Part shown: piece after piece, positions 1-64,000 of the stretch | Position numbering within the stretch: position 1 is the first letter of the stretch | Layout: the number at the start of each line of letters is the position of its first letter | Assembly (NCBI GenBank): GCA_024998625.1 | Contig: JACOEL010000008.1 | Span: forward strand, 62,001 to 126,000 | Reading direction: 5' to 3' | DNA: 64,000 bases | DNA from: Nitrospira sp. | GTDB taxonomy: Bacteria > Nitrospirota > Nitrospiria > Nitrospirales > Nitrospiraceae | Translations under genes and position numbers: made by a program | The notes under the pieces: generated by a model | The model's input: the letters and a program-made list of their open reading frames with translations, nothing else | Databases searched by the model: none | What the model was told of the DNA's origin: nothing

Positions 1-2
1 GG

Positions 3-1895
3 CTGTCGTTCGCGACTCCAGTCGTTTGGTCCTACGTTCTGATGGGGCTCACGATAGCGGTGATGGGGTCGAGCGGGCGGCATTTTTATGTGCGGGCCTG
101 GTCTGCGCTTCGGCATCGCGCTGCTGATATGAATACGCTGATTGCGGTGGGAACCGGCGCGGCCTTTGTCCATTCCGTCCTGGCCACTGTCATTCCCGAG
201 TTCTTCTTGAATCACGGTGTCAGGCCGCATGTCTATTACGAAGCCGTGGTGATGATTATTGCTCTGATTCAGACGGGGCATACGCTGGAAGTCCGTGCCA
301 AGCGACAGACCTCGGCTGCCCTGAGTCGGTTAGTGGCATTGCAACCCAGGACGGCTCGCGTTGTGCGCGAGACCGTCGAGATTGATGTGCCCGTCGAAGC
401 CGTGCGGAGCGGAGACATTGTTGTGATCCGGCCGGGCGAGCGAATCGCCGTGGACGGCCACATTCTGTCCGGCAAGAGTAGCGTCGATGAATCCATGTTG
501 ACCGGTGAAGCGATGCCGGTAGAGAAGCAGTTGGGGGATCGGGTTATTGGTGGCACGATTAACAAGTCCGGCGCGTTCCGCTATCAGGCGACCACGGTGG
601 GCGCAGACAGCGTGCTGGCCCATATCGTCAAGCTGATGCGGGATGCACAAGGCTCCCGAGCGCCGATCCAAAAACTGGCCGACCAAGTCAGCGCGGTCTT
701 CGTGCCGATCGTGATGTCTCTGGCGCTTGCGACCTTCGTGGCCTGGTATGTCGCGGTGGATCAGGCGTCTGCGATGCAAGCGTTCTCTGCGGCCATAGCT
801 GTGCTGATCATTGCGTGCCCTTGCGCCATGGGACTCGCGGTACCCACGGCAATGATGGTGGCAACGGGAAGAGGGGCAGAGCAGGGCATCTTGATCAAAG
901 GTGGAGAAGCGCTGCAGCGGGCCGCTGGGATTACCACGGTGGTCCTCGACAAGACAGGCACGATCACGGAGGGAAAACCGGCTGTCACCGATGTAATCCG
1001 GGCCAAGGGCAGTAAGTGGTCCGATCGTGAATTTCTTCGTCTCGTGGCCTCCTTGGAGGCCTTGTCGGAACATCCTGTAGCGGAAGCGATCGTATCTGCG
1101 GCCCGAGAGCAGATGCTTCCTTTGGCTGAGGTGGAATCCTTCGAGTCCATGGCCGGGAGAGGGGCCATAGGTGTGGTAGAAGGTGCAGCGATCCTTGTTG
1201 GGAATAAAGGTCTGATGTCCGACTATGCGGTCTCGTTGGAATCGTTCGTTGACCAAGCCGACCGGTTCGCCAGAGCAGGAAAGACGCCGGTATATGTAGC
1301 CGTCAACGGCAAGCTGACTGGACTTGTTGCGGTGGCTGACCCTATCAAGGGAACGTCACACGAGGCAATCAGACAGCTTAAACAAATGGGATTAACTGTT
1401 GTCATGCTGAGCGGCGATCACGAGCGAACAGCGCAGGCTGTGGCGAGCCAGGTCGGCGTCGATCGGATCGTGGCGGGGGTGTTGCCGGAGGGTAAGGTGG
1501 CGGAGATCCGGCGTCTGCGTGAGGCGGGGGAGGTCGTCGCCATGGTGGGAGACGGTATTAACGATGCGCCGGCGCTAGCACAGGCCGACGTGGGAATGGC
1601 CATTGGGACGGGCACAGATATCGCGATCGAGGCGAGTGATGTCACACTCATGCGAGGCGACCTGCGAGGAGTCGCCTCGGCGATCAGACTTGCCAAGAAG
1701 ACGATGCTCGTGATGAAGCAGAATTTGTTCTGGGCGTTTATTTATAACGTGGTTGGTATTCCTATCGCGGCCGGTGCGTTGTATCCGTTCACGGGTCTGA
1801 TGTTAAGTCCTGTACTGGCGAGCGCAACAATGGCCTTCAGCTCCGTCAGCGTCGTCATGAACAGCCTACGGCTACGGAGAGTGCAGATAAACTGA
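3..1895 (+). CDS. copA: Copper-translocating P1B-type ATPase, 5' end outside window
   Basis: The protein exports Cu(I) (or Ag(I)) across the inner membrane using ATP. The reading frame is open from base 3, so the N-terminal metal-binding domain and first membrane helices lie outside the window; 630 codons are visible. Seen in order: the TGE actuator motif ([10 protein letters not shown]), the membrane metal site CPC near bases 816-824, the phosphorylation motif DKTGT near 949, the HP motif ([10 protein letters not shown]) of the nucleotide-binding domain, and the [10 protein letters not shown] hinge. Near the C-terminus a YN pair (FIYNVVGIP) and [13 protein letters not shown] match the copper-class helices, which favours Cu(I)/Ag(I) over Zn/Cd/Pb. 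The cusCBA-type operon follows on the same strand, so the two exporters probably act together, CopA clearing the cytoplasm and CusCBA the periplasm. Confidence 0.95.
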
Positions 1896-1928
1896 TCAGG
1901 TCACGTGGAGTGAGTAAGGCTCCGTCAT

Positions 1929-2059
1929 ATGAAACACCATGATTCGTATTGGCAGGCTTTGTAGATCATCTCCCCATCTGCGTTCGGTTGCTCGGTTTCT
2001 CACGGGAGGGGAATGCGTTCATTCAGACCCTCAAGGAAGAAGAGACAAGCCTCAAGTAG
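1929..2059 (+). pseudogene. Possible frameshifted small ORF between copA and cus genes
   Basis: An ATG at 1929 opens a short peptide (MKHHDSYWQAL) that hits a stop at once. A one-base shift gives a protein-like continuation (FVDHLPICVRLLGFSREG) that ends at a TAG at 2057-2059. The joined peptide would be about 43 residues. I do not recognise a family and the frameshift is only inferred. The rest of 1896-2344 shows no convincing gene, terminator or promoter. Confidence 0.2.
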
Positions 2060-2344
2060 CGAGGCTGAGGAGAAAGAGCCGTGGTGCGATTTACCGCAGA
2101 TGGATGATGTTGTGTTGTCCCTAAATGCCTCAACACGAGTACACGTTGAGATTTCTGAACCGTGTTTGGATATCCGTATAACATGCTGAAACGGCAGGTG
2201 TAGGAAGACGATGTGCCGATAGAAGCTTCTCTGGCACTACCCATGCTCTCTTTTTACATGAGCTCGGGCAGACTTGACGACCCCCTGCGATTATTGGAAA
2301 CTATGCCTGCATTTGAGCAGATCATTAGGAGATTTGTCGCTCGT

Positions 2345-2704
2345 ATGATCCGGCGAGAGCCTACCAAATATATCGCCTTGCTGCTGCTCTTTACCTTCTG
2401 TCAGGTGATTGGGTCGATGTGTGCCTTGGTCGATCTGTCGATGGCAGAAAAGGCTACAGCTTTAGTGGAAGAGCACATGGTTTGTCCCATGGACGGGACG
2501 GTCATGTGTCCGCCGTCGCTCACCTCGTCTCCCGAACGCCAGAGCAAGCAAAGCGTCGTCGTAAGGGATGTGACGCCCGCGACAATGTTGCTTAGTCCTG
2601 GTGACGGACTCACGCGTTTGTCAGCGTCTACGCAGTGCTCTTGGAGCAACGTTTGTTCCATTGTGCCGCTCTCCATAGACTCTTCCCCGGTCCTCCGGAT
2701 CTGA
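2345..2704 (+). CDS. Small secreted or membrane-anchored protein of the copper cluster
   Basis: Unrecognised 119-residue protein. The frame is open from an ATG at 2213, but I place the start at the ATG at 2345 because a basic stretch (MIRREPTK) followed by a hydrophobic segment (YIALLLLFTFCQVIG) then makes a normal signal sequence or anchor. An AGGAG lies 13 bases upstream, which is a long spacing, so the start is uncertain. The mature part has Cys and Met residues grouped in HMVCPMDGTVMCPPS, which could bind a soft metal, then a Ser/Thr/Pro-rich tail. It lies between copA and the cusCBA-type operon on the same strand, so a role in periplasmic copper handling is a guess from context and composition. 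Confidence 0.55.
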   Translation: MIRREPTKYIALLLLFTFCQVIGSMCALVDLSMAEKATALVEEHMVCPMDGTVMCPPSLTSSPERQSKQSVVVRDVTPATMLLSPGDGLTRLSASTQCSWSNVCSIVPLSIDSSPVLRI

Positions 2705-2777
2705 TCCCATACCTCCAGTGCTGCCCGTCGCTGCTCGGATGAGCGAGCGATTCTCCCTCTCTTCTTTTACGCACTGT

Positions 2778-2782
2778 GGAGG
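2778..2782 (+). promoter_or_regulatory. Shine-Dalgarno site fixing the cusC start
   Basis: GGAGG stands seven bases before a GTG at 2790. The frame is open from an ATG at 2718, but only the GTG start gives both a ribosome site and a signal peptide of normal length. Confidence 0.7.
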
Positions 2783-2789
2783 TGCTGCC

Positions 2790-4112
2790 GTGACATCATC
2801 TATCGCCAGAAATCCGATCTGGTCTTTTCCATTTTTCTTCTTTTTCATTGTGCTGTTCTCACCCTGGTCAGTTCGTGCCGAGGAACATCCTGGGAGTGTT
2901 CCGTCCAATAGCAGTTCGCAGGAAGAGGGTCGCATCGACCTTGCGAGTCTGATTGCTGAACTGGAAGGCGTTAATCCGGAAATCAGAGCAGCCCGTCAAC
3001 GTTGGGAAGCGGCCAAGGCTGTGGTGCCTCAAGTCCAGGCGCTTCCCGACCCGAGACTCCAGCTCGGATATCAACGCATGCCGATGAGCGATCCTCTCCA
3101 AGGAGCGATGTATGGATTCGGACAGGAGATTCCCTTCCCCGGTAAGCTGAGTCTTAAAGGCGAGGTCGCTCAACGTGAGGCTGAGCGGATGGAACAGGAA
3201 TTTAATGCCACTCGGCTGAGACTCATTGCAGCCTTGAAGGAGGGGTACTTCAACCTGCATTTCGTGCATAAAAGCATCGAGATTGTCGAACGCAATAAAA
3301 CGCTGTTACTGCAGTTCGAGAAGACTGCCAAAGCGAGGTACAGCGTGGGGCAAGCCGCCCAACAGGATGTCTTCAGAGCCCAACTGGAGATTTCACGAGT
3401 CTTGGATCGGTTGGCAGTGTTAGATCAGCAAAAAGAAAGCCTCCACGCCGCGATCAACCGTCTTGTCAACCGTCCGCCAGCCGGTCCCCTGGGAACACCA
3501 GACGAAATCCACACCACGATTCTGACCATCCCCTTGCATGAGCTCAGTCAGCGCACTGACGCATTCTCGCCCGCGCTTCTAGCGACGGCCAAGGGCATCG
3601 ATCGCTCCGAGCGATCGCTTTCGCTGGCGAAGCGGCAGTATTACCCCGATTTCGATATCACGGCCTTGGGACTTCGGAACGACCGGATTAACGATAACGG
3701 GTATCAGGTCATGCTCGGGGTCAAGATTCCGCTGTTCTACGAGAGCAAGCAGAAACAAGGGGTGCGTGAGGCGATGGCCGGCTTAGAGGGCGCGCGTGAG
3801 GATTTCGCGGCAACCCGCCAAGACCTGTTATTTCAAGTCAAGGATGGATTTGTGCAAGCGCAACGGGCTGAACGCCTGATCACCATCTTACGAGACGCGA
3901 TTATTCCGCAAGCGACCTTGGCGCTCCAGGCGGCTCAAGCTGGCTATGGGGTGGGCAAGGTAGATTTTCTGACATTGCTCAATAGTCTGTTAACTCTTCA
4001 AGATAGCCAGCTTGAACTGCACGGGGAAATGGTGAACCACGAAAAGGCGATTGCACGACTTGAAGCCGTGACAGGCCAACCATTGATCGGCGGACTCTTG
4101 GAAAGGAAGTAG
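2790..4112 (+). CDS. cusC: TolC-family outer membrane channel of heavy-metal efflux system
   Basis: Outer membrane and periplasmic tunnel component of the tripartite metal efflux pump encoded with the next two genes. From the GTG at 2790 the product is 440 residues and begins with a signal peptide (hydrophobic run SFPFFFFFIVLFSPWS, likely cleavage after SVRA). The rest is the long helical repeat typical of TolC/OEP proteins, for example NPEIRAARQRWEAAK and YGVGKVDFLTLLNSLLTLQD. No lipobox is present, so unlike E. coli CusC it is probably not lipid-anchored. An upstream ATG at 2718 would add 24 residues that look like non-coding sequence. The stop lies six bases before the adaptor gene. Confidence 0.88.
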   Translation: MTSSIARNPIWSFPFFFFFIVLFSPWSVRAEEHPGSVPSNSSSQEEGRIDLASLIAELEGVNPEIRAARQRWEAAKAVVPQVQALPDPRLQLGYQRMPMSDPLQGAMYGFGQEIPFPGKLSLKGEVAQREAERMEQEFNATRLRLIAALKEGYFNLHFVHKSIEIVERNKTLLLQFEKTAKARYSVGQAAQQDVFRAQLEISRVLDRLAVLDQQKESLHAAINRLVNRPPAGPLGTPDEIHTTILTIPLHELSQRTDAFSPALLATAKGIDRSERSLSLAKRQYYPDFDITALGLRNDRINDNGYQVMLGVKIPLFYESKQKQGVREAMAGLEGAREDFAATRQDLLFQVKDGFVQAQRAERLITILRDAIIPQATLALQAAQAGYGVGKVDFLTLLNSLLTLQDSQLELHGEMVNHEKAIARLEAVTGQPLIGGLLERK

Positions 4113-4118
4113 GGGATC

Positions 4119-5366
4119 ATGACCCGCCGTAGTCTTATTAGATCTGTCGTGTTCCTGATTCTCATTATGTGCTCGCTCACATTGCTCTGGTGGCGTCCGG
4201 CGTTGCTTCAGCCGGCGGATTCGAAACAGGAGGCCATGCAAAACATGCCGGGGATGGCCCCTCAGCCCAGGGCGAAAGGTGAGAAGCCTGAATCCCACCC
4301 CAGACCTGAGTCCTCGACCGTTACCCCGGAATCCCCGGGCATCGTCACAATCCCGGTCGAGCGTCTCCAAATGATCGGGGTGAAGTACCAAGCAGTTGTG
4401 AGGCGGCCGCTGGAGAAAGTCATCCGGACCGTCGGGCGCGTCGCGGTCGACGAACGAAAACTGGCGAAAGTCACGATCAAGTTTCACGGCTGGATTGAAG
4501 ACCTCTTTGTCAGTGCGCTGGGCGATCATGTGAAGAGAGGGCAACAGCTTTTTACGATCTATAGCCCAGACTTGGTCGCGAGCCAAGAAGAATACCTGCT
4601 GGCATTACAAGGACAGAAACAATTAGGCGCAAGCGAGTTTCCAGAAGTCGCGCGCGGCTCACGCGATCTCCTCGAGGCGACCAAACGCCGTTTTCAGTTG
4701 TGGGATATCACGGAGGACCATCTTCGAGAGCTCGAGCATACCGGCAAAGTGATGAAGGCGCTTCCGATCCATTCACCCATCACGGGGACCGTCATCAGAA
4801 AAGAAGCCTTGGCCGGTGCCCATGTGGCTCCAGGCGAAGAACTCTATACCATTGCGGATCTTTCTCACCTGTGGGTCTTGGCTGATATCTACGAGTATGA
4901 GCTGTCCTTCGTGAAGGTTGGGCAGCATGCGGCTGTGACCCTCTCCTACGATCCAGGGACAGTTCTGCAGGGAAAAGTTGGATTTATCTATCCCACACTT
5001 GATCCCAAAACTCGCACGGCCAAGGTCCGTTTCGAGCTCGACAACCGCGATGAGAAGCTCAAGCCGGATATGTACGCAAACGTGGAATTTCGTGTGGAGC
5101 TTGGGGTGAGGCTCGCTATTCCACAAGAAGCCATCATTGAGTCAGGTCAGAAGCAGGTCGTGTTTCTCCATCTCGGTGAGGGCAAGCTCGAACCGCGTTT
5201 TATCAAGACCGGCTTGAAGACTGGGGAATGGTCTGAGGTGTTGGAGGGGGTGAAAGAAGGGGAGCACATCGTGACGTCGGCCAACTTCCTAATTGATAGC
5301 GAAAGTCGGCTGAAGTCAGTAGTCGAAGGCATGGGTGGCATGCCGGGTATGAAGATGAAGGACTAG
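4119..5366 (+). CDS. cusB: RND periplasmic adaptor (membrane fusion protein), CusB type
   Basis: Periplasmic adaptor joining the inner-membrane RND pump to the outer-membrane channel; 415 residues. An N-terminal helix (SVVFLILIMCSLTLLWW) anchors or exports it. Next comes a Met-containing linker (MQNMPGMAPQ), then the barrel-sandwich and hairpin halves (KVTIKFHGWIEDLFVSALGD; SPITGTVIRKEALAGAHVAP) and a beta-barrel with the DPKTRTAKVRFELDN segment. The C-terminus ends in a Met-rich tail (GMGGMPGMKMKD). Met clusters at both ends suit Cu(I)/Ag(I) capture. It starts six bases after cusC, behind AGGAAG, and ends seven bases before cusA, so the three are one operon. Confidence 0.92.
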   Translation: MTRRSLIRSVVFLILIMCSLTLLWWRPALLQPADSKQEAMQNMPGMAPQPRAKGEKPESHPRPESSTVTPESPGIVTIPVERLQMIGVKYQAVVRRPLEKVIRTVGRVAVDERKLAKVTIKFHGWIEDLFVSALGDHVKRGQQLFTIYSPDLVASQEEYLLALQGQKQLGASEFPEVARGSRDLLEATKRRFQLWDITEDHLRELEHTGKVMKALPIHSPITGTVIRKEALAGAHVAPGEELYTIADLSHLWVLADIYEYELSFVKVGQHAAVTLSYDPGTVLQGKVGFIYPTLDPKTRTAKVRFELDNRDEKLKPDMYANVEFRVELGVRLAIPQEAIIESGQKQVVFLHLGEGKLEPRFIKTGLKTGEWSEVLEGVKEGEHIVTSANFLIDSESRLKSVVEGMGGMPGMKMKD

Positions 5367-5373
5367 GGATTCA

Positions 5374-8300
5374 ATGGTTGAACAGATCATCGACTTTAGC
5401 GCGAGAAATCGCTTCATTGTCTTCTTATTGGTCTTTTCCTTCTCAGCAGTCGGACTCTGGGCTATGCGTCAGACACCTATCGACGCCCTGCCGGATATTT
5501 CCGATACACAGGTGATCGTCTACACCACTTGGCCAGGACGGTCTCCCGATTTGGTCGAGGACCAAATTACCTATCCGATCGTGACGGCCCTTTTGTCCGC
5601 ACCCAACGTCACCGTTGTTCGCGGGTTTTCGGATTTCGGCTATTCCTACGTCTACATTCTTTTCAAAGATGGCACGGATATTTATTGGGCCAGATCGCGC
5701 ATTCTCGAACGGCTGAATCAACTCTCTGGACGCATGCCCGAGGGCGTCATGCCCCAATTGGGTCCCGACGCGACCGGGGTGGGTTGGGTCTTTCAATATG
5801 CGCTAGTTGATGAATCTGGCCAGCATGATCTCGCCGCACTTCGCAGTTTCCAGGATTGGTATCTGCAGTATTGGCTTCGAGCAGTAGAAGGTGTGGCCGA
5901 GGTGGCCAGTGTCGGCGGATTTGTTCGGCAGTACCAGGTCAACCTCGATCCTACGAAGGTCTCAGCCTATCGACTGTCGCTTCCTGCCATTGTCGAAACG
6001 ATTCGCCAAAGTAATAACGACGTTGGGGGCCGTGTCGTCGAGTTTTCTGGAATCGAATATGTAGTCCGTGGACGAGGCTATATCAAGAAAGTCGAAGACA
6101 TTGAGAAGATCGCTGTGGCAGTCAACGAAAACGGTACACCTATCCTCTTGCGCGACGTGGCGACAGTCCGGCTCGGTCCAGACATGCGACGAGGGCTGGC
6201 CGAGCTCAACGGCCAAGGTGAGGTCGCGGGCGGCATCGTTGTCATGCGATTCGGCGAAAATGCATTGACCGTAATCGAACGCGTCAAGGCTAAGCTGAAA
6301 GAGCTAGAACCGTCCTTGCCAAAAGGTGTGAAAGTAGTCAGCACCTACGACCGTAGCGATCTGATTCGTGAGTCCAGCGCGACCGCAAACGAAAGTTTGA
6401 TGGAGGAACTCATCGTTACGGGCATGTTGATCCTGGCGTTCTTACTTCATGTTCGTTCGGCAGTCGTCCCGATCCTGACACTTCCGTTGGCCGTTCTGAT
6501 TTCATTCATTCCTATCTATCTCATGAACATCGGCATGAACATCATGTCCTTGGGCGGGATCATTGTGGCGATTGGCGATATGGTCGATGCTGCGATCGTG
6601 ATGGTGGACAACGCCCACAAACGCCTGGAGGAATGGGAGCGGGATGGGAAGGTCGGGGATCGGCTCCAAGTTCTGATTGATTCCGCCAAAGAAGTTGGAC
6701 CGCCCATTTTTGCGTCTGTGCTCGTCATTGCGATTTCATTCATCCCGGTATTTGCCCTTGAAGCGCAAGAGGGCCGCATGTTTAAGCCGCTGGCCTGGAC
6801 GAACAACCTGGCCATCGTCATGTGTGCTGTGCTGGCTATTACATTGGTCCCAGCCTGCTTACCCACGTTCATTCGAGGCAAGATTTTTCCGGAACTGAAG
6901 CATCCTGTCACTCGCTCACTGCAACGCCTCTATGCGCCGCTCTTGCGCATGGCATTACACTATCGGAAGGCAGTCGTGATGGGCTCCATCGTATTGATGG
7001 CGAGCATTGTGCCGGTTTATCAGCAGATGGGTTCCGAGTTTATGCCGCCTTTATATGAAGGCACGATTCTCTATATGCCAACGACGTTGCCCGGCTTGTC
7101 GGTGACTGAAGCCAGCCGGCTCCTTCAAATCATGGATCAAAAGCTGCGCTCCTTTCCGGAGGTGGAACAGGTGTTTGGCAAAGCTGGACGGGCTGAAACT
7201 TCCACCGACTCCGCACCCTTCAGCATGATGGAAGTGGTGGTCGCACTCAAATCGAAAGATCAATGGCGACCAGGGCTCAGCTACGAGGGATTGGTAGATG
7301 AGATGGGCCGCACGCTTCAGATTCCTGGTGTGACGAACGCGTGGACCATGCCGATTAAAGCGCGGATCGACATGCTGACGACGGGGATTCGGACGCCAGT
7401 CGGAATCAAGGTCTTTGGCCCCGATTTGAAGCAGATCGAACAGATCGGCGAGCATTTGGAGATGGTTCTCAAGGATGTACCAGGCACTCGGAGTGTGTAT
7501 GCCGAGCGTGTGTCTGGCGGATACTTTCTGGACTTCGAGATCAACCGTGATCAGATCGCGCGCTACGGGTTCAAACTGATGGATGTTGGAAAGATCATCG
7601 AGACCGCCATCGGCGGTGAAAATATCGCCACGACCATTGAAGGCCGAGAACGTTATCCGATCAACGTCCGCTATTTTCGTGAATTAAGAGATGATCCTGA
7701 AAAGCTAAAGCGCGTGTTCGTTGATACGCCGACAGGCACGCAAGTGCCGCTCGCACAGCTCGCGACGCTTCGGTTTGTCCATGGCCCCCCTATGATTCGA
7801 GACGAAAATGGGCTGCTTGCTGGGTATGTCTTCCTCGACATGGCCGGGCGAGATGTCGGCGGGTATGTGGAGGATCTCAAAAAGGTTGTGGCCGAAAAAG
7901 TCGAATTACCTGCGGGCTATACGATCGTGTGGTCCGGCCAGTACGAATTCATGGAACGGGTGAAAGAACGGCTGAAGCTGGTCGTCCCGCTGACGCTCAT
8001 CTTCATTTTCGTCACCTTCTATTTCGCTTTTCGATCTGTCGCCCAAACCTGCATGGTGATGGTAGGGGTCCCGCTCTCTCTCGTTGGCGCGATTTGGTAT
8101 CTGTCGGTCCTTGGTTACAACATGAGCATTGCGGTGTGGGTGGGACTTATCACCGTCGTCGGGACGGCAGCGGAGACCAGTGCCGTCATGTTGGCCTATC
8201 TGGATGAGGCCTGCGCGCGACGCAAATCCGTAGGTGGTCTGACAACTCTCCAGGATGTGATCGAGACAGTGCAATCCGGTGCGGTCGAGCGGATTCGACC

Positions 8301-8496
8301 CATGATGATGATTGGCCTTGTGGATGTGATTGGGTTGATCCCTGTGATGTGGGCGACTGGAACCGGCGCCGATGTCATGAAACGCATCGCCGCCCCTCAG
8401 GTTGGCGGGGTTTTCTCTGCCATGCTGCTCACGCTGTTTGTCATTCCGCCAGTCTATGTCATGTGGCGGTGGTGGAGACAACAAAAGGAGATGTAG
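5374..8496 (+). CDS. cusA: Heavy-metal efflux RND transporter, CusA/CzcA family
   Basis: Inner-membrane proton/metal antiporter, the motor of the tripartite pump; 1040 residues, the usual length. The N-terminus (VEQIIDFSARNRFIVFLL) and PDISDTQVIVYTTWPGRSPD are signatures of the HME-RND family. The charged transmembrane-helix-4 motif reads GDMVDAAIVMVDNAHKRLEE, close to CusA, with paired D and a MVDAAIVM core, rather than the VDGAV form of zinc/cobalt/cadmium pumps. The periplasmic domain has several Met residues (AWTMPIKARIDMLTTGI), as needed for a methionine relay. I therefore infer Cu(I)/Ag(I) export. The gene is the last of the operon; no terminator was recognised in the 222 bases after it. 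Confidence 0.93.
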   Translation: MVEQIIDFSARNRFIVFLLVFSFSAVGLWAMRQTPIDALPDISDTQVIVYTTWPGRSPDLVEDQITYPIVTALLSAPNVTVVRGFSDFGYSYVYILFKDGTDIYWARSRILERLNQLSGRMPEGVMPQLGPDATGVGWVFQYALVDESGQHDLAALRSFQDWYLQYWLRAVEGVAEVASVGGFVRQYQVNLDPTKVSAYRLSLPAIVETIRQSNNDVGGRVVEFSGIEYVVRGRGYIKKVEDIEKIAVAVNENGTPILLRDVATVRLGPDMRRGLAELNGQGEVAGGIVVMRFGENALTVIERVKAKLKELEPSLPKGVKVVSTYDRSDLIRESSATANESLMEELIVTGMLILAFLLHVRSAVVPILTLPLAVLISFIPIYLMNIGMNIMSLGGIIVAIGDMVDAAIVMVDNAHKRLEEWERDGKVGDRLQVLIDSAKEVGPPIFASVLVIAISFIPVFALEAQEGRMFKPLAWTNNLAIVMCAVLAITLVPACLPTFIRGKIFPELKHPVTRSLQRLYAPLLRMALHYRKAVVMGSIVLMASIVPVYQQMGSEFMPPLYEGTILYMPTTLPGLSVTEASRLLQIMDQKLRSFPEVEQVFGKAGRAETSTDSAPFSMMEVVVALKSKDQWRPGLSYEGLVDEMGRTLQIPGVTNAWTMPIKARIDMLTTGIRTPVGIKVFGPDLKQIEQIGEHLEMVLKDVPGTRSVYAERVSGGYFLDFEINRDQIARYGFKLMDVGKIIETAIGGENIATTIEGRERYPINVRYFRELRDDPEKLKRVFVDTPTGTQVPLAQLATLRFVHGPPMIRDENGLLAGYVFLDMAGRDVGGYVEDLKKVVAEKVELPAGYTIVWSGQYEFMERVKERLKLVVPLTLIFIFVTFYFAFRSVAQTCMVMVGVPLSLVGAIWYLSVLGYNMSIAVWVGLITVVGTAAETSAVMLAYLDEACARRKSVGGLTTLQDVIETVQSGAVERIRPMMMIGLVDVIGLIPVMWATGTGADVMKRIAAPQVGGVFSAMLLTLFVIPPVYVMWRWWRQQKEM

Positions 8497-8718
8497 GAGA
8501 GCCATGTGTAGGCAAGCAGGCGACACATCGGGATGCGGGACCTCTCTGAATTCGATCTGCTTGATCAGGTATCGTCGGACTTTGTGCTCACTGCTGTGAA
8601 CCCTTGAACCTCTCAAGATGGCTGCCAGATCCGCTGAGAATATTTGATTCCTTCTGGTTGAACCGTCGCTAAAGCTGGTCCTGAGGTAAAGACTTTCTGC
8701 AAAATTCTTCGGCGAGTG

Positions 8719-9042
8719 TTATGTAACATCGATGGCCGTCAGGCCTGCGACTTCAATAGGCGGATGATCCGGAAATTTTGCAATGATCGACAGCCTGCCG
8801 CTCATGGCCTCGATGTAGCTGCGCAGTGTTGAAATCAAAAGGTCGCTGCGCTTTTCGAGGCGGGACACGCCTTCCTGCCCGATGCCGAGGGTTTCGGCAA
8901 TGCGCTCCTGGGTGCGCCTGTGGGCCTTGCGCAATTCGCGCAGGGTCATTTCCCGCGCGATCAGTCCAGCCGCGCGCGCTTCAACCTTTTTCCGGCGCGC
9001 CGCTGACAGCTTCTTCATTTTATCTTTCAGTGTGGTAACCAT
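8719..9042 (-). CDS. XRE-family antitoxin-like DNA-binding protein
   Basis: A 107-residue transcriptional regulator of the type II antitoxin kind. The second half contains a helix-turn-helix (RTQERIAETLGIGQEGVSRL) followed by the conserved tail LISTLRSYIEAMSGRLSIIA, seen in antitoxins paired with RelE/HigB-like or phage-derived toxins. The N-terminus (LKDKMKKLSAARRKKVEARA) is strongly basic and helical. A toxin gene would be expected directly upstream on the minus strand (9043 onward), but no recognisable toxin is there, so this seems to be an orphan. It lies in a gene-poor stretch after the copper genes together with other antitoxin remnants. Confidence 0.8.
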   Translation of the reverse strand: MVTTLKDKMKKLSAARRKKVEARAAGLIAREMTLRELRKAHRRTQERIAETLGIGQEGVSRLEKRSDLLISTLRSYIEAMSGRLSIIAKFPDHPPIEVAGLTAIDVT

Positions 9043-9363
9043 GACGTCAATCCTTTCCTTTTCTCATCGCCGAGATGCCGGTCAAACCTTGCCGTCGGCC
9101 TTGCGGATCAATTCTTTGTAAAACCCGCTTGTCACTTCCGACTGACTTCTCTCCGGCAATGAACAGGACACACGCCCAATCCTCCAGCGCCCGGGATTGA
9201 AATTCCGTTCCGTGATCGACGTTAATGGAGCGGACCGCGCGTGTGCACGATCGAGCATCTGGCCGACGGTGTCTCCCGTCATCCGAAATTCTGACATCAT
9301 CATTTCAACCATTCCCGCTACTGATGTGCATTGCTGGCTGTGATTGAGTCAGTATCGTGATTC
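9043..9363. other. Stretch without a recognised gene upstream of the XRE antitoxin
   Basis: The only longer frame is a 76-codon minus-strand ORF (9082-9312) that ends SGFYKELIRKADGKV, 39 bases before the antitoxin start. It has no ribosome site I trust and no match to a toxin family that I recognise. It may be a decayed toxin or chance. Confidence 0.4.
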
Positions 9364-9609
9364 GTGGCAATATCTCACTGCAGGACACGTAGGAAACTAC
9401 GGTGGTTGTTCTCACGATACGCGTCCAGCGAATGGGTTGCTTGGGTCATTAGAGCTCGAGCTATTCCCTACCGCATGATTGATGAGCGGCCAGTGGTGAT
9501 GCTATCCGACATCACGCGATACAAGTCTGAGATCGATGCGAAGCGGCGCGCCGTGCTTGACGAGCTAGTGGTCGAGGCGCAGGACATGGGATTTTATGAG
9601 TCTCGATGA
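9364..9609 (+). pseudogene. Fragment of an excisionase-like (HTH) antitoxin
   Basis: The last 50 or so residues (from about base 9448) resemble the C-terminus of excisionase-family antitoxins of PIN-type toxin modules: AIPYRMIDERPVVMLSDI fits the wing of the HTH, and YKSEIDAKRRAVLDELVVEA then DMGFYES fits their helical tail. The first 28 codons do not resemble the expected first helices, so the gene looks truncated or recombined at its 5' end. No PIN-domain toxin follows: the frames after 9609 are short and broken. The family assignment rests on the tail pattern only. Confidence 0.4.
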
Positions 9610-10014
9610 GTCAATTCGCCACGCAAAGAGCACATCGGCGTACAGTGGCAGCAAGTTGTTGGTTAGGAATACACGCCATGCTTGATACGGTCTAACAACG
9701 TTAGCAGTTTCTCTTTGCCCACCGGCATGGACAACAGCGACAGAGGCGAAGCCCCAGACAAGGCGAGTCTTGAATCTATTCACACCCTACAAAGCACGAC
9801 TTCTCGCCGCGATGGCTGCGTAAGCTATCAAGCCGGTCGCGTGGGTGGTTGAGATCCACCGGCTGTGTCCTTTCCAGGACATGCTCGCGAAGAGTCGGCG
9901 TAGGGTTCATGTATGGATGTAGGAAGGTCGCCGTTTCCGGGGGGCCGGACAATATGGCGACTTATTCCAATGCGAAAGTAGGCGGTGTTACGCACATCAT
10001 CCGGAGTGCCAGCT
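9610..10014. other. Non-coding stretch between antitoxin remnants
   Basis: I see no supported gene here. The frames are short, lack ribosome sites and show no known motif. The stretch is flanked by a truncated antitoxin and a vapB gene, which fits a decayed accessory segment. Confidence 0.4.
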
Positions 10015-10218
10015 ATGCGTACCAATATTGTGATCGACGAAGAATTGATGCATCAGGCCATGAAGGCAGCTGGGGCTCGAACCAAACGTGAAACCGTCGA
10101 GGCTGGATTGAAAATGCTTATCCGAGTCTACCGCCAAGGAGAAGCACGCAAGCTCCGAGGCACAATACATTGGGAAGGCAATTTAGATGAAGCACGTCAA
10201 GGACGACTGCCTGTATGA
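10015..10218 (+). CDS. vapB: VapB-type antitoxin
   Basis: A 67-residue antitoxin starting MRTNIVIDEELMHQAMKAAG, the ribbon-helix-helix N-terminus of VapB proteins, followed by TKRETVEAGLKMLIRVYRQ, which completes the DNA-binding fold. The C-terminal part (LRGTIHWEGNLDEARQGR) is the usual toxin-neutralising tail with a conserved W. The frame is open from an upstream ATG at 9985, but the conserved sequence begins at 10015. The stop TGA overlaps the start of a vapC-like frame by four bases (ATGA), the normal vapBC layout. The toxin is broken, so this antitoxin appears to be orphaned. Confidence 0.82.
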   Translation: MRTNIVIDEELMHQAMKAAGARTKRETVEAGLKMLIRVYRQGEARKLRGTIHWEGNLDEARQGRLPV

Positions 10219-10346
10219 TTATCGTCGATTCCCCCGCCTGGACTAATTCATTCGACTTAGCAGCTGATTCGATGCGCAAAAGTAAACAAATTTTGCCAAC
10301 CGCTACTATTTCAATTAAGGGCACTACCAGGGAATGTGAATTGTGA
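10215..10346 (+). pseudogene. vapC: Truncated VapC toxin remnant
   Basis: The frame starts with MIIVDSPAWTNSF, matching the N-terminus of VapC PIN-domain RNases (MIIVD[TS]xxW). It includes the first catalytic aspartate. After about 14 residues the similarity is lost and a stop comes at 10344-10346, for a total of 43 codons instead of about 130. The later PIN-domain acidic residues are therefore absent. The four-base overlap with vapB supports its origin as the module's toxin. Confidence 0.65.
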
Positions 10347-10862
10347 CACCGGCAGCAGCCCACACGCGCAAATTAAGTCCCTTATTAGTCGACTAAGTAA
10401 GCGAGTTTATTTGTCGCCTTTAGTGCCCGTGCAGTGAAAGCAAACGACTTTGTACAGTCACATTGAAAGTAGAGAACATCATACTTTGCTGGATTTTTAG
10501 ACTCTGCGGTAAGCGACTTTATTTTTCTCCACACGTAACATCGTAAGCCCACCAACGTCGTCTGGGCCTGAAGCCGAGGGGGATGCAGCATCAGCTGCAT
10601 CCCCCTCGGTTGTTGCCAGGCGAACGACATCTTTAATGCTGCCTTCTGCTACAGCTGAGCGGCTACCGCTGTAGCGCCGCTCCACGGGCATGACCGGTGG
10701 TGACCTCAGGCAAAGTCCGTCGCACCTGCGAATTCACCTCTCCCTTGCTGATCACGATTCAGGCATTGCCTTTGCTCATTCCGACATGAGGACCTTCCAG
10801 GGCCGACGTTGGAGATTCGGCGCAGAGGCCATCAACCAGGCTTTATCACCCAGAGGTGCAAC
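10347..10862. other. Gene-free stretch before the gluconeogenic operon
   Basis: About 515 bases with no gene I can support. It is AT-richer between 10380 and 10540, and holds the perfect hairpin at 10574-10609, listed separately. Frames on both strands lack ribosome sites and family motifs. Confidence 0.5.
10574..10609. repeat. Perfect inverted repeat, 15-bp stem with 6-base loop
   Basis: The left arm CCGAGGGGGATGCAG pairs without mismatch with CTGCATCCCCCTCGG across the loop CATCAG. It could be a transcription terminator, since TTGTTG follows on the plus strand, but there is no long T-run on either side. It could equally be a remnant of a mobile element. It stands about 250 bases before the FBP aldolase/phosphatase gene. 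Confidence 0.75.
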
Positions 10863-11975
10863 ATGGCAGCGGAGAGCACACAGACCATCACGTTAAGCGT
10901 GATCAAGGCGGACATCGGTGGATTCGTCGGGCATTCGGCCATGCATCCGGCCTTGATGGATTGCGCGAAGGAGAAGCTTGCGGGGCCGAAGACCAGCGGG
11001 CTGCTGGTCGATTACCATGTGTCGGCCTGCGGCGATGACTTGCAGCTCATCATGACGCATCGTCACGGCGTGGATCACGAGCGGATCCACCGTCTTGCCT
11101 GGGACACGTTTGAAGCCGGCACGGCGGTCGCGAAGGAACTGCACCTCTACGGCGCAGGGCAGGATCTGCTGGCCGATGCCTTCAGTGGAAATGTGCGCGG
11201 GCAGGGGCCGGGTGTGGCTGAAATGGAATTCGTGGAACGGAAGTCCGATCCGGTGTTGATTTTCATGGCGGACAAGACCTCGGCGGGCGCCTGGAATCTC
11301 CCCCTGTACAAAATGTTCGCCGATCCGTTCAATACGGCGGGTCTCGTCATTGCGCCCACGCTGCACCAGGGATTCCGGTTCGAGGTGCACGATATCTACG
11401 AGCATAAGAAGATCTCATTCGATTGTCCCGAAGAGCTCTACGACATGTTGATGTTCATCGGCTCTCCCGGTAAGTACACGATCAAGTACGTGTACTCGCG
11501 GGCGGACGGGACGATTGCGGCGGCTTCATCCACGGAGCGGCTCTCACTCATTGCGGGCAAGTATGTCGGGAAAGACGATCCGGTGATGATCGTCCGCGCG
11601 CAGCAGAACTTTCCGGCGGTGGGCGAAGTGCTCGATCCGTTCCGGTATCCCTGGATCATCGAGGGTTGGATGCGTGGTTCGCACTACGGTCCGCTCATGC
11701 CGGTCTCGGTGAAGCAGGCGACACCGACCCGCTTCGATGGGCCTCCGCGTGTCGCCTGTCTGGGATTTCAATTGGCTGACGGCACACTCGTTGGGCCGCG
11801 GGATATGTTCGACGATCCGTCGTATGATGAAGCGCGCCGGGATGCGAATCGGATCGCCGATGTGTTACGGATGCACGGTCCCTTTGAACCGCACCGGTTG
11901 CCCCTCGATGACATGGAGTACACGACCATGCCGCAGATTATGAAGAAGTTGGAAGGTCGCTGGGCCAAGGGGTAG
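10863..11975 (+). CDS. fbp: Fructose-1,6-bisphosphate aldolase/phosphatase (bifunctional)
   Basis: Bifunctional gluconeogenic enzyme that condenses triose phosphates to fructose 1,6-bisphosphate and then dephosphorylates it to fructose 6-phosphate. The 370-residue product from the ATG at 10863 (preceded by AGAGGTG) begins TITLSVIKADIGGFVGHSAM, the metal-binding N-terminus diagnostic for this archaeal-type (class V FBPase) family. Further family segments are DYHVSACGDDLQLIMTH, GRGQGPGVAEMEF-like (VRGQGPGVAEMEF) and MRGSHYGPLMPVSV. The frame stays open upstream to 10809, but those residues are not family-like. It heads a likely operon with a cupin, an ACT-domain protein and RlpA. Use of this enzyme fits an autotroph running the reverse TCA cycle, which is inference. 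Confidence 0.93.
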   Translation: MAAESTQTITLSVIKADIGGFVGHSAMHPALMDCAKEKLAGPKTSGLLVDYHVSACGDDLQLIMTHRHGVDHERIHRLAWDTFEAGTAVAKELHLYGAGQDLLADAFSGNVRGQGPGVAEMEFVERKSDPVLIFMADKTSAGAWNLPLYKMFADPFNTAGLVIAPTLHQGFRFEVHDIYEHKKISFDCPEELYDMLMFIGSPGKYTIKYVYSRADGTIAAASSTERLSLIAGKYVGKDDPVMIVRAQQNFPAVGEVLDPFRYPWIIEGWMRGSHYGPLMPVSVKQATPTRFDGPPRVACLGFQLADGTLVGPRDMFDDPSYDEARRDANRIADVLRMHGPFEPHRLPLDDMEYTTMPQIMKKLEGRWAKG

Positions 11976-11991
11976 CAGGATGGGGAGAACT

Positions 11992-12270
11992 ATGGTCACG
12001 GTCGATCAGCAAGCAGTCGCCAGGGAATGGCAGGCGCGGGGCTTCAGTTGTGATCTTTGGGTTGATCCGCCCGGGCAAGTGTGGGAGGATTACCGCCACG
12101 CGACCGACGAGTTGGTGATGCCGGTCGAGGGCCGGTTGGAACTGGAGTTCGGGGGCCGGTGTGTCAGGCCCGAACCGGGCGAGGAGATCCTCATTCCGGC
12201 CGGAGTGTCCCATACCGTCAGAAACATCGGCGGCACCAGCGTGAAGTGGCTGTATGGATATAGTCGCTAA
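11992..12270 (+). CDS. Cupin-domain protein
   Basis: A 92-residue single-domain cupin of unknown substrate. The beta-barrel core is visible: DYRHATDELVMPVEGRLELE matches cupin motif 1 in part, and PGEEILIPAGVSHTVRNIGG matches motif 2 with its conserved P, G and H. I chose the ATG at 11992 because GGGGAG precedes it at good spacing; an ATG at 11980 is also possible. It lies 16 bases after the FBP aldolase/phosphatase gene and before the ACT-domain gene. The link to sugar metabolism is positional only. Confidence 0.8.
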   Translation: MVTVDQQAVAREWQARGFSCDLWVDPPGQVWEDYRHATDELVMPVEGRLELEFGGRCVRPEPGEEILIPAGVSHTVRNIGGTSVKWLYGYSR

Positions 12271-12309
12271 CATCCGAGACGAACTGACTCAGCAGAGGGA
12301 GAGGAGCCC

Positions 12310-12720
12310 ATGCCGACAACGACGCAATTTGTGGTGAGTGGACAGAGTAAGCCTGGAGTGCTGGCTGAAGTAGCGGCCGTGCTCGGGGCTGCGGGAGTCA
12401 ACATCAAGGCCTTCTCTGCGCCCGAGGTCACCGGCCCCGGGAAGCTGCGGTTGATCGTGGCGGATGTGGATGCGGCTCGTATTGCGCTCAGAAAATCCAA
12501 GATCAAGTTCCGTGAAGAGACCGCCCTGATTTTGAGTCTGGAGAATAAGCCCGGCGCCTTGAAACAGGTGGCCGATTCGCTCACCAGGGCTCGCATCAAT
12601 GTGAAGTGCGGCTATTGCACCCCGTCGCGGGAAGGCAAACGCGCGATCGTGGTGCTGACCGTTTCGAACACGACCAAAGCCCTCGGGGTGCTGCGCACCC
12701 ATTCACTCGACGAATTCTAA
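12310..12720 (+). CDS. Tandem ACT-domain protein
   Basis: A 136-residue protein made of two ACT domains and no catalytic domain. The first (KPGVLAEVAAVLGAAGVNIK) and second (NKPGALKQVADSLTRARINV) each show the PG-x-L turn and the helix-strand pattern of the fold. Such stand-alone ACT proteins bind amino acids or other small ligands and modulate enzymes; the ligand here is unknown. It is preceded by GGAGAGGAG and lies 39 bases after the cupin gene and 8 bases before rlpA, so the genes are probably cotranscribed. Confidence 0.87.
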   Translation: MPTTTQFVVSGQSKPGVLAEVAAVLGAAGVNIKAFSAPEVTGPGKLRLIVADVDAARIALRKSKIKFREETALILSLENKPGALKQVADSLTRARINVKCGYCTPSREGKRAIVVLTVSNTTKALGVLRTHSLDEF

Positions 12721-12728
12721 TCCGCCTT

Positions 12729-13436
12729 ATGCCTGGGGAGAAGAGGACAAGCACCAGCCGTCTTCTTCTCTCCCTGTTCGCTTTTCTCCTCACCACATGG
12801 CTCAGCGGCTGCTCCGGCTGGAGTCCGGCGCGCCCTTCGTATCCACCCGGTTATCCGCTGGGGTTTATCGAACGGGGCAGCGCGTCCTGGTATGGGCCAG
12901 GCTTCCACGGCAACCGCACGGCAAACGGAGAAGTCTACGACATGCACAAATTGACGGCGGCGCACCGGACATTGCCGCTGGGGTCGGTGGCGGTCGTGCG
13001 ATCCCTGAGCACTGGCCGGCAGGTGACCGTGCGGATCAACGATCGGGGGCCGTTTGCGCGCGGGAGAATTCTGGACCTGTCTCTGGCCGGAGCCCAGGCT
13101 GTCGGGATGGTCGGGCGCGGCACCGATGAGATCGAACTCCGGGTGATCAGTTACGAGGGACGAGTCGGGGGGATGGGGGTGTTGCGCGTGCAGGTCGGTT
13201 CCTTTGCCGATCCGGCCAACGCACGAGCTTTGCTCGAACGGTTGAGGAGTGCCTATCCTGGTTCAAAGATCGTCGGTGTCGATCTGCCGGATGGTCGCCG
13301 GTATCGGGTGTATGTGGGACAATTTCAAACGGAGGTCGCAGCCGAGCAGGCCGCCGCGCATCTGAGACGGGCACTGGAGACCGATCCATTCATCGTGCGC
13401 GACGATGCGCCGGGGGCGACTACGGGGAATCCTTGA
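12729..13436 (+). CDS. rlpA: RlpA-like septal lytic transglycosylase lipoprotein with SPOR domain
   Basis: Outer-membrane lipoprotein that binds and probably cleaves glycan strands at the septum. From the ATG at 12729 the product is 235 residues. A lipoprotein signal ends in LSGC. The double-psi barrel follows with the family motifs GSASWYGPGFHGNRTANGE, the TAAHRTLPLGS segment and VRINDRGPFARGRILDLS, in which the catalytic-type H and D residues are present. The last 80 residues (VLRVQVGSFADPANARALLE onward) are a SPOR domain that binds denuded peptidoglycan. The frame is open upstream inside the ACT gene, but the lipobox fixes this start. It ends the operon. Confidence 0.9.
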   Translation: MPGEKRTSTSRLLLSLFAFLLTTWLSGCSGWSPARPSYPPGYPLGFIERGSASWYGPGFHGNRTANGEVYDMHKLTAAHRTLPLGSVAVVRSLSTGRQVTVRINDRGPFARGRILDLSLAGAQAVGMVGRGTDEIELRVISYEGRVGGMGVLRVQVGSFADPANARALLERLRSAYPGSKIVGVDLPDGRRYRVYVGQFQTEVAAEQAAAHLRRALETDPFIVRDDAPGATTGNP

Positions 13437-13703
13437 GGCTGCGGGAGCATGGTAAATAGTCTAAATGACTGATATGCTGATTAATTGTGCTCGGCAAGGA
13501 AGTGTCGTAATGCTTGATGCGCCTGTCTGCCTGTGCTAATTGTAATACGCGATGGATGAAAGTGACCCGAGAGGACCCGGTCTGGTCGTCTTCTCACGAC
13601 ATAGGGCAAGTCTTGCAGTTCGAACCCAAGGCTTCGGACTGATCCAAGGTTCCACCATTCACTCCTTCAACGTGAGTCTGCACCTCTAACTTCGATAGGT
13701 CTT
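13437..13703. other. Intergenic stretch before the CorC gene
   Basis: 267 bases that probably hold the promoter of the following gene. I see no clear -35/-10 pair or terminator. A GTTCGAAC word near 13620 recalls a tRNA T-arm, but no tRNA can be folded around it. Confidence 0.35.
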
Positions 13704-18909
<5,206 letters not shown>

Positions 18910-18910
<1 letters not shown>

Positions 18911-19863
18911 TATCGGCCGGGATGTAGTGGATCGTCGCTCTCGAAAAAGAAATCGCCGAGGCCTTGCGGCAAGGCCTGGTCGCCCAGGGCGCGCTTTCGC
19001 CGGCGTGACTGAGTCGGCAAATCGAGTGCTTCTTCACCGAGGACTTTCATCAGTGATTCCCGCCAGGCGGCATCGGCCGACAGCGGGTGCGTCGGGTCCT
19101 GCGCGCGACGCTTCAGCGCGTACTGCAGGAGATGAATGCCATCGCGCACGGAATATTCGAGACTGAGCTGGTGGGCTTCCTGGAGAAAGTCGACGGTCAT
19201 GGCCAGCATCTCTGCCGGCGCGAAGGGTAGGTGGTAACGGAGGATCGCCAGTTCGTCTTCGCGCGCAGGGAACCCCATGCCCAGCGTCGGCTGCAAGCGC
19301 GAGAGAATATAATCGGGCACCTCATATGTGGAGGCGTCTTCGTTCATGGTCACGCAGCAGCGGAAATCGGCATGGGCGTTGATCAAAATGCCGGCGATGA
19401 TGGATTCCACGCAACGCCGGTGATCCAGTAGCGGAGCCAGCGAGGCCCAGCTCTTTTCGTTCATGCGGTTGCCTTCGTCCAGTACGCAGATGCTGCCCGT
19501 GAGCACCGCAGTGACCAGCGGCGAGGCGTGGTAACTGATGGTGCCGGATTCCGCCAAGACGGGCGTGATCAGCAGGTCTTCCGGGCGCGTATCGGCCGTG
19601 CATTGGAAGACATAGAGGTTCTGCTTGCGTTCGCGGGCTCCCGCCATCGCCAGGGTGGTCTTGCCGATCCCCGGTTGGCCGGTGATGCGGGGAGACAGCG
19701 GCCGGTCCCGCTCGTCGATCACTAGCCAGCAGGCCAGCAACTGTTTCAGAATCTCTCGGTTCCCGATCCATTCCTGGCCCATCGTCATGGGTTGAGCCAG
19801 GTGCAGTGTAATGCCTTCGATGGTGATGGTGCGAGACGCGGCCGGTTGTGTGCTGGGTGACAT
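18910..19863 (-). CDS. MoxR-type AAA+ ATPase
   Basis: A 317-residue AAA+ ATPase. Walker A is [11 protein letters not shown] (60-70), Walker [11 protein letters not shown] (125-134, where most MoxR proteins have DEINR), and sensor 1 lies in CVTMNED (about 170-176). The C-terminal lid has the segment [15 protein letters not shown]. MoxR proteins act as chaperone-like remodelers of a partner protein, often with a von Willebrand A protein; none is encoded nearby. I chose the ATG at 19863 because the conserved sequence begins there; the frame is open upstream to 20103 and an ATG at 19887 is possible. The stop overlaps the start of the TraB/ChaN-like gene, so the two are probably partners. Confidence 0.88.
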
Positions 19864-19969
19864 GGTCTTTCGTGTCGGCGATTGCATAAAATAAGGGGAA
19901 CGGCAATCTCGTGCGAACGGTAGCATAGGGGTGGGGAGGGGGTCAAACCTCTGAGCAGCCCATTTCACT

Positions 19970-19998
19970 TTGACTTTCGCTGCCTTGGACCGTATTCT
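19970..19998 (+). promoter_or_regulatory. Candidate sigma-70 promoter for the LysM lipoprotein gene
   Basis: TTGACT (19970-19975) and TATTCT (19993-19998) are separated by 17 bases, with five and four matches to the consensus. The LysM gene starts about 100 bases downstream, with the trp operon behind it. Confidence 0.45.
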
Positions 19999-20101
19999 AC
20001 CGGCTTTCCACGGCTGCAAATGGGAACGGATGCGCCATGAGCGGGTTACCGTGATGATATTCGAAAGCCTCTCCTGGAGAAGGCAGCAACGAAGGAGCGA
20101 C

Positions 20102-20800
20102 ATGATGAGTCAGCGAAACTCACGGATGAGACACGCAGTAGTGGTTCCGATCGGGTTGCTCGTACTGAGCGGCCTGAATATGAGCGGATGCGTGATGTCG
20201 GAGAAGTATGAAGCCGAGAAAGCGCGCAGCTTGAATTTCCAGCGGCTCCTGGCGCAGGAAGAAAAGCGAAGCGCCGAATTAGACAGCGAAGTCAAACGAA
20301 GCAAACGCGAACTGAGTGAATACGAGGCCCGTAATCGGGAACTCGGCGCTCAGGTGGAAGCGGTGCGTCAGCAGGCGGCTCAAATTCAGGAAGAGGCGCA
20401 GGCGATGAAGGAAGCCAGCCTGCTTGAGAAGCGGGCGCATGAAGACATGAAGCGCCTGACGACGATTCCGTCAAAGACGAAAAAGGCGGCAACTACGGCG
20501 AAGAAGGACTTTACGGCGGCCGTGGATGAGGCGCTGAAGACGGATGTGTCGTCGGAATTGAGCCTGGAGTCGGCGAAGGAGGCGGCCAAGGATACCTTCG
20601 GTCACGAGCAGGCGGCTGCGGATGCCCTCGGGGCAGCTTCGGCATCGGTAACCGGCAACACCCACACGGTGCGTCCCGGTGAAACCCTGTATCGCATCGG
20701 GCAGAAATACCACGTCGGTGTGGATCAATTGCGGAAGTGGAACAATTTGGACAATAACACGGTTGTGGTCGGGCAGAAGTTGATTGTCAGCCGGCCCTAG
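20102..20800 (+). CDS. LysM-domain lipoprotein with coiled coil
   Basis: A 232-residue predicted outer-membrane lipoprotein that binds peptidoglycan. The start at 20102 follows GAAGGAGCGAC; a second ATG follows directly. The signal ends in the lipobox NMSGC. Residues about 35-130 form a charged coiled coil ([40 protein letters not shown]). The C-terminal 45 residues are a LysM domain ([34 protein letters not shown]). The last base of its stop is also the first base of a possible GTG start for trpE, so it may be cotranscribed with the trp genes. A promoter candidate lies about 100 bases upstream. Confidence 0.88.
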
Positions 20801-20820
20801 TGTGGCGATCGTCGTGTCCT

Positions 20821-22317
20821 ATGAGCAGACAGCACTACTCTCTCACTCTGGATGAGTTTCGAGCCCTGGCGGCGGAAGGTAATCTGATTCCGCTCTATCG
20901 GGAGATTCTGGCGGACTATGAGACGCCGGTGTCGGCGTTTGCCAAGATCGACCATGGGCCGACGGCCTATCTGCTGGAGAGTGTGGCCGGCGGTGAAAAT
21001 TGGGCGCGGTATTCGTTTCTGGGAAGCGGCTCCTCGGCAGTCATCCGCGAAGAGAAGGGCGATTTGGTGTTGATCCGCGGGAAGAAGAACCTGCGGATTC
21101 AGAGCCGCGGCAATCCGCTGGAGCGGCTGCGTGAATTGATGGAAGAATATCGGCCGGTGACGGTGCCGGGCCTGCCCCGGTTCGTGGGCGGTGCGGTGGG
21201 ATACTTCAGTTACGATATGGTGCGGACGTTCGAGGAACTGCCGGCGCTGCGCAAAGACAGCCTCGACCTGCCGGACTTCGCCTTTCTGCTCACCGACACG
21301 CTGTTGATTTTCGATAACGTCTCGCAGAAAATCAAAGTGGTTGCGAACGCCTACCTGGAGTCGACCAAGGACCGAGACATCCGTGACGCCTATCGCCATG
21401 CGACCGCGCGGATCGAAGAGATGATCGCGCGGTTGAAGCGGCCGGTGCGGCAACCGCGGCAGAAACGCCGCCGGAAGCCGATCACCTTTACGTCCAACAT
21501 GAACAAGGCCGATTTCGAGAAGATGGTCACGCGGACCAAGGAATATATCCGTTCAGGCGATATCGTGCAGGCCGTCCTGTCTCAACGATGGGAAACGCAG
21601 ATCCATACGACCCCGTTCCAGTTGTACCGTGCCCTCCGGGTCATCAATCCCTCGCCCTACATGTATTACCTGCGTGTGGCCGGCGTGGAGTTGGTGGGAT
21701 CGTCGCCGGAGACTCTGGTGCGGTGTGAAGACGGCCAGATCTCCTTGCGCCCCATCGCCGGCACGCGTCGCCGCGGGCAGACGCCGGAAGAAGATCTGGA
21801 CCTGGCGCGACGGTTGTTGGCGGATGAAAAAGAGCGAGCGGAACATGTGATGCTCGTGGATCTGGGCCGGAACGACGTGGGGCGGGTGGCAGCCAGAGGC
21901 TCGGTGAAGGTAGAGTCGCTCATGCAGGTCGAGCGCTATTCCCACGTCATGCATATCGTGTCGCAAGTGACGGGACAGCTGGAGATGGGGAAATCTGTTT
22001 ACGACGTCATGCGGGCCTGTTTTCCGGCGGGGACCGTGTCGGGTGCGCCGAAGATTCGCGCCATGGAAATCATCGAAGAGTTGGAGCCGACGCGCCGCGG
22101 CCCCTATGCGGGCGCGGTGGGGTACTTCGGCTTTTCCGGCAACATGGACATGTGCATCAACATCCGGACCATCGTGATCAAGGGGCGGCAGGCTTATATT
22201 CAAGCGGGCGCCGGAATCGTCGCCGATTCGAATCCCGAATATGAGTATGAGGAAACCTGCAACAAAGCGCGGGCAATGATGAAAGCCATCGAACTCGCCG
22301 AGCAGGGGCTGGAGTGA
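20821..22317 (+). CDS. trpE: Anthranilate synthase component I
   Basis: Converts chorismate and ammonia (from the TrpG subunit) to anthranilate, the first step of tryptophan synthesis. The 498-residue product carries the feedback-binding LLES motif (AYLLESVAGGENWARYSF) and the C-terminal chorismate-binding domain with PSPYMYYLRV, GSSPETLVRC, PIAGTRRRG and FPAGTVSGAPKIRAMEIIEE. A GTG at 20800, overlapping the previous stop, could add seven residues; I prefer the ATG at 20821. It opens the order trpE-G-D-C-lipoprotein-F-B-A. No attenuator-like leader peptide was seen. Confidence 0.96.
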   Translation: MSRQHYSLTLDEFRALAAEGNLIPLYREILADYETPVSAFAKIDHGPTAYLLESVAGGENWARYSFLGSGSSAVIREEKGDLVLIRGKKNLRIQSRGNPLERLRELMEEYRPVTVPGLPRFVGGAVGYFSYDMVRTFEELPALRKDSLDLPDFAFLLTDTLLIFDNVSQKIKVVANAYLESTKDRDIRDAYRHATARIEEMIARLKRPVRQPRQKRRRKPITFTSNMNKADFEKMVTRTKEYIRSGDIVQAVLSQRWETQIHTTPFQLYRALRVINPSPYMYYLRVAGVELVGSSPETLVRCEDGQISLRPIAGTRRRGQTPEEDLDLARRLLADEKERAEHVMLVDLGRNDVGRVAARGSVKVESLMQVERYSHVMHIVSQVTGQLEMGKSVYDVMRACFPAGTVSGAPKIRAMEIIEELEPTRRGPYAGAVGYFGFSGNMDMCINIRTIVIKGRQAYIQAGAGIVADSNPEYEYEETCNKARAMMKAIELAEQGLE

Positions 22318-22321
22318 GGAA

Positions 22322-22343
22322 GACGTCAAACGTCAATGGTCAT
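22322..22343. repeat. Short dispersed palindromic word in the trpE-trpG gap
   Basis: The gap between trpE and trpG (22318-22404) contains CGTCAAACGTCAATGG. The reverse complement of its core (TTGACGTTTGACG) recurs nearly exactly near 54373 as ATGACGTTTGACG. These look like copies of a small intergenic repeat family. The gap also holds degenerate GACGAATGAC/ACGAGTGAC words. Confidence 0.35.
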
Positions 22344-22404
22344 GCGACCGAAGCCAATCATCGTTCGATTGACGAATGACTATTAACGAGTGACGGGTTG
22401 TATC

Positions 22405-22968
22405 ATGTTGTTGATGATCGACAATTACGATTCCTTTACCTACAACCTCGTGCAATATTTCGGCGAGTTGGGGGAAGATGTGGTCGTCTACAGAAACGAC
22501 AAGATTTCCATCCGGGAGATCGAGGCGTTGAAGCCGCGCCGTCTCGTCATTTCGCCCGGCCCTTGCACGCCGAACGAGGCGGGAATCTCGGTGGAAGCGA
22601 TTCGGCATTTCGGCGGCAAGTTGCCGTTGCTGGGTGTGTGTCTCGGCCACCAATCGTTGGCGGTTGCGTTCGGCGGCGAAGTGATCCGCGCCGAGCGTCT
22701 CATGCACGGCAAGACGTCGATGGTTCGCCACGACGGTCGCACGATTTTTCGCAATCTTCCGAACCCGTTTGAGGCCACCCGCTATCATTCACTCATCGTG
22801 AATCGCAAGAATCTCCCGGCCTGTTTCGAGATCAGCGCCGAGACCGCCGAAGGCGAGATCATGGGGATGCGCCACAAGACGCTGGGTATCGAGGGTGTGC
22901 AATTCCATCCGGAATCGATTCTCACCACCGCCGGTAAGGAGCTGCTCAGGAATTTCTTGAAACTCTAG
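22405..22968 (+). CDS. trpG: Anthranilate synthase component II (glutamine amidotransferase)
   Basis: Releases ammonia from glutamine for TrpE; in many bacteria it also serves aminodeoxychorismate synthase. The product is 187 residues from the ATG at 22405, where the family sequence [19 protein letters not shown] begins; the frame opens 15 bases earlier. The class I amidotransferase triad is visible: the nucleophile Cys in [13 protein letters not shown] and the His-Glu pair in [19 protein letters not shown] forms the oxyanion region. trpD follows 86 bases on. Confidence 0.95.
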
Positions 22969-23054
22969 TCCACGGCTGTCGGCCACCGGCAATCAGTGTC
23001 CTCTATGAAGCCTTCCGACTGATTACCGACCGCGGATCGCTGATCGCGCCCCTC

Positions 23055-24071
23055 ATGATCAAAGACGCAATCAATACATTGGCCGAACGGTCCGATCTCA
23101 CCGAGCAAGAAGCTGAAACCGTGATGGGCGAGATTATGGACGGCGCGGCCACTTCCGCCCAGATCGCCGGCTATCTCATGGGGCTGCGGATGAAGGGGGA
23201 AACCGTGGCCGAGATCGCCGGCTCCGTGCAGGCTATGCGGGCCCGCGCGACCAAAATCCGGGTGCGGGATTCCCAGGTCGTAGATACCTGCGGCACCGGC
23301 GGTGATCGGGCGCATACCTTCAATATTTCGACTACTGCGGCGTTCGTGGCGGCGGGCGCCGGGCTGACGGTGGCGAAACATGGCAACCGGTCGGTCTCGT
23401 CCAAATCAGGCAGTGCCGATGTGTTGGCCGCGCTGGGTGTGGCGATCGATCTCCCGCCTGAGCGGGTCGCCGATTGTGTGAACGAGGTGGGGATCGGGTT
23501 TCTCTTCGCTCCGCTGTATCATAGTGCGATGAAACACTGTGCCCAGCCGCGGCAGGAACTGGGGATTCGGACGCTGCTGAATATTCTTGGCCCGTTGACC
23601 AATCCGGCCGGTGCCCGCATACAGGTCGTCGGGGTATTCGATGCCGGCTTGACGGAGTTGTTGGCCAAGGTGCTGCTTCACCTGGGCGCGCAACATTGTT
23701 TTGTCGTGCACGGCATGGACGGATTGGATGAGATCACCGTCACGGACCGGACCCGGATTTCCGAGGGCAAAGCCGGCGTGGTGTCGAGTTATACCATCGA
23801 TCCGACCGAATTTGGGCTCACGCGCGTCAGACCGAAAGAGCTGGTCGGAGGCAGTGCGGAAGACAATGCCGCCATCACGCGCGATATTTTCCGGGGACGG
23901 AAAGGGCCGAAGCGCGACATCGTGTGCCTGAATGCCGCGCCGGCGCTCGTGGCGGGACGCAAGGCGAAGACGCTGCAGGAAGGGTTTCACCTCGCCCAGC
24001 AGACGATCGACTCGGGTGCGGCGATGGAGAAACTAGATCAGCTCATCGCATTTACGAAGAAGGCGTCGTGA
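23055..24071 (+). CDS. trpD: Anthranilate phosphoribosyltransferase
   Basis: Transfers the phosphoribosyl group of PRPP to anthranilate. The 338-residue protein shows the PRPP-binding loop DTCGTGGDRAHTFNISTT, the anthranilate-site segment KHGNRSVSSKSGSADVLAAL, and GIGFLFAPLYHSAMKHCA followed by RTLLNILGPLTNPA. The length is normal. trpC starts four bases after its stop. Confidence 0.97.
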   Translation: MIKDAINTLAERSDLTEQEAETVMGEIMDGAATSAQIAGYLMGLRMKGETVAEIAGSVQAMRARATKIRVRDSQVVDTCGTGGDRAHTFNISTTAAFVAAGAGLTVAKHGNRSVSSKSGSADVLAALGVAIDLPPERVADCVNEVGIGFLFAPLYHSAMKHCAQPRQELGIRTLLNILGPLTNPAGARIQVVGVFDAGLTELLAKVLLHLGAQHCFVVHGMDGLDEITVTDRTRISEGKAGVVSSYTIDPTEFGLTRVRPKELVGGSAEDNAAITRDIFRGRKGPKRDIVCLNAAPALVAGRKAKTLQEGFHLAQQTIDSGAAMEKLDQLIAFTKKAS

Positions 24072-24075
24072 CATC

Positions 24076-24900
24076 GTGATTCTCGATCGGATTCTCGAAC
24101 ATAAAAAAGCGGAAATTCGCCACAAGAACAGCCGCGGCTATCTCGCGGAGCTGAAAACCAGAATTCGCGATGCCGGCCCGACACTGGGGTTTGCCGTGAA
24201 CCTCGATGCGCGACGTACTCCGGCCAGGCCCGCGCTCATCGCGGAGGTCAAGAAGGCCTCTCCGAGTCTCGGTCTGTTGCGGCCGGAGTTCGAGCAGCGC
24301 TTTGAGCCGGTGGCCATCGCCGAAGCCTATCGGGAGCATGGGGCCGCGGCTGTCTCCGTATTGACGGACAAGGATTTTTTTCAGGGCAGTCTGGAGTATC
24401 TCTCCGATGTGAAGCGGAAAGTCGGCCTGCCTGCGCTGAACAAAGAGTTCATGGTGGCGGACATTCAGTTCTATGAAGCCAGGGCCCATGGCGCGGACGC
24501 GGTCCTGTTGATCGTGGCCGGGTTGGAGAAGCGCCAATTGATCGACTTTTCCGCACTGGCGAAGGAGTTGTCTCTCGATGTGCTGGTGGAGACGCATCAT
24601 GAGCGGGAACTCGATACCGTGTTGGAATGGCTCCCGGATGTCCGTCTGATCGGCATCAACAATCGTGATCTCAAAACCTTCTCGACGGATCTGGGCGTGA
24701 CCCTGCGATTGGTGAAACGCATTCCCGGCGACAAGCTGATCGTGAGTGAAAGCGGGATTCACAAGCGAGAGGATGTCATGCGGTTGGTGGAGGCCGGCGT
24801 CCATGCCATGCTGATCGGCGAGTCGCTGATCCGGGCGCAGGATATCGGCGTGAAAATTCGTGAGTTGCTGGGCGATGAATCCAACAAGGAGCAGCCATGA
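24076..24900 (+). CDS. trpC: Indole-3-glycerol phosphate synthase
   Basis: Ring-closing decarboxylase of tryptophan synthesis, a TIM barrel of 274 residues. It starts with GTG at 24076 (MILDRILEHKKAEI). Catalytic and phosphate-binding segments are present: LIAEVKKASPSLG with the general-acid Lys, the KDFFQGSLEYL loop, LNKEFMVADIQFYEA, IGINNRDLKTF and SESGIHKREDV. The stop overlaps the start of the next lipoprotein gene by four bases (ATGA). Confidence 0.97.
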   Translation: MILDRILEHKKAEIRHKNSRGYLAELKTRIRDAGPTLGFAVNLDARRTPARPALIAEVKKASPSLGLLRPEFEQRFEPVAIAEAYREHGAAAVSVLTDKDFFQGSLEYLSDVKRKVGLPALNKEFMVADIQFYEARAHGADAVLLIVAGLEKRQLIDFSALAKELSLDVLVETHHERELDTVLEWLPDVRLIGINNRDLKTFSTDLGVTLRLVKRIPGDKLIVSESGIHKREDVMRLVEAGVHAMLIGESLIRAQDIGVKIRELLGDESNKEQP

Positions 24901-25211
24901 AGACGCGACTCTCTCTCGCTGTAACGGCGGCACTGCTGACCTTGGCCGGCTGTCTGAATCAGGAGATCCATGAATATTCTCCGAAGTGGGACTCCTGGAT
25001 GGGCAGCAGCAAGGACGACCGCATTAAGGACATGGGCATCCCCACGAAGTGCCATTCGTTCAAGGACGGCGGAGAAGTGTGCGAGTGGTCTGTTCCCCAG
25101 CAGGACGGTCGGCAGGACCTGATCGGCCTGACGTTCAACGGCAAGGGACAGGCCTGCCAATGGTCCTATCGCGGGTTCTACGGCATGCAGAAGAGTAAGC
25201 AGAGCTGCTGA
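24897..25211 (+). CDS. Small lipoprotein inserted in the trp operon
   Basis: An unrecognised 104-residue protein. The signal is a lipoprotein type (SLAVTAALLTLAGC). The mature part is short and aromatic, with four further Cys residues after the lipidated one (CHSFKDGGEVCEWSVP; GKGQACQWSYRGFYG and the terminal Cys), which may form disulfides. It overlaps trpC by four bases and ends four bases before trpF, so it must be cotranscribed and coupled with tryptophan biosynthesis genes. No role in that pathway is apparent; the position may reflect genome compaction. Confidence 0.8.
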   Translation: MKTRLSLAVTAALLTLAGCLNQEIHEYSPKWDSWMGSSKDDRIKDMGIPTKCHSFKDGGEVCEWSVPQQDGRQDLIGLTFNGKGQACQWSYRGFYGMQKSKQSC

Positions 25212-25215
25212 CGCC

Positions 25216-25848
25216 ATGGCTGTGAAGGTCAAGATCTGCGGTCTGACGAATGTCGAGGATGCGGCGGTGGCGGTGGAGGCCGGTGCCGATGCGGTCGGGT
25301 TCGTGTTTCATAAGAAGAGCCCTCGGTGCGCGGAAGCGGCGGCGGTGAAGGCCATCGTGAAGGAACTGCCCCCGTTTGTGTTGCCGATCGGCGTGTTCGT
25401 GAATGAGGATGCCAAGGTGGTGCGCGACATCATGGACAGTTGCGGGCTTGCCCTTGCGCAGCTGCATGGCGATGAGACGGCGGCCTATTGTGCGGTGCTG
25501 GGGCGTCCGGTGCTCAAGGCGATTCGGCTTCGGGATCGACGTTCGTTCCTGGCCCTGGCCGAGTTTCAAGGGCGCGCCGGCGTGCGCGGATTTTTAGTCG
25601 ACGCCTTTTCCCCAGACGCCTATGGCGGCACGGGGCAGGTGGCCGATTGGTCGCTGGCTTCGGAAGCGGCAGCGGTGGCGCGTATTCTCCTGGCCGGAGG
25701 ACTGACTCCCGGGAATGTCGCGCAAGCCATCGAGCAGGTGCGGCCTTACGGTGTCGATGTCAGCAGCGGAGTCGAGGCCTCGCCTGGCAGGAAAGACCAT
25801 GACAAGGTCCGGGCCTTTGTGCAGGCCGTCAGGCTTGTCTCCCGCTAG
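25216..25848 (+). CDS. trpF: Phosphoribosylanthranilate isomerase
   Basis: Amadori isomerase between the TrpD and TrpC steps; 210 residues. The catalytic Cys lies in [13 protein letters not shown]. Other barrel motifs are [21 protein letters not shown] and the phosphate-binding [11 protein letters not shown] and [13 protein letters not shown]. The start ATG lies four bases after the small lipoprotein gene. trpB follows after 47 bases. Confidence 0.96.
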
Positions 25849-25895
25849 GCCAGCGTCTATACTTTCATTTTTCACGACTAGCTGAAGGAATTCAC

Positions 25896-27086
25896 ATGGC
25901 GATACCAGATCGACATGGGCGGTTCGGCCCGTACGGCGGACGGTATGTCCCTGAAACTCTCATGCCGGCCTTGCTGGAACTGGAAGAGGTGTACCAGCGC
26001 ACACGCCGGGATAAGGGGTTTCAAGCTGAACTCAAGCACTATTTGAAAGAATATGTCGGGCGGCCGACGCCGCTGTATTTCGCCCAGCGTCTGACGAAGC
26101 GATTGGGCGGCGCCAAGATTTACCTCAAGCGTGAAGACCTGTGCCATACCGGCGCCCATAAGATCAACAATGCGATCGGGCAGGCGCTGCTCGCCCGGCG
26201 CATGAAGAAACCGCGCCTCATTGCAGAGACCGGCGCGGGGCAGCACGGAGTGGCGACGGCCACTGTCGCCGCCATGTTCGGCCTGGAATGTGAAATCTAC
26301 ATGGGCACGGAAGACATGCAGCGGCAGGCGCTGAACGTGTTCCGGATGCGGCTCCTGGGTTCGACGGTCACAGGCGTGGATGCCGGCAGCCGGACGTTGA
26401 AGGACGCCATCAGTGAAGCGATGCGGGATTGGACGACCAACGTGCGGACGACCCACTATGTGCTGGGTTCCGTCCTCGGCGCGCATCCCTATCCCATGAT
26501 GATCCGGGATTTTCAGTCCGTCATCGGCCGTGAAGCCCGCAAACAGATTCTGGCCGCGGAAGGGCGTCTGCCTGATTGCTTGATCGCCTGTGTCGGCGGC
26601 GGCAGCAATGCGATGGGGCTGTTCCACGCCTTCGTTCCGGATAAAAAGGTCAGGATGGTGGGGGTCGAAGCCGGAGGTCTGGGTGTCGAGAGCGGCAAAC
26701 ATGCGGCCCGGTTTGCGGGCGGTCGCCCCGGCGTGTTGCAAGGGACTATGACCTATCTGCTGCAGGATGAGAACGGCCAGGTGAATCTCACCCATTCCGT
26801 CTCGGCAGGCTTGGACTATGCGGCCGTGGGGCCGGAGCACAGCTACTACAAGGAAACGAATCGTGCCCAGTATACGTCGGTCACGGATGACGAGGCGTTG
26901 GAGGCGTTCGATCTGCTCGCGCGGGAGGAGGGGATCATGCCCGCGCTGGAAAGCGCCCATGCCATCGCCGAAGTGGTGAAGTGTGCGCCAAAAATGAAGA
27001 AGAGCCAGATCCTGATCGTGAACCTGTCCGGGCGCGGCGACAAAGATGTGCAGCAGGTGGCGAGAATCAAAGGCGTGACGCTGTAG
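25896..27086 (+). CDS. trpB: Tryptophan synthase beta chain
   Basis: PLP enzyme joining indole to serine to give tryptophan, working as the alpha2-beta2 complex with TrpA. The 396-residue product has [17 protein letters not shown] at the N-terminus, the PLP lysine in [15 protein letters not shown], the [20 protein letters not shown] loop, the phosphate-binding [10 protein letters not shown] and the C-terminal [21 protein letters not shown] precedes the ATG. The repeat at 27088-27208 separates it from trpA. Confidence 0.97.
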
Positions 27087-27087
27087 C

Positions 27088-27208
27088 AGGAGGTTGAAAA
27101 CGGCCTCCAGCTTTGTTCTCGCTGCGCGCAGAGGTTCGACGTACTGCAGGAGTACACCTCACCTCCGCGCTTGCTGCGGCCGCGCTGGATGACCGTTTTG
27201 AACCTCCT
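27088..27208. repeat. 121-bp imperfect inverted repeat between trpB and trpA
   Basis: The outer arms AGGAGGTTGAAAACGG and its near complement CCGTTTTGAACCTCCT bound the element. They are followed inward by CCTCCAGC and GCTGGATGA, which also partly pair. In the centre a smaller hairpin has arms GTACT and AGTAC around GCAGG, flanked by GAGGT and ACCTC. The unit would fold into one long hairpin, like a REP/MITE-type intergenic element. It begins two bases after the trpB stop, so it may terminate, attenuate or protect the transcript. Confidence 0.7.
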
Positions 27209-27252
27209 ACACTTGGTTTTGAAGGACGAGCGAGAAGTAGAGGTATATCCAT

Positions 27253-28053
27253 ATGAATCGTTTGGATCACACATTGAGTCAGTTGAAGGCGAAGGGGGAG
27301 AAGGCGCTGATCACCTACATCATGGCGGGTGATCCGTCGCTGCAAGAGACGGAGCAGTTGGTGCTCGAATTGGAACGGGCAGGCGCCGACGTCATCGAAT
27401 TGGGGGTGCCCTTTTCCGATCCCATCGCCGATGGACCGGTGATTCAGAAAGCAGCCGAGCGTGGTCTCCAAAGCGGTACGTCGCTTCGAAGGATTCTCGA
27501 ATCGGTGCGGCATCTTCGGGCCTCGACCCAGATCCCTCTCGTCTTGATGGCCTATTACAACAACATCCATGCGTTCGGTGAGGCGGAATTCTGCCGGGTT
27601 GCTGCGGATGCGGGTGTGGATGGATTGATCGTGCCGGATATGCCGCCGGATGAGGCGGGGCCGTTGCGTGGTCCGGCTGGTGAGGCCGGGCTCCATCTGA
27701 TCTTTCTCTTGGCTCCGACCAGCACTGCGTCGAGGCGGGCCTATGTGGCAAAGGAGTCCGGCGGATTTGTCTATTATGTTTCCATCACGGGCATTACTGG
27801 GGCTAAACTACAGGACGTGGCGGGCGTACGCGAGAACGTCGCCAAGATCAGAAAGCACACCAAGACCCCGGTGGCTGTGGGATTCGGCGTGGCGACTCCG
27901 GAGGATGCCGCGCGGGTGGCTCAGGTCGCCGATGGCGTGATCGTGGGCAGCGCAATTGTGCGTCGTGTTGGAGAGCATGGGCAGGATGGCCGACTCGTTC
28001 AGGAAGTGGGTGCCTTCGTGCGATCCCTCAAGGAGGCGATGCAGCCGGCCTAG
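27253..28053 (+). CDS. trpA: Tryptophan synthase alpha chain
   Basis: Cleaves indole-3-glycerol phosphate to indole, which is channelled to TrpB. The product is 266 residues, a complete TIM barrel. The catalytic Glu and Asp lie in DVIELGVPFSDPIADGPVIQ. Other motifs are YYNNIHAFGEAEF, GLIVPDMPPDEAG, the YVSITGITGAK loop and AVGFGVATPEDA. It ends the trp operon. Confidence 0.97.
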   Translation: MNRLDHTLSQLKAKGEKALITYIMAGDPSLQETEQLVLELERAGADVIELGVPFSDPIADGPVIQKAAERGLQSGTSLRRILESVRHLRASTQIPLVLMAYYNNIHAFGEAEFCRVAADAGVDGLIVPDMPPDEAGPLRGPAGEAGLHLIFLLAPTSTASRRAYVAKESGGFVYYVSITGITGAKLQDVAGVRENVAKIRKHTKTPVAVGFGVATPEDAARVAQVADGVIVGSAIVRRVGEHGQDGRLVQEVGAFVRSLKEAMQPA

Positions 28054-28253
28054 CCGCAGGTCTTCTCCCCCCGCAGTATTCCGTTCAAATTTTCAGCCGA
28101 CATCTTCGTACATTATTTCTATGGAGCCCTGTCCGCCCGGTCGTCAGACCAAGACGGCGGCTCCCGGTTGCGTATTGTCCTGATCCAAGGAATTCGTGGG
28201 AGCGGAGACGTTCCCTGCTGTGCAACGTGTGACGCTTCATATGAGGAGACGCC

Positions 28254-29327
28254 ATGGCCGTAGCTCGTCGTAAGGTCAGCCGAACCAACCGCAAGACGAC
28301 ATCGAAAACCGCATTGGTCGCTCCACGCCGCAAACCTACGGCTCGTGTGCCTGCGGCAATGGGTGAAGAGCGCATCATCCGCACTCTGCAACAGGGATTG
28401 TTCGATACCCTGTCCGGTTCCGAAGGGGAGGGCCGTTCACCCATCAGCGTCTCGGCGGCGTTTGTCCAATCGTTCCTGCAACTGACCAAGGTTCAGGCGA
28501 TCGCCGTGTACGTTCGCGATGAGCAGACCCGCGAGATGACCTGCCTGGCGGAGGCCGGGAGCAGCGATACATCTGTGGCCGGGAAATGGCGGGAGGGCCT
28601 GGTCAGGGCGGAACAGAATTCGCAGGTGAGCAGCGGCGACTTGTATGGTTTACGATTGCACCGGATCGGTCGAATGGACGGTGTCGTCATGTTTCAAACC
28701 GGGAAGTCCCAGCGGGTGCCCTCGCGGAAGTTGCTGACGGTGTTGACGGCAGTCGAGCCCTGGCTGGCGGTCCTGCTGGACCATGCGCGATTGACCGTCA
28801 AATACGCGGCAAAAATTCTTCGGATTCAACACATGGAGCAGGTGAGTGATCTTTTGAATTCGTCGCTGGCCGAAGAGGAGAAGTTACGCCGGGCGCTGGA
28901 TGCCGGGGTTCGCCTGGTGGAAGCTGAGGCCGGGGCGTTGTTCCTCAGTGCCGGTGATGGAACCTTGAAACTCTGCACGGTCGCCGGCGAGCGCGCAACA
29001 GGTCTCTTGGCCCTTCACTCGCCCATCGCGGCCGGCGTGTATCGCACAGGCCAAGCCGTGTTGATCACGCGAGGAGAGCAGGATGCCCGATTGGTCGTGG
29101 GTCAGGGATGGCAGGCCGTCTTGCCGGTGGTGTCTCTCGTCTCTGTGCCTGTCCGTATGGGAACGCAGGCCGTGGGTGTGTTGGAGGTGGTCAATCGCCG
29201 CAGCGGTAAGCCGTTCAGCAACTGGGATGTGCTGGAACTGGCGAGTCTCTCGAATCAATTCGGGCTGGCGATCGACAATCTGCGCAGAGGAGCCGTCGGG
29301 GAGGGCGGTCCGAAACGGGTCGGCTAA
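28254..29327 (+). CDS. GAF-domain sensor protein
   Basis: A 357-residue cytoplasmic protein that starts behind AGGAGA at 28254. The N-terminal 40 residues are basic and probably disordered (RRKVSRTNRKTTSKT). Residues about 60-170 look like a degenerate GAF-like sensory fold, and about 190-345 are a clear GAF domain (EQVSDLLNSSLAEEEKLRRA; AEAGALFLSAGDGTLKLCTV; SVPVRMGTQAVGVLEVVNR). No output domain (kinase, cyclase or HTH) is present, so it may act by protein contact. The ligand is unknown. It converges on the next gene with only two bases between. Confidence 0.78.
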   Translation: MAVARRKVSRTNRKTTSKTALVAPRRKPTARVPAAMGEERIIRTLQQGLFDTLSGSEGEGRSPISVSAAFVQSFLQLTKVQAIAVYVRDEQTREMTCLAEAGSSDTSVAGKWREGLVRAEQNSQVSSGDLYGLRLHRIGRMDGVVMFQTGKSQRVPSRKLLTVLTAVEPWLAVLLDHARLTVKYAAKILRIQHMEQVSDLLNSSLAEEEKLRRALDAGVRLVEAEAGALFLSAGDGTLKLCTVAGERATGLLALHSPIAAGVYRTGQAVLITRGEQDARLVVGQGWQAVLPVVSLVSVPVRMGTQAVGVLEVVNRRSGKPFSNWDVLELASLSNQFGLAIDNLRRGAVGEGGPKRVG

Positions 29328-29329
29328 GG

Positions 29330-29935
29330 TTACCGTTTTTCAGGTGGCATGTACTTGATCATGTCCGTCGCCAGCTTCGTGGCAAGATCCCGCATGTCCG
29401 GACGGATGAAGAGATAACTTTCCTGCACCTGGTGACGCGCTTTCCAGACAATGGCGCCGTTCACGGCATCGACCAGCCGCATGCTCAGGCCCACGCGGGC
29501 GATGTTATCGCCTTCTTCTCTCGTATATTCCCAGGCATTCACCTTGACCACCAGCAGAGAGTCGGCACCCAGCGCGTGGCCGATCTTGATCGCGGAATTC
29601 TTGTCCGATTGACCGGTCGTCTCCATGCGTGAGAAGTAGGTCACAAGCGCATCGAACGCATCTTTCGTGGTCTGGAAAGTATCGGTGACCTGATCGGGGG
29701 GGACGACCTTCTCGACGCGGCGGCTCTTGATCAGCACTTTCGCCACCACTTCCTCGACGTCTTCCCGGGCACTATCGTAGGTGCCGGAAATCGGGAGAAT
29801 GGCCATGGTCTTGGGGTAGAACCCGCGCGCGGCCGGCCCTTCCCACATCTCTTGCAAGCCCCCGCAGCCGGCCAGGAGGCCGGTCATCACGAGGCAGAAA
29901 ACAACGCTGATGGTGCGTACGGTGTGTCGTGTCAT
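29330..29935 (-). CDS. CsgG/DUF799-like outer-membrane lipoprotein
   Basis: A 201-residue lipoprotein with signal ending in LLAGC. The mature part has the pattern of the CsgG/LpoB/GNA1162 group: KTMAILPISGTYDSARED, then a helix, ALGADSLLVVKVNAWEY and GLSMRLVDAVNGAIVWKARH. These proteins are periplasmic-facing lipoproteins, and some form secretion pores or activate cell-wall synthases. The exact family is uncertain. It follows the outer-membrane barrel gene by 46 bases on the same strand, so the two are probably cotranscribed. Confidence 0.7.
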   Translation of the reverse strand: MTRHTVRTISVVFCLVMTGLLAGCGGLQEMWEGPAARGFYPKTMAILPISGTYDSAREDVEEVVAKVLIKSRRVEKVVPPDQVTDTFQTTKDAFDALVTYFSRMETTGQSDKNSAIKIGHALGADSLLVVKVNAWEYTREEGDNIARVGLSMRLVDAVNGAIVWKARHQVQESYLFIRPDMRDLATKLATDMIKYMPPEKR

Positions 29936-29981
29936 GGTTGATATAGACAGTGTAGCAGATTGATTCAGTGCGAACGTAACC

Positions 29982-31127
29982 TTAGAAGGTTAAGGCTACG
30001 GACCCGGATGCCAGAGCAGCCTGGTCCCTGAAATCATACCCGCCGGCAATATCGATGCGCAAGGCAAGGACGCGAAGTCCGAAGCCTGCCGTCGGAATAA
30101 ACGGTGTCTTGGCATCCTGCATATTCTTAAATGCGCCGACCCTGAAAGACAGGAGTTCGGACAGGATCGTCTGCTCCGCTCCCAGACTCAGGACCTGACT
30201 GTACACGCCGGGGGTGAGCGTATTGTTCTTCGTAATATCCACATCGGCAGACAGCGTCAACGAGTTATAAGGGTTGACGGCCACGCCGGTGCGGACCTGC
30301 GGGAGCAATTTGAATTTGTCTCCGTTCGGCGCATCGAAGGTCGGCGCGTTGATGTCCTTCGCCACGATCCCCATCCGCAACCAGGATGAAGGCCGGAACA
30401 TCGCTCCCACGTCGATTCCGATGGCGGTCGAGATCTTGGCGCGTCCGATGTCCTCGAACACTCTTACATCGTCGCTTGCGCCGCGAATGTTGGTAGCGCC
30501 GGTATAAGCCGCACCTTGGATGACCTTGCCGGTGACACCGATCGAAAACATCCGGTCCATGAAGGCGTAGGCGTAGGAGAGGGCGGCTTGGCGGACTTCC
30601 AGGCCGTTCATCGCGAACTGCCCGTTCACGCTGAGGTTGGTACCGTTGTTCGTAAATCCGACCGGGCCGCGCAGGAAGCCGCCGGCGGTGGCGACGTCGG
30701 AGACGTTGAACCCCAATGCATGTTCGCCGAAGTTGCCTTTCACATAGAGGCCGCCGGAGGCAGCGGCGGTGAGGTTGGTGCCGGGACGGTTGATGCGATC
30801 GATCTGTTGCTGGAGGCGGGCGATGTTGCCGGCCGACGTATCGTTCAAATTCAGGTTGTTGATGTCTTTCAGGGAATCGAACACGTCGCCACGATCGACG
30901 ACTTGGCCGCTGGCTTGAAAGCGGATATCGAATTTCTTGCTCATCGCCATGCCGGCCGGGTTCCAATAGGTGGCCAGGGAGTCGGATGTCGTGGCCACTC
31001 CGGCTCCGCCCATGCCCATTTGGCGCGATCCGACAAACACAAATTCGACCGCTGCCGCCTGAAGAGGCAGGAGGATGGCCAGACAAATGGTCGTGAGTCG
31101 GACGTACGGTGCGAACGATGTCTTCAT
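29982..31127 (-). CDS. Outer membrane beta-barrel protein (TraF_2/PorV-like)
   Basis: A 381-residue protein with signal peptide (ICLAILLPLQAAA). The mature N-terminus (GSRQMGMGGAGVATTSDSLA followed by TYWNPAGMA) is the signature of FadL/PorV/TraF_2-type barrels. Many short amphipathic strands follow, and the last residue is Phe (SGSVALTF), as expected for BAM recognition. The middle has a helical insertion with repeated D/N (INNLNLNDTSAGNIARLQQQ). Conjugation is not implied despite the TraF name. Substrate unknown. Confidence 0.78.
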   Translation of the reverse strand: MKTSFAPYVRLTTICLAILLPLQAAAVEFVFVGSRQMGMGGAGVATTSDSLATYWNPAGMAMSKKFDIRFQASGQVVDRGDVFDSLKDINNLNLNDTSAGNIARLQQQIDRINRPGTNLTAAASGGLYVKGNFGEHALGFNVSDVATAGGFLRGPVGFTNNGTNLSVNGQFAMNGLEVRQAALSYAYAFMDRMFSIGVTGKVIQGAAYTGATNIRGASDDVRVFEDIGRAKISTAIGIDVGAMFRPSSWLRMGIVAKDINAPTFDAPNGDKFKLLPQVRTGVAVNPYNSLTLSADVDITKNNTLTPGVYSQVLSLGAEQTILSELLSFRVGAFKNMQDAKTPFIPTAGFGLRVLALRIDIAGGYDFRDQAALASGSVALTF

Positions 31128-31269
31128 AAACCTGGTCGAACTCCCACGTGAATGCGAGGATGGGTCAGTCTACGAAAAGATGCTGACGCCGTCAAGAAAT
31201 CCCGGTCAAGGTCGGACGATTCAGCCGCGTCGTGTGAGTGGGCGAGGGCCATCCACCGATGGTCTCGCG

Positions 31270-31938
31270 TTATGAGGACACGATCATCCCGTCCTGCATG
31301 GAGACGATCCGGTCGGCCTGGGATGAGAGCTTGTCGTTGTGGGTCACGATGACGAACGTAGTTCCCCGTGAGCGGTTCAATTGACGAAGCAAGGTGAAGA
31401 GGGCGTCGCCGGTATGGGAGTCGAGGTTGCCAGTCGGTTCATCGGCCAGCACCAGATCGGGCTGCTGCATCAAGGCGCGCGCGACCGAGACTCGCTGTTG
31501 CTCGCCGCCTGAGAGTTCGCCCGGTTTGTGGTGGAGTCGATCCGCCAGACCGACCTCGCCGAGGAGTTTCGTCGCTTCGCCGACGACATCGGCCATATCG
31601 CGTTTTTGTATCATCGCCGGGAGGCAGGCATTTTCGAGGGCGGAGAATTCCGGCAGCAGGTGGTGGAATTGAAACACGAACCCGACACGTTTGTTGCGGA
31701 ACTCGGCCTGCTCTTGTTCCGTGAGTGCAAAAAGATTCTGGCCGTCGAACGACACGGTGCCCTTGGTCGGGCGATCCAGGGTCCCGAGGATTTGCAGCAG
31801 GGTGCTCTTCCCGGCTCCGGAGGCGCCCATGATTGCGATCAATTCCCCGCGTTTGATGTGCAGGTTGATGTTATTCAACACGACGAGTTCACGCCCGCCC
31901 ATCGGAAACGATTTGTAGAGATCGACGACATCAATCAT
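31270..31938 (-). CDS. lolD: Lipoprotein-releasing ABC transporter ATP-binding protein
   Basis: ATPase that drives release of outer-membrane lipoproteins from the inner membrane. The 222-residue product has Walker A (GASGAGKST), the ABC signature ([18 protein letters not shown]), Walker B ([13 protein letters not shown]) and the switch His (VIVTHNDKL). The length and the family string [10 protein letters not shown] fit LolD rather than a macrolide exporter. It follows the permease gene on the same strand. Together with lnt upstream and lgt at the window end it covers lipoprotein maturation and sorting. Confidence 0.9.
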
Positions 31939-32000
31939 GTCGGTGCTGCAATCTGCAATGGTTTAGGTTCAATCGTGTTGCTCGGAAGTCCAGGACTCTC

Positions 32001-33278
32001 CTATTCATAGCGCAAGGCGGCCGCCGGATCCAACTTGGCGGCCTGGAGCGAGGGATAGAGCGTGGCCGCGAAACTGATCAGAATCGCAGATCCGGCGACC
32101 AGCAATACATCCGAACCGAGCACATGGACCGGGATGCGGGAGATGTAGTACACGGTCGGGTCGAAGGTCCAAAAGGTCTGGATCAGCCAGAGAAACGTAT
32201 ACCCCAGCGGGACGCCGATCGCCGCACCGGAACAGCCGATGATCAGACCGTTGAGCATGAAGATCCGCATGATGCCCTTACGCGTCGCGCCCATCGCCTT
32301 GAGGATGGCGATCTCGCGCTGCTTTTCCGTCACGATCATGGTCAGGGTACTGACGATATTGAAGGAGGCCACGATGGTGATCAAGACCAGCAGGAGGAAC
32401 ATCATCGTCTTTTCGAGTTTGAGCGCCGAAAACAGATTGCGGTTCATCTGCATCCAGTCCCGCGCCCAGAAGGCGAATCCGAGATGGTGCTCGATCGCGC
32501 GGGCAATGTCCGCCGCGCGGAACACATCGGTGACTTTCACCTCGATACCCGTCACGCTGGCGCCCATGTTGAAAAACTTCTGCGCCTCTCCCAGTTCGAT
32601 ATAAGCGAGGGAGGAGTCGTATTCGTACATGCCGGATTGAAAGATGCCGACGACGACGAATTGCCTGATTTTCGGCGTCATGCTGGCGCCCGTGACCGGG
32701 CCGACGGGGGAGACCACGTTCAGGGTGTCGCCGGGGAAGGCGCCGAGCCGCATCGAAAGTTCTTTCCCCAGAATGATGCCCGGCCGCATGGCTGTGTCGG
32801 GACCGTTCGGTTCCCGTTCTTTTTCGGGGATGACCACTTTGTTTTGACGCGCGAGGTCGTCGAGGTTGCCGTTGACGAGATTATGGGCCAACTCGGTGAC
32901 GGTGCCTTCCCGCGCCGGATCGATCCCGCGAAGAATAATGCCCTGGACGCCGGACGGAGAGGTGAGCAGGACCTGGCGGAAGATGAACGGGGTAGCGGCG
33001 ACGACGTCCGGGACGGCCGCGACCTTCTTCACCTGGTCTTCGTAGTCGACCATTGATTCCTTCATACGGTCGTTTACCAGGATATGCGCGGTGGTGCCGA
33101 GAATCTTGGCCTGCACGTCCTCCTTGAACCCGGTCATGATGCCGACCGTGCCGATCAAGGCGGCGACACCGAGAGTAATCCCGGCAACCGAGACGATGGT
33201 GTTGAAGGAGATGGTGCGGTTGCGTCGCTTCGCGCGCAGGTACCGCAATCCGATGAAAATTTCGTAGGGCAGTGCCAT
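32001..33278 (-). CDS. lolC: Lipoprotein-releasing ABC transporter permease, LolC/LolE family
   Basis: Inner-membrane permease that hands mature lipoproteins to the periplasmic carrier LolA. It has 425 residues: a first helix after the characteristic N-terminus (PYEIFIGLRYLRAKRRNRTI), a large periplasmic domain (about 45-270), and three C-terminal helices (MMFLLLVLITIVASFNIVST; GLIIGCSGAAIGVPLGYTF; LLVAGSAILISFAATLYPSL). Only one permease gene is present, so the complex is probably a homodimer (the LolF arrangement) rather than a LolC-LolE heterodimer. It starts two bases after the lysS stop. Confidence 0.9.
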   Translation of the reverse strand: MALPYEIFIGLRYLRAKRRNRTISFNTIVSVAGITLGVAALIGTVGIMTGFKEDVQAKILGTTAHILVNDRMKESMVDYEDQVKKVAAVPDVVAATPFIFRQVLLTSPSGVQGIILRGIDPAREGTVTELAHNLVNGNLDDLARQNKVVIPEKEREPNGPDTAMRPGIILGKELSMRLGAFPGDTLNVVSPVGPVTGASMTPKIRQFVVVGIFQSGMYEYDSSLAYIELGEAQKFFNMGASVTGIEVKVTDVFRAADIARAIEHHLGFAFWARDWMQMNRNLFSALKLEKTMMFLLLVLITIVASFNIVSTLTMIVTEKQREIAILKAMGATRKGIMRIFMLNGLIIGCSGAAIGVPLGYTFLWLIQTFWTFDPTVYYISRIPVHVLGSDVLLVAGSAILISFAATLYPSLQAAKLDPAAALRYE

Positions 33279-33280
33279 GT

Positions 33281-34768
33281 CTACTTTTCAGGCCTCAGTT
33301 GCGGGAAGAGGACGACATCTCGGATCGAAGACTGATTGGTGAAGAGCATGACCAACCGATCGATGCCGATGCCTTCGCCCGCAGTCGGCGGCATGCCGTA
33401 TTCGAGAGCACGCAGGAAGTCTTCATCGACGCGGTGAGCTTCCTCGTCTCCGGCTGCGTGTTTCGCCGCCTGAGCCTCGAAGCGCTCGCGCTGATCGAGC
33501 GGATCGTTTAACTCGGAGAAGGCATTGGCGATTTCACGCCCCGCGATGTAGAGCTCGAACCGGTCGGTGAGTGACGGATCGGAGTCTTTCCTACGCGCGA
33601 GCGGGGAAATTTCGATCGGGTAGTCGGTGATGAACGTCGGCTGTTGGAGGCGCGGCTCGACGGTTTCTTCGAAGATCTCATTGAGGATATTCACCAGTGA
33701 TTCCTTGGGAGAGACTTCGACACCGAGGCGTTGGGCCGCCGCAAGGGCCTCATTACGATTCGTGAGGACGGAGGGTGGCAGGCTATTCGCCTCCAGAATC
33801 GATTGGTGATACGACCATCGGCGCCACGGCGATCCCAGATTGATCTGTGTGCCCTGGTAGTCGATCGTGGTGGTGTCGAGAATGTCCTGGGCCAACCGGA
33901 CGAAGAGCTCCTCGGTCAGCACGATTAAGTCGTGGTAGTCGGCGTAGGAAACGTAAAACTCCAACATGGTGAATTCGGGATTGTGAATCGTCGAGATGCC
34001 TTCGTTTCGGAAATTCCGGTTGATCTCGAACACGCGCGGGAGGCCGCCGACGATCAGCCGCTTGAGATAAAGTTCCGGTGCAATGCGCAGATAGAGCTCG
34101 GCACCCAGGGCATTGTGATGGGTGACGAAGGGTTTTGCGGCGGCGCCGCCGGGAATCGGATGCATCATCGGCGTTTCGACTTCGAGAAAGCCGCGTTCGA
34201 TCAGAAACGCGCGGATCCCGGACACGATGCGACTGCGTAGCGCGAATATCTGGTGTACCTGCGGATTGGCAATGAGATCGACGTAGCGCTGCCGATATCG
34301 GGTTTCGACATCGGTGAGGCCGTGCCATTTCTCCGGCAGGGGGCGGAGCGCTTTGCTCAGAAACGTAAGTGTCTTCACCTCAACGGTAAACTCGTTGGTC
34401 TTGGTGCGGAACAAGACGCCCGTCACTCCGATCCAGTCACCGAGATCCAGTCCCTCGGAAATCTGGTGCGCCTGCTCGCCCAGCGTGTCCTTTTTCAGAT
34501 ACACCTGCAGGCGGTCGGATCCGTCTTGCAGGACTGCAAAGGCGGCTTTCCCGAACCGGCGTAGTCCGACGATGCGGCCGGCGATGGTGCAGCCGATCTG
34601 CTCCTGCTCGAGCACGTCCTTGGTTTTTTCACCGTGCAGGCGCGTGAGTTGTCCGGCCCGGTCCTTCACTTCAAAGCGCGTGCCATATGGAGCCACCCCA
34701 AGTTGCCGAAGGTGGTCGAGTTTCTTGATGCGTTGTTGGCGTTGATCGTTCAGTTCATCCATGATCAC
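33281..34768 (-). CDS. lysS: Lysyl-tRNA synthetase (class II)
   Basis: Charges tRNA-Lys. It has 495 residues if the GTG at 34768 is used, or 493 from the ATG at 34762; the two are in frame and neither has a clear ribosome site. The N-terminal OB fold binds the anticodon (RIVGLRRFGKAAFAVLQDGS). Class II motif 1 (FLIERGFLEVETPMMHPIPG), motif 2 (VFEINRNFRNEGISTIHNPE) and motif 3 (GMPPTAGEGIGIDRLVMLFT) are intact. It lies between prfB and lolC in the minus-strand operon. Confidence 0.97.
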   Translation of the reverse strand: MIMDELNDQRQQRIKKLDHLRQLGVAPYGTRFEVKDRAGQLTRLHGEKTKDVLEQEQIGCTIAGRIVGLRRFGKAAFAVLQDGSDRLQVYLKKDTLGEQAHQISEGLDLGDWIGVTGVLFRTKTNEFTVEVKTLTFLSKALRPLPEKWHGLTDVETRYRQRYVDLIANPQVHQIFALRSRIVSGIRAFLIERGFLEVETPMMHPIPGGAAAKPFVTHHNALGAELYLRIAPELYLKRLIVGGLPRVFEINRNFRNEGISTIHNPEFTMLEFYVSYADYHDLIVLTEELFVRLAQDILDTTTIDYQGTQINLGSPWRRWSYHQSILEANSLPPSVLTNRNEALAAAQRLGVEVSPKESLVNILNEIFEETVEPRLQQPTFITDYPIEISPLARRKDSDPSLTDRFELYIAGREIANAFSELNDPLDQRERFEAQAAKHAAGDEEAHRVDEDFLRALEYGMPPTAGEGIGIDRLVMLFTNQSSIRDVVLFPQLRPEK

Positions 34769-34863
34769 ATGGAGCGTATGGCTACTGGCGAATAGCTGAT
34801 GGTCCGGAACAGGTTCCGTTTCCTGCTATCTGCTCTAAGCCATAGGCTATCAGCTCCCTTTCT
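34769..34863. repeat. Short intergenic inverted repeat between prfB and lysS
   Basis: AATAGCTGATGG (34791-34802) and CCATAGGCTATCAGCT (34840-34855) are imperfect complements, giving a weak hairpin in the 95-base gap. It may be a degenerate copy of an intergenic repeat or simply spacer. No terminator T-run is seen. Confidence 0.35.
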
Positions 34864-36007
34864 TTACAGGTCGTCGTCCTTCATGGCGACCGGCTCCGGG
34901 GTTTTCCCGCCGGTCAGTTTTCTCTGGAGATAGGCTTCGATGAACCCGTCCAGCTCACCATCCATGACGGCAGAGACCTGGCCGACTTCGTATCCCGTTC
35001 GATGGTCTTTGACCATCTGGTAGGGCTGGAACACATAGGACCGGATCTGGCTGCCCCAGGCGATGTCTTTCTTTTCGCCGACAATGGCATTGAACTCGGC
35101 TTCCTTCTTCCGTTGCTCCACCTCAAAAAGGCGCGCTTTCAAAATTTTCATGGCGCCGTTGCGATTTTGCAGTTGCGACCGCTCGTTCTGACATTGCACC
35201 ACGATGCCTGTTGGAATGTGGGTGATGCGGATGGCGGTTTCGACCTTGTTCACATTCTGTCCTCCGGCACCCCCGGCTCGAAACGTATCGACCCGGAGGT
35301 CTTTGTCGTCGATCACCACCTGCACATCGTCCTCGAGTTCGGGATACACAAATACCGACGCGAAGGACGTATGCCGACGTTTGTTGGCGTCGAACGGGGA
35401 GATTCGCACAAGGCGATGCACGCCGGCTTCGGCTTTGAGATAGCCGTAGGCATAGGGCCCGCTGACGGACAGCGTCGCGCTCTTAATGCCGGCTTCATCT
35501 CCTGCGAGCAGATCCAACGTCTCCACCTTAAATCCTTTTTGCTCGGCCCATCGCACATACATCCGGAGCAGCATCTGCGCCCAGTCCTGCGACTCGGTTC
35601 CGCCGGCTCCGGGATGGATCGCGAAGATGGCATTGCTCGAGTCCAATTCGCCTGAGAGCAGCAATTCGATGCGGAATTGGGCGACGGCTTTTTCGAATGG
35701 TTCGAGTTCGGCCAGGAGTTCCTGCTCCAGCCCGGCATCGCCGGATTCCAACGCCAGTTCGAGGAGCGCCTCGATGTCGTTCTGCCGGCGTTCGGTCTCC
35801 CGCCAGCGGGTCAGTTCCCGATCGAGGGCGGCCTTGCGGCGGTTCACCTTGGCGGCCGCCTGCGTATCTTTCCAGAAATCAGGCTGGGAGGTTTTGACTT
35901 CGATGTCGTTGAGTTCAGCGGTCATCCGAGCCAGGTCAAAGATGCCCCCGTAGTTGAGCCAACTGTTCGCCGAGGGTACGCACACGGGTTCGGACATCAT
36001 CTAACAT
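34864..36007 (-). CDS. prfB: Peptide chain release factor 2, with programmed +1 frameshift
   Basis: Recognises UGA and UAA stop codons and triggers peptide release. The gene is in two frames. Codons 1-23 run from the ATG at 36007 ([12 protein letters not shown]) to CTT at 35941-35939, followed by an in-frame TGA. Skipping one base (35938) continues at GAC with [15 protein letters not shown] to the stop at 34864, giving 380 residues. The body has the RF2 anticodon-like tripeptide SPF ([12 protein letters not shown]) and the catalytic GGQ ([12 protein letters not shown]). A continuous frame from 36000 exists but encodes an unrelated N-terminus ([17 protein letters not shown]). The gene follows lnt by 18 bases. 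Confidence 0.95.
35935..35950 (-). promoter_or_regulatory. prfB programmed +1 frameshift site
   Basis: The minus strand reads CGGGGGCATCTTTGAC: an internal Shine-Dalgarno-like GGGGG, a three-base spacer, the slippery CTT, the in-frame stop TGA and the following C. This is the classical RF2 autoregulation signal. When RF2 is scarce the ribosome pauses at UGA and slips forward, making more RF2. Confidence 0.93.
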
Positions 36008-36025
36008 GGCACGGTCCTTTCTCTG

Positions 36026-37660
36026 TCAGGCTGGTCGCCCGGCTGGTTCACCACCGGCGGGTTCTGTGTCGTGTGAGAAGTAGCCGGTCAGGCACAAAAG
36101 CGCGATGAGTATAGCACAGGCATACGCGAAGAGATCACCGTATTGCGAGTAAAAGGTCTGTTGGTGGCTGATGGCAATCGTTCCTCTGAGCGCTTCCTGC
36201 GTGAAGAGCGGTGACTGTTGCACGACACGCCCGTAGGGGTCGATGAATCCGGAGATGCCGGTGTTGGCCGCTCGCGCGAAGGCGACATGATTTTCCACGG
36301 CACGAAAGACCACCATGCCGAAATGTTGATAGGGGGCCGACGAGGGGCCAAACCAGGCATCGTTCGTGACCGTGACCATGAAATCGGCTCCGTTCGCCGC
36401 AAACTGCCGCACGAGGTTGGGGAAGATCACTTCGTAACAAATGACGACGCCGAACTTCACGTGGAAATCGGTGAGGGTAGCCGCGGGCGCCACGGGCGGG
36501 GTCTTCTCGCGGGGCTTGAACATCAACAACGTCGATCCCGGTCCGGCTTCGAAGTCACCGATGCCTTCGACGAGTTTGTCCAGGAAGAACAGGAACGAAT
36601 TGTGGAACGGAATGTATTCGCCGAAGGGAACCAGATGTTGTTTGTCGTAGCGACCGAGGATCTGGCCGTCGGTGGCAAGCAGGTAGGCGCTGTTGAGCAG
36701 GAACGGGCGGCCGTCCGGATGGCGTCGCAATGCGGGACTGCCGAACAGCAGCGGGGCACCGGCGCGGCGAGCCATGTCGTTCACGACCGCGCGGTACTGC
36801 GGTTCCATTTCAAAGACAAAGGGCGTGGCGGCTTCCGGCCAGACGATGAGATCCAGATTGTCGCCGAGTCCCGCCGTGAGCCGATCGTAGCGCGCCATCG
36901 TCTCCTGGCGAAATGCCACATCCCATTTCTGCGCCTGTTCCACATTCGGTTGTACGACTCCCACCGACAACGTGCGGGTCGGGACATGCTGGGCGGAAGA
37001 CAAGAGGGTGGTGCCATAAAACAGGGCGACGCCGAATCCGGCAGTAGCCGCGACCGACGAGGGCCAGGGAAACGAACGAATCTGAAATCCGCGATAGGCC
37101 TTGAAACCCCAGATAATTGTTTCGGCCAGCGCGGCGTTGACCAGCACGAGGAGGAAGGAGACGCCGTACACCCCGAAATGGTCGGCCAGTTGGATGATCG
37201 GGAGCCATTGGTATTGGGAATATCCGAACAGCGCCCAGGGTAAGCCGGAGAGAAAGTAGGTCCGGATCAGTTCCAGTGTCACCCAGAGAAAAGGCGCGGG
37301 CAGGAATCCAAGGGTCGGGAACGCCGTCCGGATCCACGAAAGTCCGCCTGCGTAGACGGCCATGTAGAGTCCGAGGTAAACCGTGAGCAACAACATCACC
37401 AGGGTGGCGATCGGGAACGGGACCTTCCCGTAGACATTCATGGCGGTAATGACCCAGAACATGGAACCAGTGAAGGCCAGCGTGCCGGACAGCCAGCCGA
37501 TCCGGAACGCGCGTCCTGGCGACAGATATTCCACGGCAATGTGTAGCGGTACCAGCGCGAACCAAGCCACCATGCCGAGGTCGAACGCGGGGAAGGAGAG
37601 GGGATAGAGAAGACCGCTCGCGCAGGCAAGCAGGATGAGGCGTGCGCGGGAGATGGTCAT
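36026..37660 (-). CDS. lnt: Apolipoprotein N-acyltransferase
   Basis: Inner-membrane enzyme that adds the third acyl chain to the N-terminal Cys of lipoproteins. From the ATG at 37660 the product is 544 residues; an ATG at 37696 would add 12. Six or more N-terminal helices (ARLILLACASGLLYPLSFPA; FPIATLVMLLLTVYLGLYMA) precede the nitrilase domain. Its catalytic Glu, Lys and Cys are visible in IVWPEAATPF, GRYDKQHLVPFGEYIPF and GVVICYEVIFP. A last helix (YACAILIALLCLTGYF) closes the protein. It heads the operon lnt-prfB-lysS-lolC-lolD. Confidence 0.95.
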   Translation of the reverse strand: MTISRARLILLACASGLLYPLSFPAFDLGMVAWFALVPLHIAVEYLSPGRAFRIGWLSGTLAFTGSMFWVITAMNVYGKVPFPIATLVMLLLTVYLGLYMAVYAGGLSWIRTAFPTLGFLPAPFLWVTLELIRTYFLSGLPWALFGYSQYQWLPIIQLADHFGVYGVSFLLVLVNAALAETIIWGFKAYRGFQIRSFPWPSSVAATAGFGVALFYGTTLLSSAQHVPTRTLSVGVVQPNVEQAQKWDVAFRQETMARYDRLTAGLGDNLDLIVWPEAATPFVFEMEPQYRAVVNDMARRAGAPLLFGSPALRRHPDGRPFLLNSAYLLATDGQILGRYDKQHLVPFGEYIPFHNSFLFFLDKLVEGIGDFEAGPGSTLLMFKPREKTPPVAPAATLTDFHVKFGVVICYEVIFPNLVRQFAANGADFMVTVTNDAWFGPSSAPYQHFGMVVFRAVENHVAFARAANTGISGFIDPYGRVVQQSPLFTQEALRGTIAISHQQTFYSQYGDLFAYACAILIALLCLTGYFSHDTEPAGGEPAGRPA

Positions 37661-37755
37661 TGACCGTAACTTAACGAAAGACCTGAAGAGATTCAACCGT
37701 GCTCTTTGACGGATGCGCTGGGGCGAGGATCACCCTAGGCTGGTCGTTCGACCGG

Positions 37756-38154
37756 TTAACGCCCCGATCGCCCGCCGAAGGCGCTGTACCTGCCTGGACT
37801 AACGGATGAGGTGGGGGGCTGTGGGTATGGAGTCGCCATACCTCTTGGTTGGAGCGGCAGTACCGGCGCCGGTGTGACCAGATTCGGCGGTGTCGGTGTT
37901 CCGAATGGTGTAACCGATCCGGGCACTCCGCCATGAGGCGAACTGAAGGTGTGTGACGGAAGGCCGGACCCGAGATGGGTGACGTCCTTGTCTCCATGCG
38001 CGTCGGAATAGATGGCGTCCCGCTCGCCCAGCGGAGTCAGGGTGCCGGTGGTTCCGTCGCGCTGCTGAAGGATCGACGACTGAGAACTCGCAATGGAAAC
38101 GGGGGCTATCAGTATCCATGCGGTCAGTAGCATCAGCAGGGTGGTGGGCGGCAT
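37756..38154 (-). CDS. Secreted Pro/Gly/Ser-rich protein
   Basis: An unrecognised 132-residue protein. The ATG at 38154 is preceded by GGAGGAGCATCCT and gives a signal peptide (TTLLMLLTAWILIAPVSIA), whereas earlier codons back to 38241 do not. The mature chain is low in complexity, rich in P, T, S and G (GSVTPFGTPTPPNLVTPAPV), with no Cys, and probably disordered. It resembles in style the secreted protein at 51225-51647. Function unknown. Confidence 0.65.
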   Translation of the reverse strand: MPPTTLLMLLTAWILIAPVSIASSQSSILQQRDGTTGTLTPLGERDAIYSDAHGDKDVTHLGSGLPSHTFSSPHGGVPGSVTPFGTPTPPNLVTPAPVLPLQPRGMATPYPQPPTSSVSPGRYSAFGGRSGR

Positions 38155-38568
38155 AGGATGCTCCTCCGGAAGATACCCACTACGATCTCTTTCCGCATTA
38201 TATCGAATGGTTATCCGCGATGGGTGAATTACCATATTCAAATATTAAATGATGCGAGAGAGTGTATGCCTGGTAAGCCGCGCCCACCCTACGTTCTTGC
38301 CGTATTGACTGGTTTTTGAGCGAGGCATAGACTAACTGGGTCATTCGATGCCACCCTCTCTGCAGGTGGTCGCATGGTCTTCCGTGGCGAACATGACCGC
38401 CGCTCTGACCAAGCCAGCCTTGTCCTGTCCTGTCCGGTCGGTCTCTCTCTTCAACGGCTTTCCGCATCAAGATCTTCTGCCCGTGCCTCGTGTTTCGCAA
38501 GGCCGGGAATACAGTTTCGTTCGTCGGATGCCCCAGCACACACCAAACACATCAAGGAGGAGCTCTCT
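38155..38568. other. AT-richer divergent intergenic region
   Basis: The 414 bases separate two divergent genes. An AT-rich patch (ATTCAAATATTAAATGATG, about 38238-38256) and the promoter candidate at 38305-38333 are the only features seen. No conserved protein frame is apparent. Confidence 0.45.
38305..38333 (+). promoter_or_regulatory. Candidate sigma-70 promoter
   Basis: TTGACT (38305-38310) and TAGACT (38328-38333) are spaced by 17 bases, with five and four consensus matches. It would serve the small gene at 38569 and the membrane protein after it, with a leader of over 200 bases. Confidence 0.45.
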
Positions 38569-38661
38569 ATGCTGAGACGACAGCGATCTGGTGCGGCTCA
38601 CATTCCGGCGCGCCGGCATCCTGCCTGTTTGCCGCGCGCTGAACTACTCGAGGCAGGATAG
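38569..38661 (+). CDS. Possible 30-residue peptide upstream of a membrane protein
   Basis: A strong ribosome site (AAGGAGGAGCTCTCT) precedes an ATG that opens a 30-codon frame rich in Arg and Ala (MLRRQRSGAAHIPARR). It ends nine bases before the next gene's start. No family is recognised. It could be a genuine small basic protein or a leader peptide that couples translation to the following gene. Confidence 0.4.
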   Translation: MLRRQRSGAAHIPARRHPACLPRAELLEAG

Positions 38662-38670
38662 GAGGATATC

Positions 38671-39615
38671 ATGGGACGAAAATATGACCTCATTGATGTC
38701 GTGGCCGCCATTGGATTGGTGGCCACGCTGTTCGGCGGGTATCTATTGGTGACGGCTGCCGACGGTTTCTGGCAGGCACCGATCGCTCCCGCCGCGAACA
38801 TGACCACCGAGACGCACGATTCTTCCACCGGCATGCAGTATCTCCAGCCCGTTCTGGGCCAAGCGATTCTTCACGATGTTTTGCTCGACCGGGAAGCTGA
38901 TGCCGCCCTCTCTGCTTCCGCGATGGAGTTAAACCGGGCGGTGAGTGAGTCTCAACTGCTCTCGACGACGTTGCTGAGTCCTCTGGTGTTGGCAGAGTTG
39001 CGCGCGTTTGGGCAGGAAGCCGATCATCGTGCGCGGATGCAATATGTCATGGGCAAGTCCGTCGTCAATCAGACCCGTCGTGGGCTTGCAAGCGGAGTCC
39101 TCTCTGCCGACCAGTATGCCAGCGAATTCAACACGAACCTGATCCAGAGGGCCAAATTGATCGGGCAGCGCATGCATGATCAGTTTGAGTCGACCAGGCA
39201 GGCGACACTTGGCCGGTCGATCGTCGACGCGATTCAGGAGGAGGATCGTATGACGTCGATGGTCCAGGAGCGAATCGGTCGGGCCGTCGTTCAAGTGACA
39301 CAGGCGCAAGAAGGGTATGCGGAGGCGAAGGCGGCAGGGCAGATTCAACTTGCCAGTGCGATGAGTGCGGCCGTTCGTACGGATGCATTGGTGGATCGGT
39401 TGGCTCTGCTCGAGGAGATGCCGGCCGGACGCACGATGGTCGCATACCACTCAACTGCCACCGCCGATATTTCGCGCGGGGCCTTGGTGCTGGCCTGTCT
39501 GGGCCTGATTGCATTGTTCGTCGGCGGGTTGGCGTTCAGCAACAAGAGGGAGGCGGACAGTATTCCGCTGTGGAAGCTGGAGACTTTGCTGCAGTTGCAT
39601 CGTTCAGGCAGGTAA
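38671..39615 (+). CDS. Inner-membrane protein with large extracytoplasmic helical domain
   Basis: An unrecognised 314-residue protein. It has an N-terminal helix (DVVAAIGLVATLFGGYLLVT) and a C-terminal helix (GALVLACLGLIALFVGGLAF). The 240 residues between are mostly helical (ESQLLSTTLLSPLVLAELRA; QATLGRSIVDAIQEEDRMTS). This topology places the helical domain in the periplasm with both ends inside, a shape seen in receptor-like proteins, but no signalling domain is attached. The start follows GATAGGAGGATATC. The next gene is a 40-residue membrane peptide. Confidence 0.7.
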   Translation: MGRKYDLIDVVAAIGLVATLFGGYLLVTAADGFWQAPIAPAANMTTETHDSSTGMQYLQPVLGQAILHDVLLDREADAALSASAMELNRAVSESQLLSTTLLSPLVLAELRAFGQEADHRARMQYVMGKSVVNQTRRGLASGVLSADQYASEFNTNLIQRAKLIGQRMHDQFESTRQATLGRSIVDAIQEEDRMTSMVQERIGRAVVQVTQAQEGYAEAKAAGQIQLASAMSAAVRTDALVDRLALLEEMPAGRTMVAYHSTATADISRGALVLACLGLIALFVGGLAFSNKREADSIPLWKLETLLQLHRSGR

Positions 39616-39668
39616 CGCTGCCCCGTGGGAATTGTTCGACGATTTTCAGCGGCAAGAGGAGGTTAGAT

Positions 39669-39791
39669 ATGTCGTGGGAAAACTGGGCCGTGGCCATTGG
39701 GCTGGGCGCACTCCTCATGATGTTTTTTGTGTTGATGGAGTTGTTCTTTGCCGGTCCGCCGCAGCCATTGGATCATGGGCGAAGAAAATGA
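39669..39791 (+). CDS. Small single-span membrane protein, 40 residues
   Basis: AGAGGAGGTTAGAT precedes the ATG. The product (MSWENWAVAIGLGALLMMFF onward) is one transmembrane helix with a short polar tail ending HGRRK. It lies 53 bases after the 314-residue membrane protein and may be its small partner. No family is recognised. The strong ribosome site and clear helix are the support. Confidence 0.6.
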   Translation: MSWENWAVAIGLGALLMMFFVLMELFFAGPPQPLDHGRRK

Positions 39792-39877
39792 GGCCGTGAC
39801 GGAGACCATCGGGGAGCGAGGCGTCATCGTTGCTTCCTGTTCGATGACGGGACGGTCCGGAGCGGCTGAAGCGCGAG

Positions 39878-40219
39878 CTAGTTGAGACAGGACCAGAGTC
39901 CAGGGAGCATCACCTTGGCCATCGCCTTGAGCTCGGATTCAGATTGCGGAGGGACGCCCGAGAGGGCGATGCCGAAATCGTGGCCTTTCGACCAACGTAC
40001 CGTGGCCCGGCGGATGAGCATGGATGTCTCAGGGGTCGGCTGGATGACGATCACCACCAGCTCCATTCCCACGCTGACCTGCTCTTTCCCGCGAATACGC
40101 CCGCCTGCGGAGTTGAAGTCTTCAGTGACGCCGATGGTTTGAAATGTGCCGTTTGAATAGTAAATAGGATACTGAACGGGAATACGCCTGGCCCCGCGCT
40201 CACGATAGGCAGTGTTCAT
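39878..40219 (-). CDS. PilZ-domain protein
   Basis: A 113-residue single-domain protein of the PilZ type, usually a cyclic-di-GMP receptor. The N-terminal arginine-rich segment (RERGARRIPVQYPIYYS) and the TEDFNSAGGRIRGKEQVSVG loop correspond to the RxxxR and (D/N)xSxxG motifs; the second reads DFNSAGG, close to consensus. Barrel strands follow (MELVVIVIQPTPETSMLIRR; ATVRWSKGHDFGIAL). Its start overlaps the end of the VanZ gene by four bases, so the two are coupled. The regulated process is unknown. Confidence 0.8.
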   Translation of the reverse strand: MNTAYRERGARRIPVQYPIYYSNGTFQTIGVTEDFNSAGGRIRGKEQVSVGMELVVIVIQPTPETSMLIRRATVRWSKGHDFGIALSGVPPQSESELKAMAKVMLPGLWSCLN

Positions 40220-40680
40220 CTCGACGACGTTCCTTTCTTCAGGTGGTACAGGTTCGCTTTTCGAGCCGGCATGAACCGATCAGTCTGTGCGGAGGTGCTG
40301 TGTTGCCACAGCATCAGGGCACCGGCCATCACGGCACCCCATAGATCGTTCAAGAGATCATGAAGGGAAGCTTCGCGCCCCGGGGCCGTTCCCTGTGCCA
40401 CTTCCGTCCATAAGCCAAACACCCCAGAAAATGCGATTCCAACGAGTAGGGCAGAGCGAAGCGGCCAGCCGCGCAGGCGGAACCCAACCATAGCCAACCA
40501 GGCCAGGAGGCCATAGGTCGGCACGTGCGCCGCATCACGCCAGTCATCCGGCACAAGGTGTAGGAGCGATCCGGTGAATCCGATGCCGGGCGAAGCGACG
40601 GCAAGACCGGCCAGCAGCAACATATAGCCGGTAATTACGACGATGAGGAACATGGAGAGAGGTCCTTTCGATGAGTTCAT
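40216..40680 (-). CDS. VanZ-family membrane protein
   Basis: A 154-residue protein with about four hydrophobic helices (LIVVITGYMLLLAGLAVASP; ALLVGIAFSGVFGLWTEVAQ). The VanZ pattern is visible: an early DWRDAAHVPTYGLLAWL segment with a conserved H, then GLWTEVAQGTAPGREASLHD, with the E and the final D of the family, and LLNDLWGAVMAGALMLW. In resistance clusters VanZ gives mild teicoplanin tolerance, but most homologues have no proven role. It starts the two-gene unit with the PilZ gene. Confidence 0.82.
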   Translation of the reverse strand: MNSSKGPLSMFLIVVITGYMLLLAGLAVASPGIGFTGSLLHLVPDDWRDAAHVPTYGLLAWLAMVGFRLRGWPLRSALLVGIAFSGVFGLWTEVAQGTAPGREASLHDLLNDLWGAVMAGALMLWQHSTSAQTDRFMPARKANLYHLKKGTSSR

Positions 40681-40818
40681 CTGACCCTGCGCAGGGTACT
40701 GTGCAGGGTGCGTGAATCACCATCGGTCCTTCGGCGAAGGGACTAGTACATTGGAGGGGCGAGGAGTGTTCGGCAGGGGGATTGGCCGATGATGGTCGGG
40801 TGCCGCGAATGAGCCGAG

Positions 40819-41331
40819 TCAGGACTTTTTATCGGGTTTCTGATGTTGCCACTGTCCGGGTGTGGTTGAACAGGCCTGGTAGGCCTGCCCGAATCCAAGC
40901 ACGAGGTGGGCGTTCTCCATCCGAAGCTCCCACAAGGCAAAGTCGCTGAAATCGAACATCATGTGTGACTGGGGGAACTTTGCGAGATAACGCTGCTTCA
41001 CCGATTCATAGGCCATTTCAGTCGGAAGGAGGATTGAGGCCGTTCCCTGCAGGTTGATGCGTTGCCGCGCCAACGGGTTTTTGCCCGGTTTGTCCGGTTC
41101 GGCGAGAAACAGGCTGACACGGGCGTCTTCAAGGAGATGCTGGGTATGTAAGGCCAGCCGGCTGAGGTGAAGATACACACGGGACCAGTCGACTGCGAGC
41201 AGGAAGGGTACATGGGAGCCGAAGGGATGCCCGTTCCGTAGGGTCAGTAATACGCCTGTTCGTGTTTGTTCGGCCAACGTCCTCCACGCTGCTTCAAGAT
41301 CATCATTCGACTTGGTATCCGGCATCGACAT
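40819..41331 (-). CDS. Pyridoxamine-5'-phosphate oxidase-fold protein (HugZ-like)
   Basis: A 170-residue flavin-type split-barrel protein. It begins with a helix and the strand TRTGVLLTLRNGHPFGSHVP, typical of the HugZ/PNPOx-like group, followed by ARVSLFLAEPDKPGKNPLAR and RINLQGTASILLP. The DLEAAWRTLAEQTRTG opening and the later YLAKFPQSHMMFDFSDFALW segment are also usual. Members bind FMN, F420 or heme; the cofactor cannot be told here. It is a stand-alone gene. Confidence 0.8.
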   Translation of the reverse strand: MSMPDTKSNDDLEAAWRTLAEQTRTGVLLTLRNGHPFGSHVPFLLAVDWSRVYLHLSRLALHTQHLLEDARVSLFLAEPDKPGKNPLARQRINLQGTASILLPTEMAYESVKQRYLAKFPQSHMMFDFSDFALWELRMENAHLVLGFGQAYQACSTTPGQWQHQKPDKKS

Positions 41332-41506
41332 CGCAGTACCTCCTGATCAGCCAATTGTAGCGGCCTCCGGTGAATTGTCCAGCAATCTGAGGGGAGTGAT
41401 GTGATTCCGGCGCGCAGATCGTTCTTTGCTACGGGGTTGTCGGCAGGATAAGATGGTCCGGCAGCGGGGTGCAGACATGGTCATGCCAGGAAGGGAGACG
41501 CATACA

Positions 41507-41908
41507 ATGCGACACACGCGATGGGGAATGGCAGTGCTCGGGTTCTGTGTGCTGCTGGGCGCTACGGGGTGCGGCGGTAGGCAAGCGGAGATCAAGGAAG
41601 ACCGGTTGACGGTCGGGCGCGTACAGGGCGAGGTGAAAGTCGGCATGTCGGCCGCGCAGGTGGCCGAGCTCCTCGGGTCGCCCAATATCGTCACGACCGA
41701 CGACAAGCGCCGTGAAGTGTGGATTTACGACAAGGTGTCCACGGATCGTGTCGATACGGCGAGTTCTTCCTATGCCGGACTGATCATCCTCGGAGCCAAC
41801 TCCAGCGATCGGTCCAGTTCGCAACGTCAGCGCACCCTCACCATCATCATCAAGTACGATGAAGACAAGAAGGTCCGGGACTTTGCCTACAACTCCACCC
41901 AATTCTGA
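41507..41908 (+). CDS. OmlA/SmpA-like lipoprotein
   Basis: A 133-residue lipoprotein. From the ATG at 41507 the signal is MRHTRWGMAVLGFCVLLGAT followed by the lipid-bearing Cys; the frame is open further upstream but the signal fixes the start. The mature part has the SmpA/OmlA/BamE-like motif GEVKVGMSAAQVAELLGSPN followed by KRREVWIYDK. A Ser/Gly-rich loop (DTASSSYAGLIILGANSSDR) and a final strand follow. It may belong to the barrel-assembly or envelope-stability proteins. It is the first of four consecutive lipoprotein genes on this strand. Confidence 0.75.
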   Translation: MRHTRWGMAVLGFCVLLGATGCGGRQAEIKEDRLTVGRVQGEVKVGMSAAQVAELLGSPNIVTTDDKRREVWIYDKVSTDRVDTASSSYAGLIILGANSSDRSSSQRQRTLTIIIKYDEDKKVRDFAYNSTQF

Positions 41909-41924
41909 GAGCGCCGGTCGATTG

Positions 41925-42500
41925 ATGCCGCGGCTCCCTGCAGCCGTTCTTCTTCTCATGGGGCTATGGGTCTTGCTCCAGGGCTGCGTGCAACAGACGC
42001 AGCCGGCGGAATTGTTTCAACTCACGCCGGAGAGTAGCGCCAATCGGGCCATGCAGACCCGTTTCTTCGACACGGAGAACGATCAGGAGTTATTGTCCGC
42101 CTCGGCGGCTGCGCTTCAGGATCTCGGGTTTCAAGTCGAGGAAAGTGTGCGGGAAGTCGGATTCCTGCGAGCCGCAAAAGAACGTAGTGCCCGGGAGTAC
42201 GGCCAGTATCGAAACCGGTTCTTTATCTGGCTGCTGTCCCTCGGGCATGTCGTCATCCCGATCGATCTGCACCAAAAAATTGCGGCCAGCCTCGTGACGC
42301 GGCCCCTCAATGAGGCACATTCGCGGCAGGAAGTCCGGATTATCTTCTACCGGGCGGTGTGGAAGGGGGACGGGCAGGCCGACCGTCACTACATTCCACC
42401 CGGTGAACAGAAAATGGAAATGATTCGGGACCCTGAGATCTATCAGCAATTTTTTGCGAAGCTTTCCAAGGCGGTGTTTCTAGAGCCGCATTCGATTTAA
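41925..42500 (+). CDS. Tandem paralogous lipoprotein, copy 1
   Basis: A 191-residue lipoprotein with signal ending in VLLQGC. It belongs with the next two genes to one family. All three share Q-[ST]-R-x-F-[DE] near residue 45 (MQTRFFDTENDQELL), a QDLGF motif (AALQDLGFQVEESV), an [LV]G[FLI] strand, and an ending with YQxFF (PEIYQQFFAKLSKAVFLEP). This copy carries a longer insertion (FIWLLSLGHVVIPIDLHQ). I do not recognise the family. The start at 41925 gives the shortest frame with a full signal; no clear ribosome site is seen. Confidence 0.75.
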   Translation: MPRLPAAVLLLMGLWVLLQGCVQQTQPAELFQLTPESSANRAMQTRFFDTENDQELLSASAAALQDLGFQVEESVREVGFLRAAKERSAREYGQYRNRFFIWLLSLGHVVIPIDLHQKIAASLVTRPLNEAHSRQEVRIIFYRAVWKGDGQADRHYIPPGEQKMEMIRDPEIYQQFFAKLSKAVFLEPHSI

Positions 42501-42512
42501 CTACGAGGACTC

Positions 42513-42950
42513 ATGAACTGGATACAGGTCGTCGGCGCCGTTGTGGTCGTGATGGGAAGCGTCATGTTGCACGGTTGCGTTGCGCCGGAGCCGCGACAAG
42601 AACTCTTTGCGCCGACCGATGCGCAGATGAAGATTCGCAGCGCGCAGACCCGCACGTTCGAGGTCAAGGAGCAGACCGTCGCCATGCGCGGCGTCATCGC
42701 GGCTCTGCAAGACCTGGGATTTATCATCGAACGTGCGAACGAACCGCTCGGGCTGGTGACGGCGGCCCGCTTTGCAGAACCGAACTATTACGATGTGCTC
42801 GGTGTGACCGTGACCGTGCGCCCGCAACAGGACGGCAAGACGATGATCCGTGCCAATGCAATTTACAATAGCAAGCCGATCGAAGATCCCAAGGTGTATC
42901 AGAACTTCTTCGCAGCGGTGGAACGTTCGTTATTTTTGGTAAAGGACTAA
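42513..42950 (+). CDS. Tandem paralogous lipoprotein, copy 2
   Basis: A 145-residue lipoprotein, the shortest copy. The signal (IQVVGAVVVVMGSVMLHGC) precedes the shared core: SAQTRTFEVKEQTVAMRGVI, AALQDLGFIIERANEPLG, then GVTVTVRPQQDGKTMIRANA and the ending PKVYQNFFAAVERSLFL. It follows copy 1 by 12 bases and precedes copy 3 by three bases. The core likely forms one alpha/beta domain in the periplasm. Confidence 0.77.
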   Translation: MNWIQVVGAVVVVMGSVMLHGCVAPEPRQELFAPTDAQMKIRSAQTRTFEVKEQTVAMRGVIAALQDLGFIIERANEPLGLVTAARFAEPNYYDVLGVTVTVRPQQDGKTMIRANAIYNSKPIEDPKVYQNFFAAVERSLFLVKD

Positions 42951-42953
42951 CCG

Positions 42954-43547
42954 GTGTCTCGCCCCGCCATCTATGGATGCCGCCGGTCGAATAACCGTAT
43001 GGTCGTGATTGGCTTCGTTCTGCTGGCCTCCTGGACCGCCGGCTGTTCGCCCTATGAATGGCGACATGAGAACCAATGGGAGTCGCGCGACCAGATCTGG
43101 CTCGCCGAGGCCAGCCAGGTCAAGGTGCGGGCGGCTCAAAGCCGTGTCTTCGATACCGCTGATCGTCTCAAGACGATTCAGGCGGTTGTCGCCACTTGTC
43201 AGGACTTAGGTTTTGCGGTGGAAGTATTGGATGAAACGCTAGGCATTGTCTCTGGCAAGAAATTTGATGATTACGAATCCACACAATGGGGTGATCCTTC
43301 CTATCACCTGTATCGGGACGACGGACTCCTGATCCTCACCCGGCAGTTCCGGAGCTGGGGGCCGTTTTATCACCGTAGCAATCTTGTCCGCCTCACGGTC
43401 ACCGTCCGGCCACGTGGAAACAGGCAGTTGATCGTGCGTGCCAGTGCTCAGTATTACCTCAAGGCCATCGAGTCCCCGGAGCCGTATCAGCAATTCTTTC
43501 GCGCGCTCGAGCAGGCGCTCTTCATTCAGGCGAACGCACTGCCATAG
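42954..43547 (+). CDS. Tandem paralogous lipoprotein, copy 3
   Basis: A 197-residue lipoprotein. The frame begins with GTG at 42954; an ATG at 42999 would also leave a usable signal (VIGFVLLASWTAGC). The shared core is QSRVFDTADRLKTIQAVVAT, CQDLGFAVEVLDETLGIVSG, LTVTVRPRGNRQLIVRASAQ and SPEPYQQFFRALEQALFI. Like copy 1 it has an insertion (YHLYRDDGLLILTRQFRSWG). Three such genes in a row suggest a multi-subunit envelope complex or recent duplication. Function unknown. Confidence 0.76.
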   Translation: MSRPAIYGCRRSNNRMVVIGFVLLASWTAGCSPYEWRHENQWESRDQIWLAEASQVKVRAAQSRVFDTADRLKTIQAVVATCQDLGFAVEVLDETLGIVSGKKFDDYESTQWGDPSYHLYRDDGLLILTRQFRSWGPFYHRSNLVRLTVTVRPRGNRQLIVRASAQYYLKAIESPEPYQQFFRALEQALFIQANALP

Positions 43548-43613
43548 CGAGAGCCGGGGGCCGCGATGCGCATCGCCTGATTGCGAGCTGCGCGGGCTGC
43601 GTCGAGGGGCCTT

Positions 43614-44324
43614 TCACCGGCGTGACCCGCCGCCGGCATCCGCGTGAGTGCTGCTCAGGGGGCCCTGCTGTAAGACGGGATCGAGATTGAACGCCACACT
43701 GATTCGGGGTGCCGTTCCACGATACGTATTCACGGCATGGAACAACCAGCCAGGGAACAGCAGGCATTGTCCGGCCGCAGGGGAGTAGGAAATGCTGGTT
43801 CCGGCATCATGCAATTCGGTCATGCTGTACTGGAGATAGGGCGCCAGCATACGCGGCAGGCAGCCTCGCGGGTCGTAAATCTGCAGTTCGCCTCCCTTTT
43901 CCAGAGTCGGGCAGACCTCGCCCACATCGACATAATAGACGCCTGCCCAAAAACTTCCGGGGTGGGAGTGGGCTGCATTGGCTCCGCCGCTTCGTTGAAC
44001 GTTGGCCCACACCTCGACGACTTCCCAATCGGGTCGACGGGCAGCATGGCGGCATCGGTCCGAGAGGGTTGTGACTTGTTTGGCTACTTCGATGACGGGC
44101 GCAAACAACTCGCGTAATGGGCTTCCTGCCCAATCCATCATCGACAGGTCGTGAGGCGAGGACCACCCGATCACTTCGGTGTCGCGGTGGCTCGGGACGG
44201 AAGCCTCGCGCGCCAGAATCAATTGAGAGAGCTCGGCGTTGATGCGTTCGTGATGCGCAGGCGTGAACACCAGCAGAGGCGTGGAGAAAAGGGGCGTAAT
44301 TTGAATCTCGATCTCGGTCGGCAT
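43614..44324 (-). CDS. 2OG-Fe(II) oxygenase-like protein (TIGR02466 type)
   Basis: A 236-residue double-stranded beta-helix protein. The opening IQITPLFSTPLLVFTPAHHE, the N-terminal WSSPHDLSMMDWAGSPLREL and the iron site NAAHSHPGSFWAGVYYVD, with an HxD-like or H-containing first ligand region, fit the family of putative 2-oxoglutarate oxygenases. The distal His and the Arg lie in LFPGWLFHAVNTYRGTAPRI. Substrates are unproven; relatives are often found near amino-acid or envelope genes. GGAG eight bases upstream supports the start. The last 20 residues are low-complexity. Confidence 0.8.
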   Translation of the reverse strand: MPTEIEIQITPLFSTPLLVFTPAHHERINAELSQLILAREASVPSHRDTEVIGWSSPHDLSMMDWAGSPLRELFAPVIEVAKQVTTLSDRCRHAARRPDWEVVEVWANVQRSGGANAAHSHPGSFWAGVYYVDVGEVCPTLEKGGELQIYDPRGCLPRMLAPYLQYSMTELHDAGTSISYSPAAGQCLLFPGWLFHAVNTYRGTAPRISVAFNLDPVLQQGPLSSTHADAGGGSRR

Positions 44325-44477
44325 GGAAGAGGCTCCATCCTGTGTAACGACCGTCGATGCGGGGCAGGCTATCCTCGGATGGACGACAAGTCAACCTAGG
44401 TGTTTTACCAGGCGCCGAGATTGAGCCGTCATCTTCACGTGCCGCTGCTGAGGCAGGCCGTTCAATGAGATGCAGGC

Positions 44478-44506
44478 TTGACAGGGCTGTATGGTCGGCC
44501 TAGCCT
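44478..44506 (+). promoter_or_regulatory. Candidate sigma-70 promoter of the dodecin gene
   Basis: A perfect TTGACA (44478-44483) lies 17 bases before TAGCCT (44501-44506), a weak -10. The dodecin ATG is at 44551. Confidence 0.4.
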
Positions 44507-44550
44507 GAGGTGCCGAGTGTGGTACTCACCTTTCAACCAGGGAGGCTATC

Positions 44551-44754
44551 ATGTCTGTCGCACGTGTGACGGAAATCATTGCCGCATCCCCGAAGAGTTT
44601 TGATGATGCCATTCAGAGTGGAATTGCTCGCGCCAACAAAACGTTACAGAATGTGAAAAGCGCCTGGATCGAGGATCAGAAGGTGGATATCGAAGATGGA
44701 AAAATCACGCAGTATCGGGTGGCCTTGAAAGTCACCTTTGTCCTGAAGGATTAG
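44551..44754 (+). CDS. Dodecin flavin-binding protein
   Basis: A 67-residue protein that assembles into a hollow dodecamer and stores or buffers flavins. The whole chain matches the family: RVTEIIAASPKSFDDAIQSG, then ARANKTLQNVKSAWIEDQKV, whose Trp stacks on the isoalloxazine ring, and ITQYRVALKVTFVLKD. GGGAGG precedes the ATG at good distance. The small gene at 44763 follows after eight bases, so they form one unit. Confidence 0.93.
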   Translation: MSVARVTEIIAASPKSFDDAIQSGIARANKTLQNVKSAWIEDQKVDIEDGKITQYRVALKVTFVLKD

Positions 44755-44762
44755 GGAGCATC

Positions 44763-44939
44763 ATGAAAAATGTGGAAATGACCGTCGAGGGGGCTGTGCT
44801 GACCATCAAGGTGGATTTGTCGAAAGAGTTCGGGCCGTCGGCATCGGGCAAAACCACGATTATTGCCTCGACGGAGGGAAATGTCACCATTCCTGGGCGA
44901 GAGGAGAAAATCGGCCTGAATGTCTACCGGAAGAAGTGA
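44763..44939 (+). CDS. Small conserved-looking protein downstream of dodecin, 58 residues
   Basis: The product begins MKNVEMTVEGAVLTIKVDLS and ends GREEKIGLNVYRKK. It is rich in beta-strand pattern. KEFGPSASGKTTIIAST contains GPSASGKT, which resembles a P-loop but is too isolated in so short a protein to be an NTPase. GGGAGC precedes the ATG. Eight bases separate it from dodecin, which suggests shared expression. Function unknown. Confidence 0.65.
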   Translation: MKNVEMTVEGAVLTIKVDLSKEFGPSASGKTTIIASTEGNVTIPGREEKIGLNVYRKK

Positions 44940-45102
44940 GGCGTTCTGAAGTGAAACGGTTCATCGGGTAAACGGCCAGTGAAGGGCCGCACGAGGTCGT
45001 TTTTGTGCCTATCCGATGAGCCGTTCGGGAGCTGCTCGATAGACAGCTGGATTCTTGTCATCCAAAAGAGGACAATGGCAGCCGAAGTAGCTGACCGGTC
45101 GT

Positions 45103-46695
45103 ATGACGATACCCATGGTTTCGTTGACCGCCATGTCAAAGACCACGCCCAGCGTGACCGAGCTTCCACCTCCCACAATCCTGATCGTAGACGACGACCC
45201 CGATATCGCACTCGTACTACATGATCTCCTGGAGCACGTCGGCTACCGTGTCTCAGTCGCCGGCACCGGCGCCGAGGCTCTTGCCAAGGCAAAGGCGGAA
45301 TCTCTGTCCGCGGTGGTGCTGGACCTGATGCTGCCTGATATGGACGGACTCTCGGTTCTCACCCTCCTGAAACAAATCGACCCGGTGCTTCCGGTCATTA
45401 TGCTGACAGCATTTGTCGAGGTGGCGAAAAAGCACAGCTCCCTCACCGAAGGAGCGTTCGGGTATTTGACGAAGCCTTACGATGCCGAAGAATTAAAGGC
45501 TCTGATCCGGCGTGCCGTGGGAGTGAAGCATCTCTCCATCGAAGCTGCGGCTACCAAGCAGGCTTTAACGGCCAGCGAAGACCGGTTTCGGGAGGTCGTG
45601 CAAACCGCGCCCGACGCGATTGTGCTCGCGGATGGGGAGGGAAAAATTCTGTCCTGGAACAGCGCCGCCGAGCGTCTGTTCGGGTATCTGGCCGGGGAAG
45701 TGTTGGGGGAGTCCCTGACTATGATCATGCCCGAACGGTATCGTGCCAGGCATGTACAGGCATTAGCGCGTGTACGTACCACGGGCGATTTACGCCTGAA
45801 GGGCACGGTCGTGACCATGCACGGGTTGCACAAGGATGGCCGGGAATTCCCGATTGAGATGTCACTGAGCAGTTGGATCTCCGATGGTCAGCGTGTGCAC
45901 TGCGGCATCGTGCGGGATATTACGGCGCGGAAAGAGGCGGAAGCGCAATTGTTGCAGCAGCAGATCGAGCAGCAGGTCCTGCTGGACCTGATCCCGGCGA
46001 TGGTCTGGTATAAGGACTCGCACAACCGCATCCTGCGCGCGAACCGTCGCGCGGCTGAATCCATCAAGAAGACCGTGGCCGAGATCGAGGGCCGGTTGAC
46101 CGATGAGTTTTATCCGGAGGAAGCCGATCGGTATCATCAGGATGATCTGGAGGTGATGGTCTCCGGGCAGCCGAAGCTTGGGATTGTCGAACCGTATCAA
46201 ACAGGGGCCGGTGAGAAGCGCTGGGTGCAAACCGACAAGGTGCCGTACCTGGACACGCAGGGGAAGGTGCTCGGGGTCCTGGTGTTCGCGCAAGACATCA
46301 CTGAGCGGAAGCAGACCGAAGAGGCGCTGCGAGAGAGTGCGGATTGCCTTCGCCTGGTGATGGAATCGGCATCGAACGGGATCATGATAGCGAATGCCGG
46401 CGGAAAGATTCTGTTGGCGAATACTCAGGTCGAAACACAGTTCGGTTATGAGCGAGGTGAACTGCTCGGTCAGCCGGTTGAACGGCTCATTCCGGCGAGA
46501 CTGCGTCCGCAAGGCTCAGACCCTTCTACCGTCTTTCTGGTCAGCTCGGATGACCGATCAATGCGTCCTTGTGAATGCGTCGGCTTACGGAAAGACGGCA
46601 CGGAGTTTCCATTCACGATGACGCTAAGTCCGTTAATGACGACGAACGGACTGTATTCAGTGATTGCCGTCAACCAGGCAGAAGGGACGGCATGA
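45103..46695 (+). CDS. Response regulator with three PAS domains (REC-PAS-PAS-PAS)
   Basis: A 530-residue soluble signalling protein. The receiver domain (about 24-140) has the acidic pocket IVDDDPD, the phosphoryl acceptor Asp74 (VVLDLMLPDMDGL), a Thr in MLTAF and a Lys in LTKPYD. Three PAS domains follow: about 155-280 (DRFREVVQTAPDAIVLADGE), 290-410 (LDLIPAMVWYKDSHNRILRA) and 415-528 (LRLVMESASNGIMIANAGGK), two of them closed by PAC segments (RDITARKEAEAQ; QDITERKQTEEA). No kinase, cyclase or DNA-binding output is attached. An ATG at 45133 is an alternative start. The stop overlaps the next gene (ATGA), so a membrane partner is likely. Confidence 0.88.
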   Translation: MTIPMVSLTAMSKTTPSVTELPPPTILIVDDDPDIALVLHDLLEHVGYRVSVAGTGAEALAKAKAESLSAVVLDLMLPDMDGLSVLTLLKQIDPVLPVIMLTAFVEVAKKHSSLTEGAFGYLTKPYDAEELKALIRRAVGVKHLSIEAAATKQALTASEDRFREVVQTAPDAIVLADGEGKILSWNSAAERLFGYLAGEVLGESLTMIMPERYRARHVQALARVRTTGDLRLKGTVVTMHGLHKDGREFPIEMSLSSWISDGQRVHCGIVRDITARKEAEAQLLQQQIEQQVLLDLIPAMVWYKDSHNRILRANRRAAESIKKTVAEIEGRLTDEFYPEEADRYHQDDLEVMVSGQPKLGIVEPYQTGAGEKRWVQTDKVPYLDTQGKVLGVLVFAQDITERKQTEEALRESADCLRLVMESASNGIMIANAGGKILLANTQVETQFGYERGELLGQPVERLIPARLRPQGSDPSTVFLVSSDDRSMRPCECVGLRKDGTEFPFTMTLSPLMTTNGLYSVIAVNQAEGTA

Positions 46696-47165
46696 ACCTT
46701 CGACTTGTGTTGACCTTCGTTGCGCTGGGTTTCATCGTTCTGCTGTTGATAATCGGCATCCGCACGGCTGTGCGTTGGTTGAAGATCCATTTTCCGCAGC
46801 GGGCCAACGCTGTTTTGTTCGGGGTGTGCCTGCTCCTGGCCGGGGCAGGCTGGTTGATTGCCGTCGAGATGGAGGATCAACCGACCTTCCGGCCGAATGA
46901 TCTGCTCACGCTGCAAGAGCCGGTGGTGGCGAAGACGATCATGAGTGATCGCGAGTCGCGCAGCACGACCTGCGTCGTGGATCTTCATGAGCATCTGGGC
47001 CTGTTGGAACTCGAGAACGAACGAGGCACCATGAGGGCTCGCGTCGAGAGTAACAATACGGCTGAGCCGCTGTATTGTCCGATCGGGGCGGAGGTCCGGA
47101 TCGAGGCAGCCTGGCTCCATCACCCGACCATCACACATCGCCAGGCAGACACGGACGGTCTGTAA
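46692..47165 (+). CDS. Two-helix membrane protein coupled to the REC-PAS gene
   Basis: An unrecognised 157-residue protein. It has two transmembrane helices near the N-terminus (LVLTFVALGFIVLLLIIGIR; FGVCLLLAGAGWLIAVEM), then a C-terminal domain of about 85 residues with beta-strand pattern (LGLLELENERGTMRARVESN) and two Cys residues. The ATG overlaps the preceding stop by four bases, implying coupled translation with the PAS-rich regulator. It could be a sensor or effector of that regulator; this is inference from position. Confidence 0.65.
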   Translation: MNLRLVLTFVALGFIVLLLIIGIRTAVRWLKIHFPQRANAVLFGVCLLLAGAGWLIAVEMEDQPTFRPNDLLTLQEPVVAKTIMSDRESRSTTCVVDLHEHLGLLELENERGTMRARVESNNTAEPLYCPIGAEVRIEAAWLHHPTITHRQADTDGL

Positions 47166-47600
47166 ATCGCCTGTCCCTGCTCTTGACTCATCGGCGTGAG
47201 GAGGCCTATCGTAACCGGGTGGGGGGAGTTAACGCCCCGGGGGAATATGTACAAAGAGGGGATTGAGTGTTGAGGATGGTGTGCATGCCCAGCTTGTACT
47301 GGGAAGCCTGAAATCCTCCCGAGATCTCCGCCGTATCTACCTCTCCTCGGTAGGTGCGTCCTCCTCCCACCCAAACCTCTCTTCCCTCCCTCGCAGCCTG
47401 TCTTCCTTCATCGTATGGCTTCATCACATCGGCCAGTATTCCCGGAGGGACAGTGATGATTCTGCGCAGGAAGTGACGACGAGAATACGCTCAAGACTTG
47501 ACTCTCCTGGTCGTTCCCTGTAAACGACGAAGAGCGTACGTATTCGTCGTGTGAATCCCAGCAAGCCGGTCCGGTGTGAATTCCTTGCGTGAGAGGTTGA
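47166..47600. other. 435-bp intergenic stretch before topoisomerase VI genes
   Basis: I see no supported gene. It contains a hairpin with 8-bp arms ACGACGAA/TTCGTCGT around an 11-base loop (47524-47550), and a polypyrimidine-rich patch (TCCTCCTCCCACCCAAACCT, about 47358-47377). A minus-strand frame of 73 codons (47206-47427) lacks a ribosome site and family motifs. The stretch probably carries the promoter of the topoisomerase genes. Confidence 0.45.
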
Positions 47601-49712
47601 ATGGCCACCAAGACATCATCGCCACGTACTAAGTCCTCCGCTCCTGCGCCCCAGTTCGAAACCACCGTGCCTGAATCAGTCGCGTCACGAAAAAGACCCT
47701 CCTCCCGGGAAGAATCGGCCGCCGCGGTGACCGCGGTCGAAATGGGGGCACGGCAGCGGGAAATTTCCGTCTCCGAATTTTTTACGAAGAACCGGCACCT
47801 CCTGGGTTTCGACAATCCCCGCAAAGCGCTGCTGACCTGCGTGAAAGAGGCCGTAGATAACTCGCTGGATGCGTGTGAAGAGGCGGGGATTCTTCCCGAC
47901 GTGACCGTGAAGCTTGAAACGGTTGCGAACGGGCAGGCGCCGGCTGCGCCCAGTCAGGCGACTCGTTTTCGGATCACGGTGACCGATAACGGGCCGGGCA
48001 TTGTGCGTCAACAGATCCCCCGTGTGTTCGCCAAATTGCTGTACGGCTCGAAATTCCATCGCATGCGGATGAGCCGGGGCCAACAGGGCATCGGCATTTC
48101 AGCGGCCGGTATGTATGGGCAATTGACGACCGGGAAACCGGTCAAGGTGATATCCCGCACGGGGCCTCGCGCCGCGGCGCATTACTTTGAAGTGCAGATC
48201 GACACCAAGAAAAACGAGCCGTTGGTGCATGAGAATAAACAGATCGACTGGGCTCAGCCTCAAGGCACCGAAGTGGCGCTTGAAGTGGAAGGACGTTATC
48301 AGAAGGGCCGCGCGTCCGTCGATGAGTGGCTGGAACAGACGTCGATCGCCAACCCGCACGTGCGGTTGGTCTATTACACGCCGGAAGGGGAAACGAAAGA
48401 GTATCCCCGGACCTATCACGAACTGCCGCCTTCCCCGAAAGAAATCAAACCGCATCCCTATGGCATCGAGTTGGGGGCCTTGCTCAAGATGTTGCAGGAC
48501 ACGAAGAGCCAGACGGTGGCCAGTTTTCTCGCGAGCGACTTCTGCCGGGTTTCGCCTGCCTTGGCCGAGGAGATCTGCAAGGAGGCGAAAGTGTCGCCTG
48601 CAACCAAGCCTCGCGATGTGAAGCATCAGGCGGCCGAAACGCTCTACAAGACGATTCAGACCACCAAGATCATGGCGCCGCCGACGAACTGCATCTCGCC
48701 GATCGGGGAGAAAGCGATCCTCTCGGGCCTCTATAAGCAAATCAAAGGTGAGTTTTATACGGCCGTGAGTCGTCCACCGGCCGTCTATCGCGGCTATCCC
48801 TTTATCATCGAAGCAGGGCTCGCTTTCGGGAAAGGTCCGGAAGAGGCCGCCAAGCCGCAGCAGGCCGCCGTGCCGCTGGCCGAGGGTGAAGACCAGGGAC
48901 ACGAGACCGAACAGGCGCGGGTGATTCGGTATGCGAACCGGGTGCCGCTGCTTTATCAACAATCGGCTTGCGCCACCTTCAAAGCGGTGCTCAGCACCAC
49001 CTGGCGAAACTATGGGGTGTCGCAGTCGCGTGGCGCGCTGCCTGCCGGGCCGATGGTGATCTTCGTGCACATGGCATCCGTGTGGGTGCCGTTCACCAGC
49101 GAGTCGAAAGAAGCTATTGCCGACTACGACGAAATTCAGAAAGAAATCACGCTGGCGCTTCGTGAGGCCGGTCGGCGGCTGGGGATTTTTCTGCGAAGAA
49201 GAGAGCGGGCCGCCAGTGAGTTTCGTCGCCGTAATATCTTCGATCTCTATATCGAGGAGGTTGTGGCCGCCTGCAATCGCCTGAAAGGCGGAAACCTACC
49301 CACGCAGAAATTGAAGGAACAATTGCACAAGATCGCCAGTTCACGGACTGGCGGCCTCAAGACCGATGAGGCCCTGGGAAAAACCGGTGCCGGACCCGAA
49401 GGCCTGCCATCTTCGATCATCGTGACTGCCGAGGGGATCGAGGGAGAGACCGAGATTTCCGGGCAGATTCCGGCGACACCTGCGGCTGCAGCCGAAAGGG
49501 CACAGAGCGAGCCGGCTACCGGGACGAAAAGGCCGGTCAAAGGCAGAGGGCTTCCGGACAAGACAGTGAAAGTTGGCAAGGGCAGGTCAGTGGAGTCAAC
49601 GAGAGCGAAGGCCGGACAGCAAGCCTTGTTTGTCGATGAACAGCTTCAGGCGAAAAAGGTTCCATTCAAGAAAAAGCCCGCTCAGGTATCCGCCACCCGG
49701 AAAAGGAAATAG
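47601..49712 (+). CDS. top6B: DNA topoisomerase VI subunit B (GHKL ATPase)
   Basis: ATPase and transducer subunit of a type IIB topoisomerase that relaxes and decatenates DNA. The product is 703 residues. A basic, disordered N-terminus (1-50) is followed by the GHKL fold with N-box LLTCVKEAVDNSLDACEEAG (78-96; E83, N87), VTDNGPG (127-133) and the glycine-rich lid SRGQQGIGISAAG (158-170). The H2TH insert and transducer domain follow; the region SPIGEKAILSGLY and NRVPLLYQQSACATFKAV are typical of archaeal Top6B. The last 130 or so residues are a low-complexity basic tail (KPGQ/TKRPVKGRGLP style), longer than usual. Subunit A follows by nine bases. Confidence 0.93.
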   Translation: MATKTSSPRTKSSAPAPQFETTVPESVASRKRPSSREESAAAVTAVEMGARQREISVSEFFTKNRHLLGFDNPRKALLTCVKEAVDNSLDACEEAGILPDVTVKLETVANGQAPAAPSQATRFRITVTDNGPGIVRQQIPRVFAKLLYGSKFHRMRMSRGQQGIGISAAGMYGQLTTGKPVKVISRTGPRAAAHYFEVQIDTKKNEPLVHENKQIDWAQPQGTEVALEVEGRYQKGRASVDEWLEQTSIANPHVRLVYYTPEGETKEYPRTYHELPPSPKEIKPHPYGIELGALLKMLQDTKSQTVASFLASDFCRVSPALAEEICKEAKVSPATKPRDVKHQAAETLYKTIQTTKIMAPPTNCISPIGEKAILSGLYKQIKGEFYTAVSRPPAVYRGYPFIIEAGLAFGKGPEEAAKPQQAAVPLAEGEDQGHETEQARVIRYANRVPLLYQQSACATFKAVLSTTWRNYGVSQSRGALPAGPMVIFVHMASVWVPFTSESKEAIADYDEIQKEITLALREAGRRLGIFLRRRERAASEFRRRNIFDLYIEEVVAACNRLKGGNLPTQKLKEQLHKIASSRTGGLKTDEALGKTGAGPEGLPSSIIVTAEGIEGETEISGQIPATPAAAAERAQSEPATGTKRPVKGRGLPDKTVKVGKGRSVESTRAKAGQQALFVDEQLQAKKVPFKKKPAQVSATRKRK

Positions 49713-49720
49713 GACAGGGT

Positions 49721-50827
49721 ATGGCACAGGCAAAGACGAAGAAGAACGGGGCCGTGGGGAAAAAGCTCGTCGGGATGGCCGATGTGGTCATTGCGGCGGC
49801 GCAACGGGCCAAAGACCCGGCGTTTGAGATTCCGATTCGCGCGTTGTCGAACGTGTCGTTCAATCCCCGCAGGGGGCTGATCGAGATGGGCGAGAAGAAG
49901 CAATCGCGGTCGTTTTTCAATGTCGGGATGGCGAAGAAATTCATGCAGACGATGCTGGTGGCCGATGCGCTGGCGGAGTTGCAGCAAGCCGATCTGACCA
50001 CCTCGCTGAGGGAAATTTATTATCGTACGAAACATACGATTCAAGACTCCCATGAGAATACCTTCGATACACAGGACGAGTCCGACCCTATTATCGAGGA
50101 TCTCGAAGTCTCGCTGGTAGCGCTCCGGGAAGAACTCCATGTGCGGGCGGAAAACAGCGGCAGCATCGTCGGGCCGGTCGTGTTCGGGGACGACGGTGAC
50201 CGGGTGGATTGTGCCAAGCTGGGCAAGGGCGGATATTCCGTGCCCTCGATCGTCGAACCGGAATATCTGGAGATCCGCCGCTGCACCGCCGATTTTCTCC
50301 TGTTGGTCGAAAAAGGCACGCAGTGGAACCGGCTCTCGGAAGATAAGTTCTGGCGGCGATACAACTGCGTGCTCCTGACGGGGAACGGGCAGCCGCCGCG
50401 CGGGGTGCGACGGTTGGCGCGTCGTCTGCATGAGGAGCGCAAGCTGCCTGTGTATGTGCTGGTCGACAACGACCCATGGGGATATTATATTTATTCGGTG
50501 GTGAAGCAGGGCTCGATCAACCTGGCATTTGAGAGCCAGCGCATGGCGATTCCGAAGGCGAAGTTCATCGGACTCTCCAGCGCAGACCCGGAGCGGTATG
50601 AGTTGCCGCGTAATGTGGGCATCAAGCTGAACGAGAAAGACATCACCCGCGCCAAGGAACTGCTGAACTATCAATGGTTCCAGAAGCCGGCCTGGCAGCA
50701 GGAAATCAAACGGATGCTCACGAGCGGGCTGAAATACGAACTGGACGCGCTCGCGAACAAGGACTTTCAATACCTGACCAAGAAGTATCTTCCGCGCAAG
50801 CTGAAGGAAAAGGACTGGTTGGATTAG
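49721..50827 (+). CDS. top6A: DNA topoisomerase VI subunit A (Spo11-like)
   Basis: DNA-cleaving subunit of topoisomerase VI, homologous to Spo11; 368 residues. The winged-helix (CAP-like) domain carries the candidate active-site tyrosine pair at 100-101 (TSLREIYYRTKH). The Toprim domain shows the metal ligands Glu197 (FLLLVEKGTQWNRL) and Asp249/Asp251 (VYVLVDNDPWGYYIYS). GNGQPPRGVRRLARRLHEE lies between them. All catalytic residues are present, so the enzyme should be active. It is preceded by AGGACAGGGT. Topoisomerase VI is best known from archaea and plants and occurs only sporadically in bacteria. Confidence 0.94.
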   Translation: MAQAKTKKNGAVGKKLVGMADVVIAAAQRAKDPAFEIPIRALSNVSFNPRRGLIEMGEKKQSRSFFNVGMAKKFMQTMLVADALAELQQADLTTSLREIYYRTKHTIQDSHENTFDTQDESDPIIEDLEVSLVALREELHVRAENSGSIVGPVVFGDDGDRVDCAKLGKGGYSVPSIVEPEYLEIRRCTADFLLLVEKGTQWNRLSEDKFWRRYNCVLLTGNGQPPRGVRRLARRLHEERKLPVYVLVDNDPWGYYIYSVVKQGSINLAFESQRMAIPKAKFIGLSSADPERYELPRNVGIKLNEKDITRAKELLNYQWFQKPAWQQEIKRMLTSGLKYELDALANKDFQYLTKKYLPRKLKEKDWLD

Positions 50828-50899
50828 CGGCCGAGCTTCGCGGTACTTCCAACAGGGCCTCGCGTCGAACGAGTTTCATGGCGCTCCTGGAGTTGCGAT

Positions 50900-51205
50900 A
50901 TGAATATGCTGATGTTGGCGTTCCGGTCGTCATTGAAGGAACGGGTGCATGTGTTACTCGAACAGTGTGACGTGCGCGCGTACACCGAAATGCCCGAGAC
51001 GACCGGAGCAGGACAGACGGGACCCGCTGACGGTGTCTCCTTCTATCCGGGGGTCAACAATGTGATCATGGTCGCCGTGGACGATGCGCATGCCGAGCGG
51101 GTTGAACGAGCCGTGAAGGCGTGGTGCGATGAGGTGGCCCAACGTCCGGGTGGACAGAAGCCTTCCATTACGGTATTTAGCTGGCCTTGCAGGCAGTTGG
51201 TGTAG
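50900..51205 (+). CDS. PII-like small ferredoxin-fold protein
   Basis: A 101-residue protein of the PII-superfamily type found near transporters (PG0541-like). It starts with a strand-helix unit (MLMLAFRSSLKERVHVLLEQ then CDVRAYTEM), has a glycine-containing loop (TTGAGQTGPADG) where PII proteins bind nucleotides, and a second unit (NNVIMVAVDDAHAERVERAV). A Trp-containing tail (ITVFSWPCRQLV) closes it. No efflux transporter is adjacent, which is unusual for this group. It lies 73 bases after top6A. The family call is moderately sure. Confidence 0.6.
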   Translation: MNMLMLAFRSSLKERVHVLLEQCDVRAYTEMPETTGAGQTGPADGVSFYPGVNNVIMVAVDDAHAERVERAVKAWCDEVAQRPGGQKPSITVFSWPCRQLV

Positions 51206-51224
51206 TCGAAGAAACGGAGTCTCT

Positions 51225-51647
51225 GTGAGTCGGCATGGCAGATCGTATCCGGGGCGGGTTCACGTGGAGCTCTGTGCCCTCGCCCTCAGTGTGGCCATGA
51301 TGCTGGCCCCTTCGTTCGTGACGGCTCAGACGTCGCCACCGACATCGACCCCACAGAATCAGCCCGGACAAAACCTGCAATCCCCGGGAATCCTTCCGCT
51401 CCAGAATCCCCTCGCGCAGCAGTCGTCGATTACGGCCACGGCCTCCGGCGCCAGTGCGCCGCAAAGTAACACCATTCCATCCAGTCGGGGTAAGTCGTTC
51501 GGCACGATCGGCAAGGGGCTACCCGGCATGACTGGTGGACCGGCGCTCACCGCGCCGATGGGGTCGGAAGATCCATCCCCGCGCTATATGCGTCCTACCG
51601 TCATTCCTCCGCTCTTCTGCGATCCGTCCATCAATATTCCCTGCTAG
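51225..51647 (+). CDS. Secreted Pro/Gln/Ser-rich protein
   Basis: An unrecognised 140-residue protein. GTG at 51225 is preceded by CGGAG at good spacing and yields a signal peptide (CALALSVAMMLAPSFVTAQT). The mature chain is rich in P, Q, S and T (PPTSTPQNQPGQNLQSPGIL) and ends FCDPSINIPC with two Cys residues. An upstream ATG at 51129 lies in the preceding gene and would destroy the signal. It ends 13 bases before the MITE-like element. Confidence 0.55.
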   Translation: MSRHGRSYPGRVHVELCALALSVAMMLAPSFVTAQTSPPTSTPQNQPGQNLQSPGILPLQNPLAQQSSITATASGASAPQSNTIPSSRGKSFGTIGKGLPGMTGGPALTAPMGSEDPSPRYMRPTVIPPLFCDPSINIPC

Positions 51648-51660
51648 CGATCGCCGGCAG

Positions 51661-51899
51661 CTAGCCCGGGTTATTCATGAATACCTCTTCCGGTGTCCGA
51701 TCCTCTCGCCCGGCGAGGCTGTTCTCGTTCGGCCGCCCGACCGCCTCACCGGCTCGCACAGACGTGGCGCTCTTTAGTCATCGCGCCGTGCGCCCTCGAC
51801 GGACTGCACGTACGCCTGCGTCGACCTTACGCGCGAGAAGCCTCGTCGGGCTTCCGTCTCGAACGTCTCGGGACGGCATTCATGAATAAGCGGGGCTAG
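51661..51899. mobile_element. MITE-like element, 239 bp with 22-bp terminal inverted repeats
   Basis: The left end CTAGCCCGGGTTATTCATGA and the reverse complement of the right end (CTAGCCCCGCTTATTCATGA) match at all but two of the first 22 positions. The inside has no gene of its own. Both ends begin with CTAG, which could be part of the repeat or a four-base target duplication. This is the structure of a non-autonomous transposable element moved by a transposase encoded elsewhere. Confidence 0.75.
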
Positions 51900-52049
51900 A
51901 GTAAACGTGTGTTGGCGTGCGGGATCTCGCCGTCGAGGTGCGGTTTGGATCTCAGGCCTGTTCTGTGGTGTGGTGTTTGGTAGCCATGGAGAGCCGGGGT
52001 GAGTGAGTCAGACCTGTTCCTGGTGCCGGCCAATTCGATCGAGGCGGAG
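51900..52049. other. Short non-coding stretch after the MITE-like element
   Basis: 150 bases between the element and the cupredoxin-like gene. No gene or signal was recognised. Confidence 0.4.
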
Positions 52050-52481
52050 TCAGGAACTGCGCTTCGAGGCAGAGGGTTCGATGCGGATGCTCCCAGTGGG
52101 AGTCATGGCGCCTTGTGGATTGTCTGCTTCGAGCCAGACATTGAAGCGAACAGTGGTGGGTTTCGAGAAGCAGAGGCTCACGTACTGCATCGGAGCAATC
52201 GTAACCGTATCCTGCAGCATTCCGAGCGCTGAAAATCCCTTGTCACAGGCGATCAACTCGGGATTGGTTTCTTCGAGCATCCGCAGCCGGACGGCGTGGG
52301 AGTTCAGGTTCTGCCATCGAATTTCATCGCCGACTTGCACGATCAAGTGACGAGGCGCGACCTCCGAGCGGATATTGAAATAGCGGACCGCACCGGTGAG
52401 GCGCGGGCCGGATGGGGTGCTGCAACCGGCCTCTACGACGAGCAGACCGAGTAACATGAGAAGCGACAGCGTTCGAAGCAT
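52050..52481 (-). CDS. Cupredoxin-like lipoprotein
   Basis: A 143-residue lipoprotein with signal ending in VEAGC. The mature domain has a cupredoxin-type sandwich pattern: RSEVAPRHLIVQVGDEIRWQ, then NLNSHAVRLRML with a His at the usual first-ligand place, and a final strand PTTVRFNVWLEADNPQG. The normal C-x-H-x-M copper loop is not complete: a Cys occurs in SLCFSKPTT, but no His or Met follows at the expected spacing. It may therefore be a copper-free relative or bind metal differently. The neighbouring genes give no clue. Confidence 0.65.
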   Translation of the reverse strand: MLRTLSLLMLLGLLVVEAGCSTPSGPRLTGAVRYFNIRSEVAPRHLIVQVGDEIRWQNLNSHAVRLRMLEETNPELIACDKGFSALGMLQDTVTIAPMQYVSLCFSKPTTVRFNVWLEADNPQGAMTPTGSIRIEPSASKRSS

Positions 52482-52622
52482 GCGCGATCCTACAGAACTA
52501 TGTCGCGCGTTGGCTACTAGGATTGTTACCAGGTAGGGAAGCGGGAAGAAACCCTGTCAACCCGGTTGCGACAGGATCGTTGTCAGAGAGAGCACTGCGT
52601 TCATTGTTCCAAGAGTTCACGC

Positions 52623-52766
52623 ATGAGTCTGACGTTCGACGAGGCTCGCCACTTTCTCTCCCGCACGGCGTTCGGTGGAACGCCTGAAGAAATTCGGCGT
52701 GTGATGGAGTTGGATCGCGCCATTGCGGTGGCGCAGGCCTTGGTGATTCCCACGAACAAGCCTTAG
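52623..52766 (+). pseudogene. 5' remnant of a DUF1800 family gene
   Basis: The frame MSLTFDEARHFLSRTAFGG followed by TPEEIRRVMELDRAIAVAQA matches the N-terminus of DUF1800 proteins, which normally exceed 400 residues. A TAG stops it after 47 codons. Reading through, the sequence TTLPSWIHRLPPLP continues in the same frame in a plausible way for the family before losing similarity near 52830. No downstream part of the gene is present. It is a decayed fragment. Confidence 0.65.
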
Positions 52767-52927
52767 ACAACGCTGCCGTCCTGGATCCATCGTCTCCCTC
52801 CATTGCCGAAGTGCCCAAGGTGTGCCCGCACTTGCGCGCCTCACAGATTGCCTCACAGAACGGGGCGCGACTTGATTTTACGGGCCGTTCTTCCTATTCT
52901 GCTGCCGTCTGAAAGGAAGGTGAGGGC

Positions 52928-53293
52928 ATGACACGTTATCCATTGCGACGTATGGGGGTGAATGCAGTGTTTCTGCAGGTCGTCCTGCTGATCGGCGTTA
53001 CGGCGCCGGTTTGGGCAGAAGAAGCTGGAACGGAAAACATTCCCGCGATCGCCCAGGCGCCGGAGAGTCGTGGCGGCATGCTTCAGCAGACGCAGGCCCC
53101 AGTGGCGCCGACGTTGCCGCTGCTGTTCGCCGAAGGCTCCAATTCCTGCGAGATCGTGTCCTGCGGCATGGGGATCAAACAAACCTGCCAGATTACCTGT
53201 CCGGCCGATAAAACGCCCAAATGCAGTTGTGACTGCGAGCGGAGTATCGGCCCGATGTGTATGGACTACAAGGCGAACTGTCGCTGCGAATAG
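52928..53293 (+). CDS. Secreted cysteine-rich protein
   Basis: An unrecognised 121-residue protein. GGAAGGTGAGGGC precedes the ATG. The signal peptide (VFLQVVLLIGVTAPVWA) is probably cleaved before EEAGTEN. The last 50 residues hold ten Cys in close pairs: SCEIVSCGMGIKQTCQITC, CSCDCE, MCMDYKANCRCE. Such spacing suggests a disulfide-knotted or metal-binding domain. It converges on yacG with 15 bases between. Confidence 0.68.
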   Translation: MTRYPLRRMGVNAVFLQVVLLIGVTAPVWAEEAGTENIPAIAQAPESRGGMLQQTQAPVAPTLPLLFAEGSNSCEIVSCGMGIKQTCQITCPADKTPKCSCDCERSIGPMCMDYKANCRCE

Positions 53294-53308
53294 TGGGCGA
53301 CCGACCAG

Positions 53309-53509
53309 TCATTCGTTGTCCGGTAAAGACGATTCAGATCTGCCCACCGTCAGGCTCGGTCCTGAGACTCGGTACTGCTCTCCTGCCCAAGCCCCTAAGT
53401 CGATCGTTTGACATCGTTCCGAACAAAACGGACGCCACGGGTTGTCCTGCCATGTCGTGGATTGGTGGCATTCGGGACAGCGGGTGATGCGCGGTGGAGC
53501 AAGCGACAA
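53309..53509 (-). CDS. yacG: YacG-type zinc protein (DNA gyrase inhibitor family)
   Basis: A 66-residue zinc-binding protein. The four Cys ligands lie in ITRCPECHQSTTW and PFCSERCQTIDLGAWAGEQY, matching YacG, which in E. coli binds GyrB and inhibits gyrase. The start is TTG at 53509, five bases after the stop of the NlpC/P60 gene; no ATG or GTG is available. The C-terminal gyrase-contact tail (VGRSESSLPDNE) is shorter in conserved residues than the E. coli protein. It lies in the same window as a second type II topoisomerase (VI). Confidence 0.88.
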   Translation of the reverse strand: MSLAPPRITRCPECHQSTTWQDNPWRPFCSERCQTIDLGAWAGEQYRVSGPSLTVGRSESSLPDNE

Positions 53510-53514
53510 GGTGT

Positions 53515-54213
53515 TTACCTTCTGTCTGGTGATGAGGCTGACTCTACCACCCTCGTGCCGAAGGCGGCAAATAACTCTCCGGTCAGGTAGGGCGTCTGTT
53601 CTCCATCCCGCCAGTGTTTCCGGCGTATGTAGTCATTGAGCAAGCGGCCGGCGGCGTTGCGATGGATGTGAGGGTAGGCCACGTTCATCCGGTACCGCTC
53701 GATCGCTCCGGCCACGCGGCTGATAAAGACAATCGTGCCGTTGCTCTCTACCCTCTCCACGATTCCCACATGGGTCAAGGGATCGTTGACGAGGCCGTCT
53801 CCGTTGTAGTCCCAGGTATTGTCGAAGAACACCAGATCGCCGGCTTGCACGACCGGACCGCGATGAAGCTGCCCGTGTTTGCGCAGGTGGTTGTAGATCA
53901 ACCCCACGCCGTTGGCCTTTCCGTCTCCGGTCCCTCCTTCAAAGAGATCGATGCCGTGGGCGAGGTAGATGGCGCGGGTTACTCCGGCGCAATCGTAGGA
54001 GATACGACGCCCCTGGCTCTCGATCGTTTTCGCGCCGACCAGGTTGATAGCCGTTTGTACGATCGCCTGTTTGCGGGGGTCGGCTTGGGTGGTGCGGCAG
54101 CAGTCAGGAAGCGGTGTGACCGCCTGGCGGATACCCTGGGATGCCGGAGCGGCGCAGGCGCTCAAGGCGGCGCCGACCAGCAAGACGCAGAGCCTGTGAG
54201 AGAATCTTGGCAT
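53515..54213 (-). CDS. NlpC/P60-family lipoprotein
   Basis: A 232-residue lipoprotein with a signal ending in LSAC (VLLVGAALSACAAPASQG). The NlpC/P60 or CHAP-like cysteine peptidase core is present: the nucleophile Cys in ISYDCAGVTRAIYLAHGIDL, then VQAGDLVFFDNTWDYNGDG and the His in LTHVGIVERVESNG. Such enzymes cut cell-wall stem peptides. A DYNGDG loop could bind calcium. The gene is coupled to yacG, five bases downstream. The clear start ATG is at 54213. Confidence 0.85.
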   Translation of the reverse strand: MPRFSHRLCVLLVGAALSACAAPASQGIRQAVTPLPDCCRTTQADPRKQAIVQTAINLVGAKTIESQGRRISYDCAGVTRAIYLAHGIDLFEGGTGDGKANGVGLIYNHLRKHGQLHRGPVVQAGDLVFFDNTWDYNGDGLVNDPLTHVGIVERVESNGTIVFISRVAGAIERYRMNVAYPHIHRNAAGRLLNDYIRRKHWRDGEQTPYLTGELFAAFGTRVVESASSPDRR

Positions 54214-54303
54214 ACGGACTTAAGTATAGCTGGTCTTCAGAATCATGCTCGATAGCAATGAGTTACAGAATGCTCACCACGGCCGTTCAGAAATCCGTAA
54301 GAC

Positions 54304-54362
54304 GTGAAACGTTACACGTAACAGGTGTCTGGAAAAAGGCGTTACGTCGTCCCACGTTTCAC
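54304..54362. repeat. Nested intergenic hairpin between pgm and the NlpC/P60 gene
   Basis: Outer arms GTGAAACGT (54304) and ACGTTTCAC (54354-54362), and inner arms ACGTAAC (54316) and GTTACGT (54341), enclose a loop of about 18 bases. The flank (54372-54385) has ATGACGTTTGACG, seen in reverse in the trpE-trpG gap. It looks like a copy of a small dispersed intergenic repeat. Confidence 0.55.
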
Positions 54363-54423
54363 CTTTTACGAATGACGTTTGACGACTCCTGTGAACGTTT
54401 CTACGGAACGTTCCGGCATCCGG

Positions 54424-56076
54424 TCAGGTTCCGGCGCTGGAGAAGACCTGCTTGATCAACGCCTGCGCATCCTCCTGAATCCGTCTGAGATGGGCCTGGC
54501 CCTTGAAGCTTTCCGCATAAAGTTTATAGACGTCTTCCGTTCCGCTGGGGCGTGCGGCAAACCAACCGTTGGCCGTCGTCACTTTCAACCCTCCGATGGA
54601 GGCCTTATTCCCCGGCGCTTCCGTCAGCATGGCGGTAATCGGTTCTCCCGCGAGTTCCCGGCTCTGCACCTGCTGTGGCGAGAATTTCTGGAGCACGGCC
54701 TTTTGCGCCCTGGTGGCCGGTGCATCGATCCGTTCGTAGACCGGTTCGCCGAGTCTGGCCGTCAAGTCCGCATAGAGTTGCGCCGGATCTTTTCCCGTCA
54801 CCGCGAGCATTTCCGCCGCGAGCAGATCCATGATGATACCGTCCTTGTCGGTCACCCACGTGGTGCCGTCGCGACGGAGAAATGCGGCGCCCGCACTTTC
54901 TTCACCGCCGAATCCTAACGAACCGTCGCGAAGACCTGCGACGAACCACTTGAAGCCCACCGGCACCTCCACCAATAGGCGCTGCAGACTGCCTGCGACC
55001 CGATCGATCATGCTGCTGCTCACCACGGTCTTGCCGATTCCTGCGCCGGCGCTCCACCCGGGGCGATGGGTAAACAGATACGAGATCGCGGCAGCAAGGT
55101 AGTGATTGGGGTTCATCAAGCCGCCTCCGGGCGTCACGATGCCGTGGCGGTCCGTGTCTGTATCGTTGCCGAAGGCGAGGTCGAAACGGTCCTTCAGTTT
55201 GATGAGGGAAGCCATGGCGTGGGGAGAAGAGCAGTCCATGCGGATCTTGCCGTCCCAATCCAGCGTCATGAAACGAAAGGTTGGATCGACGGCTTCGTTG
55301 ACGATGTGCAGGTCCAATCCATACCGTTCTGCTAGTGGATGCCAGTAGGCCACGGCGGCGCCGCCCAATGGATCGACGCCCAGCCGCAACTTCGCTGCTT
55401 TGATGCGTTCGAGATCCACGACGTTGGCAAGATCGGCAAGATAGTGGCCGACGAAATCGTGTCGCGTCGTGGACGCCGCCTTCAGCGCCTGGTCATAGGG
55501 GACACGTTTGACGCCGTGTAGTTTGGCCGCCAGTAATGCATTGGCGCGAGTCTCAATCGTCTTCGTGACCTCCGTGTCGGCCGGGCCGCCGTTCGGCGGG
55601 TTGTATTTGAAGCCGCCGTCCTCCGGAGGGTTGTGCGAAGGGGTGATGACGATGCCATCGGCAAGACCGGACCTATGGCCCTGATTCGTGGTCAGAATTG
55701 CGTGCGAGATGACCGGAGTGGGGGTGTACCCGTCAGCCTGATCCAGGCGAACCTGAATCCCATTTGCGGCCAGCACCTCCAGTGCGCTGCGCTGAGCCGG
55801 TGTGGAGAGGGCGTGGGTGTCCTTGCCGATAAACAGGGGCCCGGTGGTTCCGACCTGAGCCCGATATTCGCAGATGGCCTGGGTGATCGCGAGAATGTGG
55901 GCTTCATTGAAGGTGCGGTGAAGGGAGGAGCCGCGATGTCCGCTGGTGCCGAAACTTACCTGCTGCCGTGGATCGGACGGGTCCGGTATTTCACCATAGT
56001 AGGCCTGTTCAAGTTTCTCGAGATTGACCAGTTGTTCCGGTTGTGCCGGTTGCCCGGCACGAGGGTGGAGAGCCAT
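54424..56076 (-). CDS. pgm: Phosphoglucomutase (alpha-D-glucose phosphate-specific)
   Basis: Interconverts glucose 1-phosphate and glucose 6-phosphate. The 550-residue product is the length of the E. coli Pgm type. The early [13 protein letters not shown] motif is characteristic, and the phosphoserine loop is in [20 protein letters not shown]. The metal-binding loop is [15 protein letters not shown]. The sugar-specific loop ([11 protein letters not shown]) and the C-terminal phosphate site ([16 protein letters not shown]) follow. The gene starts at 56076, divergent from the glutaredoxin-like gene. No neighbours in sugar metabolism. Confidence 0.96.
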
Positions 56077-56231
56077 AGGTTCCTCAGCAAACGATGAGGG
56101 TGGATGAGGCGATTCTGAATGATGCCTCGCTCAGTATATACGGCTCGATGAGCAATGTCAGGCATGCGTTTGCTTGCGTGGTCCTCCGCGCGGGTGTTAA
56201 GATCCGCTCACGTTAAGGAGAGGGGTTGTCC

Positions 56232-56498
56232 ATGCCGAATATTACCTTATTGCACTCACCGACCTGCGGAGCCTGTCCATCAGCGAAACGCCTGTGGAAG
56301 GAACTCAGGGTAAAGTATAGCTTTAGCTATCGCGAGGTTGATATCACGACCCCGGATGGTCAGGAATTGGCGAATCGACACTCGGTCCGGGCCGTGCCCG
56401 CGACGATTATCGACGGCCGTCTGACCTTCGTGGGGGTGCCGCCTCGTCAAAGCGCCGAGAAGGCGTTGCAGCTGAAGATGAAACCGCAGGGCGCGTGA
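56232..56498 (+). CDS. Glutaredoxin/thioredoxin-fold protein
   Basis: An 88-residue protein with the active-site CxxC in LLHSPTCGACPSAKRLW, followed by the helix-strand and the cis-Pro segment SVRAVPATIIDGRLTFVG. This is closest to small thioredoxin-like or glutaredoxin-like proteins. The start ATG at 56232 lies behind AAGGAGAGGGG; a TTG two codons earlier is also open. The 54-residue zinc-ribbon gene follows after 12 bases. It likely acts in thiol-disulfide exchange in the cytoplasm. Confidence 0.82.
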   Translation: MPNITLLHSPTCGACPSAKRLWKELRVKYSFSYREVDITTPDGQELANRHSVRAVPATIIDGRLTFVGVPPRQSAEKALQLKMKPQGA

Positions 56499-56510
56499 GA
56501 CTGGAGAGAT

Positions 56511-56675
56511 ATGACCGTTCCCGATGATGACGATTTTGAATTGCCCATTCTTCCTATGATCGATAAGGGGCCGCCGCCTGAATGCGGGACGTGCGGAGAC
56601 CCGATGAAGTTCATCGATGGCGATTGGGCCTGCGTCGATTGCAACGGTGAGCTGCTCGGCCCGGAAACCGGCTAG
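56511..56675 (+). CDS. Small zinc-ribbon protein, 54 residues
   Basis: A strong ribosome site (CTGGAGAGAT) precedes the ATG. The product starts MTVPDDDDFELPIL and contains four Cys as two pairs, PECGTCGDPM and WACVDCNGEL, spaced as a zinc ribbon. It is very acidic. It is coupled closely to the glutaredoxin-like gene. Function unknown. Confidence 0.68.
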   Translation: MTVPDDDDFELPILPMIDKGPPPECGTCGDPMKFIDGDWACVDCNGELLGPETG

Positions 56676-56781
56676 CAGCCACCGGCGTTCTTGGCCCCTC
56701 ACGCGTGAAGTGCGGAGCGTCGCCGAGATACTCTCTGCGGCCTTCCGCTCCGCGCTCTACGATTAACGGCCCACGGTCTCC

Positions 56782-59700
56782 ATGCTCCGCCTCGTCACCG
56801 GCCCGTTTCATCCCACACTCGAATCGCAACTCGTTCATGATCTGCGTGTTCTCAAGTCCGGCAATCCCCAAGCCGCAGTCGCGCTGGTGGTGCCTTCGGA
56901 TCAGTTGCGTCGCTCGCTCAAGCGGTTGCTGGTCGTCAAGCGGGGTCTGGCACTACTTAACGTCCACATTCTCTCGTTTCACCAGCTGGCGTTACAGTTG
57001 CAGCGCGAGCGCCTCACGACAGCCGGAGCGGCTGGTGCGGTGTGGCAGGTGGAACTCGTTACCGACATGTTTTTCGAGCGCCTGCTTCAGCACCTCGGGG
57101 AGCGCAACGTGCCTCAGACCGGGGCGCTTTGTTTGTCGCAGCTGCCGTCCGGAGCCTGGCCGGCTTTGTGGGCCAGTTTGCGAGACCTCAAGGATGCCAC
57201 GGTGGATTCCGCCCTGGCGTTACGCGCGGTGGAGGAAGGTCAGTTCCCGCCTGAGGACGGTGAGAAGCTTAAGGGATTGTTTACGTTATATGCGGCGCTG
57301 AGGGACGGTAGTACCGCGCTGGGTGTGGGATCTCCGGATGACTTGGCCGCGTTCGTCACCGATTTTGTACCGTCCTCTCCATTTCTCCGCAGCCTCAGCG
57401 GTCTCTGGTACTACGGGTCGTACGACCTGACGCAAACCCAGCTGACCCTCCTGGAATCGCTCAGCGTCTCCCTGCCGATCACAGTGTATTTCCCGCTCAG
57501 CAAACGACCGGCCTACGGTTTTGCGCGACAGTTTCTAGAGCGGCACCTCTACCCGATCGTCGGGGGGGCCGACGAACCAGCTGGGGCTGCCTCCGGTGAT
57601 GGCGCGCATGATTCTCATGAACTAAATGTATCGGTCGAGGTATGCAATGCCGCCGGGATCGACGATGAACTGACGCTGGTCTGCAAACAGATCCTGTCGC
57701 TGGTGGAAACCAACGGCTTTGCGTTCGACGAGATCGGTGTGGTGGGTCGCACCCTCGTGCCGTACCAGGCCTCCCTGAAACGACTCTTCGACCAGCATCG
57801 CATTCCGTTTCTCTCCAGCGCGACGGTGCCGCTGTTACAGGAGCCGTCCGTGAAGACGCTGCTTCACCTGGCCCGGCTCAAGGGGGGCGGGCTGCATCGA
57901 CCGGCCATGTTGGAAGTGATGACCTCCCCATGGAATCGCCGCTTGACGGCCAAGCGCGGCGGAGTCGAACCGCGTCCGGACCTCTGGCGATTGGCGGTGT
58001 TGGCGCTTGGGATTACTCGCGGCGAAGAGGAGTGGCGACGGCTGGCGCAATTAGGGCGTCTGGAATCCTGGTCGTCCGATGCCGACGACACCGTGACGGA
58101 AGAACTCGGGTCGCTCTCGATCGATGGTACACAGCTGCGTCTACTGTGGGGCTGTCTCTCGCCGCTGATCGAGGATGTGAAGCGCCTTCCCGAGCAGGGT
58201 GGGTATGGCACCCTGACCGATGCCTTCTGCTCCCTTGCTGAGACCCATCTGACCGTTCCCCTCGGAGTCTCCACATCCATTGACGCGACGGCGCAGTGGG
58301 ACGATGCCCCGGATGTAAATGAGGCATTGTCCCGGGTCATGGCTGAACTGCGCGCGTTGGATCGACTCGATGTCACCATTACCTGGGACGAGTGGACGGA
58401 GACGTTCGTCCAAATCCTGGAGCGAACGACCTACGCCCTGACGCCGTCCTCGCACCACGGCGTGCAGGTATTGGATGCGATGGCGGCCCGCGGCGTGGGC
58501 TTCCGCGCCCTCTTTCTTATCGGAATGAACGAAAAACTGTTTCCCCGGTATATCCATGAGGATGGATTTCTTCGTGATCGGCACCGCCTGGTGCTAAGCG
58601 AAACCCTGGGCTACAAGATCGACCAGAAGCTGCAAGGATATGGGGAGGAGGCGCTGCTGTTCGAGCTGTTGCGAGCGTCGGCCCGGGAACGCCTGTATCT
58701 TTCCTATCAACGGGCGGATGCCGCCGGTCGCCCGTTGGCGCCGTCCGGTTATCTGGATGTGGTCGGGGTGGTGCCACACCCGTCGGACCCTGAGTCTCTG
58801 TTCTCCCTTCCACGTCGGTGGCCGGACCGTGTCGATCTTCCGCTCTTCACGCCCCACCTGCAGACGAGAGAGGAATTGACGGTGAGTACGGTGCTGCAGG
58901 GGCGTGACGTGACAGCCCTGTTGGAGGCAGTGGGGCGTGACGGGTTGTTATTTTCCCATGGGCTGGGCGCGCAAGGGGTCATCGAAAGCGGTCATCCGGC
59001 GCTGAGCGCGTACGACGGGATGCTCGAACATTCAGGCGCCCATTGGAAGACGGTCACTGAACGTGGATTCTCGCCGACGGCGCTGGAAACGTATGCTCGT
59101 TGTCCCTTTCAATATTTTTCCGGACAGGTGCTCAAGCTTGAATCGGTGCGCCCCGTCCCTGCCATGGAACTCACGCCTCCGGCGATGGGGCAACTCTGCC
59201 ATGACGCGTTGCGACGCTGTTATCTGGCACTGATCCAACAGGGCTGGCCGGCGACGGCGCTGCCTGCCCCCGTCATCACTGCGGAGGTGAATCGGGCTGT
59301 CGCGCAGGCCTTTGAAGCCTATGCCTTGACGCATGGCACCGGGTATGCTCTGACCTGGCAGTTGGCACAGGAGTCGGTCCAGCGGTTGATCGAAGCGACG
59401 ATCGTACTTGATCGTGAAGCGGCGTTGGCCTCGGGGTTCCATCCCGCTGAATTCGAATTGGATGCCAACGGACTTTTGCCGGGTGGTTCTGGCGGGCAGG
59501 AAATTCCTCTCCGTGGACGATGGGATCGGGTGGATCGGCATCCGGGGTCTGGCGCAGTGAGGGTCATCGATTACAAGTATCGAGCGAACGACCGCGTGGA
59601 GGCCAAGGATCGTAATCTTCTGCAAGCGGCCCTGCGTGCTCAACGGCTGCAGCCTGCGCTCTATGCCTTAATGACCGCTGCCGGGTCGTCCGGTGACCGG

Positions 59701-60012
59701 CAGAAGGCTCTACCGGAGCAGGTCGAGTTCCTCTATCTGTTGCCGCATGCCGCTCCTGCGGTTGAGCGTGTGTCCTTTGCCGCTTCGGCCTGGCAGGGAC
59801 CCTCCGGTCCGATGTTGAGCCGGACGATGCAGGTGCTGCTCGATGGCATACGTGCCGGACAATATTTCATCGTTCCGGACGCCCACTGCACCCATTGTGA
59901 ATTCTCCACCGCCTGCCGCCGCGCCCATCAACTAAGCTGGTGGCGGGCCTATCGGTCCTCGCCGGCCAGGACGTTACGGGACCTGCGAGCGCAGAAGGTG
60001 GCGCGTGACTGA
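56782..60012 (+). CDS. AddB/RecB-like nuclease-inactive-helicase subunit
   Basis: A 1076-residue protein of the AddB type (PD-(D/E)XK nuclease family). The N-terminus (LRLVTGPFHPTLESQLVHDL) stands where a Walker A would be but lacks the GKT signature, so the helicase half is probably inactive. Internal segments such as VGRTLVPYQASLKRLFDQHR and FRALFLIGMNEKLFPRYI match AddB/UvrD-like helicases. The C-terminal nuclease has AVRVIDYKYRAND with the catalytic D and K (about 930). Cysteines at TYARCPFQYF (about 773) and in AHCTHCEFSTACRR (about 1036-1046) are spaced as an Fe-S cluster. The stop overlaps the next gene by eight bases. Confidence 0.85.
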   Translation: MLRLVTGPFHPTLESQLVHDLRVLKSGNPQAAVALVVPSDQLRRSLKRLLVVKRGLALLNVHILSFHQLALQLQRERLTTAGAAGAVWQVELVTDMFFERLLQHLGERNVPQTGALCLSQLPSGAWPALWASLRDLKDATVDSALALRAVEEGQFPPEDGEKLKGLFTLYAALRDGSTALGVGSPDDLAAFVTDFVPSSPFLRSLSGLWYYGSYDLTQTQLTLLESLSVSLPITVYFPLSKRPAYGFARQFLERHLYPIVGGADEPAGAASGDGAHDSHELNVSVEVCNAAGIDDELTLVCKQILSLVETNGFAFDEIGVVGRTLVPYQASLKRLFDQHRIPFLSSATVPLLQEPSVKTLLHLARLKGGGLHRPAMLEVMTSPWNRRLTAKRGGVEPRPDLWRLAVLALGITRGEEEWRRLAQLGRLESWSSDADDTVTEELGSLSIDGTQLRLLWGCLSPLIEDVKRLPEQGGYGTLTDAFCSLAETHLTVPLGVSTSIDATAQWDDAPDVNEALSRVMAELRALDRLDVTITWDEWTETFVQILERTTYALTPSSHHGVQVLDAMAARGVGFRALFLIGMNEKLFPRYIHEDGFLRDRHRLVLSETLGYKIDQKLQGYGEEALLFELLRASARERLYLSYQRADAAGRPLAPSGYLDVVGVVPHPSDPESLFSLPRRWPDRVDLPLFTPHLQTREELTVSTVLQGRDVTALLEAVGRDGLLFSHGLGAQGVIESGHPALSAYDGMLEHSGAHWKTVTERGFSPTALETYARCPFQYFSGQVLKLESVRPVPAMELTPPAMGQLCHDALRRCYLALIQQGWPATALPAPVITAEVNRAVAQAFEAYALTHGTGYALTWQLAQESVQRLIEATIVLDREAALASGFHPAEFELDANGLLPGGSGGQEIPLRGRWDRVDRHPGSGAVRVIDYKYRANDRVEAKDRNLLQAALRAQRLQPALYALMTAAGSSGDRQKALPEQVEFLYLLPHAAPAVERVSFAASAWQGPSGPMLSRTMQVLLDGIRAGQYFIVPDAHCTHCEFSTACRRAHQLSWWRAYRSSPARTLRDLRAQKVARD

Positions 60013-63000
60013 ACCGGCGCAGATTCCGGACCAGGCGGCCAGGGAAGCGGCCGCCACCACGTTCGACCGGAATGTCGTCGTGATCGCCGGGGCGGGAACC
60101 GGGAAAACCACGCTGCTGGTGAACCGGTTGTTGTACCTACTCATGCGCCGGACCGATCCGTTGGACCTGTCGCGCATCGTGGCCCTGACCTTCACCAACA
60201 AAGCCGCCACCGAGATGAAACTCCGTTTACGGGAGCGGCTCCGCTCGTTGGTGAATGCGAAAGGCCGCGACAATCCTCCGGCCGGGAGTGGCACCGTGTC
60301 GATCACCGACCTACGCCTGCGGTATGGGTGGACGACCGATGAGATCGTAACCCGGGCCGATGCGGCACTCCGTGACATCGAGAAGGCGCAGATTGGAACC
60401 CTGCATAGTTTTGCCGCGCATCTGTTGCGCCTGTATCCCATTGAAGCCGGAGTGACACCGACGTTTCAAACGGACGAAGACGGTTCGCGGTTCGAAGAAC
60501 ATTTCACCAATGAGTGGGAGTTGTGGCTGGATCGCGAGCTGGGGGCGGCAGGAAGCGATCACGGACGCTGGCGGGTACTGTTGGATACGTTCAGTCTCGA
60601 TGAACTACGCGAGTTGGCTTACAGCCTGCACAGTGACTTGGTCGATCTGAACGGGCTGATGCAACAGGTGGCGGGGACCGGCCTGAATTCGGGATTGCGT
60701 GACTGGTTCTCCCTCCGGAAGGCGCAGGCGGAACGACTACTCGCACGGTATGACCGACCCAAGCGACGCAAAGTCGAACTGATGCTCGCCGCGGTTGCGG
60801 ACCTGTTCGCTCTCCTGCTCGCCGAGGGTTTGGGCGCGGTGCGGTCTTTCTCAGGCGAGTCGCAGGAATTGTTGGCCAAAGATCTCGGCGCCGCCCCGAC
60901 CGGTTGGGAGGAAGACGACTACGAAGCTGTCGAGTCATTGCAGCGGATCGCCAAACGGTTGCTCAGGGTCGATCATGAACTCCTGCAGAATCTCCTGGCC
61001 CTCCTCTCGCCCTTCGTACAGTCGGTGCGGAAGTCGCTCCTGGATTCCGGCTGGCTCACCTTCGACGGCTTGGTCGGCAAGGCCAGAACCCTGCTTCGCG
61101 ATCATCCGCCCATCCGTGAGCAGTTGAAACGGGACTATCGCGCGCTGTTGGTCGACGAATTTCAGGATACCGATCCGGTGCAGTACGAGATTGTGCTTTA
61201 TTTGGCAGAGCGCCTCGGCACACAAGCCGGTTCATGGCGTGAAACGGAACTCGAATCGGGAAAACTGTTCATCGTCGGTGATCCGAAGCAATCGATCTAT
61301 GCCTTCCGTCGGGCCGATATCGAAGCGTTCGACCACGTCGTCGATCGACTGGAAGGCAGCGGGGCGTTGCGCTGCGAACTGGCCACGAACTTTCGCAGCC
61401 ATGGGCAGGTGCTCGATCTGGTCAATGGCGTATTCAATCGGCTCCTGGTGGCGCAACCTGCCATTCAGCCGCCGAACGTTCCGCTGACGGTGCAGCCCAA
61501 TCGATCGAGTCAGTTTCGCAATCCCGGTGTGGAACTCCGGTTGGTCGTATCGGAAGATGACGGCGACTTGGATTCGGCAGCGGCAACGCGAGTGGAAGCG
61601 GAACAGATCGCACGGATGGTGTCTGGCTTGCTGCGGCCGGTCGGGCAAGGGAGCGAAGCGAGGGGGCCGGAAAGCGGGCTTCGACCAGGGCATATCGCGC
61701 TCCTCTTTCGAAAACTAACTCAGGCCGAGCATTACCTGGAAGCCCTCCGTCGGCATGGCATTGCTTACATCATCGATGGCGAGAAACATTTTTACCGCCG
61801 GCAGGAGGTGATCGACCTGGTCAACATTCTCCGGTGCGTCGACAATCCTCACGACCGCATCGCTCTGGTGGGGTTGCTCCGGTCGGCGGTGGGGGGGCTG
61901 CCTGATTCCGCATTGGTCGGCCTGCAGGAACGACAGGCGCTGGATTACCGCGACGTCGAGCGCCTGACAGACTGGAGCAGTCCGCATGCCGAGCCGCTCC
62001 GTCGGCTGTACGACCGGTTGGCGCGGCTGCATGAGCAGGCGCCCCGCTGTCCGTTGCAGGAAGCGCTGGATCTCATTTTTGCACAACTCCCTGTACTCGA
62101 ACTCGCGGCGGCATCCCTGCACGGAGAACAGGCCGTGGCCAATCTTTTCAAGGTTCGCCAGATGGCGGCGGATCTGGCGGATCGCCCGAATCTCACGTTG
62201 AACGGCTTTGTCTCGCTCATGCTGGACCGCCTCACGGAGCAGCCGGAAGAAGCGGAGAGTGCGCTGTCGGAGGAGACGCTGGATGCGGTACGTGTGCTTA
62301 CCATCCATAAGGCCAAGGGTTTGGAGTTCCCGCTGGTGATTCTGGCCGGATTACACCATGGAGATGGCGCGGGGCGTGGTCCTGCGCGAACGCTCATTTG
62401 GCATGACTGGTCGACGGGTGTGCAGGGTCTCGACTTGGGGGATCGCTGTAGCCTGGGTGCGGTGCTGGTGGCCGAAAAGGCGCGCACTCGTGAACAGGCG
62501 GAACGGCGTCGGCTGTTCTATGTCGGGATGACGCGCGCACGGGAGTGTCTGGTGTTGTCCGGAGCCCTTCCGCGGCGGCGGGTACGGGGGGCGTTGTTGG
62601 AATTGTTGGAGGAGGCGGCCGGAGCGCAACTCGGCCTGGCCGAACAGCAGGACATTCCGGTCGGTGACGTCGGATTGCGTCAGATCGTTCTGCAGGGTGA
62701 TGATCGTCCGCCCGCCAGGCAGCGTGAATGGCCCATCGCATTGGAAGGCGCGGTCATGGACCGGGCGTTCTCCGAACGTTGGATGCAGCGCGATCGGAAC
62801 TGGCAGGCACTGCGATCGGAACCCTTGCTGGTCTCTCCGTCGGACTTCATTCAGAAACCGACGCCGGTATCCGAGAGGGAGACAGGGCAGGTAAGACGGG
62901 TGACGCCGGGGAAGACCGTGGGGACCATCGTACACCGGCTTCTGCAATACTGGGATTTCACCGCCGATGTGGCGTCACAGCTAGCGCTCATCGACCACAC

Positions 63001-63391
63001 TTCGCTGGCGCTCGATGAAGCGGATACGGCAACGCAGGAGGTTGTGATCGAGGAGGTACGGGACCTGTTGCGAACCTTCGCCCAATCTGCGGCCTATGAT
63101 CGACTGCGGCGGGCGACGGTGATCGGGCGTGAGGTCCCGTTTCTGGTACCCTGGAACGGCGGTCGCCAGATCATGGAGGGGGTCGTCGATCTGCTGTACC
63201 GGATCGACGGCATGCTCTGGATTGCCGATTATAAGACGGATATGATCCCGTCGGAGCAGGTGACGGCAAGGGCTGAGTTCTATCGGGAACAGGCGCGCCT
63301 GTATCGGGCGGCGGTCGAACAGTCGTTGGGCGAGCCGGTGGCGGGTTTTGAATTTATCTTCCTGCGACATGGAGTGGCGGTCACGGTCTGA
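60005..63391 (+). CDS. AddA-like UvrD-family helicase-nuclease
   Basis: A 1128-residue helicase of the AddA type, starting with GTG at 60005 inside the end of the AddB-like gene. Walker A is VVIAGAGTGKTTLLVNRLL (25-43). Walker B is ALLVDEFQDTDPVQYEIV (about 383). Further helicase motifs are FIVGDPKQSIYAFRRADIEA, VRVLTIHKAKGLEFPLVILA and LFYVGMTRARECLVLSGALP. The C-terminal nuclease domain has the D and K in LWIADYKTDMIPS (about 1075) and QARLYRAAV. With the previous gene it probably forms a heterodimer that resects double-strand breaks for RecA, the role of RecBCD/AddAB. Confidence 0.92.
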   Translation: MTEPAQIPDQAAREAAATTFDRNVVVIAGAGTGKTTLLVNRLLYLLMRRTDPLDLSRIVALTFTNKAATEMKLRLRERLRSLVNAKGRDNPPAGSGTVSITDLRLRYGWTTDEIVTRADAALRDIEKAQIGTLHSFAAHLLRLYPIEAGVTPTFQTDEDGSRFEEHFTNEWELWLDRELGAAGSDHGRWRVLLDTFSLDELRELAYSLHSDLVDLNGLMQQVAGTGLNSGLRDWFSLRKAQAERLLARYDRPKRRKVELMLAAVADLFALLLAEGLGAVRSFSGESQELLAKDLGAAPTGWEEDDYEAVESLQRIAKRLLRVDHELLQNLLALLSPFVQSVRKSLLDSGWLTFDGLVGKARTLLRDHPPIREQLKRDYRALLVDEFQDTDPVQYEIVLYLAERLGTQAGSWRETELESGKLFIVGDPKQSIYAFRRADIEAFDHVVDRLEGSGALRCELATNFRSHGQVLDLVNGVFNRLLVAQPAIQPPNVPLTVQPNRSSQFRNPGVELRLVVSEDDGDLDSAAATRVEAEQIARMVSGLLRPVGQGSEARGPESGLRPGHIALLFRKLTQAEHYLEALRRHGIAYIIDGEKHFYRRQEVIDLVNILRCVDNPHDRIALVGLLRSAVGGLPDSALVGLQERQALDYRDVERLTDWSSPHAEPLRRLYDRLARLHEQAPRCPLQEALDLIFAQLPVLELAAASLHGEQAVANLFKVRQMAADLADRPNLTLNGFVSLMLDRLTEQPEEAESALSEETLDAVRVLTIHKAKGLEFPLVILAGLHHGDGAGRGPARTLIWHDWSTGVQGLDLGDRCSLGAVLVAEKARTREQAERRRLFYVGMTRARECLVLSGALPRRRVRGALLELLEEAAGAQLGLAEQQDIPVGDVGLRQIVLQGDDRPPARQREWPIALEGAVMDRAFSERWMQRDRNWQALRSEPLLVSPSDFIQKPTPVSERETGQVRRVTPGKTVGTIVHRLLQYWDFTADVASQLALIDHTSLALDEADTATQEVVIEEVRDLLRTFAQSAAYDRLRRATVIGREVPFLVPWNGGRQIMEGVVDLLYRIDGMLWIADYKTDMIPSEQVTARAEFYREQARLYRAAVEQSLGEPVAGFEFIFLRHGVAVTV

Positions 63392-63408
63392 GTGCAAAGG
63401 AGGGTGGC

Positions 63409-63813
63409 ATGAGGGCGTTTCGATGGGCGGTGTTGGCAATGATGGCGGTCCTCGGCTGTGCGAGTCAACACAAGGCGGAGGTGCGGCCGCTGCATGCGGT
63501 GGCCGGGACCAGCGCGGTGGTGAGTCAACAGTTGGAGCAGGGCAATCAGTTGTTTGCACAACAGGACTGGGCCGGGGCTCGGCAGGTGTATTTGGCGACG
63601 ATCCAGGCCGACCAGACGCTCGCCGAAGCTCACTACAATCTTGCGTTGACGCTGGAGCGATTGGGTGAGAAAGCGGAAGCCAGGAAACACTATGTCGCAG
63701 CGGCCAACCTGGCTCCAGGGAACAAGGTGATTTGGGATGCTCCGCCGCTTCGAAAATATGACCGCGAGCTCGGATTGGACAGAAAATCCTGGATGGACGC
63801 CAATCCCAAGTAG
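63409..63813 (+). CDS. TPR-repeat lipoprotein
   Basis: A 134-residue lipoprotein with signal VLAMMAVLGC; AAGGAGGGTGGC precedes the ATG. Two TPR-like helix pairs are visible: QLEQGNQLFAQQDWAGARQV and LAEAHYNLALTLERLGEKAE, followed by ARKHYVAAANLAPGNKV. Such repeats bind partner proteins in the periplasm. A final tail (PLRKYDRELGLDRKSWMDAN) follows. It starts 17 bases after the helicase gene but is not obviously related in function. Confidence 0.83.
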   Translation: MRAFRWAVLAMMAVLGCASQHKAEVRPLHAVAGTSAVVSQQLEQGNQLFAQQDWAGARQVYLATIQADQTLAEAHYNLALTLERLGEKAEARKHYVAAANLAPGNKVIWDAPPLRKYDRELGLDRKSWMDANPK

Positions 63814-63838
63814 CAGAGGTCGCTACGGCGCTCCCTTG

Positions 63839-64000
63839 TCAGAGTGGAGCGGCTGTTCCTGAGTCAGGCTGAAGCGGCCGTTTCCGTTGGGACGCGATCG
63901 CCAGGATGACGGCTCCCGCCACGATCATGGGAATGCTGAGCACCTGTCCCATCGAAATCGTACCGACGATGAATCCGATCTGCGCGTCCGGCTCGCGAAA
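63839..64000 (-). CDS. lgt: Prolipoprotein diacylglyceryl transferase, C-terminus only
   Basis: The frame from 64000 down to the TGA at 63841-63839 shows the C-terminal 53 residues of Lgt. [20 protein letters not shown] and [16 protein letters not shown] are the last signature loop and helix of the family, followed by a short basic tail. Lgt adds the diacylglycerol to the lipobox Cys, the first step of lipoprotein maturation. The N-terminal part lies outside the window. It converges on the TPR lipoprotein gene with 25 bases between. Confidence 0.88.

Follow-up and report, generated by a model that had tools for sequence, protein, structure and literature searches.

Lipoproteins of the barrel-assembly machine and related proteins

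BamC and BamE are thought to play a binding or steadying role for BamA-BamD, and the barrel-assembly lipoproteins differ between lineages. BamC is described in a review as a lasso with two loosely held helix-grip domains and a function that is little understood (PMC13067283); the first of these domains comprises residues 101 to 212 (PMC3359395). According to the latter source, BamC is restricted to the beta- and gammaproteobacteria, and elsewhere different lipoproteins are proposed to have evolved. Lineage-specific subunits that replace or extend the classical set include BamF in alphaproteobacteria and BamG-K in Bacteroidota (PMC3359395, PMC12578637), and in the account given in PMC12578637, BamF was the only non-canonical periplasm-facing Bam lipoprotein identified before the work of those authors. 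The Francisella lipoprotein Flpp3 is called unique to Francisella, and its internal cavity is seen in the NMR structure and absent in the XFEL structure (PMC12723454).

The locus described here lies in a window of 64,000 nucleotides (the whole stretch of DNA analyzed) from Nitrospira sp. and pairs a BamE domain with proteins of predicted BamC-like fold in bacteria other than those to which BamC is attributed. As lineage-specific additions or replacements, BamF and BamG-K are systems to which its four proteins may be compared, with an architecture or location that sets them apart in the descriptions cited above. No paper describing this module was found in the literature searched, with subscription papers and preprints mostly outside its scope.

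Organization of the locus

Four open reading frames called on the window follow each other on the forward strand at positions 41507 to 43547 in the order A-B-C-D; all features given below lie on this strand. Gene A (41507 to 41908) encodes a predicted lipoprotein of 133 amino acids with a BamE (SmpA/OmlA) domain, assigned by Pfam PF04355, and a C-terminal Phe, the codon of which is located at 41903 to 41905. Gene B (41925 to 42500) encodes a predicted lipoprotein of 191 amino acids with one helix-grip domain and a hydrophobic insert, and gene D (42954 to 43547, with a GTG start) one of 197 amino acids in which the core carries an insert of low model confidence, both as judged from models and Foldseek. 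The predicted lipoprotein of gene C (42513 to 42950), a paralogue of B and D with 145 amino acids, shows the minimal family core. The genes are separated by 16, 12, and 3 bases when D is counted from its GTG start, in agreement with the packing at gaps of 3 to 16 bases that the original prediction had described. An internal ATG at 42999 represents an alternative start of D, leading to a protein of 182 amino acids and a gap of 48 bases between C and D; the GTG start is favoured here, as the signal peptide would then include a charged n-region. A scan for promoters and terminators gives 2 and 4 sites, compared to shuffle means of 0.9 and 1.9, and is given no weight.

By inspection, all four proteins contain a lipobox Cys after the signal peptide, in the contexts ATGC, LQGC, LHGC, and TAGC for A, B, C, and D. 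The rule that outer-membrane lipoproteins carry no Asp directly after this Cys (position +2) comes from E. coli and is assumed to be valid for these bacteria. Where a lipobox could be parsed (62 rows for A, 77 for B, 70 for C, and 76 for D), Asp at +2 is never found. This count omits 29 hits in which the strict pattern did not match where a lipobox would lie; a G-C site can be seen in many of them, and some are fragments. Lipidation and an outer-membrane location are predicted for A-D.

Gene A as a relative of BamE

Over residues 42 to 124, gene A scores 26.9 bits in the Pfam family PF04355 (BamE), the cut-off of which is 23.2; this match confirms the OmlA/SmpA-like lipoprotein that had been proposed upstream of the other three; P0002 and P0005 likewise lie above this cut-off with 26.3 and 24.3 bits. 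The A-family profile aligns with E. coli BamE at an hhalign probability of 96.2 over 65 columns, which are partly signal peptide. Its 15 best hits in the PDB are all BamE/SmpA chains, with a best E value of 1.7e-4 for precursor chains and values of 0.03 to 0.06 for mature BamE chains. The BamE equivalog model of NCBIfam, PRK11548, does not list A at E 1 and gives P0002 and P0005 scores of 22.2 and 17.2 bits, far under the cut-off of 93. By Pfam and profile comparison, A is a relative of BamE with a modest match and the sole protein over the Pfam BamE cut-off in its own genome.

Like BamE, A carries the BamE domain and is predicted to be a small lipoprotein. It differs from BamE in having B/C/D-type neighbours at almost all loci seen, in combining a highly conserved L-G-S-P-N-I-V core with the C-terminal Phe, in falling outside the listing of the equivalog model, and in its absence from many relatives. 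The sequence of A contains 18 invariant columns over 27 sequences, and Phe is the last residue in 76/76 loci having A; among 18 further A sequences listed, 16 end in Phe and the other two in Met. This C-terminal Phe is suggestive of a docking end. BamE-like domains also serve in other roles.

Paralogy of genes B, C, and D

The three tandem lipoproteins B, C, and D share the motifs described in the original prediction, and their similarity exceeds that of shuffled sequences. Local alignments after residue 22 give z values, against 1,000 shuffles, of 15.5 for B-C, 13.3 for B-D, and 40.2 for C-D, and none of the 1,000 shuffles reaches the real score for any of these pairs, so that a chance origin of the shared motifs is ruled out. 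Comparison of the B and D family profiles leads to an hhalign probability of 99.1, and residues R47, Q66, D67, L68, G80, Y129, F133, and F141 are invariant over 11 family members. These alignments identify the three genes as true paralogues of one another, and the contrary outcome named beforehand, three unrelated families, did not arise. Gene A is unrelated to B-D by the same shuffle test, with z values of −1.4 to −0.6 at chance level; its candidacy as a fourth paralogue is rejected on this result and on the hhalign comparison with D, which aligns signal peptides only. Beyond B, C, and D, the own genome contains a single match to the family, which is weak (E 0.04) and interrupted by internal stop codons.

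The subunits differ in their inserts. The hydrophobic insert of B (42207 to 42257) is flanked by two conserved motifs, KERSAREYGQ and P-[VI]-D-L-H. The median peak of 15-residue hydropathy in the mature part is 1.98 for B (n=77), compared to 1.26, 1.42, and 1.12 for A, C, and D (n=62, 70, and 76), and the model of B shows a helix at residues 92 to 104; the insert is a possible membrane- or partner-contacting element. The insert of D (43266 to 43382) features conserved aromatics and an R-S-W-G-P-F motif; Y117, Y120, G136, F138, and R141 are invariant in 57 rows, and the pLDDT is <50 over most of residues 115 to 140.

Predicted fold in comparison with BamC and Flpp3

Searches of B, C, and D against Pfam and NCBIfam show no family above cut-off. 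When 59 B-type and 57 D-type members were scanned singly, none gave a confident family match; the commonest weak Pfam hit was Mor (21/59 B members, best E of 0.0066), which is taken as chance together with DUF4136, DUF1499, and others. The same applies to the sequence matches in the PDB, found for C alone with two chains at E values of 1.3 to 1.4, and to the PDB matches of the B and D profiles, which comprise only RNase H-type chains at E values of 0.4 to 1.2.

AlphaFold2 models of B and D (mean pLDDT of 74.6 and 78.2) show one helix-grip domain each, with the elements in the order strand, helix, two strands, insert, strands, and final helix. In Foldseek searches against the PDB, the first eight hits of both proteins all come from BamC entries or from chain C/D in BAM/BamCD complexes. 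The top hit is a BamC chain in each case, with an E value of 1.6e-3 for B, which has no hits at 0.001, and of 3.0e-5 for D, which has 12; the TM-scores normalised on the query are 0.29 to 0.37. VIA places Flpp3 first, with Z values of 10.6 for B and 11.6 for D (rmsd of 2.2 and 2.7 over 93 residues), and the N-domain of BamC reaches a Z of 9.5 with B (rmsd of 4.2, 103 residues) and 10.3 with D (rmsd of 4.1, 101 residues). The plant protein At1g24000 reaches 9.8 and 10.7 and KA1-type domains up to 9.5; in this comparison, BamC is equalled or exceeded, roughly, by Flpp3, by KA1 domains, and by Bet v 1-type proteins of plants. The helix-grip fold class of B and D is fairly sure from the models, and the fold of gene C is extrapolated from them.

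The hhalign comparisons with E. coli BamC are not significant (probabilities of 2.4 and 0.35), and the BamC Pfam family PF06804 gives no match at E 1 among 57 D and 59 B members. B and D resemble BamC by modelled fold only, and descent from BamC is without support from profiles. In common with BamC, B-D are predicted lipoproteins, and B and D have a modelled helix-grip domain. In contrast to BamC with its two helix-grip domains, the models of B and D show one; B-D also lack the long disordered N-terminal lasso with which BamC wraps BamD, have no detectable sequence relation to it, and occur in up to three paralogues per genome. Between the lipid Cys and the Q-[ST]-R strand lies a median of 23 residues in B (73 rows), 23 in C (69 rows), and 31 in D (75 rows). 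Because of the single domain, modelled for B and D, and the linker of 23 to 31 residues, B-D are not BamC; they may work like BamC. Flpp3, the best structural match in VIA, is likewise a single-domain lipoprotein but shows 6 to 9 percent identity with B and D. Kinship with a separate group of BamC-like single-domain lipoproteins from Nitrospirota (alignment A4: L189, L192-L194, L196, and L197) was rejected, as no profile relation was found.

Conservation of the gene cluster

The gene order was surveyed in the best 80 of 284 relatives from a one-pattern scan of the genome collection. The order A-B-C-D on one strand is found in 74/80 loci, including L104 with overlapping stop-to-stop frames and L050 and L099 with extra D pieces. 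Among the exceptions, the contig ends at or inside B in L047 and L075, A was not found in L105, and D is absent in the ∼540 bases of remaining contig in L043. L098 (N. moscoviensis) is missing A and has shortened B and C genes without signal peptides, and A takes the opposite direction in L084.

Among 61 relatives, the family (E ≤ 1e-3) occurs in 33 and A (E ≤ 1e-5) in 32 genomes; both are present in 32 and neither in 28. Presence and absence agree in 60/61 genomes (Fisher p of 1.5e-16, a statistic that ignores relatedness), with G002, where the contig ends inside B, as the single mismatch; the co-conservation with the OmlA-like gene raised in the original prediction is thereby borne out. When pairwise distances are compared between the four genes across 51 loci, the Spearman coefficients are 0.79 to 0.88, compared to a shuffled maximum of 0.34, which indicates only shared history and not contact.

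Outside the cassette, no gene is present in more than 5 of 24 diverse loci, with neighbour sets of at least 3 listed. The sets present in 4 or 5 loci are those of the Nitrospinota-type loci (L108-L110, L112, and L113), within which several sets of 3 also fall. Nitrospira alone contains two of the sets of 3, one a flavoprotein (L035, L070, and L104) and the other an ORF (L057, L062, and L089). Two further sets cross lineages: an AMP-binding/acetyl-CoA-synthetase-type gene near L070, L104, and L111 (L070 and L111 scanned) and, by eye, a sensor- or response-regulator-like ORF near L035, L057, and L103. Both sit at differing places and look like common gene kinds. In 20 A+1/A+2/A+3 loci, the sole neighbour recurring in 3 is a phage-type integrase (L202, L203, and L206; Pfam Phage_integrase, E values of 1e-34 to 7e-42), with L202 and L203 belonging to one genus.

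A joint function of A-D is highly probable, and their assembly in a physical complex is probable to a lesser degree. Of the dedicated envelope complex originally suggested, the dedicated co-inherited unit is supported by matching presence and absence, order, occurrence in several phyla, and plasmid carriage, and the physical complex is putative. Co-function is well supported; the complex, its location, and its substrate are predictions.

Phylogeny and distribution

In a tree of 70 rows, B forms one group (support of 100/99) and D another (100/98), each with several phyla. C is positioned between B and D in this unrooted tree and needs two changes, and the Proteobacteria-type ‘C/D’ genes group with D (100/99 for the joint group). 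A long-branch warning applies to the G332 rows and some single-copy rows joined to B, the placement of which is unsure. On this tree, the duplications leading to B, C, and D are old; the recent duplication that had been offered as an alternative is rejected by the single B and D groups, each spanning several phyla.

Reduced forms of the module occur as well, with A still adjacent to the family gene. The A+1 form is found in other Nitrospirota (L202-L206, L209, and L210), with broken frames in L206 and a family protein without a clear lipobox in L205, and also in L227 and L228. The A+2 form is found in L217, L218, L222-L226, L238, and L239, with five loci in the phylum of G279 (L222-L226) and two in the phylum of G283 (L238 and L239), phyla that hold loci titled Planctomycetota and Nitrospinota. 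Azospirillum brasilense plasmids and a 7,989-base plasmid of Acinetobacter baumannii are among its carriers. Family genes without a nearby A are seen in L105, as a tandem pair in L208, and as a weak hit in L229; the family gene of L207 is truncated by the contig end, and extra or broken D copies occur in L050, L099, and L211-L213.

The family is present in 48/245 genomes of the window's phylum, compared to 6/282 in the phylum of G285, 9/294 in that of G279, and 10/77 in that of G283, the last including one short match with stops. The record titles among the loci comprise Nitrospira, Nitrospinota, Planctomycetota, Myxococcota, and other MAGs, for which the taxon names may be wrong. In 16 loci (L084, L090, L097, L100, L101, L103, and L105-L114), the best segments are 53 to 73 percent identical to window C, and those of them placed in the tree fall outside the near-identical Nitrospira rows. 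A horizontally spread module is the best reading of A-D.

The module was not found in the single-contig genomes G001 and G007 of the same genus. Both keep a YfiO/BamD-family gene, which is present in 40/41 relatives searched and missing in G010. Because genomes in which the module was not found still keep this gene, A-D are dispensable and cannot be a core part of the barrel-assembly machine.

Proposed function and alternative explanations

The leading explanation for A-D, held tentatively and at somewhat less than even probability, is an accessory complex of outer-membrane lipoproteins that has spread horizontally and whose build is, by analogy, that of the BamC/BamE part of the barrel-assembly machine. 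Here, A-D would form a self-contained hetero-oligomeric lipoprotein complex, held by its lipids on the periplasmic side of the outer membrane. One complex at this inner face would be the simplest arrangement because the BamE domain is near-constantly paired with BamC-fold lipoproteins and with no other constant neighbour. A would contribute the BamE-type domain, and B, C, and D would represent three specialised copies of one lipoprotein, each with a single BamC-like helix-grip domain tethered to the membrane by its short linker of 23 to 31 residues. The hydrophobic insert of B and the aromatic insert of D could give the copies different contacts or places. The likeliest job would be an auxiliary one in outer-membrane assembly: under some conditions, A-D would bind and steady either the barrel-assembly machine itself or one specific client, be it a barrel or a lipoprotein. 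This link to barrel assembly is drawn from the analogy of two domains and stands a little below an even chance.

A wider proposal describes A-D as an undescribed, horizontally mobile accessory of outer-membrane assembly, in which a BamE-type lipoprotein and one to three lipoproteins of BamC fold would attach to the barrel-assembly machine, or make up a complex parallel to it, and bring a new client or stress range to several phyla; at this breadth, it is more speculative and rather unlikely. In Nitrospira, the module offers a testable function for gene families that have no entry in Pfam or NCBIfam. The countable forms A+1, A+2, and A+3 are open to comparison, and Azospirillum is a manipulable organism carrying a related unit.

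It is also possible, if doubtful, that the helix-grip domains bind a lipid or another hydrophobic ligand and that A-D move or sense a phospholipid, a hopanoid-like lipid, or another periplasmic molecule, with no role in barrel assembly. Ligand-binding proteins of the same fold class (cytokinin-binding protein and Bet v 1) match at VIA Z values of 8 to 10, the top hit Flpp3 has a cavity in the NMR but not the XFEL structure (PMC12723454), and the sporadic distribution suits a niche-specific trait. No catalytic or ligand residues are nameable in B-D, however, and the constant partner is a BamE domain. The 24 diverse loci and the 20 A+1/A+2/A+3 loci show no recurring lipid-transport neighbour, and the AMP-binding/acetyl-CoA-synthetase-type gene by three loci varies in its place.

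A protective envelope module, conferring phage exclusion or immunity to periplasmic toxins as an accessory trait, is improbable. The patchy distribution, the carriage on plasmids, and the integrase near three loci agree with such a trait, and A matches the phage family phrog_3135, the function of which is not known (3.3e-7 for window A and 6.7e-11 for Azospirillum A). The other matches to PHROG are no better than E 0.025 for window B, C, and D and 6.1e-4 for P0004, the best PADLOC match (P0004) reaches only E 0.0057, and P0004 has no match among 50,697 phage records. PMC12419801 describes BamE-like proteins that give immunity to lipid-targeting toxins; according to that source they evolve rapidly, in contrast to A with its 18 invariant columns, and no toxin gene recurs near the 24 diverse or the 20 A+1/A+2/A+3 loci.

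The reading of A-D as standard subunits, with A as the BamE and B-D as the BamC of this organism, is very improbable. The unique Pfam BamE match in the genome and the modelled BamC fold class of B and D would agree with it, but A-D were not found in close relatives that keep the BamD-family gene, the equivalog model leaves A unlisted and P0002 far below its cut-off, the BamC Pfam family has no hit at E 1 among the B and D family members, and BamC has two domains and a long lasso instead of one domain and 23 to 31 residues. A fortuitous run of lipoproteins arising from recent duplication, without joint function, has a negligible probability: the three tandem paralogues and the extra or broken D copies in L050, L099, and L211-L213 are what it would lead one to expect, but it is refuted by the tree, in which the B and D groups cross phyla, and by the gene order and co-occurrence that are kept.

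Relation to phage and BamC families

The predicted BamE-domain lipoprotein A (window 41507-41908) has a match in phrog_3135, one of the phage protein families without an assigned function, with an E value of 3.3e-7, and its Azospirillum counterpart matches the same family at 6.7e-11. BamE-like lipoproteins thus seem to be carried by some phages. Phage-type integrase genes lie near the two-gene form, in which A is accompanied by a single family gene, in three other Nitrospirota loci (L202, 5657-6754; L203, 3823-4575; L206, 1186-2307). A small plasmid of 7,989 bases from Acinetobacter baumannii (L218) bears an A-B-C/D unit, in which A stands with two family genes; genes for a transporter of the SulP type and for a RelE/ParE-type protein are also present on it.

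Separate single-domain lipoproteins from other Nitrospirota genomes (L189-L199) give weak matches to the Pfam family of BamC, the best at an E value of 9.1e-6, with the cut-off passed in 2 of the 41 genomes searched. These matches contrast with the restriction of BamC to beta- and gammaproteobacteria described in PMC3359395. Profile comparison of these lipoproteins with the paralogues B or D showed no relation.

Gene surroundings and copy number

Divergent from A lies a pyridoxamine-phosphate-oxidase-like flavoprotein gene (40822-41331, minus strand; Pfam PNPOx_N, 2.3e-10), and related genes precede the cassette in L035, L070, and L104. Beyond D comes a 2OG-Fe(II) oxygenase gene in converging orientation (43617-44324, minus strand), followed by a dodecin gene (44551-44754, plus strand), both recognised in Pfam searches, which returned no family over the cut-off for a 314-aa protein (38671-39615, plus strand) with hydrophobic stretches, judged by eye, close to both ends.

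The Nitrospira moscoviensis cassette (L098, about 5400-6924) is degraded, lacking A and the signal peptides of B and C, with D intact. In L050 a frame-broken copy of D is accompanied, at a distance of about 3 kb, by another that is intact (6499-7040 and 10203-10763), and fragments of D occur in L099 (10296-10685) and L211-L213; D is therefore undergoing duplication and loss.
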